Source: Scytonema millei VB511283
GTDB taxonomy: Bacteria > Cyanobacteriota > Cyanobacteriia > Cyanobacteriales > Chroococcidiopsidaceae
Length of the DNA stretch: 64,000 nucleotides
Assembly (NCBI RefSeq): GCF_000817735.3
Contig: NZ_JTJC03000001.1
Coordinates: 381,710-445,709 of the forward strand
Reading direction: 5' to 3'
Part shown: one piece after another, positions 1 through 64,000 of the stretch
Position numbering within the stretch: the first letter of the stretch is position 1
How the letters are laid out: every line of letters starts with the position of its first letter
Program-made: the position numbers and the translations under genes
The notes under the pieces: model-generated
Databases searched by the model: none
Told to the model about the DNA's origin: nothing
Seen by the model: the letters and a program-made list of their open reading frames with translations, nothing else

Positions 1-516
1 GGGGAAAGGAGCCAATAGCGATTGGGTAATTTCCGCTTCGCCGAGAATCAGCTGCCAGTGGTGTAAGCCCAATTCATTCAAGCACTCAGCTAGGAGCAAT
101 AACACTTCAGCGTCAGCCAGTAATCCTTCGCTACCCAGCAACTCCACCCCAGTTTGATAAAACTCCAACTGGCGATTGTGGCTGCTATCGGGCGTGCGGC
201 AAAAGACGTTAGCGTTGTAGTAGAGGCGTTGCGGAAAGGTCGCTCCTGCCATCCGAGTTACAGCAGTGCGAGCGATCGAGGCTGTCAATTCTGGACGCAA
301 CCCCAATTCTTCCTCGCGATCCTGAACTTGGATCACCGTCGATCGCTGAATTGCTCCTCCAGCCATCAGCGTATCTAACCGTTCGAGGGTTGAAGTAATG
401 ATGCGGTGATAGCCCCAACGATGAAATACCTGCTGCAACCGTTCTTCGACCCAGTGTTTCTGAGCCACATCTAAGGGTAATAAATCTCTTGCTCCCGCAG
501 GCGATTGGTAGACCAT
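1..516 (-). CDS. hisZ: HisZ, ATP phosphoribosyltransferase regulatory subunit (5' part; gene runs off the left edge)
   Basis: HisZ is a catalytically inactive relative of histidyl-tRNA synthetase that partners the short form of HisG in the first step of histidine synthesis. On the minus strand an open frame starts at an ATG at 514-516 and stays open to position 1, giving 172 residues. The start reads MVYQSPAGARDLLP, followed by WGYHRIITSTLERLD and LRPELTASIART, and later RLYYNANVF and QTGVELLGS. These are the class II synthetase-like motifs typical of cyanobacterial HisZ. The C-terminal half is outside the window. Identification by sequence recall is strong; the only alternative is true HisRS, and the PAGARDLLPLD opening favours HisZ. 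Confidence 0.9.
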   Translation of the reverse strand, partial: MVYQSPAGARDLLPLDVAQKHWVEERLQQVFHRWGYHRIITSTLERLDTLMAGGAIQRSTVIQVQDREEELGLRPELTASIARTAVTRMAGATFPQRLYYNANVFCRTPDSSHNRQLEFYQTGVELLGSEGLLADAEVLLLLAECLNELGLHHWQLILGEAEITQSLLAPFP

Positions 517-526
517 TGATTTTTGT

Positions 527-1486
527 TTATTTTTTCTTGCCTCCAAATAGACCGCCAAACATTCCCCCACTTCCAGATGGTTCTGATGGTTTTTTCGACG
601 CAGTTTTAGATGCAGTTTTATCAGAAGTGGCTGTTTGAGTGCCAGCTTTACTCGCCAGCCGATCTAACAGTTGTTTTCCTTCTAGGGCGATCGGATCTTT
701 AGGGTCTAATTGTAGGGCTTTGTTAATATGTACCTTAGCCATAGTAGCCTGATTCTGCTTCAAATAAACCGTGCCAATTAAGCTATGACAGCGACTATTA
801 TTTGGCTCTAGTTTCAGCGCGTCTTTTAGCTCTACACTCGCTGGGGCGAAGAGATTCTTTTCCATCAAGGACTGGGCGCGACGAAGATAAGGTTCGGCTG
901 GCGATGGAGGTGACTCTGGCTCAGTTGGGGGAGGCGAAGATGCTGTCGGTCGAGAATGTTGGCTGGGAACCACAGATGGCACAGTCGTTCTAGCAACCAT
1001 AAACCCAGTACCACCTTTACGCCCTAAGTAGACTAGGTTTAATTCGCTGATTTGACTAATTGTAGGGATAATTCTTTCGAGAGATTCATACTGTTGTTTT
1101 GTCACTTCAGCGATCGCTTTTTGATATACCTGGTCGATATCTGTACTGTGTTGAAGTTGGATCGATCGTTCGTTTTTGAGCGAAATGCTAGTTGTATCCT
1201 GAGCTAACCGCTTGCCCATCTCCCGCAGCGTCACCATGTATTCAACACGACTGTAATCCTGGGATAATTTTTTATAAGCGGGATTGACAAGCTTGGACAA
1301 AATATGATTTGCCGCTTGTTTATCTGAAATACTTTTAGCCGTGCAAGTATCGGGATGCAAGCAGCGAGCAATAATCAGATAGCGTTTGCGAATTTCTTTA
1401 AAGTCGGCATCAATTGGAACGCCCAAAATTGCATGGCAATCTGTGAAGTCAAATAAAAATAATCCGCCATCAATCTTAAAAGACAT
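527..1486 (-). CDS. J-domain protein with C-terminal TPR repeats
   Basis: The first 70 residues form a DnaJ-type J domain (CHAILGVPIDADFKEIRKRY) with an intact HPD tripeptide in ARCLHPDTC, so it should stimulate an Hsp70 ATPase. The middle is a predicted helical region. A Pro/Ser-rich linker (SSPPPTEPESPPSPAEP) leads to two TPR-like units (LFAPASVELKDALKLEPNN, TMAKVHINKALQLDPKD). The tail is Lys/Ser-rich and ends in GGMFGGLFGGKKK. I start at the ATG at 1486 (319 residues). An in-frame GTG lies five codons upstream, but it overlaps the AGAGGTGAG ribosome site that better serves the ATG. The gene is 10 bases downstream of the hisZ start region on the same strand. The client is unknown. Confidence 0.8.
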   Translation of the reverse strand: MSFKIDGGLFLFDFTDCHAILGVPIDADFKEIRKRYLIIARCLHPDTCTAKSISDKQAANHILSKLVNPAYKKLSQDYSRVEYMVTLREMGKRLAQDTTSISLKNERSIQLQHSTDIDQVYQKAIAEVTKQQYESLERIIPTISQISELNLVYLGRKGGTGFMVARTTVPSVVPSQHSRPTASSPPPTEPESPPSPAEPYLRRAQSLMEKNLFAPASVELKDALKLEPNNSRCHSLIGTVYLKQNQATMAKVHINKALQLDPKDPIALEGKQLLDRLASKAGTQTATSDKTASKTASKKPSEPSGSGGMFGGLFGGKKK

Positions 1487-1583
1487 ATGTTTTTGTCTCA
1501 CCTCTGCCTATTGCACGATCGCTGGAATGTGATATTAGCGTGGTTTGGTTATCACCACCGATCTAATAATTCCCAGATTGTGG

Positions 1584-2414
1584 CTAGGGATTATAATGAC
1601 TCCAAGTTGATAGTGGTGGCACTTGAAGTAGTTCTTGGCTGAGACTTGGATGAATTAGTCCGTTTGTGGCTAAAATTCTGCCAGTTGCTAAGTCGATTGG
1701 GCTACCATCATAGGCACTGACTTGACCCCCTGCTGCTTTGAGAATGGCAATTCCAGCAGCAATATCCCATAGAGAAATTCCCCGTTCCCAGTAGCCATCA
1801 ACGCGCCCGCTGGCAACATAAGCTAAGTCTAAAGCTGCTGCGCCGCTGCGTCTAACTCCTTGAGTCAGGTGAGTCAAATGACAGAATTCGGCATAGTTAT
1901 TATCGGCTGTTTCGCGGCGATCGTAGGCGAAACCAGTTACCAGAAGACACTTACTCAGTTCGGCTGTGGTTGAAACGCTTATAGGTTTGCGGTTACAGGT
2001 CGCGATCGTCCCTTTTGCCCCTCGGAACAATTCATCACGATAAGGATCGAAAATGACTCCAACCTGTGGAACTCCAGCCACTAATAACCCAATGGAAATG
2101 GCGAAACAAGGATATTGATGCGCGAAATTTGTCGTTCCATCTAAAGGATCGATCGCCCAACAAAATTCGCTGTCTGCATTCCCCAGCTTGCCCGATTCTT
2201 CCGCTAGAATGGCATGGTCGGGAAAATGCCGCTGTAAGACTTCTAAAACTACTACTTCCGATGCTTTATCGGCAGCAGTGACTAAATCTCCACCCCGTCC
2301 TTTTTCTCTAACTTCTTCTAACTTACCTAAATAGCCCAGCAAAACTGCACCCGCAGATAAGGCGGCTTCTGTAGCAATATCTAGGAAGATTTGGAGTTGT
2401 CGATCGTTTGTCAT
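1584..2414 (-). CDS. Inositol monophosphatase family phosphatase (SuhB/IMPase type)
   Basis: This 276-residue protein has the full IMPase signature: the metal-binding EES in HAILAEESGK, the WAIDPLDGTTNFAHQ motif, and the C-terminal WERGISLWDIAAGIAIL motif with the third metal-binding Asp. Family members hydrolyse myo-inositol 1-phosphate or related sugar phosphates with Mg2+. Length and motif spacing are normal. It ends 98 bases after the J-domain gene start and lies just downstream of a nuclease-like lipoprotein gene on the same strand. The exact substrate (inositol-P, histidinol-P, fructose-1,6-P2 or PAP) cannot be read from sequence. Confidence 0.9.
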   Translation of the reverse strand: MTNDRQLQIFLDIATEAALSAGAVLLGYLGKLEEVREKGRGGDLVTAADKASEVVVLEVLQRHFPDHAILAEESGKLGNADSEFCWAIDPLDGTTNFAHQYPCFAISIGLLVAGVPQVGVIFDPYRDELFRGAKGTIATCNRKPISVSTTAELSKCLLVTGFAYDRRETADNNYAEFCHLTHLTQGVRRSGAAALDLAYVASGRVDGYWERGISLWDIAAGIAILKAAGGQVSAYDGSPIDLATGRILATNGLIHPSLSQELLQVPPLSTWSHYNP

Positions 2415-2470
2415 TAGTAGTTGGTTGACGGTTAACGGTTGACAGTTGTTGGTTGATTCTTTTCCCCCTC
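2415..2470. repeat. Short tandem repeat patch (GTTGACGGTT type)
   Basis: Degenerate heptamer/octamer runs (TTGGTTGACGGTTAACGG, TTGACAGTTGTTGG) fill the gap between the IMPase start and the stop of the upstream lipoprotein. They continue into its last codons, encoding the QPTTVNR tail. The same repeat family recurs at many spacers in this window. Confidence 0.7.
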
Positions 2471-3061
2471 AGCTTCCTCAGCTCTCTTTCCCCCGACTCC
2501 CGACCCCGCCATTTGCCGAAATTCAGCCGGGGTTTGCCGCATTGGTTGTTTCACATCCCACACGCCACGCCCGATAATTCTTGCCCAGGCTTGCGCTTTT
2601 TCCAAGCGATCGTCATACTTCCGATCGCGCGATCGCCCATCCCACAAAACGTATCCCTCTTTTAGGAGTTGCTCGTTCAACAATTTGCCATTTTGCCACA
2701 CATAAGCCCACTGTCGCTCAAATTTATCTGGCTGTCCGTCAAGTTCTAAGGTAACTGTCTTCCCGTTGACCATTGCTTCTAACTGCTGTTTAGCTGCTTG
2801 TCCCCAAGGCTGTTGCTGGAGATCTGGGGCTTCAATTCCCGAAAGTCTCACCTTGAAAGCCTCCCCTCTACTTATCGCTTCTAGAGTTTGTCCGCTGACT
2901 ACACGCACAACCTGCGCTTGCATTCCGTTATCGATCGCACGAGACTGACAACCCTGAATAAACAAGAGTGGGAGAAAAAGAAGGGAGACAAGGAAGACAC
3001 GGGAGAAACTACTACTCACTAACTGATAACTGATAACTGATAACTGATGACTATTCTTCAT
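2432..3061 (-). CDS. Thermonuclease (SNase)-like lipoprotein with degenerate metal site
   Basis: From the ATG at 3059-3061 the product is 209 residues. A hydrophobic segment (VFLVSLLFLPLLFIQGC) ends in a lipobox with cysteine, predicting a lipid-anchored exported protein. The rest follows the staphylococcal nuclease fold: VVRVVSGQTLEA, VRLSGIEAPD, WGQAAKQQLE, DKFERQWAYVW, LLNEQLLKEGYV, GRGVWD. The usual acidic DGDT calcium motif reads SGQT and the usual D-x-P-E reads E-A-P-D, while the two catalytic arginines are kept. Activity may therefore be weak or lost. The start overlaps the end of the ferredoxin gene by 11 bases. Residues 5-14 (HQLSVISYQL) are encoded by a TTATCAG tandem repeat, and the tail by another repeat. 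Confidence 0.75.
   Translation of the reverse strand: MKNSHQLSVISYQLVSSSFSRVFLVSLLFLPLLFIQGCQSRAIDNGMQAQVVRVVSGQTLEAISRGEAFKVRLSGIEAPDLQQQPWGQAAKQQLEAMVNGKTVTLELDGQPDKFERQWAYVWQNGKLLNEQLLKEGYVLWDGRSRDRKYDDRLEKAQAWARIIGRGVWDVKQPMRQTPAEFRQMAGSGVGGKRAEEAEGEKNQPTTVNR
3021..3050. repeat. TGATAAC tandem heptamer repeat inside coding sequence
   Basis: Four consecutive copies of a TGATAAC-type heptamer. Read on the minus strand they form codons 5-14 of the nuclease-like lipoprotein, just upstream of its signal peptide core. Confidence 0.8.
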
Positions 3062-3413
3062 CCAAAGGCAATCCTGCCCTAACTTTACCTTTGGCAAAAT
3101 AACGCCCAAATTGCAGTTCGTAAACTTCATCTTCGTCTTGGGTTTCTACTTCCATGTCAGAACGGGCATAGCTGACACATAACAGAGCATAACCGCGATC
3201 GCGTAATTCTGGTGAAAGTCCCATTGCTTCTGGCTGATACACTTCTCCTGATAACACTCTGACAGCGCAAGTCGTACAAGCACCATTGCGACAAGAAAAT
3301 GGTAATTCTACCCCTTGTTGTTCTGCCGAGCGCAAAATGTATTGGTCTGCGGGGACTTCGACAGTATGAATTGTACCGTTGGCGCGATCGTGTATCCGAA
3401 TTGTGTGTGTCAT
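3051..3413 (-). CDS. Plant-type [2Fe-2S] ferredoxin with C-terminal extension (FdC2-like)
   Basis: A 120-residue ferredoxin with the four cluster cysteines in CRNGACTTC and the later LLCVS. The domain matches photosynthetic PetF. It is extended by about 25 residues at the C-terminus, including EVYELQFGRYFAKGKVRAG. That extension resembles the FdC2 class of plants and the Synechocystis Fed2 type, which are thought to differ from PetF in redox potential and partner choice (recalled, not tested here). It is the first gene of a two-gene unit with the downstream lipoprotein. Spacing to the divergent tRNA-Ser promoter is about 85 bases. Confidence 0.88.
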   Translation of the reverse strand: MTHTIRIHDRANGTIHTVEVPADQYILRSAEQQGVELPFSCRNGACTTCAVRVLSGEVYQPEAMGLSPELRDRGYALLCVSYARSDMEVETQDEDEVYELQFGRYFAKGKVRAGLPLDEE

Positions 3414-3497
3414 GGGAAATTTTGAATTTTAGATTTTGGAGCCACTGCCTTGCGGAGGTTTCATCTGCTAAAGCGCGTGACACGATTTTAGATTGGT

Positions 3498-3525
3498 TTG
3501 AAAATATTCTTTTCTATTGTATGAT
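3498..3525 (+). promoter_or_regulatory. Sigma70-type promoter for tRNA-Ser
   Basis: TTGAAA at 3498-3503 and TATGAT at 3520-3525 are separated by 16 bases. Each is one mismatch from consensus. The predicted start would fall about 10 bases ahead of the mature tRNA 5' end. Confidence 0.6.
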
Positions 3526-3542
3526 GGGAGATCGCGACACCT

Positions 3543-3629
3543 GGAGAGGTGGCCGAGTGGTTGAAGGCGCAGCACTGGAAATGCTGTTTGGGGGCAACTT
3601 CAACGTGGGTTCGAATCCCACCCTCTCCG
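3543..3629 (+). tRNA. trnS-GGA: tRNA-Ser (anticodon GGA)
   Basis: A class II tRNA. The acceptor stem GGAGAGG pairs with CCTCTCC (3622-3628) with discriminator G at 3629. The anticodon stem CAGCA/TGCTG carries loop CTGGAAA, so the anticodon is GGA at 3577-3579. There is a long variable arm, and the T-arm contains GGGTTCGAATCCC. CCA is not encoded. Confidence 0.96.
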
Positions 3630-3654
3630 TTGAAATTTCATACGTCGATTAAAA

Positions 3655-3682
3655 GTAGGGGCGCACAACTGTGCGTCCCTAC
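3655..3682. terminator. GTAGGGGCGCAC palindromic repeat, probable bidirectional terminator
   Basis: A 12-bp stem with one G-T pair (3655-3666 with 3671-3682) and loop AACT. It lies between tRNA-Ser and the convergent hemerythrin gene. It is one of four related palindromes in the window. Confidence 0.65.
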
Positions 3683-3728
3683 AAATTTACGTTCCACTAG
3701 AATTAATCTTTGGTATTACCGCATCAGC

Positions 3729-4769
3729 CTAGCTGACAACGCCCATTTCTTGTTGTGCTTTGGCTTTAGCAGCTTTGAAGTCGCTAGCCATTTGCTCGCT
3801 TTGGTCGCTACTGAGGTTGTTGCGAATTGCGGTAAACATGTCGAACTCTTCTTGACGAATGTGATCGCCAACAGCATCCATCAGTTGCTTAACTTTATCT
3901 TTGAACTGTGAATTAGAAGGATCGATCGCTTTAATCTCGTCTAATTTGGTTCTGAATTCAGCTTGCTCGCTGTAGAGTTCTTGAACTTTATCTTCTGGAT
4001 AGAAAGCACGCACTCTAGGATAGACCACTTCCTCTTCGGCGATCGAATGAGCCAATAGATCTTTGTAGATTTGACCGAAGTACTCTTGGATCTTCTGAGG
4101 ATTGTCACTCTGCAACAACTCAGTGAACAGTGTATTCACTTTGCTGTGATCTGCACGAATCAGATCTTGGACGTTCATATCCTTCTTATCAGAAGTTTGG
4201 GTAACGGCACTACCGACTACGCCAGAGAAAGCAGCAACCGCGTCTTGTACCCGCGCCCATAGCCCTTGATCTGCATCCTTACCAGTCAACTCACGAGTCC
4301 CAACTTGCTCTAATATTCCTTTGAGCTGTTCTTGGTGCGCTCTGTTTTCAAAGTTAACTGTATTTAAAGGACCGAACGCTATATCAACATCTGCACCTAC
4401 GACTTGAGCAGCTTTGTGCAACATGATACCGGTCATTGCTTGTCCGTGTTTGAGCAGTTCGTGCTGAGCGAACTTATCATACAAAGACAATTCAGACCCT
4501 TGCATCATTTCCTTGGTCTTTTCGATTAGCTCCTGTGTAGCCTTTCTGGGTTCTCCCTGAATACCATATTGCACGATGACAGTCTCAATAACGCCCAAGT
4601 TCTTGCGATCGGAATCGAGCATTTCTTGCAGGCGCTTTTGAATTTCCGAATCGTTGATTTGTCCTAGCAGTGTCTCTTCGTTAGAAATTATTAACTCTTG
4701 TAGAGCTTTTACGTCAGCTAGTTTAACCGCAATAGCAGAACGCTTGGTATCGTCTAATGTTACGACCAT
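3729..4769 (-). CDS. Two-domain protein: ferritin-like helical domain plus hemerythrin (HHE) domain
   Basis: The protein has 346 residues. Residues 1-170 form an all-helical domain with repeated Glu/His residues (EETLLGQI, KFAQHELLKHGQAM), resembling ferritin-like or DUF892-type bundles. Residues 195-320 are an HHE cation-binding domain with likely diiron ligands in RADHSKVNTLF, LLAHSIAEEEVVYP and VGDHIRQEEFDMF. Members of this family bind O2 or iron or act in oxidative and NO stress. A small hydrophobic stretch (AAFSGVVGSAVT) joins the domains. The gene is monocistronic, has a long upstream region and converges on the tRNA-Ser terminator. Confidence 0.82.
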   Translation of the reverse strand: MVVTLDDTKRSAIAVKLADVKALQELIISNEETLLGQINDSEIQKRLQEMLDSDRKNLGVIETVIVQYGIQGEPRKATQELIEKTKEMMQGSELSLYDKFAQHELLKHGQAMTGIMLHKAAQVVGADVDIAFGPLNTVNFENRAHQEQLKGILEQVGTRELTGKDADQGLWARVQDAVAAFSGVVGSAVTQTSDKKDMNVQDLIRADHSKVNTLFTELLQSDNPQKIQEYFGQIYKDLLAHSIAEEEVVYPRVRAFYPEDKVQELYSEQAEFRTKLDEIKAIDPSNSQFKDKVKQLMDAVGDHIRQEEFDMFTAIRNNLSSDQSEQMASDFKAAKAKAQQEMGVVS

Positions 4770-5135
4770 CTTTTCCAGTTCCTCTCAATATTTTTGTATG
4801 TATCGGCTACATCTTTTAGGTTGTCACGCAGATTGCCCAATTCCATCTTTCTTTTGATGGATCGGTAGCATAGTTAGAAAAAACCAGTCAAAAGGTGGAA
4901 AAAGGCTCAGAGATACCTAATTAATTTGGCTTATAGGTGATATTTCTTGTCAGGCTTTTTGAAGTGAAAAAATTAAAATTTGTTTAAGGAAGATTTGTCT
5001 ATTGGCTAAAAATCTACTGATGCCTTGATATAGGTTGACTCAACGTAGAATCTCCTCCACCACAAGACAGATACACAACGTTTGACAAATCGTTAGATTG
5101 ACTCAAGAGGAGCAAACTAAGGGTATAAGATTCGG
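4770..5135. other. Divergent upstream region (hemerythrin / DUF2993)
   Basis: A 366-bp spacer between two divergent genes. It is AT-rich. It contains TTGACA at 5082-5087 and an AAGAGGAG tract about 24 bases before the rightward start, but no -10 that I trust. No gene or RNA was recognised. Confidence 0.5.
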
Positions 5136-5876
5136 ATGTCAGAACAACAAGGATTGGGAGAACAAGCGCTGAATAAAGCCGCAGAAATCGGGTTGTCTAG
5201 TCAACTCGATGAAGTAGAAAAGTTAAATGTAAACATTAAAACAGATCCGCTCAAAGCATTGCAAGGACAAGTAGACACGGTGGCGATCGCCGGTGAAGGA
5301 ATGGTGATGCAAAAAGACCTGCGAGTAGAAAAGATGGATATGCAGGTGGATAGCGTTGCCATTAACCCCCTCAGCGCGGCAATGGGTAAAATCGAGCTGA
5401 CTCAACCAACTCAAGGTAAGGCTCGCGTGGTTTTGACAGCAGCAGATATCAATCGTGCTTTCAACTCCGAGTACATCCGTCAGCAACTGCAAGCCACAAA
5501 AATTGATGTTAATGGGCAACAAATGACCGTAGTTCCCCAGCAGGTAGATTTCCAACTACCAGGTGAAGGAAAAGTGTCCTTGAATGCTAACGTCCGTTTG
5601 CAGGAAACTAACGAAACAAAGCAAGTGGCTTTTACTGCCGTACCGGAAGTTGCTTCCGGGGGACAAACTGTCACTTTACAAGATGTGCAATATGAAGACG
5701 AACAAGCACAATCTCCGGAGTTGACTAAGGCTTTAGTAGATGCAACCAGTGAAATTTTGAATCTGAGCAACTTTGACCTCGAAGGGATCTCTCTCCGTAT
5801 CAAAAATTTACAGATCGAAGCAGGAAAGATCGCCCTAATTGCAGAGGCTAATGTCACACAAATTCCATCAGCATGA
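5136..5876 (+). CDS. DUF2993 (LmeA-like) family protein
   Basis: The 246-residue product opens with SEQQGLGEQALNKAAEIGLSSQLD and continues with alternating beta-strands and motifs such as DSVAINPLSAAMGKIELT and VVLTAADINRAFNSEYI, which I recognise as cyanobacterial DUF2993. The family contains the mycobacterial mannosyltransferase LmeA and looks like a lipid- or polymer-binding beta fold. No signal peptide is visible, unlike many relatives, so it may act at the cytoplasmic face. No catalytic residue can be named. It is followed by a stem-loop at 5895 and the DUF2231 gene. Confidence 0.75.
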   Translation: MSEQQGLGEQALNKAAEIGLSSQLDEVEKLNVNIKTDPLKALQGQVDTVAIAGEGMVMQKDLRVEKMDMQVDSVAINPLSAAMGKIELTQPTQGKARVVLTAADINRAFNSEYIRQQLQATKIDVNGQQMTVVPQQVDFQLPGEGKVSLNANVRLQETNETKQVAFTAVPEVASGGQTVTLQDVQYEDEQAQSPELTKALVDATSEILNLSNFDLEGISLRIKNLQIEAGKIALIAEANVTQIPSA

Positions 5877-5894
5877 CTTGTAATTCGAGGAATT

Positions 5895-5938
5895 AGGGGT
5901 TAGCACTAACCCCTAGCCCCTAACCCCTAACCCCTAAC
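5895..5938. repeat. Hairpin plus tandem CCCCTAAC repeats
   Basis: AGGGGTTA (5895-5902) pairs with TAACCCCT (5907-5914) around a GCAC loop. Tandem CCCCTAGC/CCCCTAAC units follow, ending just before the next gene. This may act as a weak terminator. Confidence 0.6.
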
Positions 5939-5949
5939 AACTCACTCCT

Positions 5950-6492
5950 ATGGATACACAACAAAAAACAGGAACACCATATCCTGATATTCCCGCACTC
6001 GTAGAGAATGACGAGCGCGAATATCGCGACCCTGGTATTCCCAGCACAGTGGCAATAGTAGGTCATCCTCTGCATCCACTGCTTGTCACATTGCCAATCG
6101 CTTTTCTCGTTGGGTTAGCTGTAACTGACCTAGTTTATTGGTTGAATAAAGATCCCTTCTGGGCAAGAGCTTCTTTTTGGCTAGTGGTGGCTGGATTTGC
6201 TACTACCCTACCAGCAGCAGCTACGGGTTTAATGGATTTTTTGAGAATCGATCGCGTGCGTAAGCGCACAGCTGGTTTAGCGCATTTAGTTCTCAACATT
6301 ACTATTATTGTCTTAACGGGGATTAACCTCTTACTCCGGCTTAACAATGTAGTAGGGGCTATCTTACCCACAGGCTTGACACTTTCACTCATTACCGCAA
6401 CACTATTAGGGCTGTCCGGCTGGTATGGTGCAGAGCTAGTTTATCGACATAAAATTGCTGTAATTGGCAACACTAGCCGTTCAGAACCATAG
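5950..6492 (+). CDS. DUF2231 membrane protein
   Basis: The protein has 180 residues. After a charged N-terminus (residues 1-40) it carries the DUF2231 signature VAIVGHPLHPLLVTLPIAFLVG, with conserved His residues. Four hydrophobic helices follow (around 48-65, 78-98, 113-130 and 137-157). The family is widespread and its function is unknown. Related two-His membrane proteins often sit near haem, cytochrome or metal genes, but no such neighbour is present here. The start is the ATG 10 bases after the tandem repeat run. Confidence 0.82.
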   Translation: MDTQQKTGTPYPDIPALVENDEREYRDPGIPSTVAIVGHPLHPLLVTLPIAFLVGLAVTDLVYWLNKDPFWARASFWLVVAGFATTLPAAATGLMDFLRIDRVRKRTAGLAHLVLNITIIVLTGINLLLRLNNVVGAILPTGLTLSLITATLLGLSGWYGAELVYRHKIAVIGNTSRSEP

Positions 6493-6570
6493 CTAGTAAA
6501 TTGCATTCCAGGGCTAAAGGTAAGTTAATACAGCGAGTCTAAACAATTTGTGAATTTTGCGTGTCGATGA

Positions 6571-6605
6571 CTGACAGTTGACCGTTAACTGTCAGCCGTC
6601 AACTA
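6571..6605. repeat. CTGACAGTT inverted repeat
   Basis: A 9-bp inverted repeat (6571-6579 with 6587-6595) within the GTTGACGG repeat family, downstream of the DUF2231 gene. Possible terminator. Confidence 0.5.
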
Positions 6606-6677
6606 CCATAACAGTCGGTTCATGACTAAAATAGAATCGCTATATGTCAAATTAAATAACCTTTAGTCTTCAACTAA

Positions 6678-7088
6678 ATGCGATCGCCCGCTACTCAAAC
6701 TGCATACATAATTATTTCCTTGCTCGTCGTTACCACGATGGGCTTTCTTTTTAAGTTTTATACTGGCTTTGCCCAAGAGTGGTTTAATAATTACATAGCC
6801 GCAGTGTTTTACGAGATTTTCTGGTGTCTGCTAGCATTTTTATTTTGGCGCAGTAGCAATGCGATCGCTCGAATACCTATATGGGTTTTCACGATCACTT
6901 GTGGAATTGAATTTCTGCAATTGTGGCATCCTCCCCTACTAGAAAAAATCCGCTCCACTTTTATAGGAAGAACGCTACTCGGCTCCACCTTTTCTTTATG
7001 GGACTTTCCCCATTACGTACTGGGCTGTTTTTTAGGATGGCTGTGGTTGCAGCAATTAAAGGTAAAAGGACATGCAAAAAAGAGTTAA
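6678..7088 (+). CDS. DUF2809 family small membrane protein
   Basis: A 136-residue protein with four hydrophobic segments (about 9-27, 40-57, 66-77 and 112-127). It carries the DUF2809 signature pattern: GFLFKFYTG near the first helix, EFLQLWHPPLLEKIRST, and WDFPHYVLGCFLGW. No enzymatic role is established for the family. It is flanked by repeats on both sides and stands alone on its strand before the long leader of the Pap-type operon. Confidence 0.7.
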   Translation: MRSPATQTAYIIISLLVVTTMGFLFKFYTGFAQEWFNNYIAAVFYEIFWCLLAFLFWRSSNAIARIPIWVFTITCGIEFLQLWHPPLLEKIRSTFIGRTLLGSTFSLWDFPHYVLGCFLGWLWLQQLKVKGHAKKS

Positions 7089-7481
7089 AGTTAAACCAAA
7101 TTCCAAGCGACAGCAAGCATAGTCACCTTCCACCAAACGGTAAAATTAGGCGATCGCTGACAACTGATAACTAATAACTGTACGAGCGGGTTTAGCAAAT
7201 AGATTAACCGCTTCAGTAAGTCACTCGGCGCTTCATGCGCGCCCAAACAATAACTGATAACTGTATTCCGTAGGATCGCGTAATCCTCTTAATATTACGG
7301 AAAATTAATAGAAAAATCAGTGAATTTAAGGATGCTCGCCTAACTGACACACAGTTAAATATAAAAGTTAAATATGTAAAACAGGAAACTTTGTAAGCTT
7401 TAACGCTATAAAAAGTTAGCCTCGCGCTAGAAACTACACGGAAGAATCACCCGATTTTTCATGCATAGGAGTATTTCTTAA
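7089..7481. promoter_or_regulatory. Leader region upstream of the Pap-type operon
   Basis: A 393-bp noncoding region. Its left part holds TGATAACTG-type repeats (7158-7262). At 7266-7302 a two-level hairpin is visible: TTCCGTA with TACGGAA outside and AGGAT with ATCCT inside. The rest is AT-rich and must contain the operon promoter. I could not pick one -35/-10 pair with confidence. AGGAG at 7468-7472 sits 9 bases before the first ATG. Confidence 0.55.
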
Positions 7482-8204
7482 ATGGTTATCTCGTCCGACA
7501 ATTTGCTCTTTTCTACTCACTCAAAACCAGGTACGCAAGCAGAATATTCCTTAAAGAAGAAGTATCCCCAAAAGCACGACCATTACAGCTTTGATGACTA
7601 CTTCCAATTTCAACCGAACACGGGCATTGTCACCGATTGGCACGACCAGCGCCATCTATTTGCCACAGAAGACTTCATTGTAGGATTAATTGAGGGATTG
7701 GAAGAAGAAGTCGGTAGCGCTTCTACAGTCTTGATGTACAACATTGGTTTCGAGTGGGGAACCAGGGATGCCAAATTCTTTCAACAGTGGTTTGAGCGGG
7801 AATATGGCAAGAACGTCAAAGAAGTCAATTCCCTGTATATGCTAGAAGCATGGTGGTGGCCCTTCACCGCTCAAGGCTGGGGCAACTGGGAAGTCGATAT
7901 GAGCGACCATAAAAACGGGTTCATGTTCGTCAACATCTTCGATTCTGCCGTAGCTAGAACGTTGGGCGATGTTGGTAAACCAGTTTGTCATATCTATGCG
8001 GGATTATTCGCTGGATTCTTCAGCGATCTTGTTAAAAAAACCTTGAGTTGCATTGAAATTCAGTGCTACTCAATGGGAGAAACATACTGTAAATTCCTCT
8101 TGGGTACAAAAGACCGAATTGATGCTGCTGCCTTCTGGCACAACGAGGGTGCTACAGCTCGCGATATTGAAAAGCGGCTGCGTCATGGAGAACGGTTAGG
8201 ATGA
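7482..8204 (+). CDS. V4R-domain protein, Slr0144-like (Pap operon gene 1)
   Basis: The 240-residue protein carries a V4R (4-vinyl reductase-like) small-molecule-binding domain in its C-terminal two thirds: VGLIEGLEEEVG, YNIGFEWG, GKPVCHIYAGLFAGFFSDL, and the Cys-rich CIEIQCYSMGETYCKFLLG. BchJ-type V4R proteins are linked to tetrapyrrole handling. In Synechocystis, slr0144 opens the slr0144-slr0152 operon, which was reported to aid photosystem II assembly. It overlaps the next gene by ATGA and is clearly cotranscribed. Orthology is inferred from domain plus gene order. Confidence 0.85.
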   Translation: MVISSDNLLFSTHSKPGTQAEYSLKKKYPQKHDHYSFDDYFQFQPNTGIVTDWHDQRHLFATEDFIVGLIEGLEEEVGSASTVLMYNIGFEWGTRDAKFFQQWFEREYGKNVKEVNSLYMLEAWWWPFTAQGWGNWEVDMSDHKNGFMFVNIFDSAVARTLGDVGKPVCHIYAGLFAGFFSDLVKKTLSCIEIQCYSMGETYCKFLLGTKDRIDAAAFWHNEGATARDIEKRLRHGERLG

Positions 8205-8722
8205 GGAATCGAAATGTTTTGCTGTGCCAATCGGTACAGCAATTTTTGCACTCTTGTAACTGGGACGGACAAGAACTTGAGGATGCCGATTACCCGCAAC
8301 ATCAACTCAGCGAGGAATTTCTCTCTTCTTGGGAATGCCTGACAGTTCAACAATTCTTGCGGCTTTGTGGATGGGAAGGAGAACAACAGCCAGTCAAGAA
8401 CGATTCGCCGATTCCAACGCCACTACAACATCAATCGCCGCAACAGCATTTTACTCCCATCGCCAATCCTCACGCAGCTTGGTTGCGGCTTTCAGTCAAA
8501 AAATTCTTCAGCCATTGCAATTGGCAAGGGCGACCAGTTGAGGATGTTAACTGGGGACAATTAGACCCCTATGCTCGGATGAAACAACGAGTTAAAGATT
8601 GTTTTGGGTATCTTCCTTGGGAAGGGAATCCAGAAATTGGAACTCTGCCTAGATCGGCAACTAAGCTACCTCCATCTTTAACTCCCGAACCGACCTTCTC
8701 AGACTTATCAGATCTATTCTAA
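8201..8722 (+). CDS. Pap operon protein with four Trp-motif repeats (Slr0145 position)
   Basis: The 173-residue product has no catalytic motif I know. Four copies of a 13-residue motif are visible: SVQQFLHSCNWDG (11-23), TVQQFLRLCGWEG (48-60), SVKKFFSHCNWQG (98-110) and a weaker RVKDCFGYLPWEG (130-142). Each looks like a short amphipathic helix ending in Cys-x-Trp-x-Gly. Linkers are Pro/Gln-rich. This suggests a multivalent docking or scaffold protein. It starts inside the stop codon of the V4R gene and ends 12 bases before the next gene. Its position corresponds to slr0145 in Synechocystis. Confidence 0.8.
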   Translation: MRNRNVLLCQSVQQFLHSCNWDGQELEDADYPQHQLSEEFLSSWECLTVQQFLRLCGWEGEQQPVKNDSPIPTPLQHQSPQQHFTPIANPHAAWLRLSVKKFFSHCNWQGRPVEDVNWGQLDPYARMKQRVKDCFGYLPWEGNPEIGTLPRSATKLPPSLTPEPTFSDLSDLF

Positions 8723-8734
8723 AGCTGCAAATTT

Positions 8735-9220
8735 ATGTACCCAGAAATCAGAGCCATACTTGATGATGCTGAAGAACGCTATCTTCGGCTAGAAGAAATT
8801 GTTGCTTTAAAGCATCATGTTTCCTCCCTTGCCCAACGCTTGCAAGTTTATGAATTGCTACGGGATAACGAAATTGCTATTTTTCAGCCGATCGCTGACC
8901 AACTGCTTGTAACTTTTCCCCAACACAAACAAGAAACCATCGAACGCGCCTTAAAAAATTGGCTGGGAACGCTACGTTACTGCGCGATGGCAATGTTGTT
9001 GAATAATCCCATGTTTCTCCAACATCGATTGCTGGAATGGCTGACGGACATCATTCAAGTTCACCAGACACAAGGCATTGATACAACTCTTTATCAGTTC
9101 CTCATAACTCGCTTGCCAGAAATTCTGGCTGAGGAACAAATGGCTTTGCTGCAACCGTTCCTAGCTCAAGTGGAACAAGCTGTCATGGGAACTTGTAGTG
9201 CAGCCACAGTGCCAGCATAA
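8735..9220 (+). CDS. Phycobiliprotein-like (globin-fold) protein without bilin cysteine (Slr0146 position)
   Basis: A 161-residue, almost entirely helical protein of normal phycobiliprotein length. The opening AILDDAEERYLRLEEIVALK resembles the first helices of allophycocyanin-type chains (ADAEARYLSPGEL). The segment ALKNWLGTLRYCAMAMLLNNP aligns with the chromophore helix, where phycobiliproteins have Cys-x-Arg-Asp. Here the Cys and Asp are replaced, so covalent bilin binding at that site is not expected. The homology is inferred from pattern and needs a profile search. The gene is the third of the Pap-type operon. Confidence 0.7.
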   Translation: MYPEIRAILDDAEERYLRLEEIVALKHHVSSLAQRLQVYELLRDNEIAIFQPIADQLLVTFPQHKQETIERALKNWLGTLRYCAMAMLLNNPMFLQHRLLEWLTDIIQVHQTQGIDTTLYQFLITRLPEILAEEQMALLQPFLAQVEQAVMGTCSAATVPA

Positions 9221-9275
9221 GCACCACTCGCCAGCATAACTCAATATTAAACAAGCAGAAGCAACAGACGAAATC

Positions 9276-9944
9276 ATGATTACTGTCGCCGATTTAATCA
9301 AAGACGAACGCTTACCAGGAAATTATTTTGCCTTTGATGCCTACATTCAGGGTGATTTTGAATCAGGTTTACTGGAAAATCGCCACGGCGATCGCCTCAT
9401 AGCAATTCCAGATACGCTCATTCAATCGATTTATGCCGCGCTTAACCAAGAAACAGGTCAAGCTTCCGGTGTAGTGCTTGCCAATTGCGGACGCTGGTGG
9501 GGCAAAAATTTCTACGCTCGGTTTGTCGAACAAGTTAGCAAGTACTACTCCAAGCCGATCAACGAAATGGAGATGGTTGAGTTTACCCAGTGTCTCAGAC
9601 AGTGTTGGAAAGCTCATGGCTGGGGAACTTTTGAATTAGATTTGAGCTACTACCAACAAGGATTTTTGGTGGTGAAAACTCAGAATTCTCCCTACGCCAA
9701 GCAAGCACCTCAGAGCAAACGACCAGTGTGTCACTTTGAAGCAGGCATTCTCCGCGCTTTCTTCAGCCAACTGACAGGTCGAGAACTCCACTGTCTGCAA
9801 ACAACCTGCGAATCGTTGGGAGCTGAGTACAATCACTTTGTTCTAGGTTTAGCACAACGAATCAAACCTGCTGAGGCTTGGTTAGAAGAACAGCAAGAGC
9901 ATGAAATTATCATGCACCGACTTTGCAACAGTTCTAACCAATAA
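9276..9944 (+). CDS. V4R-domain protein, Slr0147-like (Pap operon gene 4)
   Basis: The 222-residue product is a paralogue of the first gene of this operon. Shared features are the VLANCGRWWGKNFYARF segment, the WKAHGWGTFELDLSYYQQGF stretch and the V4R end KRPVCHFEAGILRAFFSQL...CLQTTCESLGAEYNHFVLG. Synechocystis slr0147 holds the same position. It probably binds a hydrophobic ligand, perhaps a tetrapyrrole (inference from the V4R family). It follows the previous gene by 55 bases and precedes the ferredoxin by 129 bases. Confidence 0.85.
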   Translation: MITVADLIKDERLPGNYFAFDAYIQGDFESGLLENRHGDRLIAIPDTLIQSIYAALNQETGQASGVVLANCGRWWGKNFYARFVEQVSKYYSKPINEMEMVEFTQCLRQCWKAHGWGTFELDLSYYQQGFLVVKTQNSPYAKQAPQSKRPVCHFEAGILRAFFSQLTGRELHCLQTTCESLGAEYNHFVLGLAQRIKPAEAWLEEQQEHEIIMHRLCNSSNQ

Positions 9945-9989
9945 AGACACATCTAAATTGCATCAGAGCAATTGTCAGAAGTATTTAGA

Positions 9990-10036
9990 TGTCAATGCCT
10001 CATTTTTGACTTTTGACTTTTAACTTTTGACTTTCT
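9990..10036. repeat. TTTTGACTTTTGACTT tandem repeat
   Basis: Tandem TTTTGAC-type heptamers in the spacer between the second V4R gene and the ferredoxin gene. The same family forms the C-terminal codons of the HlyD gene at 34151-34190. Confidence 0.75.
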
Positions 10037-10073
10037 CAACGGTTAATTATTTACAATCGATAGACCGAAAAAC

Positions 10074-10556
10074 ATGGCAAAGACTGTCAGACTAGAACCA
10101 ATCGGTGAAGAAACCTCCATTCAAACGAATGGCAACATCCTATCTGTTCTATTAAAAAACGAACTGAATGTGTTGCATGAGTGTGGCGGTCGAGGGATGT
10201 GCGCTACCTGCCATGTTTACATCAAAAGTGGCATGGAAGGCTTATCTTCACCCAGCCGACGCGAACGGCGTACCATTGAAGTGATTACTTCTGCTAACAA
10301 TAATTCTCGCCTCGCTTGTCAAGCTTTAGTGATTGGTGAAGGTGTAGTCGTTGAATTACCTTCTGGTACGTATGTCAGTGCAATTGATGATATTGAGTCT
10401 CTCATCGGCACGCGGGCAGAACAAAATATCCTTCACCCTCTAGACGGTAGAATTCTCGTAGAAGCTGGTAAATTAGTCACTCGTTCGATGATTACTCAAC
10501 TTCAAGATACTCGTACTGAGGTTGCTGAGTATCTGAATCATGCCAGCGATACCTAA
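10074..10556 (+). CDS. [2Fe-2S] ferredoxin of the Pap operon (Slr0148-like)
   Basis: The product has 160 residues. The cluster-binding cysteines are in ECGGRGMCATCHVY and the later RLACQALV, an adrenodoxin/plant-type spacing. A C-terminal extension of about 60 residues follows (SAIDDIESLIGTRAEQNILHPLDGRILVEAGKLVTRSM), as in the Slr0148/Slr0150 pair of Synechocystis. It likely passes electrons within the photosystem II assembly module; the partner is unknown. Only this one ferredoxin is in the operon here, whereas Synechocystis has two. Confidence 0.87.
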   Translation: MAKTVRLEPIGEETSIQTNGNILSVLLKNELNVLHECGGRGMCATCHVYIKSGMEGLSSPSRRERRTIEVITSANNNSRLACQALVIGEGVVVELPSGTYVSAIDDIESLIGTRAEQNILHPLDGRILVEAGKLVTRSMITQLQDTRTEVAEYLNHASDT

Positions 10557-10689
10557 GCGCCATACCATTTTAGATTTTAGATTTTGGATTGTAGAAATAT
10601 TGCAGCTCGGTAATTTCAGCAATTCATACATAGCAAACCTAAAACTGAATGGTGTTATCACTAATTATTGCCCAGGAGTAGAAAAGTTT

Positions 10690-11163
10690 ATGTTGAGTCA
10701 GTTAGCCCGCTTGACCGTAGAAGCGGACGGTCGCTACGCTACTTCAGAAGAACTCCAGTTTCTCAGAGATTACATTGAGTCTCTTGATTCTCGCGTCAGT
10801 ACATATCAAAAAATTCAAGCTGCTGAGGCAGAAGTTCTCAGTCAGTTAGAGGCAAAGTGGGCTGCTAACGAGAATTTGTTTGGGCAAGGTAATAATAAGC
10901 TCAATGTTTCAACCTGCCAACGCGATCTGAAAAATATGATACGTTACACAGCCACAACTGTATTGAGTAGCGACCTCGATCGCTTGCGAGAAAGTTGTTT
11001 GCTTTGGTATCAAACTATCGTTCGTGCTTATAAATACGGACATATTGCTAACATCACTTATCCATTACTAAACGAGTTGATGAAACAGTTTCTATCTGCT
11101 GAAGAAGCAGCGCTTGCATCTCCAGTTTTAGGACTCAATCAAGTGATTTTGGGTAAAACATAA
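10690..11163 (+). CDS. Phycobiliprotein-like protein retaining the bilin cysteine (Slr0149 position)
   Basis: I start at the ATG at 10690, preceded by CCAGGAGTAG, giving 157 residues, the usual phycobiliprotein length. VEADGRYATSEELQFLRDYIES matches the first helices of allophycocyanin alpha. STCQRDLKNMIRYTATTVLSSD matches the chromophore helix, with Cys76-x-Arg-Asp in the place of the conserved bilin Cys-x-Arg-Asp. LRESCLLWYQTIVRAYKYG matches the following helix. This suggests a true globin-fold relative that might attach a bilin or use the fold for docking on antenna proteins. The assignment is inference from pattern. An upstream in-frame extension to 10540 reads through a repeat and is unlikely to be translated. 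Confidence 0.78.
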   Translation: MLSQLARLTVEADGRYATSEELQFLRDYIESLDSRVSTYQKIQAAEAEVLSQLEAKWAANENLFGQGNNKLNVSTCQRDLKNMIRYTATTVLSSDLDRLRESCLLWYQTIVRAYKYGHIANITYPLLNELMKQFLSAEEAALASPVLGLNQVILGKT

Positions 11164-11240
11164 CTGGTAGTTGGCAGTTGATAGTTACTAATGGCTAATT
11201 GTTCGTTGCTATTAGCTATTAGCCATTAACCATTACTCAT
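11164..11240. repeat. Intra-operon repeat with 10-bp inverted repeat
   Basis: GTTGGCAGTTGATAG-type repeats, then AATGGCTAAT (11190-11199) with ATTAGCCATT (11218-11227). It lies between two Pap operon genes and could form a partial terminator or processing site. Confidence 0.55.
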
Positions 11241-11277
11241 TACCATCTAATTAATTGAAAATTCACAGTAAGTTACT

Positions 11278-12264
11278 ATGCAAGATAATTTCACAGCACC
11301 AGCAAATAAATATCCTTGGTTAGAAAAGGTAGAAATCGCATCGGTAGTTGGTTCGATTGGCGGTGCGATCGCTTCTTTGATGCTAAATCAGGCAGCAGTT
11401 GCTGCAATTCCGCTCTCTGTCACTGTCGCACTCAATTTAACCAATCGGCGGATACTGTTAGATCATTTAAAACAACACAATCTAGCCACGATCGCTCAAG
11501 TACTACAAGAGCAGGTAAAAACTCAATCTAATCTGGAAAGACTGAGTGAAGAATTGGGAACATTTGAGCAACAAACAGAGAAAAAGCATGGTGAAGCTCA
11601 AGCTGGAATTAAGTTGTTAGACGAACATCTTCAGCTAACAAATAATAACTTGCAACAAACACGAGAAAACAGCGATCGCAGTCTTGCTCAACTCCAAGAG
11701 CAAGATGCAAACATTCAAAATCAGTTACAAACACAACTAGAAATGCTCAACCAGCAGCTAGAGCAGCTCCAGCAACAAACTAATATGCTGGTACAGGAGC
11801 AAAACAGCCGTTTGATGAACGAACAAGCTAAGATTGCCAGAACTGTAGATGCTTTGCGCGATATCGAGACTTGTACTCAAAGCTTGCGAATCAATCCAAT
11901 TTCTGCCAATGCTTTCTTCAATCGTGGTTTGAGTTACCAACGCTTGGGCGATCGTGAAGCAGCAGTTGGTGATTTCACAGAAGCAATTCGAGTTAATCCT
12001 CAGTATGCAGAAGCTTTTCAAAGTCGCGGTCTTGCCCATGCCGATCTTGGCGATAAAAAAGCGGCAGTACGGGATTTACGCGAAGCCGCCAGACTATTCT
12101 TTGAGAGCGGTGAGATTGATAAATATCAAATTGCTCGCGACCTCGGTAAGAAGTTTCACGATTTAGATTCGCCTAGTGAAGCAGAAGCCCTCACAGAGGT
12201 GGCTTACGAAAGCTCAATGGCAGAATCGTTTGAAGACATTGCCTTAGAGTCTTTGTTCTCTTAA
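11278..12264 (+). CDS. Membrane-anchored coiled-coil/TPR protein, Slr0151-like
   Basis: The protein has 328 residues. An N-terminal hydrophobic stretch (VGSIGGAIASLMLNQAAVAAIPLSVTV, about 20-48) can anchor it in a membrane. Residues 75-190 are a Gln/Glu-rich coiled coil (LEQLQQQTNMLVQEQNS). Two TPR units follow (SANAFFNRGLSYQRLGDREA, YAEAFQSRGLAHADLGDKKA), then an acidic tail. Synechocystis Slr0151 is a TPR protein reported to act in photosystem II repair and thylakoid organisation. Position in the operon matches. Orthology is inferred from order and architecture. Confidence 0.85.
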   Translation: MQDNFTAPANKYPWLEKVEIASVVGSIGGAIASLMLNQAAVAAIPLSVTVALNLTNRRILLDHLKQHNLATIAQVLQEQVKTQSNLERLSEELGTFEQQTEKKHGEAQAGIKLLDEHLQLTNNNLQQTRENSDRSLAQLQEQDANIQNQLQTQLEMLNQQLEQLQQQTNMLVQEQNSRLMNEQAKIARTVDALRDIETCTQSLRINPISANAFFNRGLSYQRLGDREAAVGDFTEAIRVNPQYAEAFQSRGLAHADLGDKKAAVRDLREAARLFFESGEIDKYQIARDLGKKFHDLDSPSEAEALTEVAYESSMAESFEDIALESLFS

Positions 12265-12356
12265 TTTAGGTCACTTGAGAGGCGATCGCACGGTAACGAA
12301 ATCCGGTATCGTTGCGATCGCCGCTAGCCATTAAGATATTTTTCACCCTAAAAATC

Positions 12357-13235
12357 ATGAGTGAAACTTTACCAACTTCCTCCAAGTATCATGTTTTAAA
12401 ACTAGTTGGACAAGGACAATTTGGACGAGTTTACTGTGCCATTGATAAAAAAAATGGTAAGACTGTAGCACTTAAAGAACTCGATCAACAACGTTTTCCC
12501 ACGAAAAAGTTTCTACGAGAATTACACTTTTTATCTAGCTTACAGCATCCTAATATTATTTCTTTTCAAGGTATAGAGCATATAAAAAATGCAAGATTCC
12601 TAGTTATGGATTATTGCGAAGCTGGAACTTTGCGGAATTTCATGCAAAGCGATGACTTTAATCTCATTCACGGTTTGAAATTTATTACAGATATTCTTGC
12701 TGGACTAGAACACGCACACACTCGTGGCGTTGTTCACTGCGATATTAAGCCAGAAAATATTTTAATCAGTATAGGTTCTACTAGCTACTTAGCTCGGATT
12801 TCTGATTTTGGTTTAGCAAGAGTTTGTCAAGAAATTTCTACAGATAAAATTATTTGTACTGGTTCTCCTGCATATATGGCTCCAGAAAGATTTTACGGTA
12901 AATCTTCTCCAGCTTCAGATCTTTATGCCGTTGGAGTCATGCTGTACGAGTTGGTTTTGGGATTTCGTCCTTTTTCAGGAATGCCAGGAGAATTAATGAC
13001 AGCCCACATGAATCAGGCTGTGGAAATTCCTAGCGCTGTTCCGCTCTTACTACGTTCGACAATCTCCACTGCCATGCAAAAATTCCCTAACAAGCGTTTT
13101 CCGTCAGCATCTGAGATGAAGAAGTCAGTTCAATTAGCAATAGAAGTAGAAAAAGTAACGTATGGTAATATTCCCCCTCTAAATCTACCTTCTAATATTC
13201 CTTCATTTTCTTATTTAAATAGTACGCAAGCTTAG
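12357..13235 (+). CDS. spkG: Ser/Thr protein kinase, SpkG-like (Slr0152 position)
   Basis: From the ATG at 12357 the protein has 292 residues, essentially a bare kinase domain. Visible motifs are the P-loop GQGQFGRVY, the lysine in TVALKEL, the catalytic loop VVHCDIKPENIL, SDFGLAR and the APE motif in AYMAPERF. The catalytic loop is HCD rather than HRD, so control by activation-loop phosphorylation may differ. No transmembrane or sensor domain is present, unlike many bacterial kinases. In Synechocystis, slr0152 (spkG) ends the same operon. The target is unknown; the neighbouring TPR protein is a candidate. Confidence 0.85.
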   Translation: MSETLPTSSKYHVLKLVGQGQFGRVYCAIDKKNGKTVALKELDQQRFPTKKFLRELHFLSSLQHPNIISFQGIEHIKNARFLVMDYCEAGTLRNFMQSDDFNLIHGLKFITDILAGLEHAHTRGVVHCDIKPENILISIGSTSYLARISDFGLARVCQEISTDKIICTGSPAYMAPERFYGKSSPASDLYAVGVMLYELVLGFRPFSGMPGELMTAHMNQAVEIPSAVPLLLRSTISTAMQKFPNKRFPSASEMKKSVQLAIEVEKVTYGNIPPLNLPSNIPSFSYLNSTQA

Positions 13236-13335
13236 CAAGCTAGTAAATTATCCAACTGCGATCGCTATATTTTCTATTTAAGAGTTTACTTATCTTTTTT
13301 GCAGCGTTACACAACCTTTACTATCAATTAATATC

Positions 13336-14058
13336 ATGAGCTACTTAGTCAAGCCTGGGTTTTCAACTTGCTATTATATTCGGAAACTCCTACTTCAAAA
13401 TGAAGATGAATTAAAAGCAATCTTGAGTCAAAAAACTGGTTTTTGCTTCAATACGCAAGAAACTTTAGAAAAGCTTCTAAGAGGAATTTATCTAGAAGAA
13501 ACTATCGAGCAACTTTTACAAACTCTTTATGCCGATACCACTGAAATTTCTACTAAAGTTGAAAAACTAGAAGTTTTAGTAGCCAATCATCAAAGAATTT
13601 CTGTAGAAAGTCCCCATAACTATCAAGGATTAGGCGATATTAAACGCCAGATTTTATGGATTTTGGGTTTTAAGCGAGTAGCTGTCAAGATTGAAGATAT
13701 AGTTCAAGCTCTGATTCAACTAAATGAATATAGTATCAATTACATAGGACGCACGTTGACTGTCAACACGTGGAAATCAACTCGTCCTGATTTTGAATGG
13801 CTCAATTTATTTGAGTTCGACCGTTTTGGCAAAATCACCTTTGCCGGACAAGGAAAGGATGTAGCCAATATCGAACAACTCAATTGGATACAAGAATGGA
13901 TTGTTGGTTACGTCTGTCAAGTCGCTCAGTTCATCCGCGACTTTACAACTACAATTGAATATAAAAAAATTGGTGAATTACCCGAAGGAGTCTTGATTAC
14001 TCAAGTTACTTCTTACTCTCACTGGGTTGCTGCAAAACCGCGGTCGGCGCAAGTTTGA
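13336..14058 (+). CDS. Conserved hypothetical at the end of the Pap-type operon
   Basis: A 240-residue protein that I do not recognise. It is soluble, mostly helical in its first half (ELKAILSQKTGFCFNTQETLEKLLRGIYLEETIEQLLQ) and richer in aromatic strands later (TWKSTRPDFEWLNLFEFDRFGKITFAG). The phrase LNLFEFDRFGKITF is reminiscent of small effector-associated or ligand-binding modules, but this is not firm. It follows the kinase by 100 bases on the same strand, so it may be cotranscribed and be a kinase substrate or regulator (inference). It is not part of the nine-gene Synechocystis cluster as I recall it. Confidence 0.6.
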   Translation: MSYLVKPGFSTCYYIRKLLLQNEDELKAILSQKTGFCFNTQETLEKLLRGIYLEETIEQLLQTLYADTTEISTKVEKLEVLVANHQRISVESPHNYQGLGDIKRQILWILGFKRVAVKIEDIVQALIQLNEYSINYIGRTLTVNTWKSTRPDFEWLNLFEFDRFGKITFAGQGKDVANIEQLNWIQEWIVGYVCQVAQFIRDFTTTIEYKKIGELPEGVLITQVTSYSHWVAAKPRSAQV

Positions 14059-14092
14059 CAGCGATCGGTTATCAGTTATCAGCTGCCATCGA

Positions 14093-14641
14093 CTAAGAAG
14101 CAAGTAAGAATGGTTTGGCTAGGACAAAACTAGCGATAGATTTAGCGTCTACTGATTGCCCGGCGAGAATGGCTTGTTCTAGTTCCTGGGGTGACATGAA
14201 GACAATTTCTAGATCTTCATCTGCATCTTGACTGGGAGGTACATCTAAGGGAACTAAATCTTGCGCTAAAAAACTATAAATAATTTCATCAGAATAACCA
14301 GGGGCGAGAAAAAACTGTCCTAGATTTTGCCATTTCTGAGCGCGATAACCTGTCTCTTCCTCAATTTCTCTTTGAATTGTTTCAAAAGGTGTTTCATTAG
14401 GCTCTACAGTCCCAGCCGGGAATTCTAAAATTCTGCCTTGTACGGCAAAGCGATATTGCCGCAATAGAATTAATTTACCTTCTGGAGTCACAGGGACAGC
14501 TAAAGCGCCTCCAGGATGGCGGACGCATTCCCAATCGCCTTCAACTTGGTTGGGTAAACGATAGCGATTGACTTCAAAGCTAAATTTACGCCCTTGGTAA
14601 AACAGGCGATGTTTGAGCAACTGTGGAGGTTCTTGCATCAT
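14093..14641 (-). CDS. NUDIX hydrolase, ADP-ribose pyrophosphatase type
   Basis: A 182-residue protein with an intact Nudix box beginning GTVEPNETPFETIQREIEEE and ending in TGY. The preceding ILLRQYRFAVQGRILEFPAG is typical of ADP-ribose diphosphatases, which split ADP-ribose to AMP and ribose-5-P. It runs convergent to the Pap-type operon with only about 35 bases between stops. It lies downstream of folK on the same strand across a repeat-filled spacer. Confidence 0.88.
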   Translation of the reverse strand: MMQEPPQLLKHRLFYQGRKFSFEVNRYRLPNQVEGDWECVRHPGGALAVPVTPEGKLILLRQYRFAVQGRILEFPAGTVEPNETPFETIQREIEEETGYRAQKWQNLGQFFLAPGYSDEIIYSFLAQDLVPLDVPPSQDADEDLEIVFMSPQELEQAILAGQSVDAKSIASFVLAKPFLLAS

Positions 14642-14642
14642 A

Positions 14643-14728
14643 TGAGGGAGTAGGGAGTGGCTGGTGGCTGGTGACTGGACTCTTTTCTAGTCACTAGTCA
14701 CGAATAACTAGTCACTGATAACTGACTC
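14643..14728. repeat. Repeat-filled spacer between folK and the NUDIX gene
   Basis: GGCTGGTGGCTGGTGACTGG, TAGTCACTAGTCACG and similar short direct repeats. The right part overlaps the folK stop. No gene. Confidence 0.6.
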
Positions 14729-15230
14729 CAGTACAGTCTACAGCTTGGAGTAGCGTGGCGATCGCTTTACCGGATACAGGATCGATCCAATTTGGGGCAA
14801 TTTCTGCTAGTGGAACGAGAACAAAGGCGCGTTCTCTCATGCGGGGATGAGGAAGGGTAAGGCTAGGAGTGTCGAGAATGAGATCGTCGTACAACAACAA
14901 GTCAATGTCAAGCGTTCTCGCCCCCCAGCGTTCTTGGCGCACGCGCCCGAATTTTGCTTCGGTTATCAGTAGAATATCTAACAATGCCTGCGGTGACAGT
15001 TGAACTTGAAGCACTGCACAACCATTAATATAATCTGGCTGTGGTGGTCCTACTGCTTTTGTGCGATACCAGCTAGACTTTGACACAATTGCAATCTCAG
15101 GTAAATCTGACAAAGTTGCTAAAGCAGCCTCTACAATAGCCAAAGAATCACCAAGATTACTTCCCAGGGCGATCGCGCAATTAGTAATTGGTAGTTGGTA
15201 GTTGGTAGTTGGTAGTTGGTAGTTGGTCAC
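14712..15230 (-). CDS. folK: FolK, 2-amino-4-hydroxy-6-hydroxymethyldihydropteridine diphosphokinase
   Basis: HPPK transfers pyrophosphate from ATP to the pterin in folate synthesis. The core is complete: CAIALGSNLGDSLAIVEAALATL near the start, then the KFGRVRQERWGARTLDIDLLLYDD signature and LPHPRMRERAFVLVPLAEIAP. The only start codon in frame is a GTG at 15228-15230, lying inside a tandem TAGTTGG repeat. Residues 3-15 (NYQLPTTNYQLPI) are therefore repeat-encoded. An alternative is a rare ATT start right before the conserved core. Confidence 0.92.
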   Translation of the reverse strand: MTNYQLPTTNYQLPITNCAIALGSNLGDSLAIVEAALATLSDLPEIAIVSKSSWYRTKAVGPPQPDYINGCAVLQVQLSPQALLDILLITEAKFGRVRQERWGARTLDIDLLLYDDLILDTPSLTLPHPRMRERAFVLVPLAEIAPNWIDPVSGKAIATLLQAVDCTGVSYQ

Positions 15231-15255
15231 TGATAACTGACAACTGATAACTGTT
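15186..15255. repeat. TAGTTGG tandem repeats forming the folK 5' end
   Basis: About six TAGTTGG heptamers followed by TGATAACTGACAACTGATAACTG. The first part is read as the folK N-terminus. Confidence 0.85.
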
Positions 15256-15407
15256 TAATAGTGTGTCACTTAAGACTCCATTCTTAAACAGGGATTAAAA
15301 TATGCAAGACGGTTATAGCTTTGAAATGGGACTCGTAGTTGTTACGAGCGATCGCGTTGGTGTGATGGGATTTATCCGCTATTTTTAGGAGTGAACAACC
15401 AAAGCTG

Positions 15408-17642
15408 ATGGAACCAGATTCAACAGGGCAAAGTTCATCTGGAAAATTTTCCGATCGCCACCAAAGTGGGCGATCTTCAGGTAGTTCCCAGACATCTTCT
15501 ATTAAATCTCGCTACAAACCCCTCTACTTTCGGTTCTGGTTTTGGTTGCTTGTGGGTTTTGGCGGCGGGCTAGCAGCATTGAGTAGTGTTTGGTTATCTA
15601 TAGAGAGTAGTCTACCACCTGCTGATGAGTTATCCGCTACCGTGCGGAGTCAAACGCTGACGATCGCGGCTGGGGATGGCACAATTTTACAGCAGCAAGG
15701 TCCAGCAACTAGAGAACCGTTGAAAATAGGGCAAATTCCCAAGCCTCTAGTTCAAGCTTTTATTGCTTCGGAAGACAGGCGCTTTTATCAACATCGCGGT
15801 TTCGATCGCCAGGGAATTGTCAGGGCAGTCTGGGCAAATTTGCGCTCTGCTAATTTAGTAGAAGGTGGTAGTACCATTACGCAACAACTGGCACGAATTC
15901 TTTTTTTAAACCAAGAGCGCAGTCTGTGGCGCAAGCTCAAAGAGATTCGTCTAGCGATGAAACTTGAAGAGAATTTGAGCAAAGACCAAATTTTAGAGCG
16001 TTATCTCAACTCAGTTTATTTGGGACAAGGGGCTTATGGGGTAGCAGACGCGGCTTGGGTTTATTTCAGCAAGTCAGTTAATCAGCTTACACTCTCTGAG
16101 ATGGCGACAATTGCTGGACTAGCACCAGCACCCAATTTTTATTCTCCTACAGTGAATAAATCGGCAGCAATTGGGCGGCGCAACTTAGTATTGCAGCGGA
16201 TGCAGGAGGATGGAGTCATTACTGCATCTGAGGCGATGGCAGCGAAAAATGCACCTTTAACAGTAAAAACAAGTTCTCCCAAACGGCTTCAAGCTAAAGC
16301 TTCCTACTTTACTACCTACATTCAACGAGAACTACCCAAATACGTTCCTGCGGATGTCCTTAAAGCAGGCGGGCTGACTGTAGAAACTAGCCTCAATCCT
16401 AAATGGCAGCAAGCAGCGGAAGCAGTTGTGTTAAAAACTGTAACCGAGAATGGAAAATGGCAAAGATTCGAGCAAGCCGCACTAGTAGCGATCGATCCTC
16501 GTAACGGCGAAGTGAGGGCAATGGTGGGGGGAACGGATTTCGGAAAACACCAGTTCAATCGCGCTACCCAAGCCCAAAGACAACCAGGATCGACATTCAA
16601 AGGATTTGTCTATACAGCTGCGATCGCTAGCGGTCTTTCTCCTTACAAACAATACCTCGACTCTCCCTTTAAAGTCGATGGTTACGAACCGAAAAACTTC
16701 AGCGAAAGGTTTCGGGGCGAAATGTCGATGCGGGATGCCCTCGCTGCTTCAATTAACGTAGTGGCAGTCAAGGTATTAATGGATGTAGGCTTCGATCCTA
16801 CAATTAAACTCGCCCAATCGATGGGAATTAAATCGCCCTTAATCCCTGCCTATTCCCTAGCTTTAGGTTCGGCAGAAGTCAATTTGTTGGAATTGAGCAG
16901 CGCCTATGGTTCTTTAGCGACCGGGGGAATGCATACAGCAGCTCATGGCATCCGGCGAATTCGCGATCGCAGCGGTAATATTATCTACGATGCTAAGTTT
17001 ACATCTCAGCGCGTTTTAGACCCAGATAGTGCGGCGATCGCCACTTGGATGTTAAGAAATGTCATCACTGCTGGAACTGGCGGTGCGGCAGCTTTGGCAG
17101 ATCGTTCTGTCGCAGGTAAAACTGGTACATCAGACAAAGCTCGCGATTTATGGTTCGTCGGCTACATTCCCCAACTCGTTACCGGAGTTTGGTTAGGAAA
17201 CGATAACAATCAACCCACAGCAGGTAGTAGCAGCACGGCAGCCTATGCCTGGAATCGGTTTATGGTGCAAGCCGTGGAAGGCATGGAAGTAGAGAAATTT
17301 GCTGCTTTACCCAACTTAGACAACCGCAAACCTAGTATTAAACGACAGCCAGTTAAACCCAGAAGAATATCGATTGGCAAAATCACCGACCAAAATAGCG
17401 AAGGTGGTTCTCTACGCCAAGGCGAAAACTCAGAAAATTACCAACCTACCCGCAGAAGACGCAGACGCGATCGACAAAGCCAAGAACTGCGTCACAGTCG
17501 CTGGCGATCGCGCTTGCAGCGTCAAACCCCCGCTGCCGACCCACAACGCTACAATCGACTCATGGATCGCTTGCGTCAAAATCGCATTCCTCGCCAACCA
17601 AGCCTATTTCCAAGCCAAGAAACCCCGACAGATCGGGAGTAG
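15408..17642 (+). CDS. Bifunctional penicillin-binding protein 1A family (transglycosylase/transpeptidase)
   Basis: The 744-residue class A PBP builds peptidoglycan. A Ser-rich cytoplasmic head precedes one transmembrane helix (about 41-62). The GT51 domain has SEDRRFYQHRG with catalytic Glu122, then GGSTITQQLARI and ERYLNSVYLGQGAYGV. The transpeptidase domain has catalytic Ser395 in PGSTFK, the SIN motif, and KTGTS from Lys571. The C-terminal tail from about residue 660 is strongly basic (RRRRRRDRQ) and probably disordered. The start ATG follows TTTTTAGGAGTGAAC. The stop lies exactly where a repeat patch begins. Confidence 0.93.
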   Translation: MEPDSTGQSSSGKFSDRHQSGRSSGSSQTSSIKSRYKPLYFRFWFWLLVGFGGGLAALSSVWLSIESSLPPADELSATVRSQTLTIAAGDGTILQQQGPATREPLKIGQIPKPLVQAFIASEDRRFYQHRGFDRQGIVRAVWANLRSANLVEGGSTITQQLARILFLNQERSLWRKLKEIRLAMKLEENLSKDQILERYLNSVYLGQGAYGVADAAWVYFSKSVNQLTLSEMATIAGLAPAPNFYSPTVNKSAAIGRRNLVLQRMQEDGVITASEAMAAKNAPLTVKTSSPKRLQAKASYFTTYIQRELPKYVPADVLKAGGLTVETSLNPKWQQAAEAVVLKTVTENGKWQRFEQAALVAIDPRNGEVRAMVGGTDFGKHQFNRATQAQRQPGSTFKGFVYTAAIASGLSPYKQYLDSPFKVDGYEPKNFSERFRGEMSMRDALAASINVVAVKVLMDVGFDPTIKLAQSMGIKSPLIPAYSLALGSAEVNLLELSSAYGSLATGGMHTAAHGIRRIRDRSGNIIYDAKFTSQRVLDPDSAAIATWMLRNVITAGTGGAAALADRSVAGKTGTSDKARDLWFVGYIPQLVTGVWLGNDNNQPTAGSSSTAAYAWNRFMVQAVEGMEVEKFAALPNLDNRKPSIKRQPVKPRRISIGKITDQNSEGGSLRQGENSENYQPTRRRRRRDRQSQELRHSRWRSRLQRQTPAADPQRYNRLMDRLRQNRIPRQPSLFPSQETPTDRE

Positions 17643-17762
17643 AGAGTCGGGAGTCGGGTTAAGAGAGCTGGGGGAGCTGGGGAGGCTGAGGGAGAAAAGA
17701 ACCAATCAACTACCAACTACCACTCTTCACTGATAACTGATAACTGATAACCGATAACTGAC
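17640..17762. repeat. Repeat patch after the PBP1A gene
   Basis: GAGTCGGGAGTCGGG, GGGGAGCTGGGGAGGCTG, CAACTACCAACTACC and TGATAACTGATAACTGATAACC runs. No gene. Confidence 0.75.
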
Positions 17763-17854
17763 GTTTAAGGAATTTGTAAGAGTCCAAAAAAACATGACGA
17801 GCTAGACTGAAGGGGAACTCTCCTTGGAAAGTGCAGAGCTTAGCGTAGAATCTT

Positions 17855-19351
17855 ATGGCACAGCAAAGCTTTGGTGTGATTGGACTAGCGGTGATGGGTG
17901 AAAACCTTGCCCTAAATGTCGAGCGTAATGGTTTTCCCATCGCAGTTTACAATCGTACTCCCGAAAAAACCGATGCATTCATGGCGGAACGGGCGCAGGG
18001 CAAAAACGCCGTCGCTACCTACTCCTTAGAAGAATTTGTCAATGCCCTAGAACGCCCCCGCAAGATTTTGATCATGGTCAAAGCTGGTGCGCCAGTGGAT
18101 GCCGTAATTCAGCAGCTCAAACCCTTGTTGGATGAAGGCGACATTATCATTGATGGCGGTAACTCGCTATATGAGGATACGGCACGACGCACCCGCGAAT
18201 TAGAACCGGAAGGCTTCCGCTTCATCGGTATGGGTGTAAGCGGTGGCGAAGAAGGGGCATTGAATGGTCCTAGCTTAATGCCTGGGGGAACGAAAAGTTC
18301 CTACGAATATTTGTCACCGATTTTTAATAAAATTGCCGCTCAAGTAGAAGATGGTCCCTGTGTGACTTATATCGGTCCTGGGGGCGCGGGTCACTACGTC
18401 AAAATGGTTCACAATGGTATTGAGTACGGCGATATGCAGTTGATTGCCGAAGCCTATAGCCTTCTCAAAGATGGTTTGGGCTTGGATAATCGGCAACTGC
18501 ACGAAATTTTTACCGAGTGGAATACTACTGACGAACTCAATTCCTACCTGATTGAGATTACCGCAGATATTTTCCGCTATATCGACCCCGACACTAAGAA
18601 TCACTTGGTCGATATGATTCTCGATTCTGCCGGACAAAAAGGTACAGGGCGCTGGACGGTGCAAAGTGCTTTGGAGTTTGGGGTGTGTATTCCTACAATT
18701 ACGGCAGCGGTAAACGCGCGCATTATGTCCTCGTACAAGCAAGAACGGGTAGCTGCATCCCAAATGCTACCTGGTCCTACAGGAACGTATCAGGGTGATG
18801 CGAAGGCATTCGTCAATATGGTGCGCGATGCATTGTATTGTTCTAAAATCTGCTCTTACGCTCAAGGAATGGCACTGTTGGCAACAGCTTCCAAAGAGTA
18901 TGCTTACGACCTGAATTTGAGCGAAATGGCGCGAATTTGGAAAGGTGGCTGTATTATTCGCGCTGGATTTTTAGGTAAGATTCAGAGTGCTTTCATTGAA
19001 AATCCGAACTTACCCAACTTGCTATTGGCTCCAGAGTTTAAACAAACAATCCTCGATCGCCAAGATGCATGGCGGGAAGTTTTAGCAGCGGCGGCGAAAC
19101 TCGGCATTCCCGTACCTGCGTTTAGTGCGTCGTTAGATTATTTTGACAGCTATCGACGCGATCGCTTGCCCCAAAACCTGACGCAAGCTCAACGCGACTA
19201 TTTCGGCGCTCACACTTACGAACGTACTGACAAAGAAGGCTTCTTCCATACTGAGTGGACGAAGTTCTCCGAGGAATCGGTACAAACTTCTACCCCAGAA
19301 CCGCTACAAGCGGATCAACCAACTACACCTCAACCAACAGGCAGCCGTTAG
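17855..19351 (+). CDS. gnd: 6-phosphogluconate dehydrogenase, decarboxylating
   Basis: Gnd oxidises 6-phosphogluconate to ribulose-5-P with NADP+ in the oxidative pentose phosphate pathway. The 498 residues show the nucleotide-binding start [28 protein letters not shown], the substrate motif [19 protein letters not shown] and the catalytic [17 protein letters not shown]-terminal residues 475-498 form a Thr/Pro/Gln-rich extension not usual for the family. It is followed directly by a strong hairpin terminator at 19361. Confidence 0.96.
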
Positions 19352-19360
19352 GAAAGATAA

Positions 19361-19383
19361 AGGGTGCGTTATCAACGCACCCT
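19361..19383. terminator. Bidirectional hairpin terminator
   Basis: AGGGTGCGTT (19361-19370) pairs with AACGCACCCT (19374-19383) around a three-base loop, between convergent gnd and the small secreted protein gene. Confidence 0.75.
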
Positions 19384-19395
19384 ACAAGTATTTAC

Positions 19396-19728
19396 TTAAA
19401 AACCAATCCTGATTTGCACGGAATTACGACGTGGATAGTAATATCGTCCGTGCTTGTAGCGGCGATGGTTTCTTCGACCATATCTGTATGGATCGTAAAA
19501 GCGATCGTACCCATACCAATCAGGACGATAAAGTCGATAGCGCGAACGGCGATGCCAATCGCGTCTGTAGCGTCGATGATAGTCGCGGTCGCGCCATCCA
19601 GAGGGAACGACAATAATTCCAGCGCGATCGCCGATCGTTACGCCAAAATCTACGTCAGTTTCGGCTTTAGCGGGTGCTGCGGTGCAGATTGTCAGTAATG
19701 CAGTCAGTGCGAGAATTTCAGCTTTCAT
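19396..19728 (-). CDS. Small exported Arg/Tyr-rich protein
   Basis: From the Met at 19728 (an upstream Met lies at 19734) a signal peptide is predicted: KAEILALTALLTICTAAPAKA, with an AxA cleavage site. The mature part of about 85 residues is very rich in Arg, Tyr, His and Asp (RDRDYHRRYRRDWHRRSRYR, YDRFYDPYRYGRRNHRRY). I do not recognise a family. Similar low-complexity basic exported proteins occur in many cyanobacteria. It may bind polyanions or metal at the cell surface (inference). Confidence 0.65.
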   Translation of the reverse strand: MKAEILALTALLTICTAAPAKAETDVDFGVTIGDRAGIIVVPSGWRDRDYHRRYRRDWHRRSRYRLYRPDWYGYDRFYDPYRYGRRNHRRYKHGRYYYPRRNSVQIRIGF

Positions 19729-19784
19729 TGCCACTCACCTCGAAAACCAGCGAGGATGAGAACGCGATTCAATTTATACTCTCA

Positions 19785-19945
19785 GTTTATCAGTTATCAG
19801 TTATCAGTTATCAGTGGTTAGTGGCTGGTGGCTAGAAAAGAGTCTAGTCACTAATCACCAGCCACCAACCACTCGCGATCGACCGTCAAGCGTCAACACA
19901 TCCGTGTAGCGAGCGCGTTTACCGTCAACCGTCAACTGTCAACCA
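19785..19945. repeat. Dense short tandem repeat spacer
   Basis: TTATCAG runs, GGCTGGTGGCTAG, TAGTCACTAATCACC, then GTCAACCGTCAACTGTCAAC. It lies between two divergent genes. No coding or RNA feature is recognised. Confidence 0.7.
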
Positions 19946-20001
19946 ACAACGCTCGACCAAATATACAATAGATAAAATCTATCTTAGGGAAGATATAATG
20001 T

Positions 20002-21027
20002 ATGTCCCTTGCTGCTGAGTTAGATGCGACTGAAGAAATTACTGTTATTAAAGTCAGGGGTGCGATCGCCCATGCAGTAGCGGGACGGTTGCGGGTGCGC
20101 TTGCTTCAACCAATTGAAGACATAGCTTATGCTCAATTGGAGCAACAAATTATGTCTTTGACATGTGTTGAAAGTGTCAGAGTCAATACTACAGTAGGAT
20201 GTTTGACTATTACTTATGAGGTAAGTCAGTTTCCTGGTGCTGCTATTCCACCTGTGGAGTTACTAGCAGCGATCGCGCAGGTAAGCAGTCTACAAATCGA
20301 TTTAGATACAAATACATCAAATAGTATTAATTTCGATCGCCAGCCCGACCCAGCTCAAATACAATTGAGAACATTCGGTGCAGCCTTGGTTGGTGGAGCG
20401 GTAGGAGATATGTTTGGCGGCGCTGTCGGTGCTACAGCGGGAGCAATCTTCATGGGACCCGCAGGCGCTATTTTAGGCGGTCAGATTGGTGTTTTTGTGG
20501 GTAGCATTATTGGCGCTCAAATTGGCGCTGAAACCGTGCAACAGGTTGACCAGTTTGTTTGGTTAGCTGATACTCAAGGAACTAAACTAACAGCAGAGCA
20601 AATTGCCCAAACTCTGCAAAAGAGAACCAGCGAAAAAATTGGCGAAACTACCGGACAAATTTTTGGCGCAGTTGCGGGGAAGGTGGTTTTAGGACCAACG
20701 GGAGCAATTTTTGGTTCAATTGTCGGTGGTGCTATTGGCGCTCAGCTAGGAGAAGACACGGCAAGTTCTGCAACTCTCCAGAAATCGCCAGCAACGACTC
20801 AGCAATGGTTGGTTAATACAACTCAAAAGTTTGTGGGTGAAACTGCCACAGCAACGGTAGGTGGGGCTGTTGGCAAGATAATACTTGGTTCTCCAGGGCA
20901 ACAGATGGGTTTGCAGTTGGGCAAGCGGATTTCTAAAATAGTTGACTGGAATGCTACGACACACCAAGTTGTAAATATTACACCTACGCCACAGTTATCG
21001 GTAGAAAATCCTCAGAGCGATCGCTAA
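20002..21027 (+). CDS. HMA-like N-terminal domain plus glycine-zipper membrane protein
   Basis: The product has 341 residues. Residues 15-95 look like a heavy-metal-associated (HMA_2-type) ferredoxin fold (AVAGRLRVRLLQPIED, VESVRVNTTVGCLTITYE) but lack the CxxC metal motif. Three Gly-rich hydrophobic blocks follow: GAALVGGAVGDMFGGAVGAT near 128-180, IFGAVAGKVVLGPTGAIFGS near 220-250 and ATVGGAVGKIILGS near 288-305. These resemble glycine zippers that pack in membranes. No function is established. The spacing suggests three hairpin insertions in a membrane. It is single on its strand with a repeat-rich upstream region. Confidence 0.7.
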   Translation: MSLAAELDATEEITVIKVRGAIAHAVAGRLRVRLLQPIEDIAYAQLEQQIMSLTCVESVRVNTTVGCLTITYEVSQFPGAAIPPVELLAAIAQVSSLQIDLDTNTSNSINFDRQPDPAQIQLRTFGAALVGGAVGDMFGGAVGATAGAIFMGPAGAILGGQIGVFVGSIIGAQIGAETVQQVDQFVWLADTQGTKLTAEQIAQTLQKRTSEKIGETTGQIFGAVAGKVVLGPTGAIFGSIVGGAIGAQLGEDTASSATLQKSPATTQQWLVNTTQKFVGETATATVGGAVGKIILGSPGQQMGLQLGKRISKIVDWNATTHQVVNITPTPQLSVENPQSDR

Positions 21028-21078
21028 CCCTGCTAGTTTTGTAAATTCAGCAGTAAGATTGGGGAGTCGATCGACTTT

Positions 21079-22050
21079 TTGACTGTGCTGGGCATTCTGA
21101 TAGTTCTCCTATCTTCCTTTGTCTTATCGTTCCATAACATCACCGTTCGAGTTCTATTTGCAGAGCATCTCGTTCTCGGTTTATTTCTCTTGGGTGGATA
21201 CGTCAAACCCGATTTGCCTAACTCGTTCTTACTGATGTTCATGCGAATGCTGCTGGTGGTTCCACTCATGGCATTTCTCGCACCCAAGTTGTACCCGTCT
21301 GCATGGAAAGAATGTATAAACTTATTTAACCGCGATCGCCGCGATGTTTTGGTGCAGGCATTTGGCTGTGGAGTATTGATGTTTGTCTATGTTGCTACGC
21401 TCTACGTTGCCATTGGTTTGATTCCAACTGGCATCGCCATGACGCTATTTTTCACCTATCCCATATTTACGGCACTACTAGCTTGGCAGTTTTTTGGCGA
21501 TCGCCCGACGTTGTTTCGCTGGATCGTCATGGGCATCATTTTAGTAGGTAGCGCCTTGACCATTCCTCAATCTACACCGACTCAGAATAATTATGCAATT
21601 GCGATCGGTATTCTTGCCAGCGTCGGCTCTGGAGTCGTATATGCTCTTTATACGGTAATTGCTCAAAAATGTTTTGAAAAACTGCATCCAATTCCCTTCA
21701 CTTGGATTAGTTTTGCTACCACACTACTGCTTTCTGGCGTGAGCTTGCTATTCTGGCAACTTCCCTATAACAATCTTGCCTGGACACCTCTATGGATTGG
21801 CGGGATATTTTCAGGATTAGTAAGTTTTCTCGGACACATTTTGAATAATATTGGTATTCGCGCGATTGGCGCAACAGCAGCCTCGATAATTGGCTCTAGT
21901 AGTCCGGCATTGACGGCATTAGTTGCTTGGATCGTAATTCACGAAACCTTAAATGCAATTCAGATTTTAGGTATTGGGATTGTTACTTTAGGTATTGCTT
22001 TACTGAGTGGAGAACGAGCTGTAATTAAGCGATCGCATCACCCTAATTGA
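21079..22050 (+). CDS. EamA/DMT-family transporter
   Basis: A 323-residue integral membrane protein with about ten hydrophobic helices in two EamA halves. The second half opens with AIGILASVGSGVVYALYTVIAQK and contains ASIIGSSSPALTALVAWIVIHETLN, a typical EamA block. These proteins export metabolites or amino acids; the substrate is unknown. The best start is a TTG at 21079. The gene converges on mtnC with a few bases between stops. Confidence 0.85.
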   Translation: MTVLGILIVLLSSFVLSFHNITVRVLFAEHLVLGLFLLGGYVKPDLPNSFLLMFMRMLLVVPLMAFLAPKLYPSAWKECINLFNRDRRDVLVQAFGCGVLMFVYVATLYVAIGLIPTGIAMTLFFTYPIFTALLAWQFFGDRPTLFRWIVMGIILVGSALTIPQSTPTQNNYAIAIGILASVGSGVVYALYTVIAQKCFEKLHPIPFTWISFATTLLLSGVSLLFWQLPYNNLAWTPLWIGGIFSGLVSFLGHILNNIGIRAIGATAASIIGSSSPALTALVAWIVIHETLNAIQILGIGIVTLGIALLSGERAVIKRSHHPN

Positions 22051-22053
22051 AGC

Positions 22054-22782
22054 TCAAACATTATCAAAACTGTCAATAACCGAAAACCCTTCTGAATCTA
22101 ATGTTCGATTGCCCAATCGCAGAGAAAAGAGCGTTTGCATTCCCGCCACATCAGCAGCTTTTAGTTCTGCTGTTACATCTGAAATAAAGAGAATTTGCCT
22201 TGGTAATATACCGATTGCCTGGGCAATTTTGCGATAACTTTCTGCTTCTTTTTTTGAGCCAGTTTCAGTATCGAAATAACCGCTCAAATACTGAGTTAAA
22301 TCGCCTGCTTCAGAATATTGAAATAGCAATTTTTGTGCTTGAACGCTACCTGACGAAAAGATATATAATCGTTTACCTTCGCGAGTCCAACGTTCAAATG
22401 CAAGTTTAACATCAGGAAAAAGTTGCGATCGCAGAGTTCCATCTCGATAACCGCTTTCCCAAATTTTCCCTTGTAACGATTTGAGTCCAGTAGATTTGCG
22501 ATCGCTTGCAATTAGGTAATGAATGTATGGTATGGCGGCGGTTGCCGAGTCATCTACCCATGCAGGTACAGTCAACCCCTGAGTAACATCGGCTGCGTAC
22601 TCTTGCTGCAATCGTTTTAGATCTGCTTGTACTCCGCTGTCGCGATCGTGAGTTTGTAGAAATGATTCTACCTGCTTTTGAGCAAAGGGAAACAACACGC
22701 CGAAAACGTAATCAATCGGTGTCGTAGTGCCTTCAATGTCAAGTAAGATAATATCTGCACGAGCAGAATAGCGATCGGGCAT
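22054..22782 (-). CDS. mtnC: MtnC, acireductone synthase (enolase-phosphatase E1)
   Basis: This HAD-type enzyme converts 2,3-diketo-5-methylthiopentyl-1-P to acireductone in methionine salvage. The 242 residues show DIEGTTTPIDYVFGVLFPFA with nucleophile and general-acid positions, GYRDGTLRSQLFPDV, the motif II IFSSGSVQAQKLLF, and LFISDVTAELKAADVAGM. Other salvage genes are not adjacent. Confidence 0.93.
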   Translation of the reverse strand: MPDRYSARADIILLDIEGTTTPIDYVFGVLFPFAQKQVESFLQTHDRDSGVQADLKRLQQEYAADVTQGLTVPAWVDDSATAAIPYIHYLIASDRKSTGLKSLQGKIWESGYRDGTLRSQLFPDVKLAFERWTREGKRLYIFSSGSVQAQKLLFQYSEAGDLTQYLSGYFDTETGSKKEAESYRKIAQAIGILPRQILFISDVTAELKAADVAGMQTLFSLRLGNRTLDSEGFSVIDSFDNV

Positions 22783-22953
22783 AGTTACGCAAGACTCGTT
22801 ATATGCATCAACGCGATCCAGTATACATACATGGAATAGAGATATGGCAGTCCTACCTAATTCATGAAACTCAAGCTTTTTTAGCTACTCCCTGCTATAT
22901 TTGCTGACACACCCTTTTCGTTACAATGAGAATACCTGTTGCAATACTCCTCT

Positions 22954-23247
22954 ATGAGTCAACCTGCTGCATCGATCAACATCAAACTCATTGACTCTCT
23001 GGCTCAAATTATCCTTTCCCTCACCGACGAGGAGCGCCAACTTCTAGCGCAAAAAATTCAACATTCACCGTTGTCTGATGAGGAGCATCAACATAAAAAA
23101 GAAGCTTTACAACGAGATATTACTTTGGGTGTGGAACAACTCAAAAACGGCGACTACACCGAGTATAATGATTCCTCACTACCCAACCTATTTGAAAATA
23201 TCAAGAGACGTGGTAAGCAAAGACTTGGGCAGGAGCCAGCTCAGTGA
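22954..23247 (+). CDS. Putative antitoxin of a ParDE-like pair
   Basis: A 97-residue protein from the ATG at 22954. It is small, charged and probably helical (LIDSLAQIILSLTDEERQLLAQKI, then EEHQHKKEALQRDITLGVEQLKNGDYTEY). The last part resembles cyanobacterial antitoxins paired with ParE. Its stop overlaps the toxin start by GTGA, typical of such operons. No clear DNA-binding motif is visible, so the assignment rests mainly on the neighbour. Confidence 0.7.
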   Translation: MSQPAASINIKLIDSLAQIILSLTDEERQLLAQKIQHSPLSDEEHQHKKEALQRDITLGVEQLKNGDYTEYNDSSLPNLFENIKRRGKQRLGQEPAQ

Positions 23248-23534
23248 ATCGCTTCCGTCTTTCACAACAGGCAGAACAAGACTTGGAAGATATCTGGGCT
23301 TATCTAGCACAACAGGATGAACTTCTAGCGGACAAACAGATTGCCCAAATATTAGACCGATTTCCTATGTTGTCTCAATTTTCCAATATGGGTAAACAGC
23401 GTAACAATTTACTCCCTGGACTTCGGAGCTTTCCCGTTCAGCCCTACATCGTTTTTTATACTAAAATTGCGGATGGCATCGAAATTGTTAGAGTCTTGCA
23501 CCAATCTAGAGATATTGACAGCCAGTTTTCGTAA
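23244..23534 (+). CDS. ParE/RelE-superfamily toxin
   Basis: The 96-residue product starts at a GTG overlapping the antitoxin stop. FRLSQQAEQDLEDIWAYLAQQ, LRSFPVQPYIVFYTKIADGIEIVRVLHQSRDI is a clear ParE-like pattern, with the conserved Arg, Tyr and IxRVLHxxRD end. ParE toxins poison gyrase and RelE relatives cleave mRNA; which applies is not readable. The pair lies 93 bases upstream of the reverse transcriptase gene. Confidence 0.85.
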   Translation: MNRFRLSQQAEQDLEDIWAYLAQQDELLADKQIAQILDRFPMLSQFSNMGKQRNNLLPGLRSFPVQPYIVFYTKIADGIEIVRVLHQSRDIDSQFS

Positions 23535-23627
23535 TTCGGCGATCGCATTAGTAGAGCGAGCAGCGCCTTCTACATTAATTGAATCAGTAACTTACTATAG
23601 GAGTGCGAATACCAGCCAGAGAAAAGT

Positions 23628-24674
23628 ATGGTTGTTAAACATCAAGCCACTATTCCACGCTTAATTGAAGGTAGTATCGAGCAGTTACGAAAAAAAGGAT
23701 TTCCTGAATGTAACACCGATGAAGAAATAGCAATGGCGATGAGAATTAGCGTCGAAAAACTGCGTTTTTTGGCTGGCGATCGCAACCTATCTTCTAATTC
23801 ACTTTATTCCCGCTTCCAAATTTTCAAAAAAACAGGTGAAGCAAGAACGATTTCTGCACCAACACCTGAATTGAAAGCTGCTCAAAGATGGATTTTAAAG
23901 CAGATTCTAGAAAAAATAGAAATTCATGATGCAGCACATGGCTTTTGTCGCGATCGCTCTATTGTTACTAATGCTAGTCCTCATGTAGGTAAAGATGTAA
24001 TAGTCAAGCTAGATCTACAAAACTTTTTTCAGTCAATTTTATATAAGCGTGTTAAAGAATTATTTTGCAGTTTTGGTTATTCTGAAACAGCGGCAACAAT
24101 CTTTAGTTTAATTTGCACTGTCACAAAAATAGATATCAATGGAAAAAATAGCTGTAACGATATAGAAAAACGTCACTTACCTCAAGGTTCGCCAACTAGT
24201 CCTGCTATTTCAAATCTTGTGTGCGATCGCCTCGATACGCATTTAACTAAACTTGCTCATAATTTTGGATTTTGCTATACACGGTACGCCGACGATTTAA
24301 CTTTTTCTAGTTTTGAGAAAACATCACGTCAAGTGAATAATTTAATTCATGGAAGCAAGTTAATCATTACTGAAGAAGGCTTTACAGTTAATCCTGATAA
24401 AATAAAAGTTTTGAGTAAATCCGTACAACAAGAAATAACAGGTATTATTGTCAATCAACAATTAAATTTATCTAGAAAAACGCTGAAAGCTTTTCGAGCC
24501 ACTTTATATCAAATCGAACAAGAAGGTTTGTCGGGCAAAAAATGGGGTAATTCAAATAATTTAATTGCCGCAATTACTGGATTTGCCAACTATGTAGCAA
24601 TGGTTAACCCCAGTAAAGGTGCAGAATTTCTAGCGTCAGTAGAACGGATTAAACAGAAATGCGATCGCTCCTAA
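23628..24674 (+). CDS. Retron-type reverse transcriptase
   Basis: The 348-residue RT has retron hallmarks: NASPH (115-119, the NAxxH motif), LDLQNFF, LPQGSPTSPAISNLVCDRLD, YTRYADDLTFS with catalytic Asp222/Asp223, and ITG at 270-272 in place of the retron VTG. The pattern aligns well with the Ec86 class as I recall it. No fused effector domain is present. Retrons normally carry an msr-msd RNA gene directly upstream, but only 93 bases separate this gene from the toxin gene. Codon use is AT-richer than the flanking housekeeping genes. The partner genes, if any, may be the toxin pair or the downstream RNA/slipin block. Confidence 0.88.
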   Translation: MVVKHQATIPRLIEGSIEQLRKKGFPECNTDEEIAMAMRISVEKLRFLAGDRNLSSNSLYSRFQIFKKTGEARTISAPTPELKAAQRWILKQILEKIEIHDAAHGFCRDRSIVTNASPHVGKDVIVKLDLQNFFQSILYKRVKELFCSFGYSETAATIFSLICTVTKIDINGKNSCNDIEKRHLPQGSPTSPAISNLVCDRLDTHLTKLAHNFGFCYTRYADDLTFSSFEKTSRQVNNLIHGSKLIITEEGFTVNPDKIKVLSKSVQQEITGIIVNQQLNLSRKTLKAFRATLYQIEQEGLSGKKWGNSNNLIAAITGFANYVAMVNPSKGAEFLASVERIKQKCDRS

Positions 24675-24851
24675 GTTGTTAATAAAATATACGATTTGGG
24701 TAATTTCTCGCTTGCTACTCGCAGTTATTGTGTTAAATTTATACCGAGGTAGTCGTAAAGTTACAAAGCTGTAGTACGGGTTCTGCATACCCGACTGGTA
24801 CGCTGACTCATAGTATAAGCGTATACCGCAAAGTACTTTAGCTATTTCACT
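24675..24851. other. Noncoding gap after the RT gene
   Basis: A 177-bp AT-rich region with no gene. A CGGGT/ACCCG stem with loop TCTGCAT sits at 24777-24793, and an AAAGTACTTT palindrome at 24830-24839. A promoter for the tRNA-like pair probably lies here. This is the nearest free space for a retron RNA, though downstream placement would be unusual. Confidence 0.45.
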
Positions 24852-24923
24852 GTTTGATTAGCTCAGTTGGTAAGAGCGCCTGCTGTATGCGGGATGTCGC
24901 AGGTTCAAATCCTGTATCAAACC
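24852..24923 (+). tRNA. Degenerate tRNA-like element 1 (shortened anticodon arm)
   Basis: A perfect 7-bp acceptor (GTTTGAT with ATCAAAC), D-arm GCTCAGTTGGTAAGAGC, five-base variable region and T-arm GCAGG-TTCAAAT-CCTGT. The anticodon arm is only 15 bases instead of 17: stem CCTGC/GCGGG closes a five-base TGTAT loop, or a four-pair stem closes a CTGTATG loop with GTA in the anticodon place. A normal tRNA-Tyr would have a long variable arm, so this is not one. Likely a tRNA mimic or pseudogene. Confidence 0.7.
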
Positions 24924-24926
24924 CCC

Positions 24927-25001
24927 GAAAGTTAGCTCATTTGGTTAGAGCAATCGGTGTATCGCCGATTGGTAGCAGGTTCGATTCCTGTACTTTCTCC
25001 A
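24927..25001 (+). tRNA. Degenerate tRNA-like element 2 (U33 missing), CCA encoded
   Basis: It starts three bases after element 1. The acceptor has six pairs (GAAAGT with ACTTTC). The D-arm is GCTC/GAGC, the anticodon stem ATCGG/CCGAT is perfect, there is a five-base variable region, the T-arm is GCAGG-TTCGATT-CCTGT, and T-CCA follows at 24998-25001. The anticodon loop is TGTATCG, placing G at the universally conserved U33 position with TAT at 34-36. Translation use is doubtful. It shares the TGTAT loop core with element 1. Confidence 0.7.
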
Positions 25002-25002
25002 A

Positions 25003-25489
25003 AATCCCCTCGTCCTGGGTACGGACACCTTGTTAGGGACAAGGCGGCTTCGCAAGAAGCAGTTAGCAGTGGGTTTTTCCCAATCAGCACTTAGTAGTGG
25101 GTTTTGCCTGGTACTAAATCAGTTGAGTTCGTGAATTACTCTGTCATGCAGGTGTTTTATTGCAGTCAAGGAGCCAGCGCAAATGTAATTCTCTCTAACT
25201 TGAGTATGTCCCTTCGTTTTCCCAATCCGTTTCTCTACGGAGACTCTGGAACTGGCAAACCGAACGGCGTATTTGAGCGTTGTTGACTTTGGTTGAATTA
25301 CCTTCGGGTAGTTCTGGCAAGGTTACAGCAATCTTAATCCAGTTTTAGAGAATCTTTTGCCCGCACCGAGACTGTTAAACCCTGTATTGGCAGAGTAAAA
25401 AATATTTTTGTATTACATGTAGTATACTGAGGGTATTCTGCCAAGGGGTGTAAGCTCCTGGTTAGTAGCTAAAGCTGCCAAAAAGACGA
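25003..25489. other. Hairpin-rich noncoding region upstream of the slipin gene
   Basis: 487 bases without a convincing gene. Four small hairpins lie in a row: GTCC/GGAC (25012-25026), CCTTGT/ACAAGG (25028-25044), GCTTC-GCAA-GAAGC (25047-25060) and TGGG/CCCA (25070-25082). An 8-pair stem with a TTCG tetraloop sits at 25295-25314. An 11-pair inverted repeat (25387-25397 with 25434-25444) encloses a TATACT -10-like box at 25423-25428. This could be an untranslated leader, an sRNA, or a relic. Confidence 0.5.
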
Positions 25490-27076
25490 ATGTTCTTATC
25501 TAATCTTCTCCGACGGGTACAGTTGCCCAAATTATCTATTCAAATTTCTATGTGGAAAACCTTTTACATCAAACCTAACGAAATCGGAATTTTATATCAC
25601 CGCAGCGATTTTAAAAAGATTTTGCAGCCAGGGACTTATACTTATTTTGGTCGCCATTGGCAAGTCAAAACTTATGACTTGAACCAACCAGAAACCAAAA
25701 TAGAAAACTTAGAATTGTTACTCAGAACTCACGAAGCCGAGTTACAAGAGCATCTATTAATTATCAGAACAGCATTTAACCAAGCTGCTTTAGTACGCTG
25801 CGGTCAAAATTGGATAAGCGTCGCGCCAAATCAACTACGTGCTTTTTGGCGTGGATTTATTGAGGTAGAATCTCATATTTTCAATTTAGAAGAAAGTTTA
25901 GAACTCCCCGCCGAATTTGTCCAACAAATACGCAGCATAGCCTTAAACGGATTAAAAAAATTCCAAATTTCAGAATACGAAATTGGCTTGCTATACGTTC
26001 AAAATAACTTTGTTCGACCTCTCGAACAAGGGGAATATGCTTTTTGGACTGTAAATCGGGATGTTGCAGTCAGAACTCTCAGCCGAATCGTACCTAACCC
26101 AGACTTTCCCCTAGAAGACGTATTAATTGAAAAACATCCTGAGTTTGTCTCAGCTTACTGTGAAATCGTACAATTACAAGATCGACAAGTAGCAATTGTG
26201 CGGTATTTGGGTAAAGTTGTTGCTATTTTGTCACCCACAAGCCGCAAGTTGTTTTGGCAAGGTGTAGAAGTGGAAATTATTGATATTAGTAACGATGCCA
26301 AATTATCACCTAATTTAGTAGCAGAATTGCTAGCAGGGTCTAAAGACGTTTTATTACTGAGTCACAATAGTTTGCACGTTCGCGAAGTACCCGCGCAACA
26401 TGTTGGTTTATTATATATAAATCAAGAATTTCAAGCGTTATTAGAGCCAGGAATTCATGCTTGGTGGTTATATGGACGCTCGTTTCAAACTGAAGTGATT
26501 GACATGCGTTTGCAAAATATCGAGGTATCTGGTCAAGATATTCTGTCGAAGGATAAAGTTCCTTTACGCTTGAATTTAACTGCTGGTTTTCGCATCCAAG
26601 ATCCACTGAGAGCAAAAAATGGCTTGTCAGATATTTCTAGTTTCTTGTACAAAGAATTACAGTTTGCTTTACGTGCAGCAGTTGGTGAACAAACTTTGGA
26701 TGCACTATTAGAAAATAAAGGTGCGATCGATCGCAGTGTTGCTGAATACATTCGCAGCAAAACCGTAGACTATGGAATTGAAGTTGATTCTGTCGGGGTG
26801 AAAGATATAATTTTACCTGGCGAGATTAAGACAATTTTGAGTAAAGTTGTAGAAGCAGAAAAAGCTGCTCAAGCAAACGTAGTTAGACGTAGAGAAGAAA
26901 CCGCAGCTACCCGCAGCATGTTAAATACTGCAAAAGTGATGGAAGATAATCCTGTTGCTTTACGCTTGAAAGAATTGGAGGTATTAGAACGAATCGCTGA
27001 AAAGATCGATCGCATTCAAGTTAATGGTAGTTTAGATAGTATTTTGACCGAATTAATTCAGATTAATCGGCAATAG
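25490..27076 (+). CDS. Slipin / SPFH (band 7) protein with three repeated N-terminal-type units
   Basis: The protein has 528 residues. A motif of the form hGLLYhxxxFxxhLxPGxYxxW appears three times, starting near residues 31, 164 and 305 (IGILYHRSDFKKILQPGTY, IGLLYVQNNFVRPLEQGEY, VGLLYINQEFQALLEPGIH). The last copy runs into the SPFH core (SGQDILSKDKVPLRLNLTAGFRI, VGVKDIILPGEIKTIL) and a helical tail with AEKAAQANVVRRREETAATRSM. No transmembrane helix is visible, unlike stomatins. Slipins of this soluble type recur in bacterial RNA-repair (RtcB/RtcR) operons as I recall. Here it lies after two tRNA-like elements. Confidence 0.83.
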   Translation: MFLSNLLRRVQLPKLSIQISMWKTFYIKPNEIGILYHRSDFKKILQPGTYTYFGRHWQVKTYDLNQPETKIENLELLLRTHEAELQEHLLIIRTAFNQAALVRCGQNWISVAPNQLRAFWRGFIEVESHIFNLEESLELPAEFVQQIRSIALNGLKKFQISEYEIGLLYVQNNFVRPLEQGEYAFWTVNRDVAVRTLSRIVPNPDFPLEDVLIEKHPEFVSAYCEIVQLQDRQVAIVRYLGKVVAILSPTSRKLFWQGVEVEIIDISNDAKLSPNLVAELLAGSKDVLLLSHNSLHVREVPAQHVGLLYINQEFQALLEPGIHAWWLYGRSFQTEVIDMRLQNIEVSGQDILSKDKVPLRLNLTAGFRIQDPLRAKNGLSDISSFLYKELQFALRAAVGEQTLDALLENKGAIDRSVAEYIRSKTVDYGIEVDSVGVKDIILPGEIKTILSKVVEAEKAAQANVVRRREETAATRSMLNTAKVMEDNPVALRLKELEVLERIAEKIDRIQVNGSLDSILTELIQINRQ

Positions 27077-27095
27077 CCATATTGTTGTGGGTATT

Positions 27096-27158
27096 GTAGG
27101 GGCGGGTTCACCAAACATCTCCACACACATACGAGGAACTCCATAAACCCGCCCCCAC
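27096..27158. terminator. GGGGCGGGTT inverted repeat
   Basis: A 10-bp inverted repeat (27099-27108 with 27146-27155) with a 37-base loop, between the convergent slipin and toroid-protein genes. Probable bidirectional terminator or mobile palindromic repeat. Confidence 0.5.
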
Positions 27159-27182
27159 TCGATCGATAATCGATCGCCAGAA

Positions 27183-28289
27183 TTAATAATAAAATTTAGC
27201 AATTTTTTGGGCGATCGCACCCCATTTAGAATTTTGCGTCACAGCCGCCCAATAAGCAAACCCGCGAATTGCCATATTGTAGTCAACTGCTTTTACCTTA
27301 CCAGTCCGTCCGGTTTCCTGCCCCGCAGTCCGAGTATTGCCCTTCGTACTAATTTCTCCTGAAGCTAAAACTCTAGTTTGCTGCCATGCCAAAGCTTTCT
27401 CAATCGCTGTTTTGACTTTTGGCGTGAGGGGATCGTCTGGAAAGTAAGTTACCCACCGCTGAGCATATACTACACCAACCATTTGATAACTACTGTCATG
27501 CCCGCCTTTTTCTGGATTAACGCCATTTGGACGCTGTAAAGCTAAGCCTTCTTGGAGTGACTGACGGGCATATTTCATCAACTCTGCATCCCCAGTTAAT
27601 TTACTTGTCAACCCCAAGGCTACTGCAACTGCATATCGGCGATGAGTATAAGGTTGGTTCCGCTTCATTCCCTGTTTCCAGACATTTTGAGAAATCATCC
27701 AACGGGCAGCACGTCTAACCAAAGGCTTGTAACGCGATACTTGTGCTGCATACTTGTTGGCATGGGGAGATTGCTGAATGACTAGGAGAGTGTGAGAAAC
27801 TGCTTGTACGAAGAACGAAGTACTGTGGAAAGGATCGCCTGTTCCCTTAAAACTGCCGTCCGCAGCTTGTTGTTTGAATCCCCAGTCAAACATTTTGAAT
27901 CCCGCTTGGATAGCTTTAGGATCGTTGCTGACTAACCCACCGATCGTTAATCCTTCGCCATAGCGTTGCGCTTCAATATACCATTTATTTGTCCGGTGGC
28001 GTTCCCAGTCGATGTTGGCACTATGCGCGCCATTCGGTGATATTGCATTATATGACTTAGAAAGGCGACGATAGAGATAATTGCTAATGAGATTGGATGA
28101 CTCGTAGCTAAAATCTGTACGTTTTTTGTTTGTTTGAGTCAGGGAAGTTGAAATCGGGCGTTTAGCAACATCAAATTGAGATATGCGATCGCGTGTATCT
28201 GCAACAATTAATGGAGAGGCGATCGCATTTTTTCCGATTGGTGCTGAGAATAGTAATAGAGTCGCCATTAATAAACTGCGTACTTTCAC
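27183..28289 (-). CDS. Exported alpha/alpha-toroid-like protein, possibly polysaccharide-acting
   Basis: The 368 residues begin with a signal peptide (VRSLLMATLLLFSAPIGKNAIA). The rest is rich in paired helices with aromatic and charged motifs (RYGEGLTIGGLVSNDPKAIQ, FDWGFKQQAADGSFKGTGDPFHST, RPNGVNPEKGGHDSSYQMVG, AVDYNMAIRGFAYWAAVT), a pattern like polysaccharide lyases and glucuronyl hydrolases with an alpha/alpha-barrel. No family is certain. It is the last gene of a leftward operon of glycosyltransferases, supporting a role in trimming or secreting an extracellular glycan. Confidence 0.68.
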   Translation of the reverse strand: MKVRSLLMATLLLFSAPIGKNAIASPLIVADTRDRISQFDVAKRPISTSLTQTNKKRTDFSYESSNLISNYLYRRLSKSYNAISPNGAHSANIDWERHRTNKWYIEAQRYGEGLTIGGLVSNDPKAIQAGFKMFDWGFKQQAADGSFKGTGDPFHSTSFFVQAVSHTLLVIQQSPHANKYAAQVSRYKPLVRRAARWMISQNVWKQGMKRNQPYTHRRYAVAVALGLTSKLTGDAELMKYARQSLQEGLALQRPNGVNPEKGGHDSSYQMVGVVYAQRWVTYFPDDPLTPKVKTAIEKALAWQQTRVLASGEISTKGNTRTAGQETGRTGKVKAVDYNMAIRGFAYWAAVTQNSKWGAIAQKIAKFYY

Positions 28290-28299
28290 TTCCTACTCC

Positions 28300-29265
28300 C
28301 TACTTATTGCCTTGTCTAACTTGCTGAAAGCCTGTAGAATCCAACAGTAAAACAACTGCTCCAGGTAAACTTAACATCCAACCCAAGACTGTGATTGTGA
28401 GAGAAAGTAATAAAGCTTGTTCTACTGAAAGACCAATCCGACTAAATAAATAAGCCCATAATCCTTCTTTCAGTCCAATCCCACCTAGAGATATGGGTAG
28501 TAAAGTCACTACTACAATAATTGGAATAAAAACTAAGAGTTCCAAATAAGAAATTGGAATTTTTAACTGATGGGCAACTAAGTAATGATAGTAAACTATA
28601 GCTAACTGTAGTAATAGTGACAGCCCCATTGATAACAATAAAGCTTGGCGATGTTGGGCAAATGTGCGTAAGAGAATTTGAATTTTTGCAAACCGAGCCG
28701 CTACGTTACTTAAACGAAATTTAATCAGCCAAGGCTCTGCCCAAATTAATAACTTTGGACTTGCTATCAGTAAAACTGCTCCGACTAGCGAACCAACACA
28801 AGCTGCAAATAAGAGCAGAATATCCCAGCGTCCAATCAATTTAAAAGCAGGAACTAAACCGACGACTGCTAATCCAGAAAGAGCAGCGAGTCCGGTAAAT
28901 CTTTCTAGAAAAACAGATACAAGTGCTACCTCTGAATCTTTAGTCGATTGCGCGACTCGATAAACTCGATAGACATCTCCGCCGAGTGCGCCTGGTAGGA
29001 AAATATTTAAAAACATTCCAGCAAAATAACTGCCGAGTAAATTGCTCATGGGTGCAGAATGTCCGCTAGACCATAAAACAACTTGCCAACGCCAACAACT
29101 TAATAATTGACAGCCCGTGTAGAATAGCAAAGCAAAGATAATAAAAGATGGAGATAGGTACTGAAATTGTACCCAGACTTGATAAAAGTCCATCCGAGTT
29201 AATACTAAAGATAGTACTCCTGCGCTAACAGTGACTTTGATTAGAAATATTGGTTTTATCTTCAC
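28300..29265 (-). CDS. Lysylphosphatidylglycerol synthase TM-region family (flippase-like) protein
   Basis: A 321-residue protein with about eight hydrophobic helices. The signature GSYFAGMFLNIFLPGALGGDVYRVYR and the later LPISLGGIGLKEGLWAYLF are typical of the UPF0104/LPG_synthase_TM family. Stand-alone members are widespread in glycan and lipid gene clusters and are proposed to act in lipid or glycolipid translocation. It lies 10 bases upstream of the exported toroid gene and 23 downstream of the GT39 gene. Confidence 0.85.
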   Translation of the reverse strand: MKIKPIFLIKVTVSAGVLSLVLTRMDFYQVWVQFQYLSPSFIIFALLFYTGCQLLSCWRWQVVLWSSGHSAPMSNLLGSYFAGMFLNIFLPGALGGDVYRVYRVAQSTKDSEVALVSVFLERFTGLAALSGLAVVGLVPAFKLIGRWDILLLFAACVGSLVGAVLLIASPKLLIWAEPWLIKFRLSNVAARFAKIQILLRTFAQHRQALLLSMGLSLLLQLAIVYYHYLVAHQLKIPISYLELLVFIPIIVVVTLLPISLGGIGLKEGLWAYLFSRIGLSVEQALLLSLTITVLGWMLSLPGAVVLLLDSTGFQQVRQGNK

Positions 29266-29288
29266 TTAGTTACCTCAAACAATAATAA

Positions 29289-32200
29289 TTAATAAGCTCC
29301 TAAATCTCCGCCTTGATACGGTACGTGTGGAAATACTCCATCTTCTGGTTTCCAGAGCCGTACCCGCGCTCCAAATGTTTCCATAATTGGTTGACCAAGG
29401 GTTTCTATGTAGTCGCGAAATACAGGTTCAAATCTGCCTTCTGTGTGGTTATCTACATGCAGCCAGACGCGCTTAGAATTTTCTAAAACATGACTCATTT
29501 GATCTAAATTACTAATTAATTTGCCACCACCCCAGCGATCGATTACCCGACCGTTATTCCAATAGAAAACATCGAAACGTATGTTGCCTGGAATGAAGTA
29601 ATCTAGACCACCTAAACCAGTTGAAGCAGCAGCCGGAGAAGTCGAGATGACAACATCGCCTGGTTGTCTATGACTGCTAATATATGCAAATGCTTCATTG
29701 TTACGCCGAGTGAGTGCATCTTGATAGCTAGCTAAAACTCGATTTGGTTCTACGTTCAGGATTAAAAGTAAGACAATACTAGCGATCGCAATCCCTCTAG
29801 TCGGTAACGAATTCCTCGTAAATACCTCAAACTTGCTGGCTAAACTTTCGGCAATACAAGCAGCACTATAAACAGCAAGCAAAATAAATATTGGATAAAT
29901 TTGATAGGTATACCTTGTGGCAATTTGATAAATCAAAATGGTTAGTAGGATCAGGTTGATCGATACGCTGTTAAACAAGAATAATGTTTTACCATCTCGC
30001 CGTTTGAGGAAGTAGATCCAACCTAAGAAAAAGAAGAAACTGTAAATAATATGCATTCGACTGGGACCCACAAAAAAATTGTTTGCCAGTCCTGAAATGC
30101 TAAAGAAATGAACTTTGAGATAAGCATCTGTACTGTCGGAAAGTGCTACCCAAGGAGTCAAGCAGCGAATTGAAAAGAAAACCAGGTCGTAAGCAATAAT
30201 TCCCATCGAAACGATACTACTTACGACAATTTGCCAATCATCCGCCCAGCGAAAAGGTCGATAGAAAAATATAAATCCTACGAAAAAGCAAGGTAATAAA
30301 GTTACAGTTACCTCTTGATTTAAAATTGTTAGTGTCAGAGCAATGAAGAATCCATATTGATAAGCTCTACCACTGCGCTCGACAAATCCTTTGAGAAACA
30401 GCCAGAAACTTAAGATGCTCAGACATTGAACGACTTGGTAAAACCGAATAAAGCGCGAAAAATAGACTTGCGAAGGATCGAAGGCTAAGATTGCCGTGAC
30501 GATGAGAGCCAGCCAAGCTTTTCCAGTAATTTTGCGGGTGAGGATAAAGACTAAAACTAAGGTGGCTGTACCCCAAAGTACCGATAAAAACCGAGCATTC
30601 ACAACTGAGTCCCCGAAAAGCCGCAGCCACAGCGCCAGCATGTAGTGATAGGCTGGAGAGCGGGTATACCAAATACCAGATGTTGCTTGAGGCGCACCTG
30701 TACGCAGAATTCCCCTAGTTGCATCTAGAGAAGTATTTTCATCCGCATCGAGGTCTACGAAACCAAGGTTATAGGTTCTCACAATAAAACCGATCGCGAC
30801 GATCGCACCCAGGATCAACCATTGATTCCATATAGGAGAATAGGCTTGATAAGCTGTTGCTAATCGATGGATGAAGTCGTGTCGCGTGCGGCTGGGAAGT
30901 AAGATAAACAAGGCGATCGCCCCAAACCCAAACAAAATTAAGCACATACTCGCTGGGGATACCCCAACGCTACCAACTAAACTCAAGCTGACAAAAGCAG
31001 TTAACCCCATAGGCAACCACAAGCCTAGGCAAGCTAGTTTTCTTTCCCGCCAACTCCATAACAGTGTCAGCAAAACGACGACTAAAAACCCTAGCAAGAT
31101 GAGTGAATCGCTCTGTTGTTGAAAAAACAGCAGTCCCCGTTCTGCTTCTGCATAGCGGTGTTTGAGTAAACCAATCCCAATGAGAAACAGCGTTCCAGGT
31201 AATAATAGCTCTGCCCCAGCGCCTAAGCTATTCCACCAGCTATGGCGATCGTCCAGCCAAAACCTACCGAGGCTCCAGGCGCTAACTACAGCACAACCTA
31301 CACCTGCTAATTGCCATAGCCAAAAGTGCCAGAGATAATCGGGATAATTGAGCAGATAAGCATCGCCCTCAAACGTGCGTTCCAACTTTTGTACGTCTGG
31401 CGAACCTAAAACCCGTGCTGCTTGTCCTTCACCCTCACCTTTGTACCAGCCAGATACAGGCTGTTCCAGAGTCTTCCAAGTGTTATTCGTGGCAATAGGT
31501 GCAATAACTGCGTGCGACTTAGTTTCTGCCCAGCCATCCAAGAAAAATCCCAGTGGATTGAAGGGAGCTGCCGCACCAAGTTGATGTATGGGTCGGGTTA
31601 AATGTACAGCCAGTGTATTGTTACCAGGGTGGAGAAAATTTGTCACCTCATACATATGTAAATCGTTATTACGATCGGCTTCGTAGCGGTTAACCAATAA
31701 ACCGTTAATCAGCAAAGCATACTTCCCATCTCCCGCAAACCGAATGAAGGCACGGGAAAACTGATGTTGCGGTATCTGCCAATCACTTCTGAGCCACACT
31801 TCTCCTTGGGAACTTTCAATTCCGGTAATCCAATTGCCTTCTAGGAAGCGATCGAACAGTCTTGGGCTGAGGCGATTATAAGTTCCTTCTCGCACTGAAC
31901 CAATTGTCCTAGCTGAAGACCAACTTTCATCAGGAAAATCGCGATCGAACCAAAGCAAACCATTGTGGGCTTCGTTGAGATTTGAGACTAGCCAAGGTGT
32001 TGTGCCTGTCGCCAGATCGATCGCGGGTGATGTAGATAATGGATATACAGCGCCCTCAACTACGACACGCGGATTTTGCCGACTTTTCTGTACCTCGATT
32101 GCGATCGTATTTCTCCCAGCTTGGAGGTGGCGAGTCAAGTCAACATAGGTCGTTAATTTCCAATCTTTAGCATTGGCAAGCTGAATCCAATCGTAGCCCC

Positions 32201-32567
32201 GCGAACGGTAAGCAACGCTATCATTCGCCCTTTGAAAATCCTCAGAGAATCGACTTCCTAAGCCCAGAGAATGATAGAGAATATTTCTGTCTCTAGCGAT
32301 CGCCCGTCCGTTAACATAAAGAATGAAATCGTTGTCGGCACTCAACCGCAACCAGGCTGCTTCGGGAACGTCATTCAGGAAAAAAGACCGACGCGCATAA
32401 AAACGGTAAGTTGGCGCTTGGGGCGCAATCCACTGTGTTTGAGCAGACCAAGCAACGCGATCGGCAGCAGCAGGGCTTTTATCCCAAACAGAAAATCCCG
32501 ATATGCCCAACAAAAAGCCCAAGATTATAACTAATCCGAGCGATAGCCAACGGTTTAAACGATTCAT
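29289..32567 (-). CDS. GT39-type membrane glycosyltransferase with two N-terminal beta-sandwich domains
   Basis: The product has 1092 residues from the ATG at 32567, which overlaps the upstream stop by ATGA. After one N-terminal helix come two related sugar-binding-like modules (AWLRLSADNDFILYVNGRAI near 70; AFIRFAGDGKYALLINGLLV near 275), each with DFxLYVNG-like strands as in jelly-roll carbohydrate-binding domains. A multi-helix membrane part follows. The GT39 acidic loop is DLDADENTSLDATRG, and WYTRSPAYHYMLALWLRLFGD follows. Such enzymes transfer a sugar from a polyprenyl phosphate donor to protein or glycan outside the membrane. The extra modules are unusual for the family. Confidence 0.82.
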   Translation of the reverse strand: MNRLNRWLSLGLVIILGFLLGISGFSVWDKSPAAADRVAWSAQTQWIAPQAPTYRFYARRSFFLNDVPEAAWLRLSADNDFILYVNGRAIARDRNILYHSLGLGSRFSEDFQRANDSVAYRSRGYDWIQLANAKDWKLTTYVDLTRHLQAGRNTIAIEVQKSRQNPRVVVEGAVYPLSTSPAIDLATGTTPWLVSNLNEAHNGLLWFDRDFPDESWSSARTIGSVREGTYNRLSPRLFDRFLEGNWITGIESSQGEVWLRSDWQIPQHQFSRAFIRFAGDGKYALLINGLLVNRYEADRNNDLHMYEVTNFLHPGNNTLAVHLTRPIHQLGAAAPFNPLGFFLDGWAETKSHAVIAPIATNNTWKTLEQPVSGWYKGEGEGQAARVLGSPDVQKLERTFEGDAYLLNYPDYLWHFWLWQLAGVGCAVVSAWSLGRFWLDDRHSWWNSLGAGAELLLPGTLFLIGIGLLKHRYAEAERGLLFFQQQSDSLILLGFLVVVLLTLLWSWRERKLACLGLWLPMGLTAFVSLSLVGSVGVSPASMCLILFGFGAIALFILLPSRTRHDFIHRLATAYQAYSPIWNQWLILGAIVAIGFIVRTYNLGFVDLDADENTSLDATRGILRTGAPQATSGIWYTRSPAYHYMLALWLRLFGDSVVNARFLSVLWGTATLVLVFILTRKITGKAWLALIVTAILAFDPSQVYFSRFIRFYQVVQCLSILSFWLFLKGFVERSGRAYQYGFFIALTLTILNQEVTVTLLPCFFVGFIFFYRPFRWADDWQIVVSSIVSMGIIAYDLVFFSIRCLTPWVALSDSTDAYLKVHFFSISGLANNFFVGPSRMHIIYSFFFFLGWIYFLKRRDGKTLFLFNSVSINLILLTILIYQIATRYTYQIYPIFILLAVYSAACIAESLASKFEVFTRNSLPTRGIAIASIVLLLILNVEPNRVLASYQDALTRRNNEAFAYISSHRQPGDVVISTSPAAASTGLGGLDYFIPGNIRFDVFYWNNGRVIDRWGGGKLISNLDQMSHVLENSKRVWLHVDNHTEGRFEPVFRDYIETLGQPIMETFGARVRLWKPEDGVFPHVPYQGGDLGAY

Positions 32568-34021
32568 TCTTGAGCCTCGCCAGAATCCTTCCAAGCTTTG
32601 TTGTCAATAGATTGGCGATACTGCTCCCAGGCTTTTTCAATCTTGCCATCATGGTAGCTCGCCCAAGAGTTATGCAGATATGCTTGCCCCAGTAAAGCCA
32701 AATTGCTTTGCTGGGGATACTCTTGCGTCTCGATAATTTGTCGCGCCACCGATGCCGAGCGATCGAATTCACCATTAGCGGCTCTAGCCAACATTAAGTC
32801 ATAAAGCGCTTCAATATGAGCCGGAAAAATCTGCAATGCCCGTTCAAAACGCTCTATTGCTAATCCCGTCTGGTGGTTTGTGGGGCTATTCGGACCATTA
32901 AAATAAGTCACTCCTTGATTTAAGATACTTGTCGTGAGATATTCCCTCACTAAAAAGTTTTGAGGTTGCGTTGCTAATGCATTTTGAAAATACTCTTCAG
33001 CGCGGATGAAATCTTTGCGTCGATAGCTTTCTAATCCCTTGACAAATGCGATCGCATCTGAATCTAGCTGGTTAGCATAAAATCCGGCTTCTGCCTCACG
33101 TCGCAGAAATTCCGTGTCGCCTTGCAAGGGAGGATAACAAGTTTTTAAAATCTTGCTAAGAGTAACCACTGGACGATACTGACCTTGAGCATATAGCGTA
33201 TCTATGTGGCGATCGATGAAATTGGGTAAAAGCATTGAGACAACTAGTAAGGCGATCGCGACTCCCGCCCAAGGTAGAAACTTACCCATATCGGATATCA
33301 AAGCGTTAAAACTTCGCTCTGCTAATCCTAAATAAAATGCGATTAAACCAATGACTAAACCAGCAACAGTGGCACTCCAACCGCGACCAATGTAAGCAAA
33401 AAAATTATTACTATAACCAAATCCCTCAACCCAAATTAGATCCCAGGATGACATTTGAAAAAAGCGACTATCTTTAATAGAAAAAGAAGCGATTGATTTG
33501 AGTGGATCGGGTTGGCTTAATGTTATATTCTGTTTCCACTGAGACTGAATTTTCGGAAAATTTCTTTGAACGTGATGAGTCGCTTCTACCCCTTGTTTGT
33601 AATAAGCCGCACTCAAAAAAGCTACGGTAGGCGACCAGGTAGTAATAAAGTAAGGAAAAAGTAGCACGGCAACTAAGCCGCTCCAGAACAGCATTCGAGC
33701 GGCGCAACTGCGACTAAACCAGAGTGCGATCGCCCCAGCTAAAAGCGCAAACAATAAGGCGATCGCCCTACCTGCACTGGCGATAACAAGATTCGTGTCA
33801 AATGTCTTTAAAGCTGCGGCAGGTAAACTATACCAAGGGGATTTTACTCCCAGAAATAAAGCAAAAGACGCAACTAGAAAAGTCAGCCTCGTGCGCTCAA
33901 ACCAATTATACCAAACCTTCCTTTTGACTTGAGATTGACCATCTATTACTGGTTCAGTCACAGGTAGTCTACCAGCCAAGATTGAGAAAATGGTATTCAA
34001 GTAATGGAGCAAATTATTCAT
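32564..34021 (-). CDS. Membrane protein with C-terminal TPR repeats
   Basis: The protein has 485 residues. About five hydrophobic segments (roughly 50-70, 82-102, 112-130, 218-237 and 252-272) are followed by TPR-like units (FIRAEEYFQNALATQPQNF, GLAIERFERALQIFPAHIEAL, LLGQAYLHNSWASYHDGKIEKAWEQY). Large mixed TM/TPR proteins accompany GT39 and EPS genes, where they may scaffold or control chain length. The gene overlaps the GT39 gene by four bases. No enzymatic motif was seen. Confidence 0.75.
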   Translation of the reverse strand: MNNLLHYLNTIFSILAGRLPVTEPVIDGQSQVKRKVWYNWFERTRLTFLVASFALFLGVKSPWYSLPAAALKTFDTNLVIASAGRAIALLFALLAGAIALWFSRSCAARMLFWSGLVAVLLFPYFITTWSPTVAFLSAAYYKQGVEATHHVQRNFPKIQSQWKQNITLSQPDPLKSIASFSIKDSRFFQMSSWDLIWVEGFGYSNNFFAYIGRGWSATVAGLVIGLIAFYLGLAERSFNALISDMGKFLPWAGVAIALLVVSMLLPNFIDRHIDTLYAQGQYRPVVTLSKILKTCYPPLQGDTEFLRREAEAGFYANQLDSDAIAFVKGLESYRRKDFIRAEEYFQNALATQPQNFLVREYLTTSILNQGVTYFNGPNSPTNHQTGLAIERFERALQIFPAHIEALYDLMLARAANGEFDRSASVARQIIETQEYPQQSNLALLGQAYLHNSWASYHDGKIEKAWEQYRQSIDNKAWKDSGEAQE

Positions 34022-34022
34022 A

Positions 34023-34147
34023 AGAAGTGAGTAGTGAGTAGTGAGTAGTGAGTAGGGTGTGGCTGGTGGCTAGTGGCTGGTGGCTGGAATCTACCCTAAG
34101 TTCTCCCTGTCCCCCTTGTCTTCCTTGTCCCCTTGTCTCCCTTGTCC
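34023..34147. repeat. Tandem GTGAGTA repeats and related runs
   Basis: GAAGTGAGTAGTGAGTAGTG, GGCTGGTGGCTAGTGGCTGG and CTTGTCCCCTTGTCTCCC runs between the TPR gene start and the HlyD stop. No gene. Confidence 0.75.
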
Positions 34148-35671
34148 TCAGTTTTGACTTTTGACTTCTGACTTTTGATTTTTGACTTCTAGGCGATCGC
34201 CTGGATTTATTCCTCTGGGAGAAAGTACGACCTGCTCCCCAGGCTCTAAACCTGAGAGGATCTCTCGTTGATTATCGAAGATTCTGCCCATCTTGACTGG
34301 TTTGACAACTGCTTGTCCTGCCTCGGCAATCATTACCATGCCTTCGCCACCAGATAAATGAATAACTGCACTTTCTGGAATTGCTAAATTCGCTTTGTCT
34401 TTATTAAACTGGACGTATCCCTGCAAGCCTGCTGCCATTTGCAGATCGTCAACGGCAATCCAGACGGAGTATGTATAACGGCGATCGATCCCACCTTTAG
34501 GACGCTTGCCCCCACTAGTTAAAATAGTTGGGTTGAGTCGAATCACTTTCCCTTGGAAGGTACGACCAGGATAAGACATTAAACGTACTGTTGCCAGATC
34601 TCCCACTTTAATCGCGTTGATTTGTGCTTGATCGATATAAGCCCTAATCGCAAAATCTTTAGATATACTGACTAATGGACGGCTAGCACGTACCCCTGCT
34701 AATTCACCGCGATCGATATTGACCCAACTAACTAAACCATCCATCGGTGCGTAAAGCACTGTATTGTGTAAATTTTTCAGAGCATTTTGTAATGCAATTT
34801 TGTCATTTTGCAGTTTCAGACGCGCATTGCCCAGCTCGTTATCAATCTCTTGTTGCGTATGTGCTAGTTCTTGCTGAGCGCCAAGCAAGTTTTGTTGCAA
34901 AGTTGTATAAAAGTCTTGGCTACCGTAGAGCTGAATTTGAGCGTTAATCGTTTGCCGTTTTGTAGAATCCAGGTCTTTCTTTCTCGCTAAATAACTATCT
35001 TGAATATCGTAGAGCTGAAATTTAGAAATAGCTCCTTCTTGGACTAATGAATTCATTTGTTGCAGTTTCTTTTGGGCGATCGCCAGCCGATGCTGACCGT
35101 CAACGACTTGGTCTTTGAGTTCTTTCTCAACTAAGGAATTCATATCTTGCACTTTAGTTGAGGCGATCGCTAATCGATGTTTGGCAAGTTCAACATCGGT
35201 TTTTAGCTTGGCTAATTTTACGGGCGCTGACTTTTGTAAGTTCAGCAAAGCCATTTCAGAAATAGCGGCATTGTTACGGGCAGCATCAACAGCATTTTTG
35301 TAAGGTTCTTGCTGGAACTGAACCAATGGCTGTCCTTTTTGTACTGACTGCCCTTCCTCAATGTAAACCTGTTCTACTGGTCCCGATACCTGCGGGCGCA
35401 GGTCGATCTTATGCAATGCTACCGACTCCCCAGGTGCAGCTACGTTATCCTCTAAAGTTTTTGGCGCTACAGGTATAGTTTTAACCGCGATCGCTTTACC
35501 CGTTAATCGTTGCAGTGCTGGATAACCAATGCTAGAAGCGTAGATTTTCGACTCTGGATTTTTGGTTGCTGGTACGAGTACGGCGATCGCTAGAACTGCC
35601 ATAATTCCCAATGGCGCTGCTACTAGCGTCGTCAACACAGCACGAGACAAGAATGGATGAGAACGAATCAT
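34148..35671 (-). CDS. HlyD-family periplasmic adaptor / membrane-fusion protein
   Basis: The 507 residues start with one transmembrane helix (about 12-32). LRPQVSGPVEQVYIEEGQSV and KGQPLVQFQQEPYKNAVDAA are the lipoyl half, followed by a long coiled-coil hairpin (120-310), then LYAPMDGLVSWVNIDRGELAG and a beta-barrel (LRVKVGDLATVRLMSYPGR-like). Such adaptors bridge an inner-membrane pump and an outer-membrane channel. No ABC or RND pump gene is adjacent. The last residues (VKNQKSEVKSQN) are encoded by a TTTTGACTTC tandem repeat at 34151-34190, so the natural C-terminus was probably replaced. The start overlaps the upstream GT4 stop by ATGA. Confidence 0.87.
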   Translation of the reverse strand: MIRSHPFLSRAVLTTLVAAPLGIMAVLAIAVLVPATKNPESKIYASSIGYPALQRLTGKAIAVKTIPVAPKTLEDNVAAPGESVALHKIDLRPQVSGPVEQVYIEEGQSVQKGQPLVQFQQEPYKNAVDAARNNAAISEMALLNLQKSAPVKLAKLKTDVELAKHRLAIASTKVQDMNSLVEKELKDQVVDGQHRLAIAQKKLQQMNSLVQEGAISKFQLYDIQDSYLARKKDLDSTKRQTINAQIQLYGSQDFYTTLQQNLLGAQQELAHTQQEIDNELGNARLKLQNDKIALQNALKNLHNTVLYAPMDGLVSWVNIDRGELAGVRASRPLVSISKDFAIRAYIDQAQINAIKVGDLATVRLMSYPGRTFQGKVIRLNPTILTSGGKRPKGGIDRRYTYSVWIAVDDLQMAAGLQGYVQFNKDKANLAIPESAVIHLSGGEGMVMIAEAGQAVVKPVKMGRIFDNQREILSGLEPGEQVVLSPRGINPGDRLEVKNQKSEVKSQN

Positions 35672-36882
35672 AATTTTACTGTTTGAGAGAGCGTCGGCGC
35701 GGTATGATCCAAGGCGGAGCTAAAGACCTCTTGCCACAGAGGAACGATCCGCGACCAGCCAAACCGGACTTGAACATCTTGTAAGCCTTGCCGTCCTAAC
35801 TGTTGAGCCAGATTTGGGTCAGCTAGCACTTTCAAGATTGCTGCTGCCAATGCGTCAGGGTCTTTTTCTGGTACTAATAGACCAGTGACTCCAGAACGGA
35901 TAACATCGCCAATACCACCCACTGCACTAGCAATTACAGGCTTTTCGTGGGCTAAGGCTTCTATCATCACGATTCCTAAACCTTCGGTATCGCCTTTGCT
36001 GTCTACAATGGCAGGCAGCACAAAGATATCGCAGGAAGCATATGCATCTGCCAATTCTTCTTTACTGACAAATCCGAGGAAGTCTACCACTTTATCTAAA
36101 CCCAACGCATGACACTGAGATTTGATCTCTGTTTCTAGGATTCCCTTACCAACCACCCTTAAGCACACGGGCTGTTGTTTTAAAATCAGTGTCAAAGCTT
36201 CCAACAGATATCGCAATCCTTTACGTTCGTCCAGTCTGCCGACAAAAAGTAATTGAGGAATTGCCCCTGCTGGGCGTTGTTTGGGTGGTTTTGCTTCAAT
36301 TGTTAAACCGTAAGGAATTACGGTGACTGCACCAGCATAAATTTTGCGTACCAATCCTAGCGTGAAAGAAGAATTGGCAGTGACGCTTTTGGCATGAGGC
36401 GTAAGCCAATGCAGAATTGAGGAGACAAAGCGGAATTTGTTTGCCAGTAGAAGTTCAGCTCCGTGAAAACTGAATACCATTGGAATGCCCAAAATCTTAC
36501 TAGCGGGAAATGCCATCAATCCGTGCGGAAAAGCCCAGTGAACGTGAAGTAGGGCGGGTTTTTCTTTGCAACATACTAGAAATAACTGAATCGTCCCTAG
36601 AAGGATGTAAAGAGCCGCAGCGAGTAAATAAAGCGGCTGCTTTTGCAACTTAGTCGGCGCTCCATCGCGGACGAGATTTTCAAACCGTTTGATACAGTAA
36701 CGAAAGCGATAAACTTTCACGCCATCTAGCATGTAGCTTTTACTACCTTCATAGGCTGGGGCAAAAACTGAGAATGTGGTTTCCGCAGATTGACAGCGTA
36801 AAATTGCTTCTCGCACAAAGGCTCCGTGATTGCCTTCTGCATTTTGAGGATATACCGAACTGATAACGAGAATGTGATTCAT
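35668..36882 (-). CDS. GT4 family glycosyltransferase
   Basis: A 404-residue protein with GT-B fold signs: the N-terminal NHGAFVREAILRCQ, HVHWAFPHGLMAFPASKI and VFSFHGAEL. The C-terminal half has LLFVGRLDERKGLRYLLEAL and the EX7E region DSKGDTEGLGIVMIEALAHE, which binds the nucleotide sugar. It probably builds an exopolysaccharide or lipid-linked glycan. Donor and acceptor are unknown. It lies 82 bases downstream of the GT2 gene across a long hairpin and overlaps the HlyD gene. Confidence 0.9.
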   Translation of the reverse strand: MNHILVISSVYPQNAEGNHGAFVREAILRCQSAETTFSVFAPAYEGSKSYMLDGVKVYRFRYCIKRFENLVRDGAPTKLQKQPLYLLAAALYILLGTIQLFLVCCKEKPALLHVHWAFPHGLMAFPASKILGIPMVFSFHGAELLLANKFRFVSSILHWLTPHAKSVTANSSFTLGLVRKIYAGAVTVIPYGLTIEAKPPKQRPAGAIPQLLFVGRLDERKGLRYLLEALTLILKQQPVCLRVVGKGILETEIKSQCHALGLDKVVDFLGFVSKEELADAYASCDIFVLPAIVDSKGDTEGLGIVMIEALAHEKPVIASAVGGIGDVIRSGVTGLLVPEKDPDALAAAILKVLADPNLAQQLGRQGLQDVQVRFGWSRIVPLWQEVFSSALDHTAPTLSQTVKL

Positions 36883-36913
36883 GAGCAGGGATAAGGGGTG
36901 GGTTTTGCTGACG

Positions 36914-36961
36914 GTTGATAGTTGACGGTTGACGGTTAACTGTCAACCGTCAACTATCAAC
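36914..36961. repeat. Perfect 20-bp inverted repeat within the operon
   Basis: Left arm at 36914-36933 and right arm at 36942-36961 are perfect reverse complements around an 8-base loop. They are built from GTTGACGGTTGA-type repeats and sit between the GT2 and GT4 genes. In RNA this would be a very stable hairpin, possibly an attenuator or mRNA-stability element. Confidence 0.8.
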
Positions 36962-36964
36962 TAA

Positions 36965-37789
36965 TTAAGAATTACTCGCTACACGATCGCGGCTGACTTG
37001 CATATCAAATGCTTCTTTACCCGCACGAAACCCAACGTCAACTGCTTTGAACATGGCGGGAATGTATTGGAATGGTAAGAGCAAGCGATTTTCTACATGG
37101 AACCACCACCAAGTGCGGGAAAAGTTCATAGCAGATGTCACTAACCGCCCGCGCCCAAATTTGCTCTGACCAGAAAAGCGTGGATGCCAAGGAGTAGCAA
37201 CCTCTGTAATGTTATATCCCCAACCTGCCAAGATTGCCAAAAGGTAGCGGTGGGTAACAACATCAAACGGAACTTTGGTGAGAATGTCACGGCGCACGAG
37301 TTTGATCCAATTCATGTCATGAATTTTCAAACCAAAGGACATCCGACAGGCAAGATTAGCAAATTTAGAAGCCATGACTTTACCGTCGCCGCGTTGCTGC
37401 CGCCATCCGGCAACGCCATCAACTCCTGGTACGCAAGCTTCTAATAATAAAGGTAAGTCAGTTTGAAAATCGGACTCTAGATCGGCTTGTCCCCAGAATA
37501 TCCATTCTGTATCAACGTGGGTGATCGCAGTTTTCCATACTCCGGTAACACCCCGCTTTTGGGGATGCCGGATCGTTTTTAAATAAGCATATTGGCAACA
37601 TAACTGTGTCAGAATTTGCGGAGTGCAGTCTGTGCTGCCGTCATCAATTAAAAGTACTGGTAGAGTAAAGCCTAGATTTTGAAAAGTGCGATCGAGTGTA
37701 TGAAAAAGTTTTTCCAAATTACCTTCTTCATTCAAGCAAGGAATTACGATCGTGACTGAGTGACTCAAGGATGGAGGTGCGAGTAACAT
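36965..37789 (-). CDS. GT2 family glycosyltransferase
   Basis: The 274 residues have SVTIVIPCLNEEGNLEKLFHTL, the first Asp motif VLLIDDGSTDCTPQIL, and WIFWGQADLESDFQTDLPLL as the likely DxD-equivalent region. No transmembrane helix is clear, unlike polyprenyl-phosphate mannosyltransferases with tails. It could make the lipid-linked sugar donor for the downstream GT39 enzyme (inference from gene order). It is the first gene of the leftward operon, with a 756-bp divergent promoter region upstream. Confidence 0.88.
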   Translation of the reverse strand: MLLAPPSLSHSVTIVIPCLNEEGNLEKLFHTLDRTFQNLGFTLPVLLIDDGSTDCTPQILTQLCCQYAYLKTIRHPQKRGVTGVWKTAITHVDTEWIFWGQADLESDFQTDLPLLLEACVPGVDGVAGWRQQRGDGKVMASKFANLACRMSFGLKIHDMNWIKLVRRDILTKVPFDVVTHRYLLAILAGWGYNITEVATPWHPRFSGQSKFGRGRLVTSAMNFSRTWWWFHVENRLLLPFQYIPAMFKAVDVGFRAGKEAFDMQVSRDRVASNS

Positions 37790-38545
37790 GCGGCGGCGAG
37801 GAATGTAAAAGTTTTGTTAAAAATCATCATGGCTTCGTAATGTATTGATTTAGTTCGGTAGAATTACTTGAATCTTTGTGTTTTTTGTTAAAGAATTTGT
37901 GAAGAGAAAGATTAGTTTGAAAAAACCTTAAAAAATAGTAAAAATTCTCTAGCGATCGCCATCAAATTTATGCCAATTTATGTACTTCCACTAAGAACGA
38001 GGTTGATTTTGAAGCACAAGTTTTTGACAAAAAAATTTACTTTTAGATAGAAGCCGTAATTCAACACATTTATTTCTCGATCGCAGTGTAAACACATAAG
38101 TGTAGTCTGCATACATCTCGGTAGAGATCGCGACTTCTTTTTTGTCAAGCGTGTAAATTGCACGATTCTATCGTCATTTCAGAAAAACGATCGGTAATTG
38201 TACTGAATTTTTGGTACAAATTAAACTCATCTATGCAGAATTCAGTCGCGCTCGAAGTATCTGTGTTGTCAACAAATTCCGTGTTTGTCTTCAGGTAGTT
38301 TACAACCATCTCGGGCAAGATAAATCTGTAGTAAATTTGACCTCTACCTCAAGACTGAAATTTGGCACTACTAAAAAGGAGATTTCGAGAAAATTTTATT
38401 TTGCTGCGGCTTCTCAGCTCAAATTTTGCCACGGTCTTGCTGAGAAAACCCCAGCTATGAGTTTTGTCTAACTGTGTAATTTGTCTAACGGTGTGAGACT
38501 AACCACTGTCGGGTTAGTTATTGAAGATCTGAACTTTGTGGAAAT
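37790..38545. promoter_or_regulatory. Long divergent intergenic region between the glycan operon and the surface-protein operon
   Basis: 756 bases, AT-rich, with no gene that I believe. It must hold promoters for the leftward GT2 operon and the rightward DUF11 operon. An open frame of 86 codons at 38211-38471 has no recognisable family and no good ribosome site. The final 100 bases carry a GTAATTTGTCTAACGGTGTG run and repeated TGTCTAACTGTGT/TGTCTAACGGTGT elements (38465-38495). Confidence 0.5.
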
Positions 38546-41251
38546 ATGAACACTCAAACCAAACGGCTTTATCGCCAACTGCTCGTAGCTACCTTGTTAA
38601 TGGGTGGCACTTTTAATATGACTGTACCTGTTCTGGCACAGTCTGTGCCGACTGCACCACTCACGGGTGCGGGGACGGAGATCAAAAACAAAGCGACTGC
38701 TACATATGAAGACCCTAGTAATCCTGGTACAATCAATGCAACTTCTAACGAAGTCATCATCACGGTAGCAGAGGTTGCAGGTATTGCCGTTACTGGAGCG
38801 ACACCTGTTGACAGGAACGGTAGCAGTGTTTCCAATGGAGATATTTTAGACTTCGACTTCACGATTACTAACGTCGGTAACGATACCACTGCTATCTACA
38901 TTCCAGGTAAGACAATCCTGAATACAGGAGGTCGTATTGTCGGTGGTCAAATTGGTAGCACCGCTGGAGCCAATAGCGTTTATATCGTCAGAATTAACGG
39001 AAACACGCTGACAACTCCAGTTGCCGTTCCTGATGCTGGCGTTCAATCAGATAATGCTACATTTATCGCTGCCATCCAAGGCGCGGGTTATGCTGCTTTT
39101 GATGGCTCGATTGATGTCAACCAAGAGATAGTAGTACGAGTTCCTGTCACAGTGACAGAAACCGTGGCGACTAATCCAATTAGCGTGCAATTCGGTAATA
39201 CCGCTGACCCTGGAACTCAGAATCGCCAGAACATTCCATATGTAGTGGATGCTACTACGGATGATGACGTTCGTACTGCTGATATTACATCCGAACCAGC
39301 TCCTAGAAATTTAGGTCCTGCGAATGGAGAACGAGAAGCAGCAGCATTCCAATCGATTCCTTTAGGAACGCAGGTCACTACCCGCGCTCTAGCAACCGTA
39401 CTCAAGACTCGCTCTTTATATACTCCAAATACTTCAGTACTCGATGACGACCAGATTCGTTATCGCTTAGACCTGCGCGTTGAAGGTTCTTACCCTAATA
39501 ATGCCTCTATTGCTGTCGGTAATTTGGAAGGAACCGCTCTAGCTAACTCCATTGCGGGTGCAGGCGCTCCTACTGGAAATGTCATCCTCGTTTCCGATGT
39601 TATTCCTGCAAATACAGTCTTTGATGAAACATTCACACCAACAGCGCCTTCAGGCGGTTGGGTTGTAGTGTACAGCGAAACCGATCCGACTGCGCCTAAT
39701 GCTACCGCTCTCAATGCTCAATGGTCTACAACTCCGCGTACCGCAGCTAACGCAGGCTTAGTGAAGCGAATTGGGATTGTTCGTACTGGATCGATGACTG
39801 CTGGATCTTCTACACTTACCGATACAAATGGCTTCCAGTTCCAGGTGAAGACAGCTACTGGCTTCGCTGGTGGTCAAATCCTGAATATTGCTCAATCCTT
39901 CGGTCATACCCAAGGAGATAGCGATCTTAACCGGATTATCTATGATGAATCCGGCGACCAATTCCCCAATAACTTTGAGGGTACTACGACTCCTTACGCT
40001 GACGGTGCAGGTGGCTTCGATCCTACTAATGATGATGGTATAGCTCTTGCTACTTACGGCAGTGACCCCAGCAGCCAAACTACAAACAACACTCAGAGTA
40101 ACCAGGGTACGGGTGCTGATGGTGAGGTTAACCTATTTTCTATTGACCCACCTGGAAGCATTTTGACTGGACCGAGAGGAGTTCCAGGGGCAACAGGTCC
40201 AGGAGGCTCTACCCAGACTGACTACGTGAACCAGGCAATTTCGCCGCCAGTGGGTAAAAATCCTGCCGATACACTTACTGATGCCGAGACTGGCGATCTG
40301 GTCTTCAACAGCACAGTAAGAAACCCCAACTCGCTTGGACTTAACAACGTAGTTCTGAAGCCAATTCCCGCCGCACAAGCAGATTACGTAGCAGATAGCA
40401 CGGCTGATAACCAGCAAGACCCCAATACTGGTTACGGTACAAACACAACCTTACCAGATGGTACGACCGTCAAGATCGAGTCTGGTGGACAAACAGCCAT
40501 ATATGAATGGGATAGCGGAACTAATACCTTTACCCTTCAGGCTGGTTCTTCTGTAGTCAAACTCACTACGCTCAACGGTCAAGTCAGCCTTGACTACACG
40601 GTGACAGTGAATCTTGGTGATGGTGCTGCTCAAAACGCTGCCTACCCAGTGGCGATCGTGGCGTTTGTCGATGAAGGTGGTAACAATGAATTTGACCGGA
40701 GTTCATCTGCTTCCACAGCTGAAAGTATCTTCAACATGAAGATTGTCAGAACGTACACGGGCTTCGTGAAGCTGACAAAAGAAGCGCGGATTTTGGATGA
40801 TGCTGGTAATCAGATTACTGTAGATGCAAATAACAATCCGATTACCGATCCAGAAGGATTTACGACGAATCCAGCAAGACCCCAACCAGGTTGGAAGATC
40901 GAGTATCGGATTTCTTACGAAAACATCTCAACTCCTGCTTCTACTGGTGGTAGCGGTAGCGTCCAATTGAGTGCTAGCAACTTCAGGATCTTTGAAGATG
41001 GTACTGGCGATACAACAAATCCCAGAAATGGTACCTGGGCTGCAACTACATCCCACGTTCTGACGAAGGCAGTTGCGACACAAGGAACTGTCAGCTTCTA
41101 CAATACTACGATCGATACAGCCAATCCTGGTTCTGGCGTACCTGAAGCCGAGATCAATAGCGGCTATGTCAACTTTATTGGTAGTTTAGCTCCGAATGGT
41201 ACGGCAGGAACACCACAAGGTAATTTCAAGTTCCAGCGGCTAGTGAAATAG
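38546..41251 (+). CDS. Exported DUF11-type surface protein
   Basis: The 901-residue product has a signal peptide (LLVATLLMGGTFNMTVPVLAQS). The body is rich in Thr, Asn, Gly and Ala and shows DUF11-like beta-sandwich motifs: NKATATYEDPSNPGTINATSNEV at the start, ILDFDFTITNVGNDTTAIYIPG, IRYRLDLRVEGSYPNN, and WKIEYRISYENISTPAS near the end. There is no membrane anchor or sorting motif at the C-terminus. Such proteins are cell-surface or matrix proteins. It opens a five-gene rightward cluster with an outer-membrane barrel and is likely cotranscribed at least in part. Confidence 0.82.
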   Translation: MNTQTKRLYRQLLVATLLMGGTFNMTVPVLAQSVPTAPLTGAGTEIKNKATATYEDPSNPGTINATSNEVIITVAEVAGIAVTGATPVDRNGSSVSNGDILDFDFTITNVGNDTTAIYIPGKTILNTGGRIVGGQIGSTAGANSVYIVRINGNTLTTPVAVPDAGVQSDNATFIAAIQGAGYAAFDGSIDVNQEIVVRVPVTVTETVATNPISVQFGNTADPGTQNRQNIPYVVDATTDDDVRTADITSEPAPRNLGPANGEREAAAFQSIPLGTQVTTRALATVLKTRSLYTPNTSVLDDDQIRYRLDLRVEGSYPNNASIAVGNLEGTALANSIAGAGAPTGNVILVSDVIPANTVFDETFTPTAPSGGWVVVYSETDPTAPNATALNAQWSTTPRTAANAGLVKRIGIVRTGSMTAGSSTLTDTNGFQFQVKTATGFAGGQILNIAQSFGHTQGDSDLNRIIYDESGDQFPNNFEGTTTPYADGAGGFDPTNDDGIALATYGSDPSSQTTNNTQSNQGTGADGEVNLFSIDPPGSILTGPRGVPGATGPGGSTQTDYVNQAISPPVGKNPADTLTDAETGDLVFNSTVRNPNSLGLNNVVLKPIPAAQADYVADSTADNQQDPNTGYGTNTTLPDGTTVKIESGGQTAIYEWDSGTNTFTLQAGSSVVKLTTLNGQVSLDYTVTVNLGDGAAQNAAYPVAIVAFVDEGGNNEFDRSSSASTAESIFNMKIVRTYTGFVKLTKEARILDDAGNQITVDANNNPITDPEGFTTNPARPQPGWKIEYRISYENISTPASTGGSGSVQLSASNFRIFEDGTGDTTNPRNGTWAATTSHVLTKAVATQGTVSFYNTTIDTANPGSGVPEAEINSGYVNFIGSLAPNGTAGTPQGNFKFQRLVK

Positions 41252-41465
41252 CTGAGGCGAATAGAATTCGCGGCTACACAGTCAAAGTCCGCGCAGACGG
41301 ACTCAAGAAATTCAATGCTTTTGAATCCGTGCTTGTCTGGTTTTGCCTGTGTAGTTTCGCGAATTGTAGCCTCACGTGTTTTGCAATATTCCGATCTCTC
41401 TGTTAGAGCCGTGCCTTGAATGGGCAAATTAATTGATGGATTTGAATCATCAGGAGACTCTCACA

Positions 41466-42023
41466 ATGAAACATTTGTCAATGTTTGGCTTAGCTATTGC
41501 CGTATTATTGTCTGCACCTTTAGGCGATCGCATCGTTAGCGCCCAACAACAGCCAAAAGCAACAGTTCAAAACATTCAATCTCAACGCCCTGTACAGTTA
41601 AATCTGATGGCAGAAAAGAAAGTCATGCAGAAAGATGCTCAGGGCAAGCCAAAAGTGTCTTGGCAAGCAATGCGGGGAAAAGTTACAGTTTTTCCAGGGG
41701 ACGTGATTCGCTATACCGTGCGTGGTGCTAACAGTGGCGATCGCCCAGTCAAAAATCTCGTATTAACTCAACCGATTCCCAAACAGACGACGTATATTTT
41801 GAATTCTGTCACTGTCAATCATCCTGGGGTTGCGGTTACTTATAGCATCGATAATGGCAAAAGCTTCGTAGCAAAACCCATTGTAAAAGTCAAGTTGGCT
41901 GATGGTAAGGTTAAAACTGAGGCAGCACCAGCAGAACTCTACACTCACATTCGCTGGAAATTTGCCCAAGCGGTTGATTCTACCAAAATGCTTGGTGCGG
42001 CTTATCAAGTCAAGGTGAAATAA
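41466..42023 (+). CDS. Small exported DUF11-like protein
   Basis: 185 residues from the ATG at 41466. The signal peptide is LSMFGLAIAVLLSAPLGDRIVSA. One DUF11-like domain follows: VTVFPGDVIRYTVRGANSGDRPVKNLVLTQPIPKQTTYI, ending in ELYTHIRWKFAQAVDSTKM. Lys-rich compared with its neighbours. It may be a subunit or periplasmic partner of the large surface proteins beside it (inference). Confidence 0.8.
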   Translation: MKHLSMFGLAIAVLLSAPLGDRIVSAQQQPKATVQNIQSQRPVQLNLMAEKKVMQKDAQGKPKVSWQAMRGKVTVFPGDVIRYTVRGANSGDRPVKNLVLTQPIPKQTTYILNSVTVNHPGVAVTYSIDNGKSFVAKPIVKVKLADGKVKTEAAPAELYTHIRWKFAQAVDSTKMLGAAYQVKVK

Positions 42024-42047
42024 ATTCGGAATTCGGAATTCGGAATT
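42024..42047. repeat. AATTCGGA tandem repeats
   Basis: Three AATTCGG(A) units immediately after the small DUF11 gene. Confidence 0.7.
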
Positions 42048-42061
42048 TTTACACGAGCATC

Positions 42062-42225
42062 GATCCCCCTAAATCCCCCTTCACAAGGGGGGACTGTGAA
42101 AGAGCGATCCCCCTAAATCCCCCTTCACAAGGGGGACTGTGAAAGAGCGATCCCCCTAAATCCCCCTTCACAAGGGGGACTGTGAAAGATTGAACCCCCC
42201 TTTTTAAGGGGGGCAGGGGGGATCT
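42062..42225. repeat. Three tandem 43-44-bp GATCCCCCTAAATCCCCC repeats plus inverted partner
   Basis: Units start at 42062, 42106 and 42149, nearly identical (44, 43 and about 42 bases). Each contains CCCCCTTCACAAGGGGG, able to form a hairpin. An inverted element (CCCCCCTT with AAGGGGGG at 42195-42213) and GGGGGGATCT follow. The whole resembles a multiplied non-autonomous palindromic repeat. It lies between two genes of the surface cluster. Confidence 0.8.
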
Positions 42226-42362
42226 AAAACTCTACTAGGTTAAAACAATACTGCTCAAATTGCTTCTGAAATAAAAGCGATCGCCATTACACGATTGACC
42301 TAGTTCAACATTAGCTTGTCCTGCGATCGCGGGCAAACAAAACAATAATTCTCCGAACGCAA
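42226..42362. other. Remainder of the spacer before the SdrB-like gene
   Basis: 137 bases with two HIP1-related octamers. With the repeats this is a 339-bp gap in the cluster, so the next gene may have its own promoter. Confidence 0.45.
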
Positions 42363-43886
42363 ATGCAACCTCCGAACCGATTTTTTAATTATTGGTTGCG
42401 ACCAATAGCAACAGCTCTTTTAGCTGGGGCTTTCTTAGAAACTTTACTAACTGGTCTTATTCAAGCAGGGGTAGCAGTTCAAATTACTAATCAAGCAACT
42501 TATAGCTATGAGTTTGTTAACGATAAATCGGATAATACACAATCAATTCAAACTATAACTAATCAAATTTCTACCTCAATTGGAGGATTGATCGATCCTT
42601 TAGGAAGAATAACAGGTTGCGCAGGTGAAACTTTGCCTGACTATACAGGATTTAGTATTGGTTTATACGAACCAAATCCTCAAGATTCAACTGGCACAGA
42701 AATTGCCGAACCTGCGGCTTTAACTCGTACAGAATCCCCAGATATTTCTGGTAATAATATCGCTAAGGGATTAGAGCCAAATACAGAAAATAGCAATCCT
42801 TTTTTCCTCACTAATGGCAAAGAAGGAACTTATAATTTCCTCCTCGACCCTCAGCGGGGTCAGTTGGATCGCGGTAAAACTTATATCTTATTAATCCGTC
42901 CCCCCAGTAAATCAATTTATGACGAGCGCCGCATCAAGCTAGTCATTGGATCGCGGGACGATAAAGTTGTTGCTTATACCGCTATCTCTTTGGATGGCAA
43001 ACCAATTAGTGCTACTGACAATCGCACGTCTATTAATGGAACGATTGATATTGAAAATGCCGAACGGATCGGATTAGTCTTAGCCGTTTTGGATTTGAAT
43101 ACAAGCGTCTGTCAGGCGCAAGAAGTACAAGTTGTCAAAACAGGCGATCGCGCTACAGCCGAGCCTGGAGATACAGTTATCTATCGTCTCTCAGTCAAAA
43201 ATCTCAGCAGCAGCCCGCTGAAAAATGTTGTCGTCACCGATACCTTACCTCTAGGTTTTACCTTTATACCTAAATCCGTGCGGGCAGAGTTGGGCAAATC
43301 TCCAGTGGCGATCGCATCAAGTCACGATGGCAGAACGATCTCTTTACGTGCAGAGGGAATAGAACTACCAAGTAACGCTACCAACGAGCAAGTCCTGAGT
43401 ATAGCTTATGCCGCAGTCCTCACGACTGATGCAGTTCGCGGTACGGGTGAAAACTTGGCAAACGTAGCCGGACAGCGCATTGATAACAACCAAACAGTAA
43501 AAGATGGTCCCGCCGTTCACAGATTACGGATTAACCCAGGCATTTTGTCAGATTGCGGCACGCTGATCGGGCGAGTATTTGTAGATAAAAACTTTGATGG
43601 CGAACAGCAACCAGGAGAACCAGGAGTTCCCAATGCGGTGATTTTCATGGATGACGGCAACCGTATTACTACCGATCTTCAAGGACTATTTTCTGTTGCC
43701 AATGTCATTTCTGGTTATCGCACGGGAGTTTTAGATTTCAGTAGCGTCCCTGGCTACACCTTAGCTCCCAACCGCCGTTTTATCGAACGCAACAGTCAAT
43801 CCCGCTTAGTGCATTTAGAACCGGGTGGCATGGCACGGATGAATTTTGCTGTGACTCCACTCGAAAAGGAGGCAAAGCCTAAATGA
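42363..43886 (+). CDS. Exported protein with DUF11 and SdrB-like (prealbumin-type) domains
   Basis: The protein has 507 residues. An N-terminal hydrophobic segment (IATALLAGAFLETLLTGLIQAGVAV) acts as signal or anchor. A beta-rich domain with CAGETLPDYTGFSIGLYEP (85-240) follows, then one DUF11 domain (TAEPGDTVIYRLSVKNLSSSPLKNVVVTDTLPLG, about 272-375). The last is an SdrB/Cna-B-like domain (GRVFVDKNFDGEQQPGEPGVPNAVIFMDDGN..TDLQGLFSVANV, about 402-470). The architecture fits an OM-associated surface protein. Its stop overlaps the start of the barrel gene (ATGA), so the two are translated together. Confidence 0.83.
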   Translation: MQPPNRFFNYWLRPIATALLAGAFLETLLTGLIQAGVAVQITNQATYSYEFVNDKSDNTQSIQTITNQISTSIGGLIDPLGRITGCAGETLPDYTGFSIGLYEPNPQDSTGTEIAEPAALTRTESPDISGNNIAKGLEPNTENSNPFFLTNGKEGTYNFLLDPQRGQLDRGKTYILLIRPPSKSIYDERRIKLVIGSRDDKVVAYTAISLDGKPISATDNRTSINGTIDIENAERIGLVLAVLDLNTSVCQAQEVQVVKTGDRATAEPGDTVIYRLSVKNLSSSPLKNVVVTDTLPLGFTFIPKSVRAELGKSPVAIASSHDGRTISLRAEGIELPSNATNEQVLSIAYAAVLTTDAVRGTGENLANVAGQRIDNNQTVKDGPAVHRLRINPGILSDCGTLIGRVFVDKNFDGEQQPGEPGVPNAVIFMDDGNRITTDLQGLFSVANVISGYRTGVLDFSSVPGYTLAPNRRFIERNSQSRLVHLEPGGMARMNFAVTPLEKEAKPK

Positions 43887-46800
43887 CGTGGAGAACGCGA
43901 TTTTTCAATGCCTTCCTGGTAGTCACTACAGTGAATGCGATCGGTTTGTTGATTCTGCCTAAAGTTGCTAGAACAGAACCACTGCCAACTCAAACAGAAT
44001 TCGGCACTTACGTAGCAGCATTACCAATCGAACTGAGGCAAGTACAGCGATCGGTGACAGAAAAGCGCTGGCACGATTATATTACAGCATTACTTGCCCA
44101 ACCTGAGACATCTGTACCCGTAGAGAATACACAGGAATTTGGTACTTACATAGCAGCATTACCGATTGAAGCCGTTGTAATACCACCTTCAGAAACAGAT
44201 CGTCAATTACAACAATTGCTGGTGGCATTCCTGGCTTCACCTGAGACAGCAACAGTAACTACGCCAGCTTTCGGTAACGACATAGTTGCATTACCGATCG
44301 CCTTAGATGGAGAACAGACAGTCACGGATTTTCCCGAGGCTGAAGTTGCATTACTCTCCTTGCCAGAGACAACGCTACCAACTGCAACTGAAGCAGAAAC
44401 TAACACTTCATCTGAGAACGTACCAACAGAAGCGATCGAACAAAATACGAATATCCCATCCCAGAGCGTACCGCAATCTGAGGCTGAACAGAAGTATGCT
44501 AACTACCTGATTGCATTACGGGAACAAGGTCAACCACCAAATTCGGAAAATACCGATTCTCAGACGACTGCCACTCCAACTTCAAGCGATCTAAAAATTC
44601 TTTCGCCGCAATCGAACGAAGTCTTGGACGTGCCAGCGACTACAGTGACCGTGCAGTCTCCCGCAAATCTTCCCGTGGAACTGTCAGTCAATGGCGAATT
44701 AGTTGATACATCTCTCATTGGTGGCACGGAAACAAACAACACGGCAAATTCCGTGACGCAGACATGGTACGGCGTACCACTCCACCAGGGAGAGAATAAC
44801 CTCACAATTAAAATTAAGACTGGCGATCGCACTGGAGAATCAACGACAGTTAAAGTCTACGTGCGCGGGAATACCAAACAAATCACCGTCCAAACTCAAG
44901 AATCGCGAATTCCTGCTGATGGACGCTCGACAGCCACGATCCAAGGGCAGTTACTTGATGAGAAAGGTAATCGTGCCAACGAAGATGCGATCGTGACTCT
45001 TGATGCTAGTGCTGGAGAGTTTGTCGGTACGGATGCTAAGCCTGATCGCCAAGGGTTTCAAGTCCTGGCACGCAAAGGACAATACACGGCTGAGCTGCGA
45101 TCGGGACTACAGGCTCAAACAGTCAGAGTTCGCGCTGAAGCTTTTCAGCTAGAAGCATATACCCAATTTCAATTTGAAACGAATCTGCGCTCTAGTCTAG
45201 TCACGGGTGTGGTTGACTTGCGTTTAGGTGCTAGAGGAACTGATTTTTACAAGAGTTTTCGCGACTTTTTGCCCCCCGACGAAGACAACCGTACCGAACT
45301 GAGTTTCCATACAGCAGTTTTTGCCACTGGTAGAATTGGCGAATGGTTGTTTACCGGAGCATATAACAGCGATCGCACGCTCAACCAAAAATGCGATGGC
45401 ACTTCCGGTTTGTTTCGAGATTACCAAGTCTGCGATCGCAATTATCCCGTCTACGGCGATAGTTCTAAAGTTGAGGCTGTCACCCCTTCTCAAGATAGTT
45501 TGTATCTGCGCTTTGAGCGATCGGCATCCATTCCTGGGGCTGAGCCTGACTATGTGATGTGGGGTGACTACGATACAAAAGAGTTTGCTCGCTCGTCACA
45601 AGAATACACTGCGACTTCTCGCAACCTCCACGGGTTCAAAGCAAATTACAATCTAGGCGATTTTCAACTCTCAGTATTTTACGGCGATAACGTGGAAGGG
45701 TTCCAGCGCGACACGATCCCGCCTGATGGTACGAGCGGTTATTATTTTCTCTCGCGACGCTTGCTCATACCTGGAAGTGAAAACATCTCGATTGAAGTCG
45801 AAGAACTCAATCGTCCAGGTACGGTATTGTCGCGTCAACAACTCGTTAGAGGTACGGACTACGATATCGACTACGATCGCGGCACGTTGTTATTTCGCGA
45901 GCCAATTTTTCGTACGGCTGTCGATGACAACGGACAAGTTTTGGTGCGGCGAATCATTGCAACCTATCAGTACGAGAGCCAGGAAAAGGACAATCGCATC
46001 TACGGTGGTAGAGTCCAATACAACATCTCGCGACAGTTGGAAAATGAAAGTTGGCTCGGTGCAACTTATTTAAAAGAAGAACGTGGCATTCGCGACTTTG
46101 AACTTTACGGTGCAGACGCGCAAATTGCGATCGGTGACAAAATCCATTTAATTGCCGAATACGCTCACTCTCAAAACGATTCAGAAATGATGGGAGAAGT
46201 CAGCGGTTCGGCTTATCGGCTAGAAGCTGAGGGAGAGATCGCCCGAGGAATTCAAGGTCGAGCTTATTGGCGCTCTACCGATACAGGCTTTAGTAACAAC
46301 GCTACAACTAGCTTTGTCCCCGGACAAACTCGTTATGGGGCGCAGGTTACAGGACAGGTTACGCCAAAAACTAACGTTCGGTTGCAATATGACCATGAAG
46401 ATAATCGCGGCATAGCACCTCAACCATTAGATAATTTTACCGATCTATTCTCACCCCGTTTGGAAGCAATTCCAGGTAGTAAGGTTGACAACTCGCTAAC
46501 GACAATTACAGCTGGAGTGCAACAGCAGATTGGTAAAGCCGACCTGACATTGGATTGGGTGCATCGGCATCGAGAAGACCGGATCGAACCGAATGCTTTG
46601 AGCGGTACTTCAGACCAATTGCGATCGCGTCTCAAGTTACCTTTAACTGAAACTCTCACTTTTTTAGCTCAAAACGAACTGACCATTTCTAATGAAGAGG
46701 ATGCCGTTTATCCAGACCGCACGATTGTAGGTTTAGATTGGAAAGTTGCACAGGATTTGAGTATTCGCTTATCGCAACAGTTTTACAGTGGCAGCCAGAA

Positions 46801-48058
46801 TGATGGTAACTCGATTACCAGTCTCGATTTTATCGGCGAACGCAAATTCGGTACGGATACCACTGTCAACGGGCGTTACTCCATTTTAAATGGAGGTGAC
46901 GGAATGACAACACAGGGCGCGATCGGCATCAAGCAAGGTCTTACCATTGCCCCAGGATTAAAGCTGGATTTAGGATACGAGCGTGTCTTTGGTAATTTCT
47001 TCAGTCGAACTGGCGCAGGTAAGCAGTTCGTGCAACCCTTTACCACGGGACAAAGTGCCTCTTCGATTGGCGTTGACTCAGGTGATAACTACCACATTGG
47101 TTTAGCATACACGCCTAGCGACGATTTCAAAGCTAGCGCTCGTTACGAACATCGGAATTCTTCTGGTGGTTCCAATACAGTGATTTCCGCAGATGTAACG
47201 GGAAAAATTTCGCCAGCGCTGACAGGGTTAGTGCGCTACCAACAGGCGAATGCTTCTAACCAAAGACTTTCGGGGTTGGGAGATACAGCTAATTTGAAGG
47301 TAGGTTTAGCATATCGCGACCCGAATAACGATAAATTTAATGCTTTGTTACGTTACGAATATCGCAAAAATCCCTCCACAATTCCTGACACGATTTTATT
47401 TGGCAGCGGTACGGGTTCCAAAGACCATACTTTTGCCTTAGAAACTATTTACGCTCCTAATTGGCGATGGGAACTTTACGGCAAGTATGCAATTCGTCAC
47501 AGCACATCTTACCTAGCTGAGGATTTAGTTAACTCTAGTACGATTAATCTCGGGCAATTACGGGCAACCTATCGCTTAAATAACAAAATCGATTTGGTAG
47601 GTGAAGCTCGTTGGATTAATCAACCTTCAGAAAATCACAGCGAGACGGGTTTTGTTGCTGAAGCAGGTTACTATCTGACACCAAATCTGCGGTTATCGGC
47701 AGGATATGCGTTTGGTCATGTGAATGATGATGATTTTAGCGGTTCGCGTTCTGCTGGCGGGGCTTATTTTGGCTTGACTGTGAAATTGAACGAATTGTTT
47801 GATGGGTTTGGGTTGCAAAAGCCCGTACCTGCACTGAAGAAAGCAGGGGAGCAGAAGAGCAGGGGAGCAGAGGGGCGATCGATCCCCCCAACTCCCCTTA
47901 AAAAGGGGGGCGAAAGTCGTTCGACTCCGCCGCAAGCAAATTCAGAGGCGATCGCTCCTAATACTGTTCCAGAAAGAAAGGAGGAAACAACTCAGGGTCA
48001 GTCACTTCTAGACAAAGAAACAACTTCAACTTCATCAGAATCTACAGAAGGTAAATAG
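43883..48058 (+). CDS. Large outer-membrane beta-barrel protein with N-terminal repeats and Ig-like domains
   Basis: The protein has 1391 residues. It starts with a signal segment (FLVVTTVNAIGLLILPKVART). Three repeats of an FGTYVAALPIE...LAxPET block lie near 40-76, 86-122 and 130-162. Ig/Big-like domains follow (LSPQSNEVLDVPATTVTVQS, ITVQTQESRIPADGRSTATIQGQL), then a plug-like QQLVRGTDYDIDYDRGTLLFREPI. From about 480 on there are many alternating strands with aromatic ends, typical of a barrel of well over 16 strands, ending near the AGGAYFGLTVKLNELFDGF strand. The last 60 residues are a low-complexity tail containing a repeat insertion. The likely role is an OM channel or anchor for the neighbouring DUF11 proteins. 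Confidence 0.8.
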   Translation: MTWRTRFFNAFLVVTTVNAIGLLILPKVARTEPLPTQTEFGTYVAALPIELRQVQRSVTEKRWHDYITALLAQPETSVPVENTQEFGTYIAALPIEAVVIPPSETDRQLQQLLVAFLASPETATVTTPAFGNDIVALPIALDGEQTVTDFPEAEVALLSLPETTLPTATEAETNTSSENVPTEAIEQNTNIPSQSVPQSEAEQKYANYLIALREQGQPPNSENTDSQTTATPTSSDLKILSPQSNEVLDVPATTVTVQSPANLPVELSVNGELVDTSLIGGTETNNTANSVTQTWYGVPLHQGENNLTIKIKTGDRTGESTTVKVYVRGNTKQITVQTQESRIPADGRSTATIQGQLLDEKGNRANEDAIVTLDASAGEFVGTDAKPDRQGFQVLARKGQYTAELRSGLQAQTVRVRAEAFQLEAYTQFQFETNLRSSLVTGVVDLRLGARGTDFYKSFRDFLPPDEDNRTELSFHTAVFATGRIGEWLFTGAYNSDRTLNQKCDGTSGLFRDYQVCDRNYPVYGDSSKVEAVTPSQDSLYLRFERSASIPGAEPDYVMWGDYDTKEFARSSQEYTATSRNLHGFKANYNLGDFQLSVFYGDNVEGFQRDTIPPDGTSGYYFLSRRLLIPGSENISIEVEELNRPGTVLSRQQLVRGTDYDIDYDRGTLLFREPIFRTAVDDNGQVLVRRIIATYQYESQEKDNRIYGGRVQYNISRQLENESWLGATYLKEERGIRDFELYGADAQIAIGDKIHLIAEYAHSQNDSEMMGEVSGSAYRLEAEGEIARGIQGRAYWRSTDTGFSNNATTSFVPGQTRYGAQVTGQVTPKTNVRLQYDHEDNRGIAPQPLDNFTDLFSPRLEAIPGSKVDNSLTTITAGVQQQIGKADLTLDWVHRHREDRIEPNALSGTSDQLRSRLKLPLTETLTFLAQNELTISNEEDAVYPDRTIVGLDWKVAQDLSIRLSQQFYSGSQNDGNSITSLDFIGERKFGTDTTVNGRYSILNGGDGMTTQGAIGIKQGLTIAPGLKLDLGYERVFGNFFSRTGAGKQFVQPFTTGQSASSIGVDSGDNYHIGLAYTPSDDFKASARYEHRNSSGGSNTVISADVTGKISPALTGLVRYQQANASNQRLSGLGDTANLKVGLAYRDPNNDKFNALLRYEYRKNPSTIPDTILFGSGTGSKDHTFALETIYAPNWRWELYGKYAIRHSTSYLAEDLVNSSTINLGQLRATYRLNNKIDLVGEARWINQPSENHSETGFVAEAGYYLTPNLRLSAGYAFGHVNDDDFSGSRSAGGAYFGLTVKLNELFDGFGLQKPVPALKKAGEQKSRGAEGRSIPPTPLKKGGESRSTPPQANSEAIAPNTVPERKEETTQGQSLLDKETTSTSSESTEGK
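47842..47925. repeat. AGCAGGGGAGCAG run and palindromic repeat within the barrel CDS
   Basis: GCAGGGGAGCAG appears twice, then GATCCCCCCAACTCCCCTT with AAAAAGGGGGG, a member of the same palindromic repeat class as at 42062. It is read in frame as RSIPPTPLKKGGESRS in the C-terminal tail. Confidence 0.8.
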
Positions 48059-48166
48059 TTATGAGAAAGGTTGAGTACGCGATCGCTCCAGGTATGTTAA
48101 AGGCTAAGGAAAGAGCGATCGCGACAATTTAATCAGGTTAGAGGAAGGATTGGCAACTATATTATT

Positions 48167-51100
48167 ATGAATAAACCCGTACTGTTAAAAAAACTTGCTC
48201 CAATTAGCTTAACTGTTGTTGGAGTACTTTTATGTTATCCCCTGAAAGCAAATGCCACTCCCAACTTACAAATTAAGCCCATTTCCTGGGACATTATCGG
48301 TCTAGATAGTAATAAACCCGCTATTGAAGGACCAAATGTTTTTAATATTGGAGCGAGGGTCTGCAATCTCGGCACGTCTGCCGCTAAAGATTTACAAGCG
48401 AAGATTAATCTGGGTTCGGGAACGGGGAGTGCTTATATTTCACTTCTCGGTCTGAATACTCTGAATCTTAATTATTTACCTGCTGGAGGTACTGGCTCAA
48501 CATTTCATAATATTGGCAATACTGGTCCAACTCCAGCTTACTGCGCGGATTTTTATTTCAACGTTGAGCTTCAGCGGATTCTAGCTGCTCACGGCACGTA
48601 TAGAGAATACTATATTGAGGCGACTGGTAAAGATTTAATCGGGACTCAGCTAGCGACAATTACAACTCCTCAACCTCGCCGTCTGTACGTTGAACAATTA
48701 ATCGAGCAGAATCGTAATAAGGTACTAACTTTCACAGGTACAACTACCGTACAATCGGGAGATATTGTAGATTATACGGTAACAGGTGAAACTGCACCTG
48801 GAGGCTACGAACAGTTAGTTTTTGCTACTAACTTTCCCAACACTGTTTTTCAAATTATCAAAGTTAATACTAATTACACAACACCTTCTCTTGCAACTAA
48901 TAACTCTATTTATGGTGATGCTTGTGGTTGGGATTCAGATCCTAATTCTAGTTTTTACCGAACTTGCAATAATCCAAGTATTCCTGATGGTTATACAGGG
49001 GGAAAAGTTGGCGATAGCTTTACCGCAAAATACAAAGTAAAAATTATTAGTACTCAGAGTCAAACAATCGGTGTTTCCAGTTTAGTTTATGATAAATCTG
49101 GTAGCAGTTATCACTACAATACAACTTACAAAATCCCCCCCGACTATGATATTAATATTAATGTTACTCCTGCTGTTACGGCTGATTTAAGTTTAACTAA
49201 GACAGTCAATAAATTACTGCCTAGTGTAGGTGAGAATGTCACCTTTACCATTAACGTCAAAAACGATGGTCCTGACAACGCTACAAATGTCAAGGTTCAG
49301 GATATTTTACCTGCTGGACTAACCTACGTCTCCTCTAATGCTGCTGTCACCTTTGGCGCTACGACTCCTACCTATCTCAGCGTCAGCGATTACAACGGAG
49401 GTTTTTACACTTCTAGTACGGGGATGTGGGATATAGGTACAATTCCCAAAGGTGCTACGGCAACGCTTCAGATTGTAGCAACAGTCAATACTACTAATGC
49501 CATTACTAATACTGCTGAAGTCAACGCCAGCGACCAAACCGATCCAGATTCTACCCCCAATAACAATATCGTGACTGAAGACGATCGCGCCGCTGTAACT
49601 TTTAATCAAAGGGTATCCATTTCTGGTACGGTTTTTGAAGATGTCAACTATGGTGGTAGTGCAGGGCGAGACTATACCACTGCTAACAATTCAGCCACAG
49701 CCTCCGGCTTCGCTACAGGCGTAATTCGCCGCCCAAATGCGCGGGTTGAGTTATATAACTCGGCAGGCAATTTCTTGACTTCCACTCTCACCGATACTAA
49801 CGGCGCTTACACCTTCACTAATCAACCGGGGAATGCAACTTACACGGTGCGCGTGGTTAACGGTACTGTAACCTCTGCCCGTTCTAGTTCGGGAGGTACG
49901 CTCATTCCGGTACAGACTTATCGTTCTGATGCCAGCACGGGAACTGTAACTGCGGTTGCGGATCGGGTGGGTGGAGAAAACCCAGTATTAGTTGATGCAG
50001 GTAATGGTAGTACGACCTTAGCCGCACTCACTACTGCTACAACCACTGCTCAATCGATCGCCCAAATTAATGCTGGTGCTAGTAATATTACAGGTGTAGA
50101 CTTCGGCTTTAACTTTGACACCATAGTTAGTACGAGAGATTCCGGTCAGGGCAGCTTGCGCCAGTTCATTATTAACAGTAATGCTCTCCAAAATACGAGT
50201 CTGGCTCAAGTCGGAGTGCTTTCCGGTAGGGAAGAGAGTATCTTCATGCTTTCCGATGGTGCAGCTCATCCAGGCTTACGGGCGGGATTATCTAACCAAT
50301 TTAGCGGTGGTGTAGCAACTATTAATCTAGTAACTGCTCTACCCGCGATCGCAAATGCAGTTGGCAGTACTAACGCTAACCGAACTAGTATTGATACCAG
50401 AACCCAAACTGCTCTGACTGGAGACACTAACGCACCTATATTTAACAACACGACTGGACCAGAAATTGTCCTCAACGTCGCTGCCGGTCCAGGGCTAGAA
50501 GTGCAAGCTAGCTTTACTTTTATCAAAAATATCGGTATTACTGGTGCCAACGGTACAAGTACGGCAGGTGTGGGAGTCTATTTCAATGGTGCGGGGGCAG
50601 TTAACTCACGGCTAGAAAATTCTACTATTTTTAGTCATGATAACTCAGGTGTAAAGTTTCAAAGTGCCACTAACGTTCACGTTAACTCGAACATCATTCG
50701 TAATAATGGCGTGACTGACCCTCTTGCTGATGGGGTCGAACTGATTGGCGCTAGTAGCAATAACGTCACTGAGAATATCATCATCAACAACCGAGGTTAC
50801 GGGATCGATCTACATACTACTACCAACAACAACAACAACTTAAGTAGCAACCAGATCGCGAACAATGGCACGCCCGACGACACTCAGGATGCGGGAATTG
50901 GTATCCGCTTAGGTAGCAATAATCTGATCGGTCAAAATACGATCGCCAACAATCTCGGTGATGGTATTGTCGTTGCTTCGGGAACAGGCAACCAAATCAC
51001 GGAAAACTCGATCTATAGTAACGGTGAACTTGGCATCGATTTGGGCGGTGGTAGCGAGGGTAATGGCGTGACGCTCAATGATAATGGTGATAGCGATACG

Positions 51101-52090
51101 GGTGCAAATGGTTTATTTAACTTTCCAGTTCTGGAGAGCGCTCAGCTTTCAGGTGGCAACTTAATAGTTAAAGGTTTTGCCCGCCCTGGCTCAAAAATTG
51201 AATTTTTTGTCAAACAACCCGATCCTTCAGGTTTTGGTGAAGGGCAAGAATATCTCGTGACGTTGATTGAAGATTCAGCAGACGATACCGATGCGACTAC
51301 TGGCACTTATACTAGTCCGTTCAACGGTCTCAATCAAGGTACTGACACCACGAACCGTTTTGAATTTTCAATCCCGTTAAGCAGTCTACCTAACACAGTC
51401 ACAACCGCTGACAAACTTACTGCAACTGCTACCTGTCTCACCAGCAGCAATTGCTCTAGCGCCCCAAATGGCAGCACTTCAGAATTCAGCGGTAATATTA
51501 CCATTACTGGTAGCCCTCATCTATCGCTCGTCAAACGCATTACTGCTATCAAGGGCGTTCCTTTCTCCGGGTTTGATGGGATTGCTACCGATCCAAATAA
51601 TAATGGCGATCTCGACGAGGACGTGAATTGGACTTTACCGCTTGATGACTACTTAAGCGGACGGATTGATGGCGGTTTTGTCCAACCAGGAGAAGAAGTC
51701 GAATACACGATTTACTATCTTTCTACTGGTTCGACTACAGCTCAAAATGTGTTGTTTTGCGATCGCGTTCCTGCGAATATGAGTTTTGTTACTACTGCGT
51801 TCGATAGCTATCCCGTGCAAGCATCTGGGGGGTTACAAGCAGTAGCGCGGGGGATTCTCTGGCAATATAACGGGATGACTGAATCGTTAACAAATGTCAG
51901 TGATGGAGATACGGCAATGTATTTTCCCCCAGGAGTTGAGCCGAGTAGTGTTTACCCTAATATTAATTGTCAGGGTAGCAATACCACGGGGGCGATCGTG
52001 GTTAATTTAGGCAATTTACCCAACGTGACTGCGCCTGGAATTCCTACAAATGCTTATGGATTTGTGCGGTTTAGGGCTAAACTCAACTAG
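48167..52090 (+). CDS. Giant exported protein: DUF11, SdrB-like and right-handed beta-helix domains
   Basis: 1307 residues. The signal peptide is LAPISLTVVGVLLCYPLKANA. A beta domain (30-340) precedes a DUF11 domain (ADLSLTKTVNKLLPSVGENV...NDGPDNATNVKVQDILPAGL, about 340-470). An SdrB-like domain follows (VSISGTVFEDVNYGGSAGRD..NARVELYNSAGNF). TIVSTRDSGQGSLRQFI then introduces a right-handed beta-helix (about 740-980) with repeated SNNVTENIIINNRGYGIDL and NLIGQNTIANNLGDGIVV rungs. The last 200 residues hold another DUF11-like module (YTIYYLSTGSTTAQNVLFCDRVP). The architecture is that of an adhesin or surface polysaccharide-binding protein. It closes the surface cluster. Confidence 0.85.
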   Translation: MNKPVLLKKLAPISLTVVGVLLCYPLKANATPNLQIKPISWDIIGLDSNKPAIEGPNVFNIGARVCNLGTSAAKDLQAKINLGSGTGSAYISLLGLNTLNLNYLPAGGTGSTFHNIGNTGPTPAYCADFYFNVELQRILAAHGTYREYYIEATGKDLIGTQLATITTPQPRRLYVEQLIEQNRNKVLTFTGTTTVQSGDIVDYTVTGETAPGGYEQLVFATNFPNTVFQIIKVNTNYTTPSLATNNSIYGDACGWDSDPNSSFYRTCNNPSIPDGYTGGKVGDSFTAKYKVKIISTQSQTIGVSSLVYDKSGSSYHYNTTYKIPPDYDININVTPAVTADLSLTKTVNKLLPSVGENVTFTINVKNDGPDNATNVKVQDILPAGLTYVSSNAAVTFGATTPTYLSVSDYNGGFYTSSTGMWDIGTIPKGATATLQIVATVNTTNAITNTAEVNASDQTDPDSTPNNNIVTEDDRAAVTFNQRVSISGTVFEDVNYGGSAGRDYTTANNSATASGFATGVIRRPNARVELYNSAGNFLTSTLTDTNGAYTFTNQPGNATYTVRVVNGTVTSARSSSGGTLIPVQTYRSDASTGTVTAVADRVGGENPVLVDAGNGSTTLAALTTATTTAQSIAQINAGASNITGVDFGFNFDTIVSTRDSGQGSLRQFIINSNALQNTSLAQVGVLSGREESIFMLSDGAAHPGLRAGLSNQFSGGVATINLVTALPAIANAVGSTNANRTSIDTRTQTALTGDTNAPIFNNTTGPEIVLNVAAGPGLEVQASFTFIKNIGITGANGTSTAGVGVYFNGAGAVNSRLENSTIFSHDNSGVKFQSATNVHVNSNIIRNNGVTDPLADGVELIGASSNNVTENIIINNRGYGIDLHTTTNNNNNLSSNQIANNGTPDDTQDAGIGIRLGSNNLIGQNTIANNLGDGIVVASGTGNQITENSIYSNGELGIDLGGGSEGNGVTLNDNGDSDTGANGLFNFPVLESAQLSGGNLIVKGFARPGSKIEFFVKQPDPSGFGEGQEYLVTLIEDSADDTDATTGTYTSPFNGLNQGTDTTNRFEFSIPLSSLPNTVTTADKLTATATCLTSSNCSSAPNGSTSEFSGNITITGSPHLSLVKRITAIKGVPFSGFDGIATDPNNNGDLDEDVNWTLPLDDYLSGRIDGGFVQPGEEVEYTIYYLSTGSTTAQNVLFCDRVPANMSFVTTAFDSYPVQASGGLQAVARGILWQYNGMTESLTNVSDGDTAMYFPPGVEPSSVYPNINCQGSNTTGAIVVNLGNLPNVTAPGIPTNAYGFVRFRAKLN

Positions 52091-52140
52091 TTCGATCTAT
52101 GCCTATTATAGCGGTTTTCAATTGGGTGAAATATATGATT

Positions 52141-52170
52141 GGTAAGGGCGCACAGCTGTGCGCCCTTACC
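52141..52170. terminator. Perfect 30-bp GGTAAGGGCGCACAG palindrome
   Basis: Both 15-base halves are exact reverse complements. Located after the giant surface protein gene. It belongs to the same family as 3655, 55255 and 62119. Confidence 0.7.
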
Positions 52171-52280
52171 AACGTCATCTACGCAATCGAGAATTGCTAT
52201 TAGTAGTTTTTTCCCTAGTAGCTAATTGCCTGTTAAATCTGGGAAGACTAAATACAGATTCCATAAGCCGATCCCCAGAT

Positions 52281-54170
52281 ATGAGTTACTGCTTGAATCC
52301 AGACTGCCAGAACCCCCAAAACTTAGATGGGAGAAAGTATTGTCTCGTCTGTGGCTCCAAGTTACTACTCAAAGACCAATATCAAGCAATTAAACCAATC
52401 GGCAATGGTGGTTTTGGACGCACCTTTTTGGCAGAAGATGCCAATCGTCTCAATGCCCTTTGCGTGATCAAACAGTTTTTTCCTCTGCCCCACATTCAAG
52501 GCAATATTGAGGCAATGGCAAAGGCTACTTTGTTGTTCAAGCAAGAAGCCAGACAGTTATTAGAACTAGGAGAGAAACATCCGCAAATTCCAACTTTATT
52601 CGCCTATTTTGAACAAGAACAACGCTTGTATCTGGTACAACAACATATTGACGGGCAAGATTTAGAAAAAGAATTAGAGCAGCAAGGAGCGTTTAACGAA
52701 GAACAAATTCGGGCGCTGATGAATAGTTTACTGCCCGTACTGCAATTTATTCACCATTGCGACGTGATTCATCGGGATATTAAACCGACAAATATTTTAC
52801 GTCAAAAAGTTGATAACAAATTCGTCTTAATCGATTTCGGCGTGGCAAAACAACTTGCTGGGACAAGTATCTCTGCGGCTAGTACCAAACCAGGAACGGA
52901 AGGATATGCCCCCATCGAACAATTGCGCGGTGGTAGGGCGTTTCCCGCCAGCGATATTTACAGCTTGGGTGTCACCTGCATTCGCTTAATGACAAATGCA
53001 GAACTCGATGAAATTTACAATCCTTTAGAAGGCAACTGGATGTGGCGACCCTATTTGCAGCAAAGGGGTATTGATGTCTCAGAGCGATTAAGCAATATTC
53101 TCGATCGAATGCTGCAAGAATACGTCCAGCGTCGCTATCAATCGGCAGAAGAAGTACTCAAAGACCTCAGCGAACCAATTGTCGCACCAACAGCTATAGC
53201 ATCAGCACCAGCGATCGCCGCCTCAGCAGCCACAGCACCACCACCGCCACCACCACCACCGCCACCACCACCGCCACCGCCAGTAGAAATTAAACATTGG
53301 CAGTGCGTGCATACCCTAACCGGACACTCGGGACAGATTCGAGCAGTTGCTATTAGTCCAGACGGACAGTTAGTCGCCAGCGGCAGTGCGGACAAAACAA
53401 TTAACATCTGGGAGTTGGATAGCGGCAGTTTAGTTTACTGTCTGAGAGACCATAGCAACTGGGTGCGGGGATTGACTTTTAGTCCTGACGGCAAATCTCT
53501 CATCAGTTGTAGTGCTGATAAAACTGTCAAGATCTGGAATGTTAATAGTGGCAAACTGATTCAAACCCTAGCCGGACACGCAAATGGAGTCAGCGCGATC
53601 GCGACGAGTCGTGATGGTAAGGCGATCTTTAGCGGTAGTGACGATGGCACGGTGAAGTTGTGGGATTTATATACAGGTAATCTCATGTATACCTTGACAG
53701 GACACTCCGGTTATGTGTTATCAGTTGCCAATAGTCCAGATGGTAAAGTTTTAGCTGGAGGCTGCGGCGAAGTTATTCGGTTGTGGGACTTATACAAAGA
53801 AAAATGGATTGGCGATCTGACGGGACATTCTGGTTGGGTGCGATCGATTGTCTTTAGTAAAGATGGACGTACCATCGTCTCTGGCAGCGAAGACGGCACG
53901 ATTAAGTTGTGGCATGATAGCAAGCTAACTCACACGCTAGAAGGTCATACTAGTCGTGTTAGCGGTGTAGCTTTGAGTCCGTTGGGAAGAATTATTGTCA
54001 GTGGTAGTGGCGATAAAACGCTCAAAGTTTGGCAATCTGAAAATGGTAAGTTTGTTAAAACTATTGGCAGCCATGATGATGCTATTTGGTCAATTGCTCT
54101 AAGTCCTGACGAACAGGCGATCGCTTCTGGGAGTGCTGACAACACTGTAAAAATCTGGCAATGTCACTAA
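52281..54170 (+). CDS. Ser/Thr protein kinase with N-terminal zinc ribbon and C-terminal WD40 propeller
   Basis: 629 residues from the ATG at 52281. CLNPDC and CLVCG form a zinc-ribbon-like start. The kinase domain has GNGGFGRTF, CVIKQFF, VIHRDIKPTNIL, LIDFGVAKQL and GTEGYAPIEQ. A proline run (about 15 Pro, near residue 330) links to seven WD40 units, each with GHSGxVxxVAxSPDG..VASGSxDxTxKxW. This fusion is typical of multicellular and larger-genome cyanobacteria. The propeller likely docks substrates. It may regulate the adjacent surface cluster, but only proximity supports that. Confidence 0.92.
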   Translation: MSYCLNPDCQNPQNLDGRKYCLVCGSKLLLKDQYQAIKPIGNGGFGRTFLAEDANRLNALCVIKQFFPLPHIQGNIEAMAKATLLFKQEARQLLELGEKHPQIPTLFAYFEQEQRLYLVQQHIDGQDLEKELEQQGAFNEEQIRALMNSLLPVLQFIHHCDVIHRDIKPTNILRQKVDNKFVLIDFGVAKQLAGTSISAASTKPGTEGYAPIEQLRGGRAFPASDIYSLGVTCIRLMTNAELDEIYNPLEGNWMWRPYLQQRGIDVSERLSNILDRMLQEYVQRRYQSAEEVLKDLSEPIVAPTAIASAPAIAASAATAPPPPPPPPPPPPPPPVEIKHWQCVHTLTGHSGQIRAVAISPDGQLVASGSADKTINIWELDSGSLVYCLRDHSNWVRGLTFSPDGKSLISCSADKTVKIWNVNSGKLIQTLAGHANGVSAIATSRDGKAIFSGSDDGTVKLWDLYTGNLMYTLTGHSGYVLSVANSPDGKVLAGGCGEVIRLWDLYKEKWIGDLTGHSGWVRSIVFSKDGRTIVSGSEDGTIKLWHDSKLTHTLEGHTSRVSGVALSPLGRIIVSGSGDKTLKVWQSENGKFVKTIGSHDDAIWSIALSPDEQAIASGSADNTVKIWQCH

Positions 54171-54228
54171 ACTAGGAGTTATGGAGACGCGACACGTTGT
54201 GTCTCTGCAACGTTTTTCCGTGCTATCC

Positions 54229-54483
54229 ATGCCCAAAAAGCAAAAATTCCCCTATCTCGTTGGTTCCAAGTGGACTTCCCAGCAAAAAATGTTTGGCTGG
54301 AGGCACTTTCAAGTGGTCAATCGCAAAAATCAAGGCAAGTGGGTGTTTGCGGAAATGGTCGCCGCCTGCGATCCCGAGGCGCGATTTTGGATCAACGCAA
54401 ATTCGCTCAAAGACCGTTCTCAGTGGCTGGCAGGCTGGCAATCTCTACAAGAGATGGCAGAATTAGAAACCGCTGATGTATAG
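54229..54483 (+). CDS. Small Trp-rich protein, TIGR02450 type
   Basis: 84 residues from the ATG at 54229 (an upstream Met at 54181 would add a poorly conserved head). KWTSQQKMFGWRHFQVVNRK and FWINANSLKDRSQWLAGWQSL carry the conserved Trp pattern of this uncharacterised family found in cyanobacteria and proteobacteria. No catalytic or membrane feature. It is preceded closely by the kinase gene and may be cotranscribed. Confidence 0.8.
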   Translation: MPKKQKFPYLVGSKWTSQQKMFGWRHFQVVNRKNQGKWVFAEMVAACDPEARFWINANSLKDRSQWLAGWQSLQEMAELETADV

Positions 54484-54571
54484 AGGGTTTTTCCTAAATT
54501 TGGACGATGTGATTCGCTATACTCCAAAATGAGAGTAGAAGCATTCTTAGCCACTTGTTGGAATCCTGTTT

Positions 54572-55216
54572 ATGACATCCTATGCAACCTCCTCGGCTAA
54601 AGCCGAAATGAGCGAATTGCGGCGACTCAAGGGTATACTGCCCCCAGAACTGCAAAGTTGGGTAACTGTCGAGGGAACGACGGAAGTTAACCCACCCCTG
54701 ATTCGGAGTGAAGAAATTGGCAGCGATCAGGTGGAAATTCAAATCGACTTGATTAAGTGGGATGCGCTGGCGATCGATCAGCGGAATTTGCTTTTTTGGC
54801 ATGAAGTGGCGCGAATTCAAAATGATACCATTCCCAAAGATGGTTGGGAAATGGCAGCACTAGCGATCGGTTTGGGTGGCGCGGTCGGCGAACTTTGGGT
54901 ACAGGATGGTTTGTTATTGTTGCTAGCAGTGGCGCTATGCGGCGTGTCGGGATATCGGCTGTATCAAAAGAATAATGGCGAAAAGCAGGTCAAAGAGGCA
55001 ATAGAGGCAGACGAAAAGGCGATCGCCTTGGCAACTCGTTTCGGTTACACTCTACCCAACGCCTACAAAAGTCTCGGCAGTGCTTTAAAAACCTTAATCG
55101 AGCAATCACCAGGCAAGCGACAAAAAGCGAAATACGAAGGTCGCTTGCAGGCACTCAAGCGTAGCGCTAACAAGGCAAAAGCCAAAACAAAAGCTGCACC
55201 AGATGACATGATGTAA
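54572..55216 (+). CDS. DUF3318-type cyanobacterial protein
   Basis: The 214 residues show SELRRLKGILPPELQSWVTVEG at the start and IDLIKWDALAIDQRNLLFWHEVARIQND, the pattern of DUF3318. A Gly/Leu-rich hydrophobic hairpin (AALAIGLGGAVGELWVQDGLLLLLAVALCGVSGY, about 94-128) likely inserts in a membrane. The tail is strongly basic (KQKAKYEGRLQALKRSANKAKAKTKA). Function unknown. The HEVARIQ phrase resembles the HExxR part of minimal metallopeptidases but is not convincing. Confidence 0.7.
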   Translation: MTSYATSSAKAEMSELRRLKGILPPELQSWVTVEGTTEVNPPLIRSEEIGSDQVEIQIDLIKWDALAIDQRNLLFWHEVARIQNDTIPKDGWEMAALAIGLGGAVGELWVQDGLLLLLAVALCGVSGYRLYQKNNGEKQVKEAIEADEKAIALATRFGYTLPNAYKSLGSALKTLIEQSPGKRQKAKYEGRLQALKRSANKAKAKTKAAPDDMM

Positions 55217-55254
55217 TTGTAGGGGTGCATAGCACCAGAAGAATTGATGTGACG

Positions 55255-55281
55255 GTAGGGGCGCAAGCTGTGCGCCCTTAC
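55255..55281. terminator. GTAGGGGCGCA palindromic repeat
   Basis: An 11-pair stem with one G-T pair and loop AGCTG, between the convergent DUF3318 and queE genes. A weaker GGTGC/GCACC stem lies 30 bases earlier. Confidence 0.65.
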
Positions 55282-55286
55282 AAGAA

Positions 55287-56063
55287 TTACAATTGGTTCA
55301 GCATCTTATGAGTTTGGGGAATGACGCGGACTCGTTTGAGTTCTCGTTTCGTTAGCGCTTGCCAATGCAAGACTTGGGCGGGAGTGGGTGCTTGAATGGG
55401 AATGCCCCCGAACTGCTGGGATGGCGTGAGTGGGGTAGCGGGTTGTAGAAATACGGGAATTTCTGGATTGACGGATGCAACTAGTTTAGCTGCCGTGGCT
55501 AAATCTCGCTCGTCCGTTTGACTGGAAACGATCGCTTTGATAAATACTTCTACGCCTGCTTGGTGACAGGCTTGCAAAAATTCTGCGTGTTCGTTCCAGC
55601 GATCTTCGCCACTGACGCTGGGTAGTTTGATGTCCATGCCTACCGAGTCAAGGTAAGGTAGGATGAGTTGCAGTTGTTGCGGACGATGACCTCCGGTTTC
55701 GAGATAGATCGGAAGTCCAGTTGCACGACGGACTAGGGGCAGGAATTCTACTAGGAAAGGTGCGTGTAGTAATGGTTCGCCTCCCGTAAGGCTGATGCTG
55801 TCGTGTAAGCCTGGGGAGTTTTGCCGTTCTATCCAGGTTAACAGAGTATTAAGCTGTACGGGGTTGGTGTGGGTTTCAAAATCTCGCAATCCAGGCGATC
55901 GCTCGACGCAACAAGTTGATGGTACGCTCCAAGTATGAGCGCTATCGCAGAAATGGCAGCGTAAATCGCACAAGGCAAATCGGATAAAGATTTGCCGCGT
56001 TCCGACGTTTAATCCTTCGCCTTGAATGGCGGAGAAGATTTCGATCAGGCGGGCGGTTGTCAT
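55287..56063 (-). CDS. queE: QueE, 7-carboxy-7-deazaguanine synthase
   Basis: A radical-SAM enzyme that contracts 6-carboxytetrahydropterin to CDG in queuosine biosynthesis. FSAIQGEGLNVG and the CDLRCHFC cluster motif (Cys32, 36, 39; C-x3-C-x2-C) are intact, followed by SLTGGEPLLHAPF and the GMDIKLPS strand. 258 residues, normal size. No preQ1 riboswitch-like element was seen in the upstream spacer, which holds other repeats. Confidence 0.92.
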   Translation of the reverse strand: MTTARLIEIFSAIQGEGLNVGTRQIFIRFALCDLRCHFCDSAHTWSVPSTCCVERSPGLRDFETHTNPVQLNTLLTWIERQNSPGLHDSISLTGGEPLLHAPFLVEFLPLVRRATGLPIYLETGGHRPQQLQLILPYLDSVGMDIKLPSVSGEDRWNEHAEFLQACHQAGVEVFIKAIVSSQTDERDLATAAKLVASVNPEIPVFLQPATPLTPSQQFGGIPIQAPTPAQVLHWQALTKRELKRVRVIPQTHKMLNQL

Positions 56064-56269
56064 GTGTCAGGATGGGGCAGTAGCATCAAGTTAAGTTTTA
56101 AATTAGGTCTCGCCTAGACGCGCAGCGGCTTCTCGTAGAGTAGGCGTAAAGGCGCAAAGGTACAAAGAAGATGTATTTTGCCCTCACTCCTCGCTCCTCA
56201 CTCCTCGCTCCTATTACTAGGCTTCGTTACAATGAAATTGGGAATTGAGTCGAGATTAAGTCTCTTATT

Positions 56270-56905
56270 GTGTTAGATCTCAACCATAGCTCGGAGTACA
56301 CTACAGTAAAGCGCGAACGGGTTTTAAGCTGGCTGTCAGAACACGTACCGCAGTCCCGCATCGACCATATTCTTAGGGTAGAGCAGATGGCGGTAGAATT
56401 GGCTGAGCATCACCGTCAAAATGTGGAGAAGGCGGCGATGTCGGGGCTAATGCACGACTTGGCAAAATATTTTAAGCCCGCTAAGCTGCTGGAAATGGCG
56501 CGTGCTGAAGGGTTAGAGATCGATCCCGTGATGGAATTGCATCCTCACTTGTTACATGCTGATGTCAGCGCGATTGTCGCGAGAGATACTTTTGGGGTGC
56601 AAGATGAAGAAGTATTGCAGGGGATCGCCAATCATACTTTGGGCAGACCAGAAATGACGGAATTGAGCTGTATCGTGTTTTTAGCGGATAGCATTGAGCC
56701 AGGTAGAGGCGATACCCCTGAGTTAAAAGCTTTACGACAGATGAGTTATCAAAATTTATCTCAAGCTGTTTGGCGTACCTGCGATTATTCTTTAAAATTT
56801 TTAATAGAGACTCATTGTTTAATTCATCCCCGCACGATCGCGACTCGAAATTGGTTTCTGAACTGGGTAAAAAGCAAGCACCACTCTCCGCACATGCTTA
56901 AATGA
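56270..56905 (+). CDS. yqeK: YqeK, HD-domain bis(5'-nucleosyl)-tetraphosphatase
   Basis: The 211 residues carry HILRVEQMAVELAEHH, MSGLMHDLAKYF (HD motif), HPHLLHADVSAIVA and the later ANHTLGRPEMTELSCIVFLADSIEPGR. This is the YqeK pattern, hydrolysing Ap4A symmetrically. The start is a GTG at 56270. The next gene is rsfS, a common partner order. Confidence 0.9.
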   Translation: MLDLNHSSEYTTVKRERVLSWLSEHVPQSRIDHILRVEQMAVELAEHHRQNVEKAAMSGLMHDLAKYFKPAKLLEMARAEGLEIDPVMELHPHLLHADVSAIVARDTFGVQDEEVLQGIANHTLGRPEMTELSCIVFLADSIEPGRGDTPELKALRQMSYQNLSQAVWRTCDYSLKFLIETHCLIHPRTIATRNWFLNWVKSKHHSPHMLK

Positions 56906-57017
56906 AGAAATAGTTTCGCTCTGTCTGAAGTTGTACATTTGACAATTATTATGAGCATAGTTGCTCTTTTGTTTTAGATAATTGATTTGTAAAACATAGC
57001 TCGAAAAATGAGGTTTA

Positions 57018-57470
57018 ATGTCTGAATATACCCAAGCAAATTCAATCTCTCAGTCCGCTTTTCTGAACTCTAGTAAAGTCAGTGCTACTCATGCCGATGA
57101 GAGTCGGGGATTAGCCTTGGCAATTGCAGAGGCTGCTGCCGATCGCAAAGCAGGCGATATTGTCCTGTTGCATGTCGCTGATGTTTCTTACTTAGCCGAT
57201 TACTTCGCGATCGTCACTGGATATTCTAGGGTACAGGTAAGGGCGATCGCAGATGCAATTGAGGATAAAGTTGTCAAAGAATGGCACAGAAAGCTACTGC
57301 GGACGGAAGGCAAGAATGAAGGAACTTGGGTGTTACAAGACTATGGCGATGTCTTGGTTCATATTATGATGCCCAGCGAACGAGAGTTTTATAATTTAGA
57401 AGCATTCTGGGGTCATGCCGAACGGATCGATTTTCCAACCGCCAGCGGCGATGGGAGAATAACAAAATGA
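57018..57470 (+). CDS. rsfS: RsfS, ribosome silencing factor (Iojap family)
   Basis: RsfS binds uL14 on the large subunit and blocks subunit joining in stationary or starved cells. The 150 residues have the family core: [37 protein letters not shown] and [30 protein letters not shown] poorly conserved 40-residue head precedes it. Its stop overlaps the start of the Ycf36 gene (ATGA). Confidence 0.95.
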
Positions 57471-57967
57471 TGGAATCACCTGTTTCTGTCTGTCCAGTTC
57501 CTGACGAACAACAACCGCTCAACGAGTACGAACAGCTCAAATCATCCGTTTTTTTTCGGACTGCCACTTTAGAATTACGGCAGTACGTTGGCAAACTACT
57601 GTGGGTTTGGGGTTGGTCGTGGATAGTGGCGGGACCGATTGCCGCTGCTAGTTTTCCACCCATCAAACACGCAACGCAATTCTTGCTATGCGGCACGCTC
57701 GGTGCGAGTCTGGGGGTAATCTTAGCAGTTGCCCGTATGTACCTCGGTTGGTCTTACGTGCGCGATCGCCTGATGAATCAGACGATCTTTTATGAGGAAA
57801 CAGGTTGGTACGACGGTCAAAACTGGACGAAACCACTAGAAATTCTGACCCGCGATCGGCTCATTGTCAGCTACCAAGTTAAACCAATCCTGCAAAGACT
57901 CCGCCGCACTTTTGCGTGGCTGGGTTTCTTTCTCCTGTCTGGGGGCTTAATCTGGTATTTTTTATAA
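57467..57967 (+). CDS. CGLD27/Ycf36 (DUF1230) membrane protein
   Basis: The 166-residue protein is of the green-lineage-conserved CGLD27 family. Recognisable features are [20 protein letters not shown], three hydrophobic helices (about 46-66, 74-92 and 146-164) and [21 protein letters not shown] in the middle. Plant CGLD27 has been linked to iron or photosynthesis in some reports. No enzyme motif. Translationally coupled to rsfS. Confidence 0.9.
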
Positions 57968-57968
57968 A

Positions 57969-58065
57969 TCGGTAATGGGTAATTGGTAAGTCGTAAGTCG
58001 TAAGTCGTAAGTAAAAACATCACGCACCACATACCAATACCAACTACCAACTACCAAACTCCAAA
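57969..58065. repeat. Repeat run between the ycf36-like and asparaginase genes
   Basis: GGTAATGGGTAATTGG and GTAAGTCGTAAGTCGTAAGT runs, then CCAACTACCAACTACC. No gene. Confidence 0.7.
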
Positions 58066-58085
58066 AAGGTGATACATTCTAACCC

Positions 58086-59039
58086 ATGACAAGGGGAAAA
58101 AGAACTCAAGCCGCAGAACTGGAAGTCCGGTTGCTGCGGGAAGGAATCGTTGAATCGATCCATCACGTCCAAGCAGTTGTATGTGACAACCGAGGACGGG
58201 TTTTATCTGTGGCTGGCAATGCGGAAACAGCAACTTTCGTGCGTTCTGCTCTCAAGCCATTTCAAGCACTAGGCGTGACAACAACAGGCACTTTAGAACG
58301 CTACAATCTCACAGATAGAGATTTAGCGATTATTTGTAGTTCGCACAAAGCCGCGATCGCCCAAGTGCGACAAGTCTTTAATATTCTTTGGCGAGCAGAT
58401 ATCGATCCCTCGGCATTGCAATGTCCCACACCTGCGGGCAAGCGCAGCCCCCTAGAATACAATTGTTCTGGCAAACATGCGGGAATGTTAGCGGTATGCC
58501 AGCAACGCCGCTGGGCGCTCAATAGCTATCTCCAACGCAACCATCCCGTACAGCAGTTAATTCTAACTAAAGTAGCTGAAATGCTACGGATGCCAGCCGA
58601 AGAGTTTATTTGCGCTCACGATGATTGCGGTGCGCCTACCTATTTCATGCAGTTGGGACAAATGGCAGCTTTATACGCCCAGCTTGCTTCTGGTAGCAGC
58701 TTGGATCTGGAACGGATCGTCCGTGCTATGACCTATCATCCCACCTTAATTGCAGGGGAAGGAGAATTCGACACGGAAATTATGCGTCTGACGCAAGGGG
58801 AACTCGTCAGTAAGGCGGGTGCAGAAGGCGTGCAGTGTATTGGTAGAGTCGGCGAGGGCATGGGATTGGCAATCAAGGCGATTGATGGCTCTAAACGCGC
58901 TAAACACGCTGTAGCAATTCACTTGCTCAAGCAAATGGGTTGGCTCAGTCCCTCAGCCGCAGAAACTCTCGCTGAAAGCTTTATGGAGTTTGGTAAATTC
59001 AAGCGCTTAGAAGTTTTAGGAGAATTGTCGCTGTTATAG
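58086..59039 (+). CDS. L-asparaginase II family protein
   Basis: 317 residues of the plant/cyanobacterial asparaginase II type. FVRSALKPFQALGVTTTG, CSSHKAAIAQVRQVF, CPTPAGKRSPLEYNCSGKHAGMLA and DDCGAPTYFMQLGQMA are characteristic, and VSKAGAEGVQCIGRVGEGMGLAIK is the conserved end. It hydrolyses L-Asn to L-Asp and ammonia. An asparagine synthetase gene lies at the right end of the window, but not in one operon. Confidence 0.9.
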   Translation: MTRGKRTQAAELEVRLLREGIVESIHHVQAVVCDNRGRVLSVAGNAETATFVRSALKPFQALGVTTTGTLERYNLTDRDLAIICSSHKAAIAQVRQVFNILWRADIDPSALQCPTPAGKRSPLEYNCSGKHAGMLAVCQQRRWALNSYLQRNHPVQQLILTKVAEMLRMPAEEFICAHDDCGAPTYFMQLGQMAALYAQLASGSSLDLERIVRAMTYHPTLIAGEGEFDTEIMRLTQGELVSKAGAEGVQCIGRVGEGMGLAIKAIDGSKRAKHAVAIHLLKQMGWLSPSAAETLAESFMEFGKFKRLEVLGELSLL

Positions 59040-59069
59040 TTGCAAATTACCAAAACTTATGGTTATACT
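59040..59069 (+). promoter_or_regulatory. Promoter for tRNA-fMet
   Basis: TTGCAA (59040-59045) and TATACT (59064-59069) are separated by 18 bases. The predicted start would lie about 5 bases before the tRNA 5' end. Confidence 0.55.
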
Positions 59070-59080
59070 AGAAAAGTTGA

Positions 59081-59415
59081 CGCGGGATAGAGCAGCCTGG
59101 TAGCTCGTCGGGCTCAACAGGCAAGGTTAATTAAGTGCTTAGGAGTTAACCTTGTTATGGGCGGTACGTAAAGAAATTTGCGTGCGTTTACCTGTCAAAT
59201 TCGGGGAAACCTTTAGCGCGGTAATCCCGAACCAAGCTCTCGCAAGAGAGAAGGTGTAGAGACTGGAAGGCAGGCATCCTAACGTTAAGTCGAGGATGAA
59301 GGGACAGTCCAGACCACAAACTGGTTAACTCAAAGTTAGTTAACTTAGGCAGCGAAAGCTGTAGATGGTAAGCATAACCCGAAGGTCAGTGGTTCAAATC
59401 CACTTCCCGCCACCA
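59081..59415 (+). tRNA. trnfM: tRNA-fMet (CAT) interrupted by a group I intron
   Basis: The 5' exon (59081-59114) and 3' exon (59373-59415) join to an initiator tRNA with anticodon CAT. D-arm AGCAGCCTGGTAGCTC, anticodon stem GTCGGGCT with CATAACCCGAAGG, T-arm GTGGTTCAAATCCAC, and CCA encoded. C1 faces C72, keeping the unpaired first position of initiators. The exon junction is after U33. Confidence 0.95.
59115..59372 (+). ncRNA. Group I intron (258 nt, no ORF) in tRNA-fMet
   Basis: Intron bounds follow from restoring a perfect tRNA, with U before the 5' splice site and G at the intron end. The core elements resemble subgroup IC3: ATTCGGGGAAACC with GGTAATCCCGAACCAAGC (P/Q region), and GTGTAGAGACTGG with GGGACAGTCCAG (R/S, forming P7). 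The tRNA-fMet intron of Synechocystis carries the endonuclease gene inside; here the intron is too short for that. Confidence 0.9.
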
Positions 59416-59426
59416 AATTAAAAGAT

Positions 59427-59464
59427 AAAACCCTGCAATATAAGAAGTTGCAGGGTTTTGTTTT
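59427..59464 (+). terminator. Strong intrinsic terminator after tRNA-fMet
   Basis: AAAACCCTGCAA (59427-59438) pairs with TTGCAGGGTTTT (59448-59459), loop of nine bases, then a T-rich tail. Confidence 0.9.
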
Positions 59465-59494
59465 ATGCTGTTGGAGCAGCTAGAAATTATTTAA

Positions 59495-60022
59495 ATGGAT
59501 ACCAAGCTAAAAGGAGACATAGCAGAACAAGCAGCAGTTTTTCATGCTTTAAAACGAGGCTGGGGAGTTTTAAAACCTATTGGCGATCGGTTGCCATACG
59601 ATCTAGTGTTTGATGTTAGTGGAGTTTTGATTAAAATTCAAGTTAAATATGCCTGGTTTGACACGCCTTCAGGCAATTACGTTGTAGATAATCGTCGGAC
59701 AAAGACAAATCGAAGACTGATGCTTAGAGAAGCGTACAAGCAATCAGACTTTGATTTTGCTCTAGCCTATATAGAAAACCTTGACCTGTTTTATGTCTTT
59801 CCAGTAGATATATTTATTGGATATGGCAGCGAAATCCATTTAGTTGAAGCTGAGAAACGACAGAGAAAACCTCGTTCTACAAATTATCGCGATGCTTGGA
59901 AGTTAATATTACAGAAAGTTTTGCAATATGAAGCTGATGCGCAATCTCCTATCTCAGGTGAGGAAGCTGTTGTTAGTGAGATAGCGCCATTTGGAGTTCC
60001 CACTAATGAAATTTTTCTATGA
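59495..60022 (+). CDS. I-Ssp6803I-like PD-(D/E)XK homing endonuclease, encoded outside the intron
   Basis: The 175-residue protein matches, as I recall its sequence, I-Ssp6803I of Synechocystis. That enzyme is encoded within the tRNA-fMet intron and cuts intronless tRNA-fMet genes at the anticodon. Shared blocks are LKGDIAEQAA, RGWGVLKPIGDRLPYDLVFDV, GNYVVDNRRTKTNRR, FDFALAYIENLDLFYVFPVD and RQRKPRSTNYRDAWKLILQK. The likely nuclease core is YDLVFDV...IKIQVKY (Q-V-K in place of E-x-K, as in that enzyme). The gene starts about 80 bases downstream of the 3' exon and beyond the terminator. It has about 25 extra C-terminal residues. No second tRNA 3' exon follows. Confidence 0.88.
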   Translation: MDTKLKGDIAEQAAVFHALKRGWGVLKPIGDRLPYDLVFDVSGVLIKIQVKYAWFDTPSGNYVVDNRRTKTNRRLMLREAYKQSDFDFALAYIENLDLFYVFPVDIFIGYGSEIHLVEAEKRQRKPRSTNYRDAWKLILQKVLQYEADAQSPISGEEAVVSEIAPFGVPTNEIFL

Positions 60023-60178
60023 AAGGATATATTAATCGTGCCAAAAACACCTAATTGAGTTTTCGGAGTAAATATTTATAATAAATTCATATTTGCAATA
60101 GCTTTATACTCTAGCTATGAGTTCTTTTGTTATAAAGGGATTACTAAATAAAGTAAACCTTTACGAAGGAAATAGTTT

Positions 60179-60316
60179 ATGGCTAAAGAATCTAAAGAGT
60201 CAAAGAAAAATTCAGAACTAAAATGCCCAGTTCCAAAAGACTTCAGGGATAAAATAAATGAAGTCGGAGATGTAATTGTTCTCTTGAAATCCTTGAGGAA
60301 AATTCGATCGCGCTAG
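60179..60316 (+). CDS. Small lysine-rich protein, possibly truncated
   Basis: 45 codons from the ATG at 60179, with GAAGGAAAT about 10 bases upstream as a good ribosome site. The product opens MAKESKESKKNSELKCP and continues DFRDKINEVGDVIVLLKSL. No family recognised. Its 3' end overlaps the broken end of a VOC gene on the other strand, so both may have been cut by the same rearrangement. Confidence 0.45.
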   Translation: MAKESKESKKNSELKCPVPKDFRDKINEVGDVIVLLKSLRKIRSR

Positions 60317-60475
60317 TTCGTTAGAAGCAAAAGCAAGTGTCGTTCCTCCCGTTTCCATCTCAGCATATTGTCCGCTTTCATGAATAAATCGTTGCTTTAA
60401 ATTGAAGGCACGTTCGTAAAATGCAACAGCATGGGTAACATCCTTAACATAGAGAATCGTGTAGGAGAATTTCAA
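60218..60475 (-). pseudogene. Truncated VOC (glyoxalase/bleomycin-resistance-like) family gene
   Basis: From a TTG at 60475, preceded by GAGGAGC, the frame encodes KFSYTILYVKDVTHAVAFYE, FNLKQRFIHESGQYAEMETG and FASNELARSNFPQGFQEN, a good VOC N-terminal half. After about residue 66 (near 60275) the sequence (YISDFIYFIPEVFWNWAF) no longer fits the family and stops early. The metal-binding C-terminal half is missing. Confidence 0.75.
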
Positions 60476-60662
60476 TACTTTTGCTCCTCACTGAAAGAAT
60501 GACTGAGGCAAGACTAGTACGTTTGCTCCATGCAGTCAAGTATCGCAGGTAACCAGTAGCTGGCACTCGACCGATCGCAAAGTATAGTAAACTCAGCACG
60601 TCCAGAGCCATTTAGAGTGCTATTTTATAGTGGGAAATCATTAGACTAGAGATGTTGCGAGT

Positions 60663-62090
60663 GTGGCTGGTATGTTGCAGCGTCCAATTTTAATCGGTGG
60701 TGTTGGTTTAGCCTTTGCGCTGTGGTTTTTGCAAGGGTGGCAAGAATCTTTAGCGCATCTGGGTGAGTTTAGCTTGATGGGTGCGATCGCTATTATCTTT
60801 TGCCTGTGGTTATTTGGGAAATATCGCCCTAAACAGCAGGTGCAAGATCTACCTGTCAATCGAGAAGCGGTAGAAAAAGCGATCGCTCAAGTACAAGTAG
60901 TAGTGGATCGACTGGAAACAGAAAATCATCCTACTCCAGAATTACGGGAAAAAATCACCAAGTTAGAGGCGCAGATCGATCGCCAAGAAATTAACTTAGC
61001 TATTACTGGTGGTAAGTCTGTCGGAAAGACGACATTATTACAAGTTTTAGAAACACAACCCCAAGAGCGAAAACTGTGTATTAGCGAGACAGCAGCTTTA
61101 TTTAGCGAAGTCGAACAGACAGATACAGCAGCTTTGCAAAGTGCGATCGCATCCGATCTAATTTTATTTGTGACTGCTGGAGATTTAACTGATTCAGAAT
61201 ATCAAACTTTACAACAACTATTGGCAGCCCATCAGCGCCTAGTTTTGGTATTTAATAAACAAGACCAATATCTCCCAGACGATCGCGCTGTTGTTTTATA
61301 CTCGCTTGGGCAAAAGATGCAGCCGATGCTAGCAGCAGAAGATGTTGTGGCGATCGCATCTGCACCTAATCCGTTGAAAGTACGCCAGCATCAAACTGAT
61401 GGTGCGGTAGAGGAATGGCTAGAACAGCGTTTACCGGAAATTTCTTCTCTGACACAACGTCTAGAATATATTCTCCAGCAAGAAGCGCCACAGCTCGTAT
61501 GGGCAACTACCAAACGCCAAGCTAAAGAATTGAAAGCAGAAGGAAAAGTTATTCTAGATCGAATTAGACGTGATCGCGCTCTCCCAGTTGTAGAACAATA
61601 TCAGTGGATCGCCGCCGCCGCTGCTTTTGCTAACCCAGTTCCAGCTTTAGATTTACTCGCAACCGCAGCAATTAACGCTCAGTTGGTGATGGAATTAGGC
61701 GCAGTCTACCAGCAAAAATTCTCGTTTGAGCAAGCGCAAACTGTAGCGGGAACGATGGGGAGTTTGATGTTGAAACTAGGCTTGGTGGAACTTTCTACTA
61801 AAGCTATTAGTACAGTTTTAAAAACTAATGCTGTCACCTTTGTTGCAGGTGGAGCCGTGCAAGGAGTTAGCGCCGCCTATTTAACTCGCTTAGCTGGCTG
61901 TAGTCTGATCGAATACTTCCAACAACAAGAAGAGGCGATCGATTCAGCGTCAGGATTGAATTTGGATAAGTTGGGACAGACTTTACAAAATGTCTTCCAA
62001 CAAAATCAGCAGGTGGCTTTCTTGCAAGGATTTGTTAAACAAGGTTTGGGACGGTTGTTACCACCTCAACCGCAATTGAATCAATCCTGA
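60663..62090 (+). CDS. Membrane-associated GTPase-like protein with DUF697
   Basis: The product has 475 residues from the GTG at 60663 (an ATG is three codons further). Two N-terminal hydrophobic helices (8-26, 37-52). The P-loop GGKSVGKTTLL (about 117-127) and the NKQD G4 motif (198-201) indicate a GTPase of the Era/YcjX-like group. The second half carries DUF697-like blocks (AAAAAFANPVPALDLLATAAINAQLVMELG and GGAVQGVSAAYLTRLAGCSLIEYF). Such proteins are probably membrane-remodelling or stress GTPases. Exact role unknown. Confidence 0.8.
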   Translation: MAGMLQRPILIGGVGLAFALWFLQGWQESLAHLGEFSLMGAIAIIFCLWLFGKYRPKQQVQDLPVNREAVEKAIAQVQVVVDRLETENHPTPELREKITKLEAQIDRQEINLAITGGKSVGKTTLLQVLETQPQERKLCISETAALFSEVEQTDTAALQSAIASDLILFVTAGDLTDSEYQTLQQLLAAHQRLVLVFNKQDQYLPDDRAVVLYSLGQKMQPMLAAEDVVAIASAPNPLKVRQHQTDGAVEEWLEQRLPEISSLTQRLEYILQQEAPQLVWATTKRQAKELKAEGKVILDRIRRDRALPVVEQYQWIAAAAAFANPVPALDLLATAAINAQLVMELGAVYQQKFSFEQAQTVAGTMGSLMLKLGLVELSTKAISTVLKTNAVTFVAGGAVQGVSAAYLTRLAGCSLIEYFQQQEEAIDSASGLNLDKLGQTLQNVFQQNQQVAFLQGFVKQGLGRLLPPQPQLNQS

Positions 62091-62118
62091 CAGATTTGTT
62101 CATTTAATACACGATCTG

Positions 62119-62144
62119 TAGGGGCGCACAGCTGTGCGCCCCTA
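62119..62144. terminator. Perfect 26-bp TAGGGGCGCACAG palindrome
   Basis: Between the convergent GTPase and asparagine synthetase genes. Same family as those at 3655, 52141 and 55255. Confidence 0.7.
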
Positions 62145-62149
62145 TATGT

Positions 62150-64000
62150 TTATGCATTTGCTAGCGTTGGTTGCTGCACTTGCCAACCCAATTCCCTAGC
62201 GCGATCGCGGGCTTGTTTTGGTACGTCTTTTGCTACAAAATGTTGGTGAAGCATTTGCACGCTCAGCATGTGGTTGATAATTGCATCTAGTTTTGTCCGC
62301 TCTGAATCGGATGTGTTGCTGTCGGCGTGCTGTTGTAAAACTTGTTGCACGGCTGCATTATCTAATAATCCCGCTGCTTCGATCGCCTGTTGGGATAAAT
62401 AATCATCGGCTAGCGATCGCATGGCTTTTTGTTTGGCTACATCCGTATGCGCTGGGGGAGCCATGAATGCAAACTTTTGGCGTTCGTAAAGGCCTTTGGG
62501 TAACAGTCCACGCATAGCTTCGCGCAAGACGAATTTATCTTTGCGCCCCCGAAAACGCATCAGTGGGGGTAACGTCACGGCAAATTCGACTAAATGATGG
62601 TCGAGGAATGGCGGACGCGCTTCCATTGAGTTTGCCATATCAACGCGATCGCCTGCCCAACCTAAGACTTGCGACTCGAACTGAGTTTTAATCCAGATAT
62701 ATTGCACTTTGTCAAGGGGGTGACGACCCTGAATTTGACTGCGATCGAGGACAGAGGCGATCGCGGCTCCTGGGGAATAATCGCGAGTTGCGGCACGTCG
62801 GTCTGAGTGCATTAAACTGGGGACAGAATGAGCCGCAGTTAACCACGACTGAAGACAGCTAGGTGTAAAACCAATTGCATCTGTCAGTGAGGGATCGTCT
62901 AAAGGTGTTTCTGCTAGCAAATTACCCTTAAATATACGATTGCTCGCCTGCAACCAGTCTTCTAAATCTGCTCTTTCGGCGGGAGATGCATCTTGCATTC
63001 CGTGCAAAATCATATCGAGTCGCAGTTGGGGATAGCCAGCGAATAATTCGTCCGAACCTTCTCCCGTTAAAACAACGCGATAGCCTGCATTGTGGACGTG
63101 TTCGCTCAGCAGCATCTTGGCAATTGTAAACGTATTGTAGATACTGCGTTCGGTATGCCAGATCGCACGGGCAAAATGCTCGTAGAGTTGTCCACCTTGT
63201 ACTGTAACGATATCTTGGTCGGCTCCTACAGCCTGCGCCATTTCTTGCGAAATTGCCGTTTCGTCGTAATCGCGATCGTCAAAACCAACTGTAAATGCTT
63301 TTACGGGTGACTGTTGACACGCGGCGGCGACTCCCAAAATCGTACAAGAGTCAATTCCACCGGAAAGATAGCAAGCTACGGGTACGTCTGCTTCTAGTTT
63401 TAATTGGATTGATTCGATAAAGTAGCGACGCAGTTCTTCGATGTAAAATTCGTCTGGTTGCGAAGAGGCGCGATCGCTCAACAAGGGGAAATTCAAATCC
63501 CAATAGGTTTTAGTCTGCACCCTTAACTGTCCGTTTTGGCGCTCTACAATTACCATTTGTCCTGGTTGAACGGCGTGAACTCCTGCAAACGCACTCGTAC
63601 CAGGAACCATTAATTGCATCAATTGGTGATACAAACCTTGAGAAGAAATCTGACGCTGCACGTCTGGGTGTGCGAAGACGACTTTAATTTCCGAACCAAA
63701 GACAAAACTTTCCGGTGTCTGCGCCCAGTATAAAGGTTTTACCCCAAAGCGATCGCGTACCAATGTCAGCCGATCTGCTGCTTTTTCGTAAAATGCAAAA
63801 GCAAACTCGCCGCGCAGATGCGGTAACGCACCTTCTAATCCATATCTATCTGCTAAGTGTAGTGTTAATTCTGTATCGCTCTTAGTGGCAAAGCGATAGC
63901 CGCGTGAAGTGAGGTCGGAACGCAGGCGCTTGTAATCGTAAAACTCGCCATTGTGGACGATTGTATGCTGACCGTCAGCCGAGACAAAAGGCTGTCGTCC
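62150..64000 (-). CDS. asnB: Asparagine synthetase (glutamine-hydrolysing), AsnB family (5' part outside the window)
   Basis: The frame is open from 62150 to the right edge. At the edge the class II glutaminase domain is visible (NGEFYDYKRLRSDL, GYRFATKSDTELTLHLADRYG, LPHLRGEFAFAFY, VRDRFGVKPLYW). The synthetase domain follows, with the PPi loop YLSGGIDSCTI and the VLTGEGSDELFAGYP motif, ending with FRGRKDKFVLREAMRGLLP. The catalytic N-terminal Cys is beyond the window. The enzyme makes Asn from Asp, Gln and ATP, though many relatives amidate peptides or sugars. Confidence 0.92.
   Translation of the reverse strand, partial: GRQPFVSADGQHTIVHNGEFYDYKRLRSDLTSRGYRFATKSDTELTLHLADRYGLEGALPHLRGEFAFAFYEKAADRLTLVRDRFGVKPLYWAQTPESFVFGSEIKVVFAHPDVQRQISSQGLYHQLMQLMVPGTSAFAGVHAVQPGQMVIVERQNGQLRVQTKTYWDLNFPLLSDRASSQPDEFYIEELRRYFIESIQLKLEADVPVACYLSGGIDSCTILGVAAACQQSPVKAFTVGFDDRDYDETAISQEMAQAVGADQDIVTVQGGQLYEHFARAIWHTERSIYNTFTIAKMLLSEHVHNAGYRVVLTGEGSDELFAGYPQLRLDMILHGMQDASPAERADLEDWLQASNRIFKGNLLAETPLDDPSLTDAIGFTPSCLQSWLTAAHSVPSLMHSDRRAATRDYSPGAAIASVLDRSQIQGRHPLDKVQYIWIKTQFESQVLGWAGDRVDMANSMEARPPFLDHHLVEFAVTLPPLMRFRGRKDKFVLREAMRGLLPKGLYERQKFAFMAPPAHTDVAKQKAMRSLADDYLSQQAIEAAGLLDNAAVQQVLQQHADSNTSDSERTKLDAIINHMLSVQMLHQHFVAKDVPKQARDRARELGWQVQQPTLANA

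What the first reader, a model, noticed from the sequence alone, without database searches (positions are those of the whole stretch)
59081..60022. tRNA-fMet group I intron with its homing endonuclease moved outside
In Synechocystis the I-Ssp6803I gene lies inside the tRNA-fMet intron. Here the intron is ORF-free (258 nt) and a clear relative starts 80 bases after the 3' exon, past a strong terminator. Either the gene moved out and still drives intron homing by co-conversion of flanking DNA, or this is the ancestral separate state before intron invasion.
Basis: partly seen in the sequence, partly recalled or inferred. Interest (0 to 1): 0.8.

Follow-up and report, generated by a model that had tools for sequence, protein, structure and literature searches.

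The report
Intron's cutting enzyme moved next door
A DNA-cutting gene that normally sits inside a self-splicing intron of an essential bacterial tRNA gene here lies just beside that tRNA gene, and it still ends with a decayed copy of intron sequence, which shows it once lived inside the intron and probably now spreads the intron from outside.

Summary
The single initiator-tRNA gene (59081-59415) carries an ORF-free 258-nt group I intron. A 175-aa relative of I-Ssp6803I (about 68% identical, E 5e-68, all four active-site residues) starts 79 bp after the tRNA, behind the tRNA's own terminator. This is no oddity: among 17 related cyanobacterial genomes with a full-length copy, 12 have it outside and 5 inside. 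The outside state also occurs in Bacteroidota. All 54 intact copies with a local tRNA-fMet have an interrupted one. None of 234 sampled genomes with an uninterrupted tRNA-fMet has a full-length copy; three hold remnants. Outside copies are under strong purifying selection (median dN/dS 0.09).

The C-terminal tails of cyanobacterial outside genes align, without gaps and in the same register, with the ribozyme core (P3-P4, at times P5) that inside copies read into. The gene was therefore once inside and moved out. Protein and intron trees both require several inside/outside switches. Most likely this is a two-part mobile element working by collaborative homing, known so far from two phage systems. 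Cleavage and co-conversion are inferred. In the window's lineage the gene may have arrived after the intron.

The parts
58086..59039 (+). L-asparaginase II gene, the conserved upstream neighbour of tRNA-fMet in cyanobacteria; used as a host marker
   Evidence: PF06089 388 bits; 44-57 bp upstream of the tRNA in most outside cyanobacterial loci
59081..59114 (+). tRNA-fMet 5' exon, ends at U33
59115..59372 (+). ORF-free group I intron, 258 nt, in the anticodon loop
   Evidence: RF00028 56 bits; ARAGORN i(35,258)
59373..59415 (+). tRNA-fMet 3' exon; the only match to this 3' exon in the genome
59422..59465 (+). Rho-independent terminator of tRNA-fMet; belongs to the tRNA and is present in genomes without the ORF
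   Evidence: -23.7 kcal/mol, z -7.6; seen in ORF-less relatives
59466..60273 (+). inserted segment carrying the endonuclease gene; replaces 182 bp of the sister genome G001, including the 3' end of a glyoxalase gene
59495..60022 (+). free-standing PD-(D/E)XK endonuclease gene (175 aa), I-Ssp6803I family; residues E11, D36, Q49, K51 present
59930..60011 (+). molecular fossil: C-terminal coding tail that aligns with the P3-P5 region of the intron core as read by inside copies (best partner L027)
60218..60475 (-). glyoxalase gene truncated at its 3' end by the insertion
   Evidence: PF00903; full-length in G001, its stop codon next to the terminator

Best explanation
This is a two-part mobile element. 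An ORF-free group I intron interrupts the tRNA-fMet anticodon loop, and a free-standing homing endonuclease of the I-Ssp6803I family lies just past the tRNA terminator. The gene's ancestor lay inside the intron. It moved out with a piece of the ribozyme core attached, which is now a translated, decayed C-terminal tail (shown by sequence). The enzyme presumably cuts uninterrupted tRNA-fMet genes at the anticodon (inferred from the close homology, the intact active site and the unchanged target). Repair from a donor would copy intron, 3' exon, terminator and gene together (inferred). The intron protects its own carrier from the enzyme, which explains why an intact gene is never found with an uninterrupted tRNA-fMet (association shown, cause inferred). 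After the gene decays, the intron can persist alone and later be lost precisely (states shown; the order is inferred).
For: Homology and active site. All 17 genomes (14 genera) with full-length genes have the intron; 0 of 234 genomes with uninterrupted tRNA-fMet have one, Fisher p about 1e-14, not corrected for kinship. Intact loci: 54 with intron, 0 without; broken ones include 5 beside intronless tRNA-fMet. Median dN/dS 0.093 over 217 outside pairs. Outside genes lie on the same strand, median 84 bp 3' of the tRNA. Fossil tail: 15 of 20 matches at the homologous register against at most 7 at any other offset, p about 5e-5 by column permutation; window alone p 0.008, L046 0.009, L018 below 0.001. 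Protein and intron trees each need about 7 inside/outside changes; one outside clade rejected at p 0.015. Intact, decayed and lost states within genus g40.
Against: No cleavage, splicing or transfer data. In cyanobacterial outside loci the intron follows the host marker closely (r 0.73) and the endonuclease less so (r 0.41); the partial intron-endonuclease correlation is weak (0.23, p 0.027). Sister genome G001 has the same intron (91% identical, like its flanks) without the gene, so in this lineage the gene may have come separately. Fossil tails are not seen in the outside copies of Bacteroidota, so their direction is open. No clear promoter lies between terminator and gene.
Confidence: 0.68

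Rival explanations
1. Ancestral separate state: a free-standing endonuclease and an ORF-free intron met at the same target, and inside copies arose later by invasion of the intron (the accepted route from phage work).
For: Distant PDDEXK_5 relatives are free-standing just 3' of tRNA-Arg(UCU) genes, and a phage relative is free-standing beside tRNA-Met. The root of the tRNA-fMet group is unresolved.
Against: Outside cyanobacterial genes end with intron-core sequence in the register of inside copies. An ancestor that had never been inside would have no reason to carry this.
Confidence: 0.12
2. The intron is a vertically inherited resident and the endonuclease is an independent free-standing selfish gene (intronless-type homing) that survives only where the intron protects the host; the two do not move together.
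For: Intron distance follows the host marker (r 0.73), the endonuclease less (0.41). G000 and G001 share the intron but not the gene. 33 of 50 intron-bearing genomes lack a full-length gene.
Against: If the site is protected by the intron, the gene cannot enter that allele by its own cutting. The gene is always at this one locus and never elsewhere. The partial intron-gene correlation remains.
Confidence: 0.25
3. The gene is domesticated or is a dead passenger with no homing role.
For: It follows a strong terminator without an obvious promoter, and decayed copies exist.
Against: Median dN/dS 0.093, four active-site residues invariant in 56 intact copies, and strict dependence on the intron. 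A dead passenger would not show this.
Confidence: 0.1

Closest known systems
I-Ssp6803I / Synechocystis tRNA-fMet intron (PD-(D/E)XK homing endonuclease, PF11645, PDB 2OST)
   Same: Same protein family (about 68% identity), same catalytic residues, same intron insertion site, same tRNA target sequence around the anticodon
   Different: There the gene lies inside the intron (P1, with 61 nt overlapping P1/P2, PMC3073962); here it lies outside, past the terminator, and the intron has no ORF
Collaborative (trans) homing in phages (free-standing HEase plus ORF-less intron at the same site; reviewed in PMC3984707)
   Same: Architecture: ORF-less intron, neighbouring free-standing endonuclease of the family whose known member targets the intron's own insertion site
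   Different: Chromosomal and in a tRNA gene, widespread in cyanobacteria and in Bacteroidota; evidence that the gene left the intron, the reverse of the route proposed from phages; no functional data here
Homing cycle (invasion, degeneration, loss) of Goddard and Burt
   Same: Intact, decayed and lost states occur among close relatives (genus g40, G134, G001/G002)
   Different: Here it acts on two separable parts, and the external gene's remnant stays behind after precise intron loss
T4-type free-standing homing endonucleases near tRNA genes (SegB)
   Same: Endonuclease gene beside tRNA genes
   Different: Different nuclease family, no intron, phage setting (comparison from general knowledge; SegB discussed in PMC13096335)

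Membership tests
PD-(D/E)XK homing endonucleases of the I-Ssp6803I type | Sequence family PF11645 and close match to 2OST | tested here: met
   185 bits; E 5e-68
PD-(D/E)XK homing endonucleases of the I-Ssp6803I type | Catalytic residues E11, D36, Q49, K51 (identified from memory of the family) | tested here: met
   Present in the window and in all 56 intact copies
PD-(D/E)XK homing endonucleases of the I-Ssp6803I type | Cleaves the tRNA-fMet anticodon region of uninterrupted alleles | not testable with these tools
   Needs purified protein
Intron-encoded homing endonuclease | Gene lies within the intron | tested here: not met
   Gene is 79 bp past the 3' exon
Group I intron of tRNA genes | Conserved core and anticodon-loop insertion with U before the 5' site and G at the intron end | tested here: met
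   RF00028 hit; sequence at 59114 and 59372
Group I intron of tRNA genes | Self-splicing | not testable with these tools
   Only one match to the tRNA-fMet 3' exon in the genome, so splicing is presumably needed
Collaborative homing | Free-standing endonuclease gene next to an ORF-less intron | tested here: met
Collaborative homing | Endonuclease target equals the intron insertion site | not testable with these tools
   Inferred from homology to I-Ssp6803I; joined exon sequence is the same as in inside-type relatives
Collaborative homing | Intron and endonuclease gene are co-inherited after cleavage | tested here: inconclusive
   Partial Mantel 0.23, p 0.027; G000/G001 differ in the gene only

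The most novel reading that the evidence does not exclude
Homing endonucleases repeatedly leave group I introns and carry on as external partners of the emptied intron, so mobile introns can be made and unmade in both directions. The PDDEXK_5 family would then be a general guild of tRNA-anticodon-targeting nucleases (tRNA-fMet, tRNA-Arg(UCU)) that live just 3' of their target tRNA, with or without an intron as a shield.
Probability: 0.45. Interest if true: 0.75.

Novelty: new variant of a known kind. Interest (0 to 1): 0.62.

Why it matters
The accepted story is that free-standing endonucleases invade ORF-free introns. Here a sequence fossil documents the reverse: the gene left the intron and kept a translated piece of the ribozyme. 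It also provides what appears to be a chromosomal, tRNA-based and widespread case of collaborative homing outside phages, in culturable cyanobacteria, with close relatives in every state (both parts, intron only, remnant only, neither). That makes the order of steps in the homing cycle directly testable. The textbook inside arrangement of Synechocystis turns out to be the minority state in its order.

Tried and rejected
Single-copy freak of the window: rejected, dozens of cases. One origin of the outside state: rejected by AU test (p 0.015), though forced changes are fewer (3) in the protein tree. Rooting the tree with the tRNA-Arg paralogs: branch too long, direction not resolved; the fossil tail settled it instead for cyanobacteria. 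Unconstrained local alignment of single tails to the core: only L018 and L075 stand out; the fixed-register test was needed. L029 tail resembles the core by eye but is not significant. Tyrosine-integrase origin of the position: L036 and L049 lack the tRNA but keep its last bases plus the terminator beside an integrase-like gene, so they look like far ends of integrative elements, not a different class. Long gaps (0.8-2 kb) in some outside loci hold an unrelated inserted ORF or transposase-like genes. Plasmid collection: no relative. The original papers on I-Ssp6803I are largely out of reach: Zhao 2008 and Biniszkiewicz 1994 are not in the library, and Bonocora and Shub 2001 and Zhao 2007 did not turn up in any search, so an earlier remark on outside copies cannot be excluded.

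Full report
OBSERVATION. The tRNA-fMet gene runs from 59081 to 59415 and is split after base 34 by a 258-nt group I intron. The only match to its 3' exon in the 5.97-Mb genome is this gene, so splicing is presumably essential. The ORF at 59495-60022 encodes 175 aa. It matches Pfam PDDEXK_5 over the whole length of the model and the solved homing endonuclease I-Ssp6803I (2OST) with E 5e-68 and about 68% identity. Between tRNA and ORF lies an 18-bp hairpin with a T-tract. Genomes without the ORF have it too, so it is the tRNA's terminator.

HOW COMMON. A scan of 84,980 species genomes gave 55 close relatives. ARAGORN with introns shows that nearly all lie either inside a 640-690-nt tRNA-fMet intron or just downstream of a tRNA-fMet. 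In the window's order, 293 genomes were sampled for three traits. 234 have an uninterrupted tRNA-fMet. 50 have a clear tRNA-fMet intron and no uninterrupted copy. 17 have a full-length or nearly full-length endonuclease, 12 outside and 5 inside; a few of these carry a stop or frameshift. All 17 belong to the intron group and none to the 234 (Fisher p about 1e-14, 14 genera). Outside genes are always on the same strand, median 84 bp after the tRNA. Counting distinct loci with a local tRNA-fMet, 54 intact genes go with an intron and 0 without; 5 of the broken ones sit beside an intronless tRNA-fMet. One of the 11 'broken with intron' entries in that table, L128, is merely cut by the end of the fetched stretch.

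FUNCTIONAL STATE. E11, D36, Q49 and K51 are present in all 56 intact copies. Median dN/dS among outside genes is 0.093 (5-95%: 0.06-0.16). That is not a dead passenger.

DIRECTION. Inside copies often read through into the ribozyme core: the coding tail of L026, L027, L031, L032, L045 and L057 is a translation of P3-P4, in most also P5 (CCTGTCAAATTCGGGGAAGCC...GGTAATCCC). In Synechocystis such an overlap is known for P1/P2 (PMC3073962). The outside cyanobacterial genes have tails of the same length from a conserved Glu codon. In that register their consensus matches 15 of 20 core bases, against at most 7 at any other offset (0 of 20,000 column permutations reach this). Individual examples are L018 (CCTGTCTCATTCGGGGAAGC, 0 of 1000 shuffles), the window (p 0.008) and L046 (p 0.009, gapless over 85 nt, protein KFEEFLGDIIPIQAQ against KFGEACSEVIPSQAS). 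The simplest reading is that these genes were once inside an intron and moved out with a piece of the core. Outside copies in Bacteroidota have short tails without this mark, so their direction is open.

HOW OFTEN. The protein tree needs 7 inside/outside changes (at least 3 forced by well-supported branches), and a single outside clade is rejected (p 0.015). An independent intron tree also needs 7. One clear switch is L032 (inside) among L037 and L042 (outside), all of Bacteroidota, supported 98/93.

LIFE CYCLE. In genus g40, G121 and G252 have intron plus gene, while G089 and G296 have an uninterrupted tRNA with a gene remnant at the same place, so the intron was probably lost precisely. G134 has intron plus remnant. 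In the window's genus, G001 has the intron (91% identical) but no gene, and a full glyoxalase gene whose stop codon touches the terminator; G002 has neither intron nor gene. In the window, 808 bp with the endonuclease gene replace 182 bp, cutting off the glyoxalase 3' end. The left junction is the end of the terminator. So the gene arrived at this locus after the G000-G001 split, or G001 was restored by recombination.

CO-TRANSFER. With asparaginase as host marker in 28 outside loci, intron distances follow the host (r 0.73), the endonuclease less (0.41), and intron and endonuclease stay weakly correlated after removing the host effect (0.23, p 0.027). This fits occasional joint transfer on a mostly vertical intron, but is weak.

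MECHANISM. Most likely: the enzyme cuts uninterrupted tRNA-fMet at the anticodon, and repair copies intron, 3' exon, terminator and gene. The intron shields the carrier. Shown: linkage, selection, direction of movement in cyanobacteria, states of the cycle. Inferred: cleavage, co-conversion, shielding.

COMPARISON. It is a member of the I-Ssp6803I protein family but not an intron-encoded one. It works like collaborative homing, described for two phage systems (PMC3984707). Nothing found in the open-access library reports the outside state in tRNA-fMet; the main older papers could not be read.

WIDER PATTERN. More distant PDDEXK_5 nucleases lie just 3' of tRNA-Arg(UCU) in five cyanobacteria (one a remnant) and in viral contigs; one viral tRNA-Arg(UCU) carries an intron. 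This suggests the family favours tRNA genes in general.

Noticed in passing
L083, L084, L085, L064, L200 (cyanobacterial genomes G293, G172, G105, G032, G052): Distant PDDEXK_5 proteins (about 217 aa, extra C-terminal helix-turn-helix-like part) start 50-90 bp downstream of an intronless tRNA-Arg(UCU), same strand; in G052 only a remnant. Unlike the tRNA-fMet type, intact genes occur with an uninterrupted tRNA.
   Followed up: partly
L192:2620-2923 and downstream ORF at 3001 (viral contig IMGVR_UViG_3300005805_006908): tRNA-Arg(UCU) with a 229-nt anticodon-loop intron and a PDDEXK_5 gene 77 bp downstream; intron matches the window intron's P7 region better than 500 shuffles but Rfam gives no hit at E 0.1.
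   Followed up: partly
L190:2284-2782 (viral contig IMGVR_UViG_3300005936_001382): Intact free-standing relative (56% identical) whose stop codon overlaps an intronless tRNA-Met gene; a tRNA that ARAGORN reads with anticodon TTA lies just before it.
   Followed up: partly
L036 and L049, upstream of position 3001: Intact gene preceded by only the last bases of tRNA-fMet plus terminator, next to a divergent integrase-like gene: looks like the far end of an integrative element inserted in the tRNA-fMet 3' end.
   Followed up: partly
L169, L170, L166 (G159, G049, G029): Other PDDEXK_5 genes inside or beside long tRNA arrays, two of them directly next to tRNA-Asp.
   Followed up: no
window 60179-60316: Small 45-aa ORF of unknown origin in the inserted segment between the endonuclease and the truncated glyoxalase gene.
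   Followed up: no
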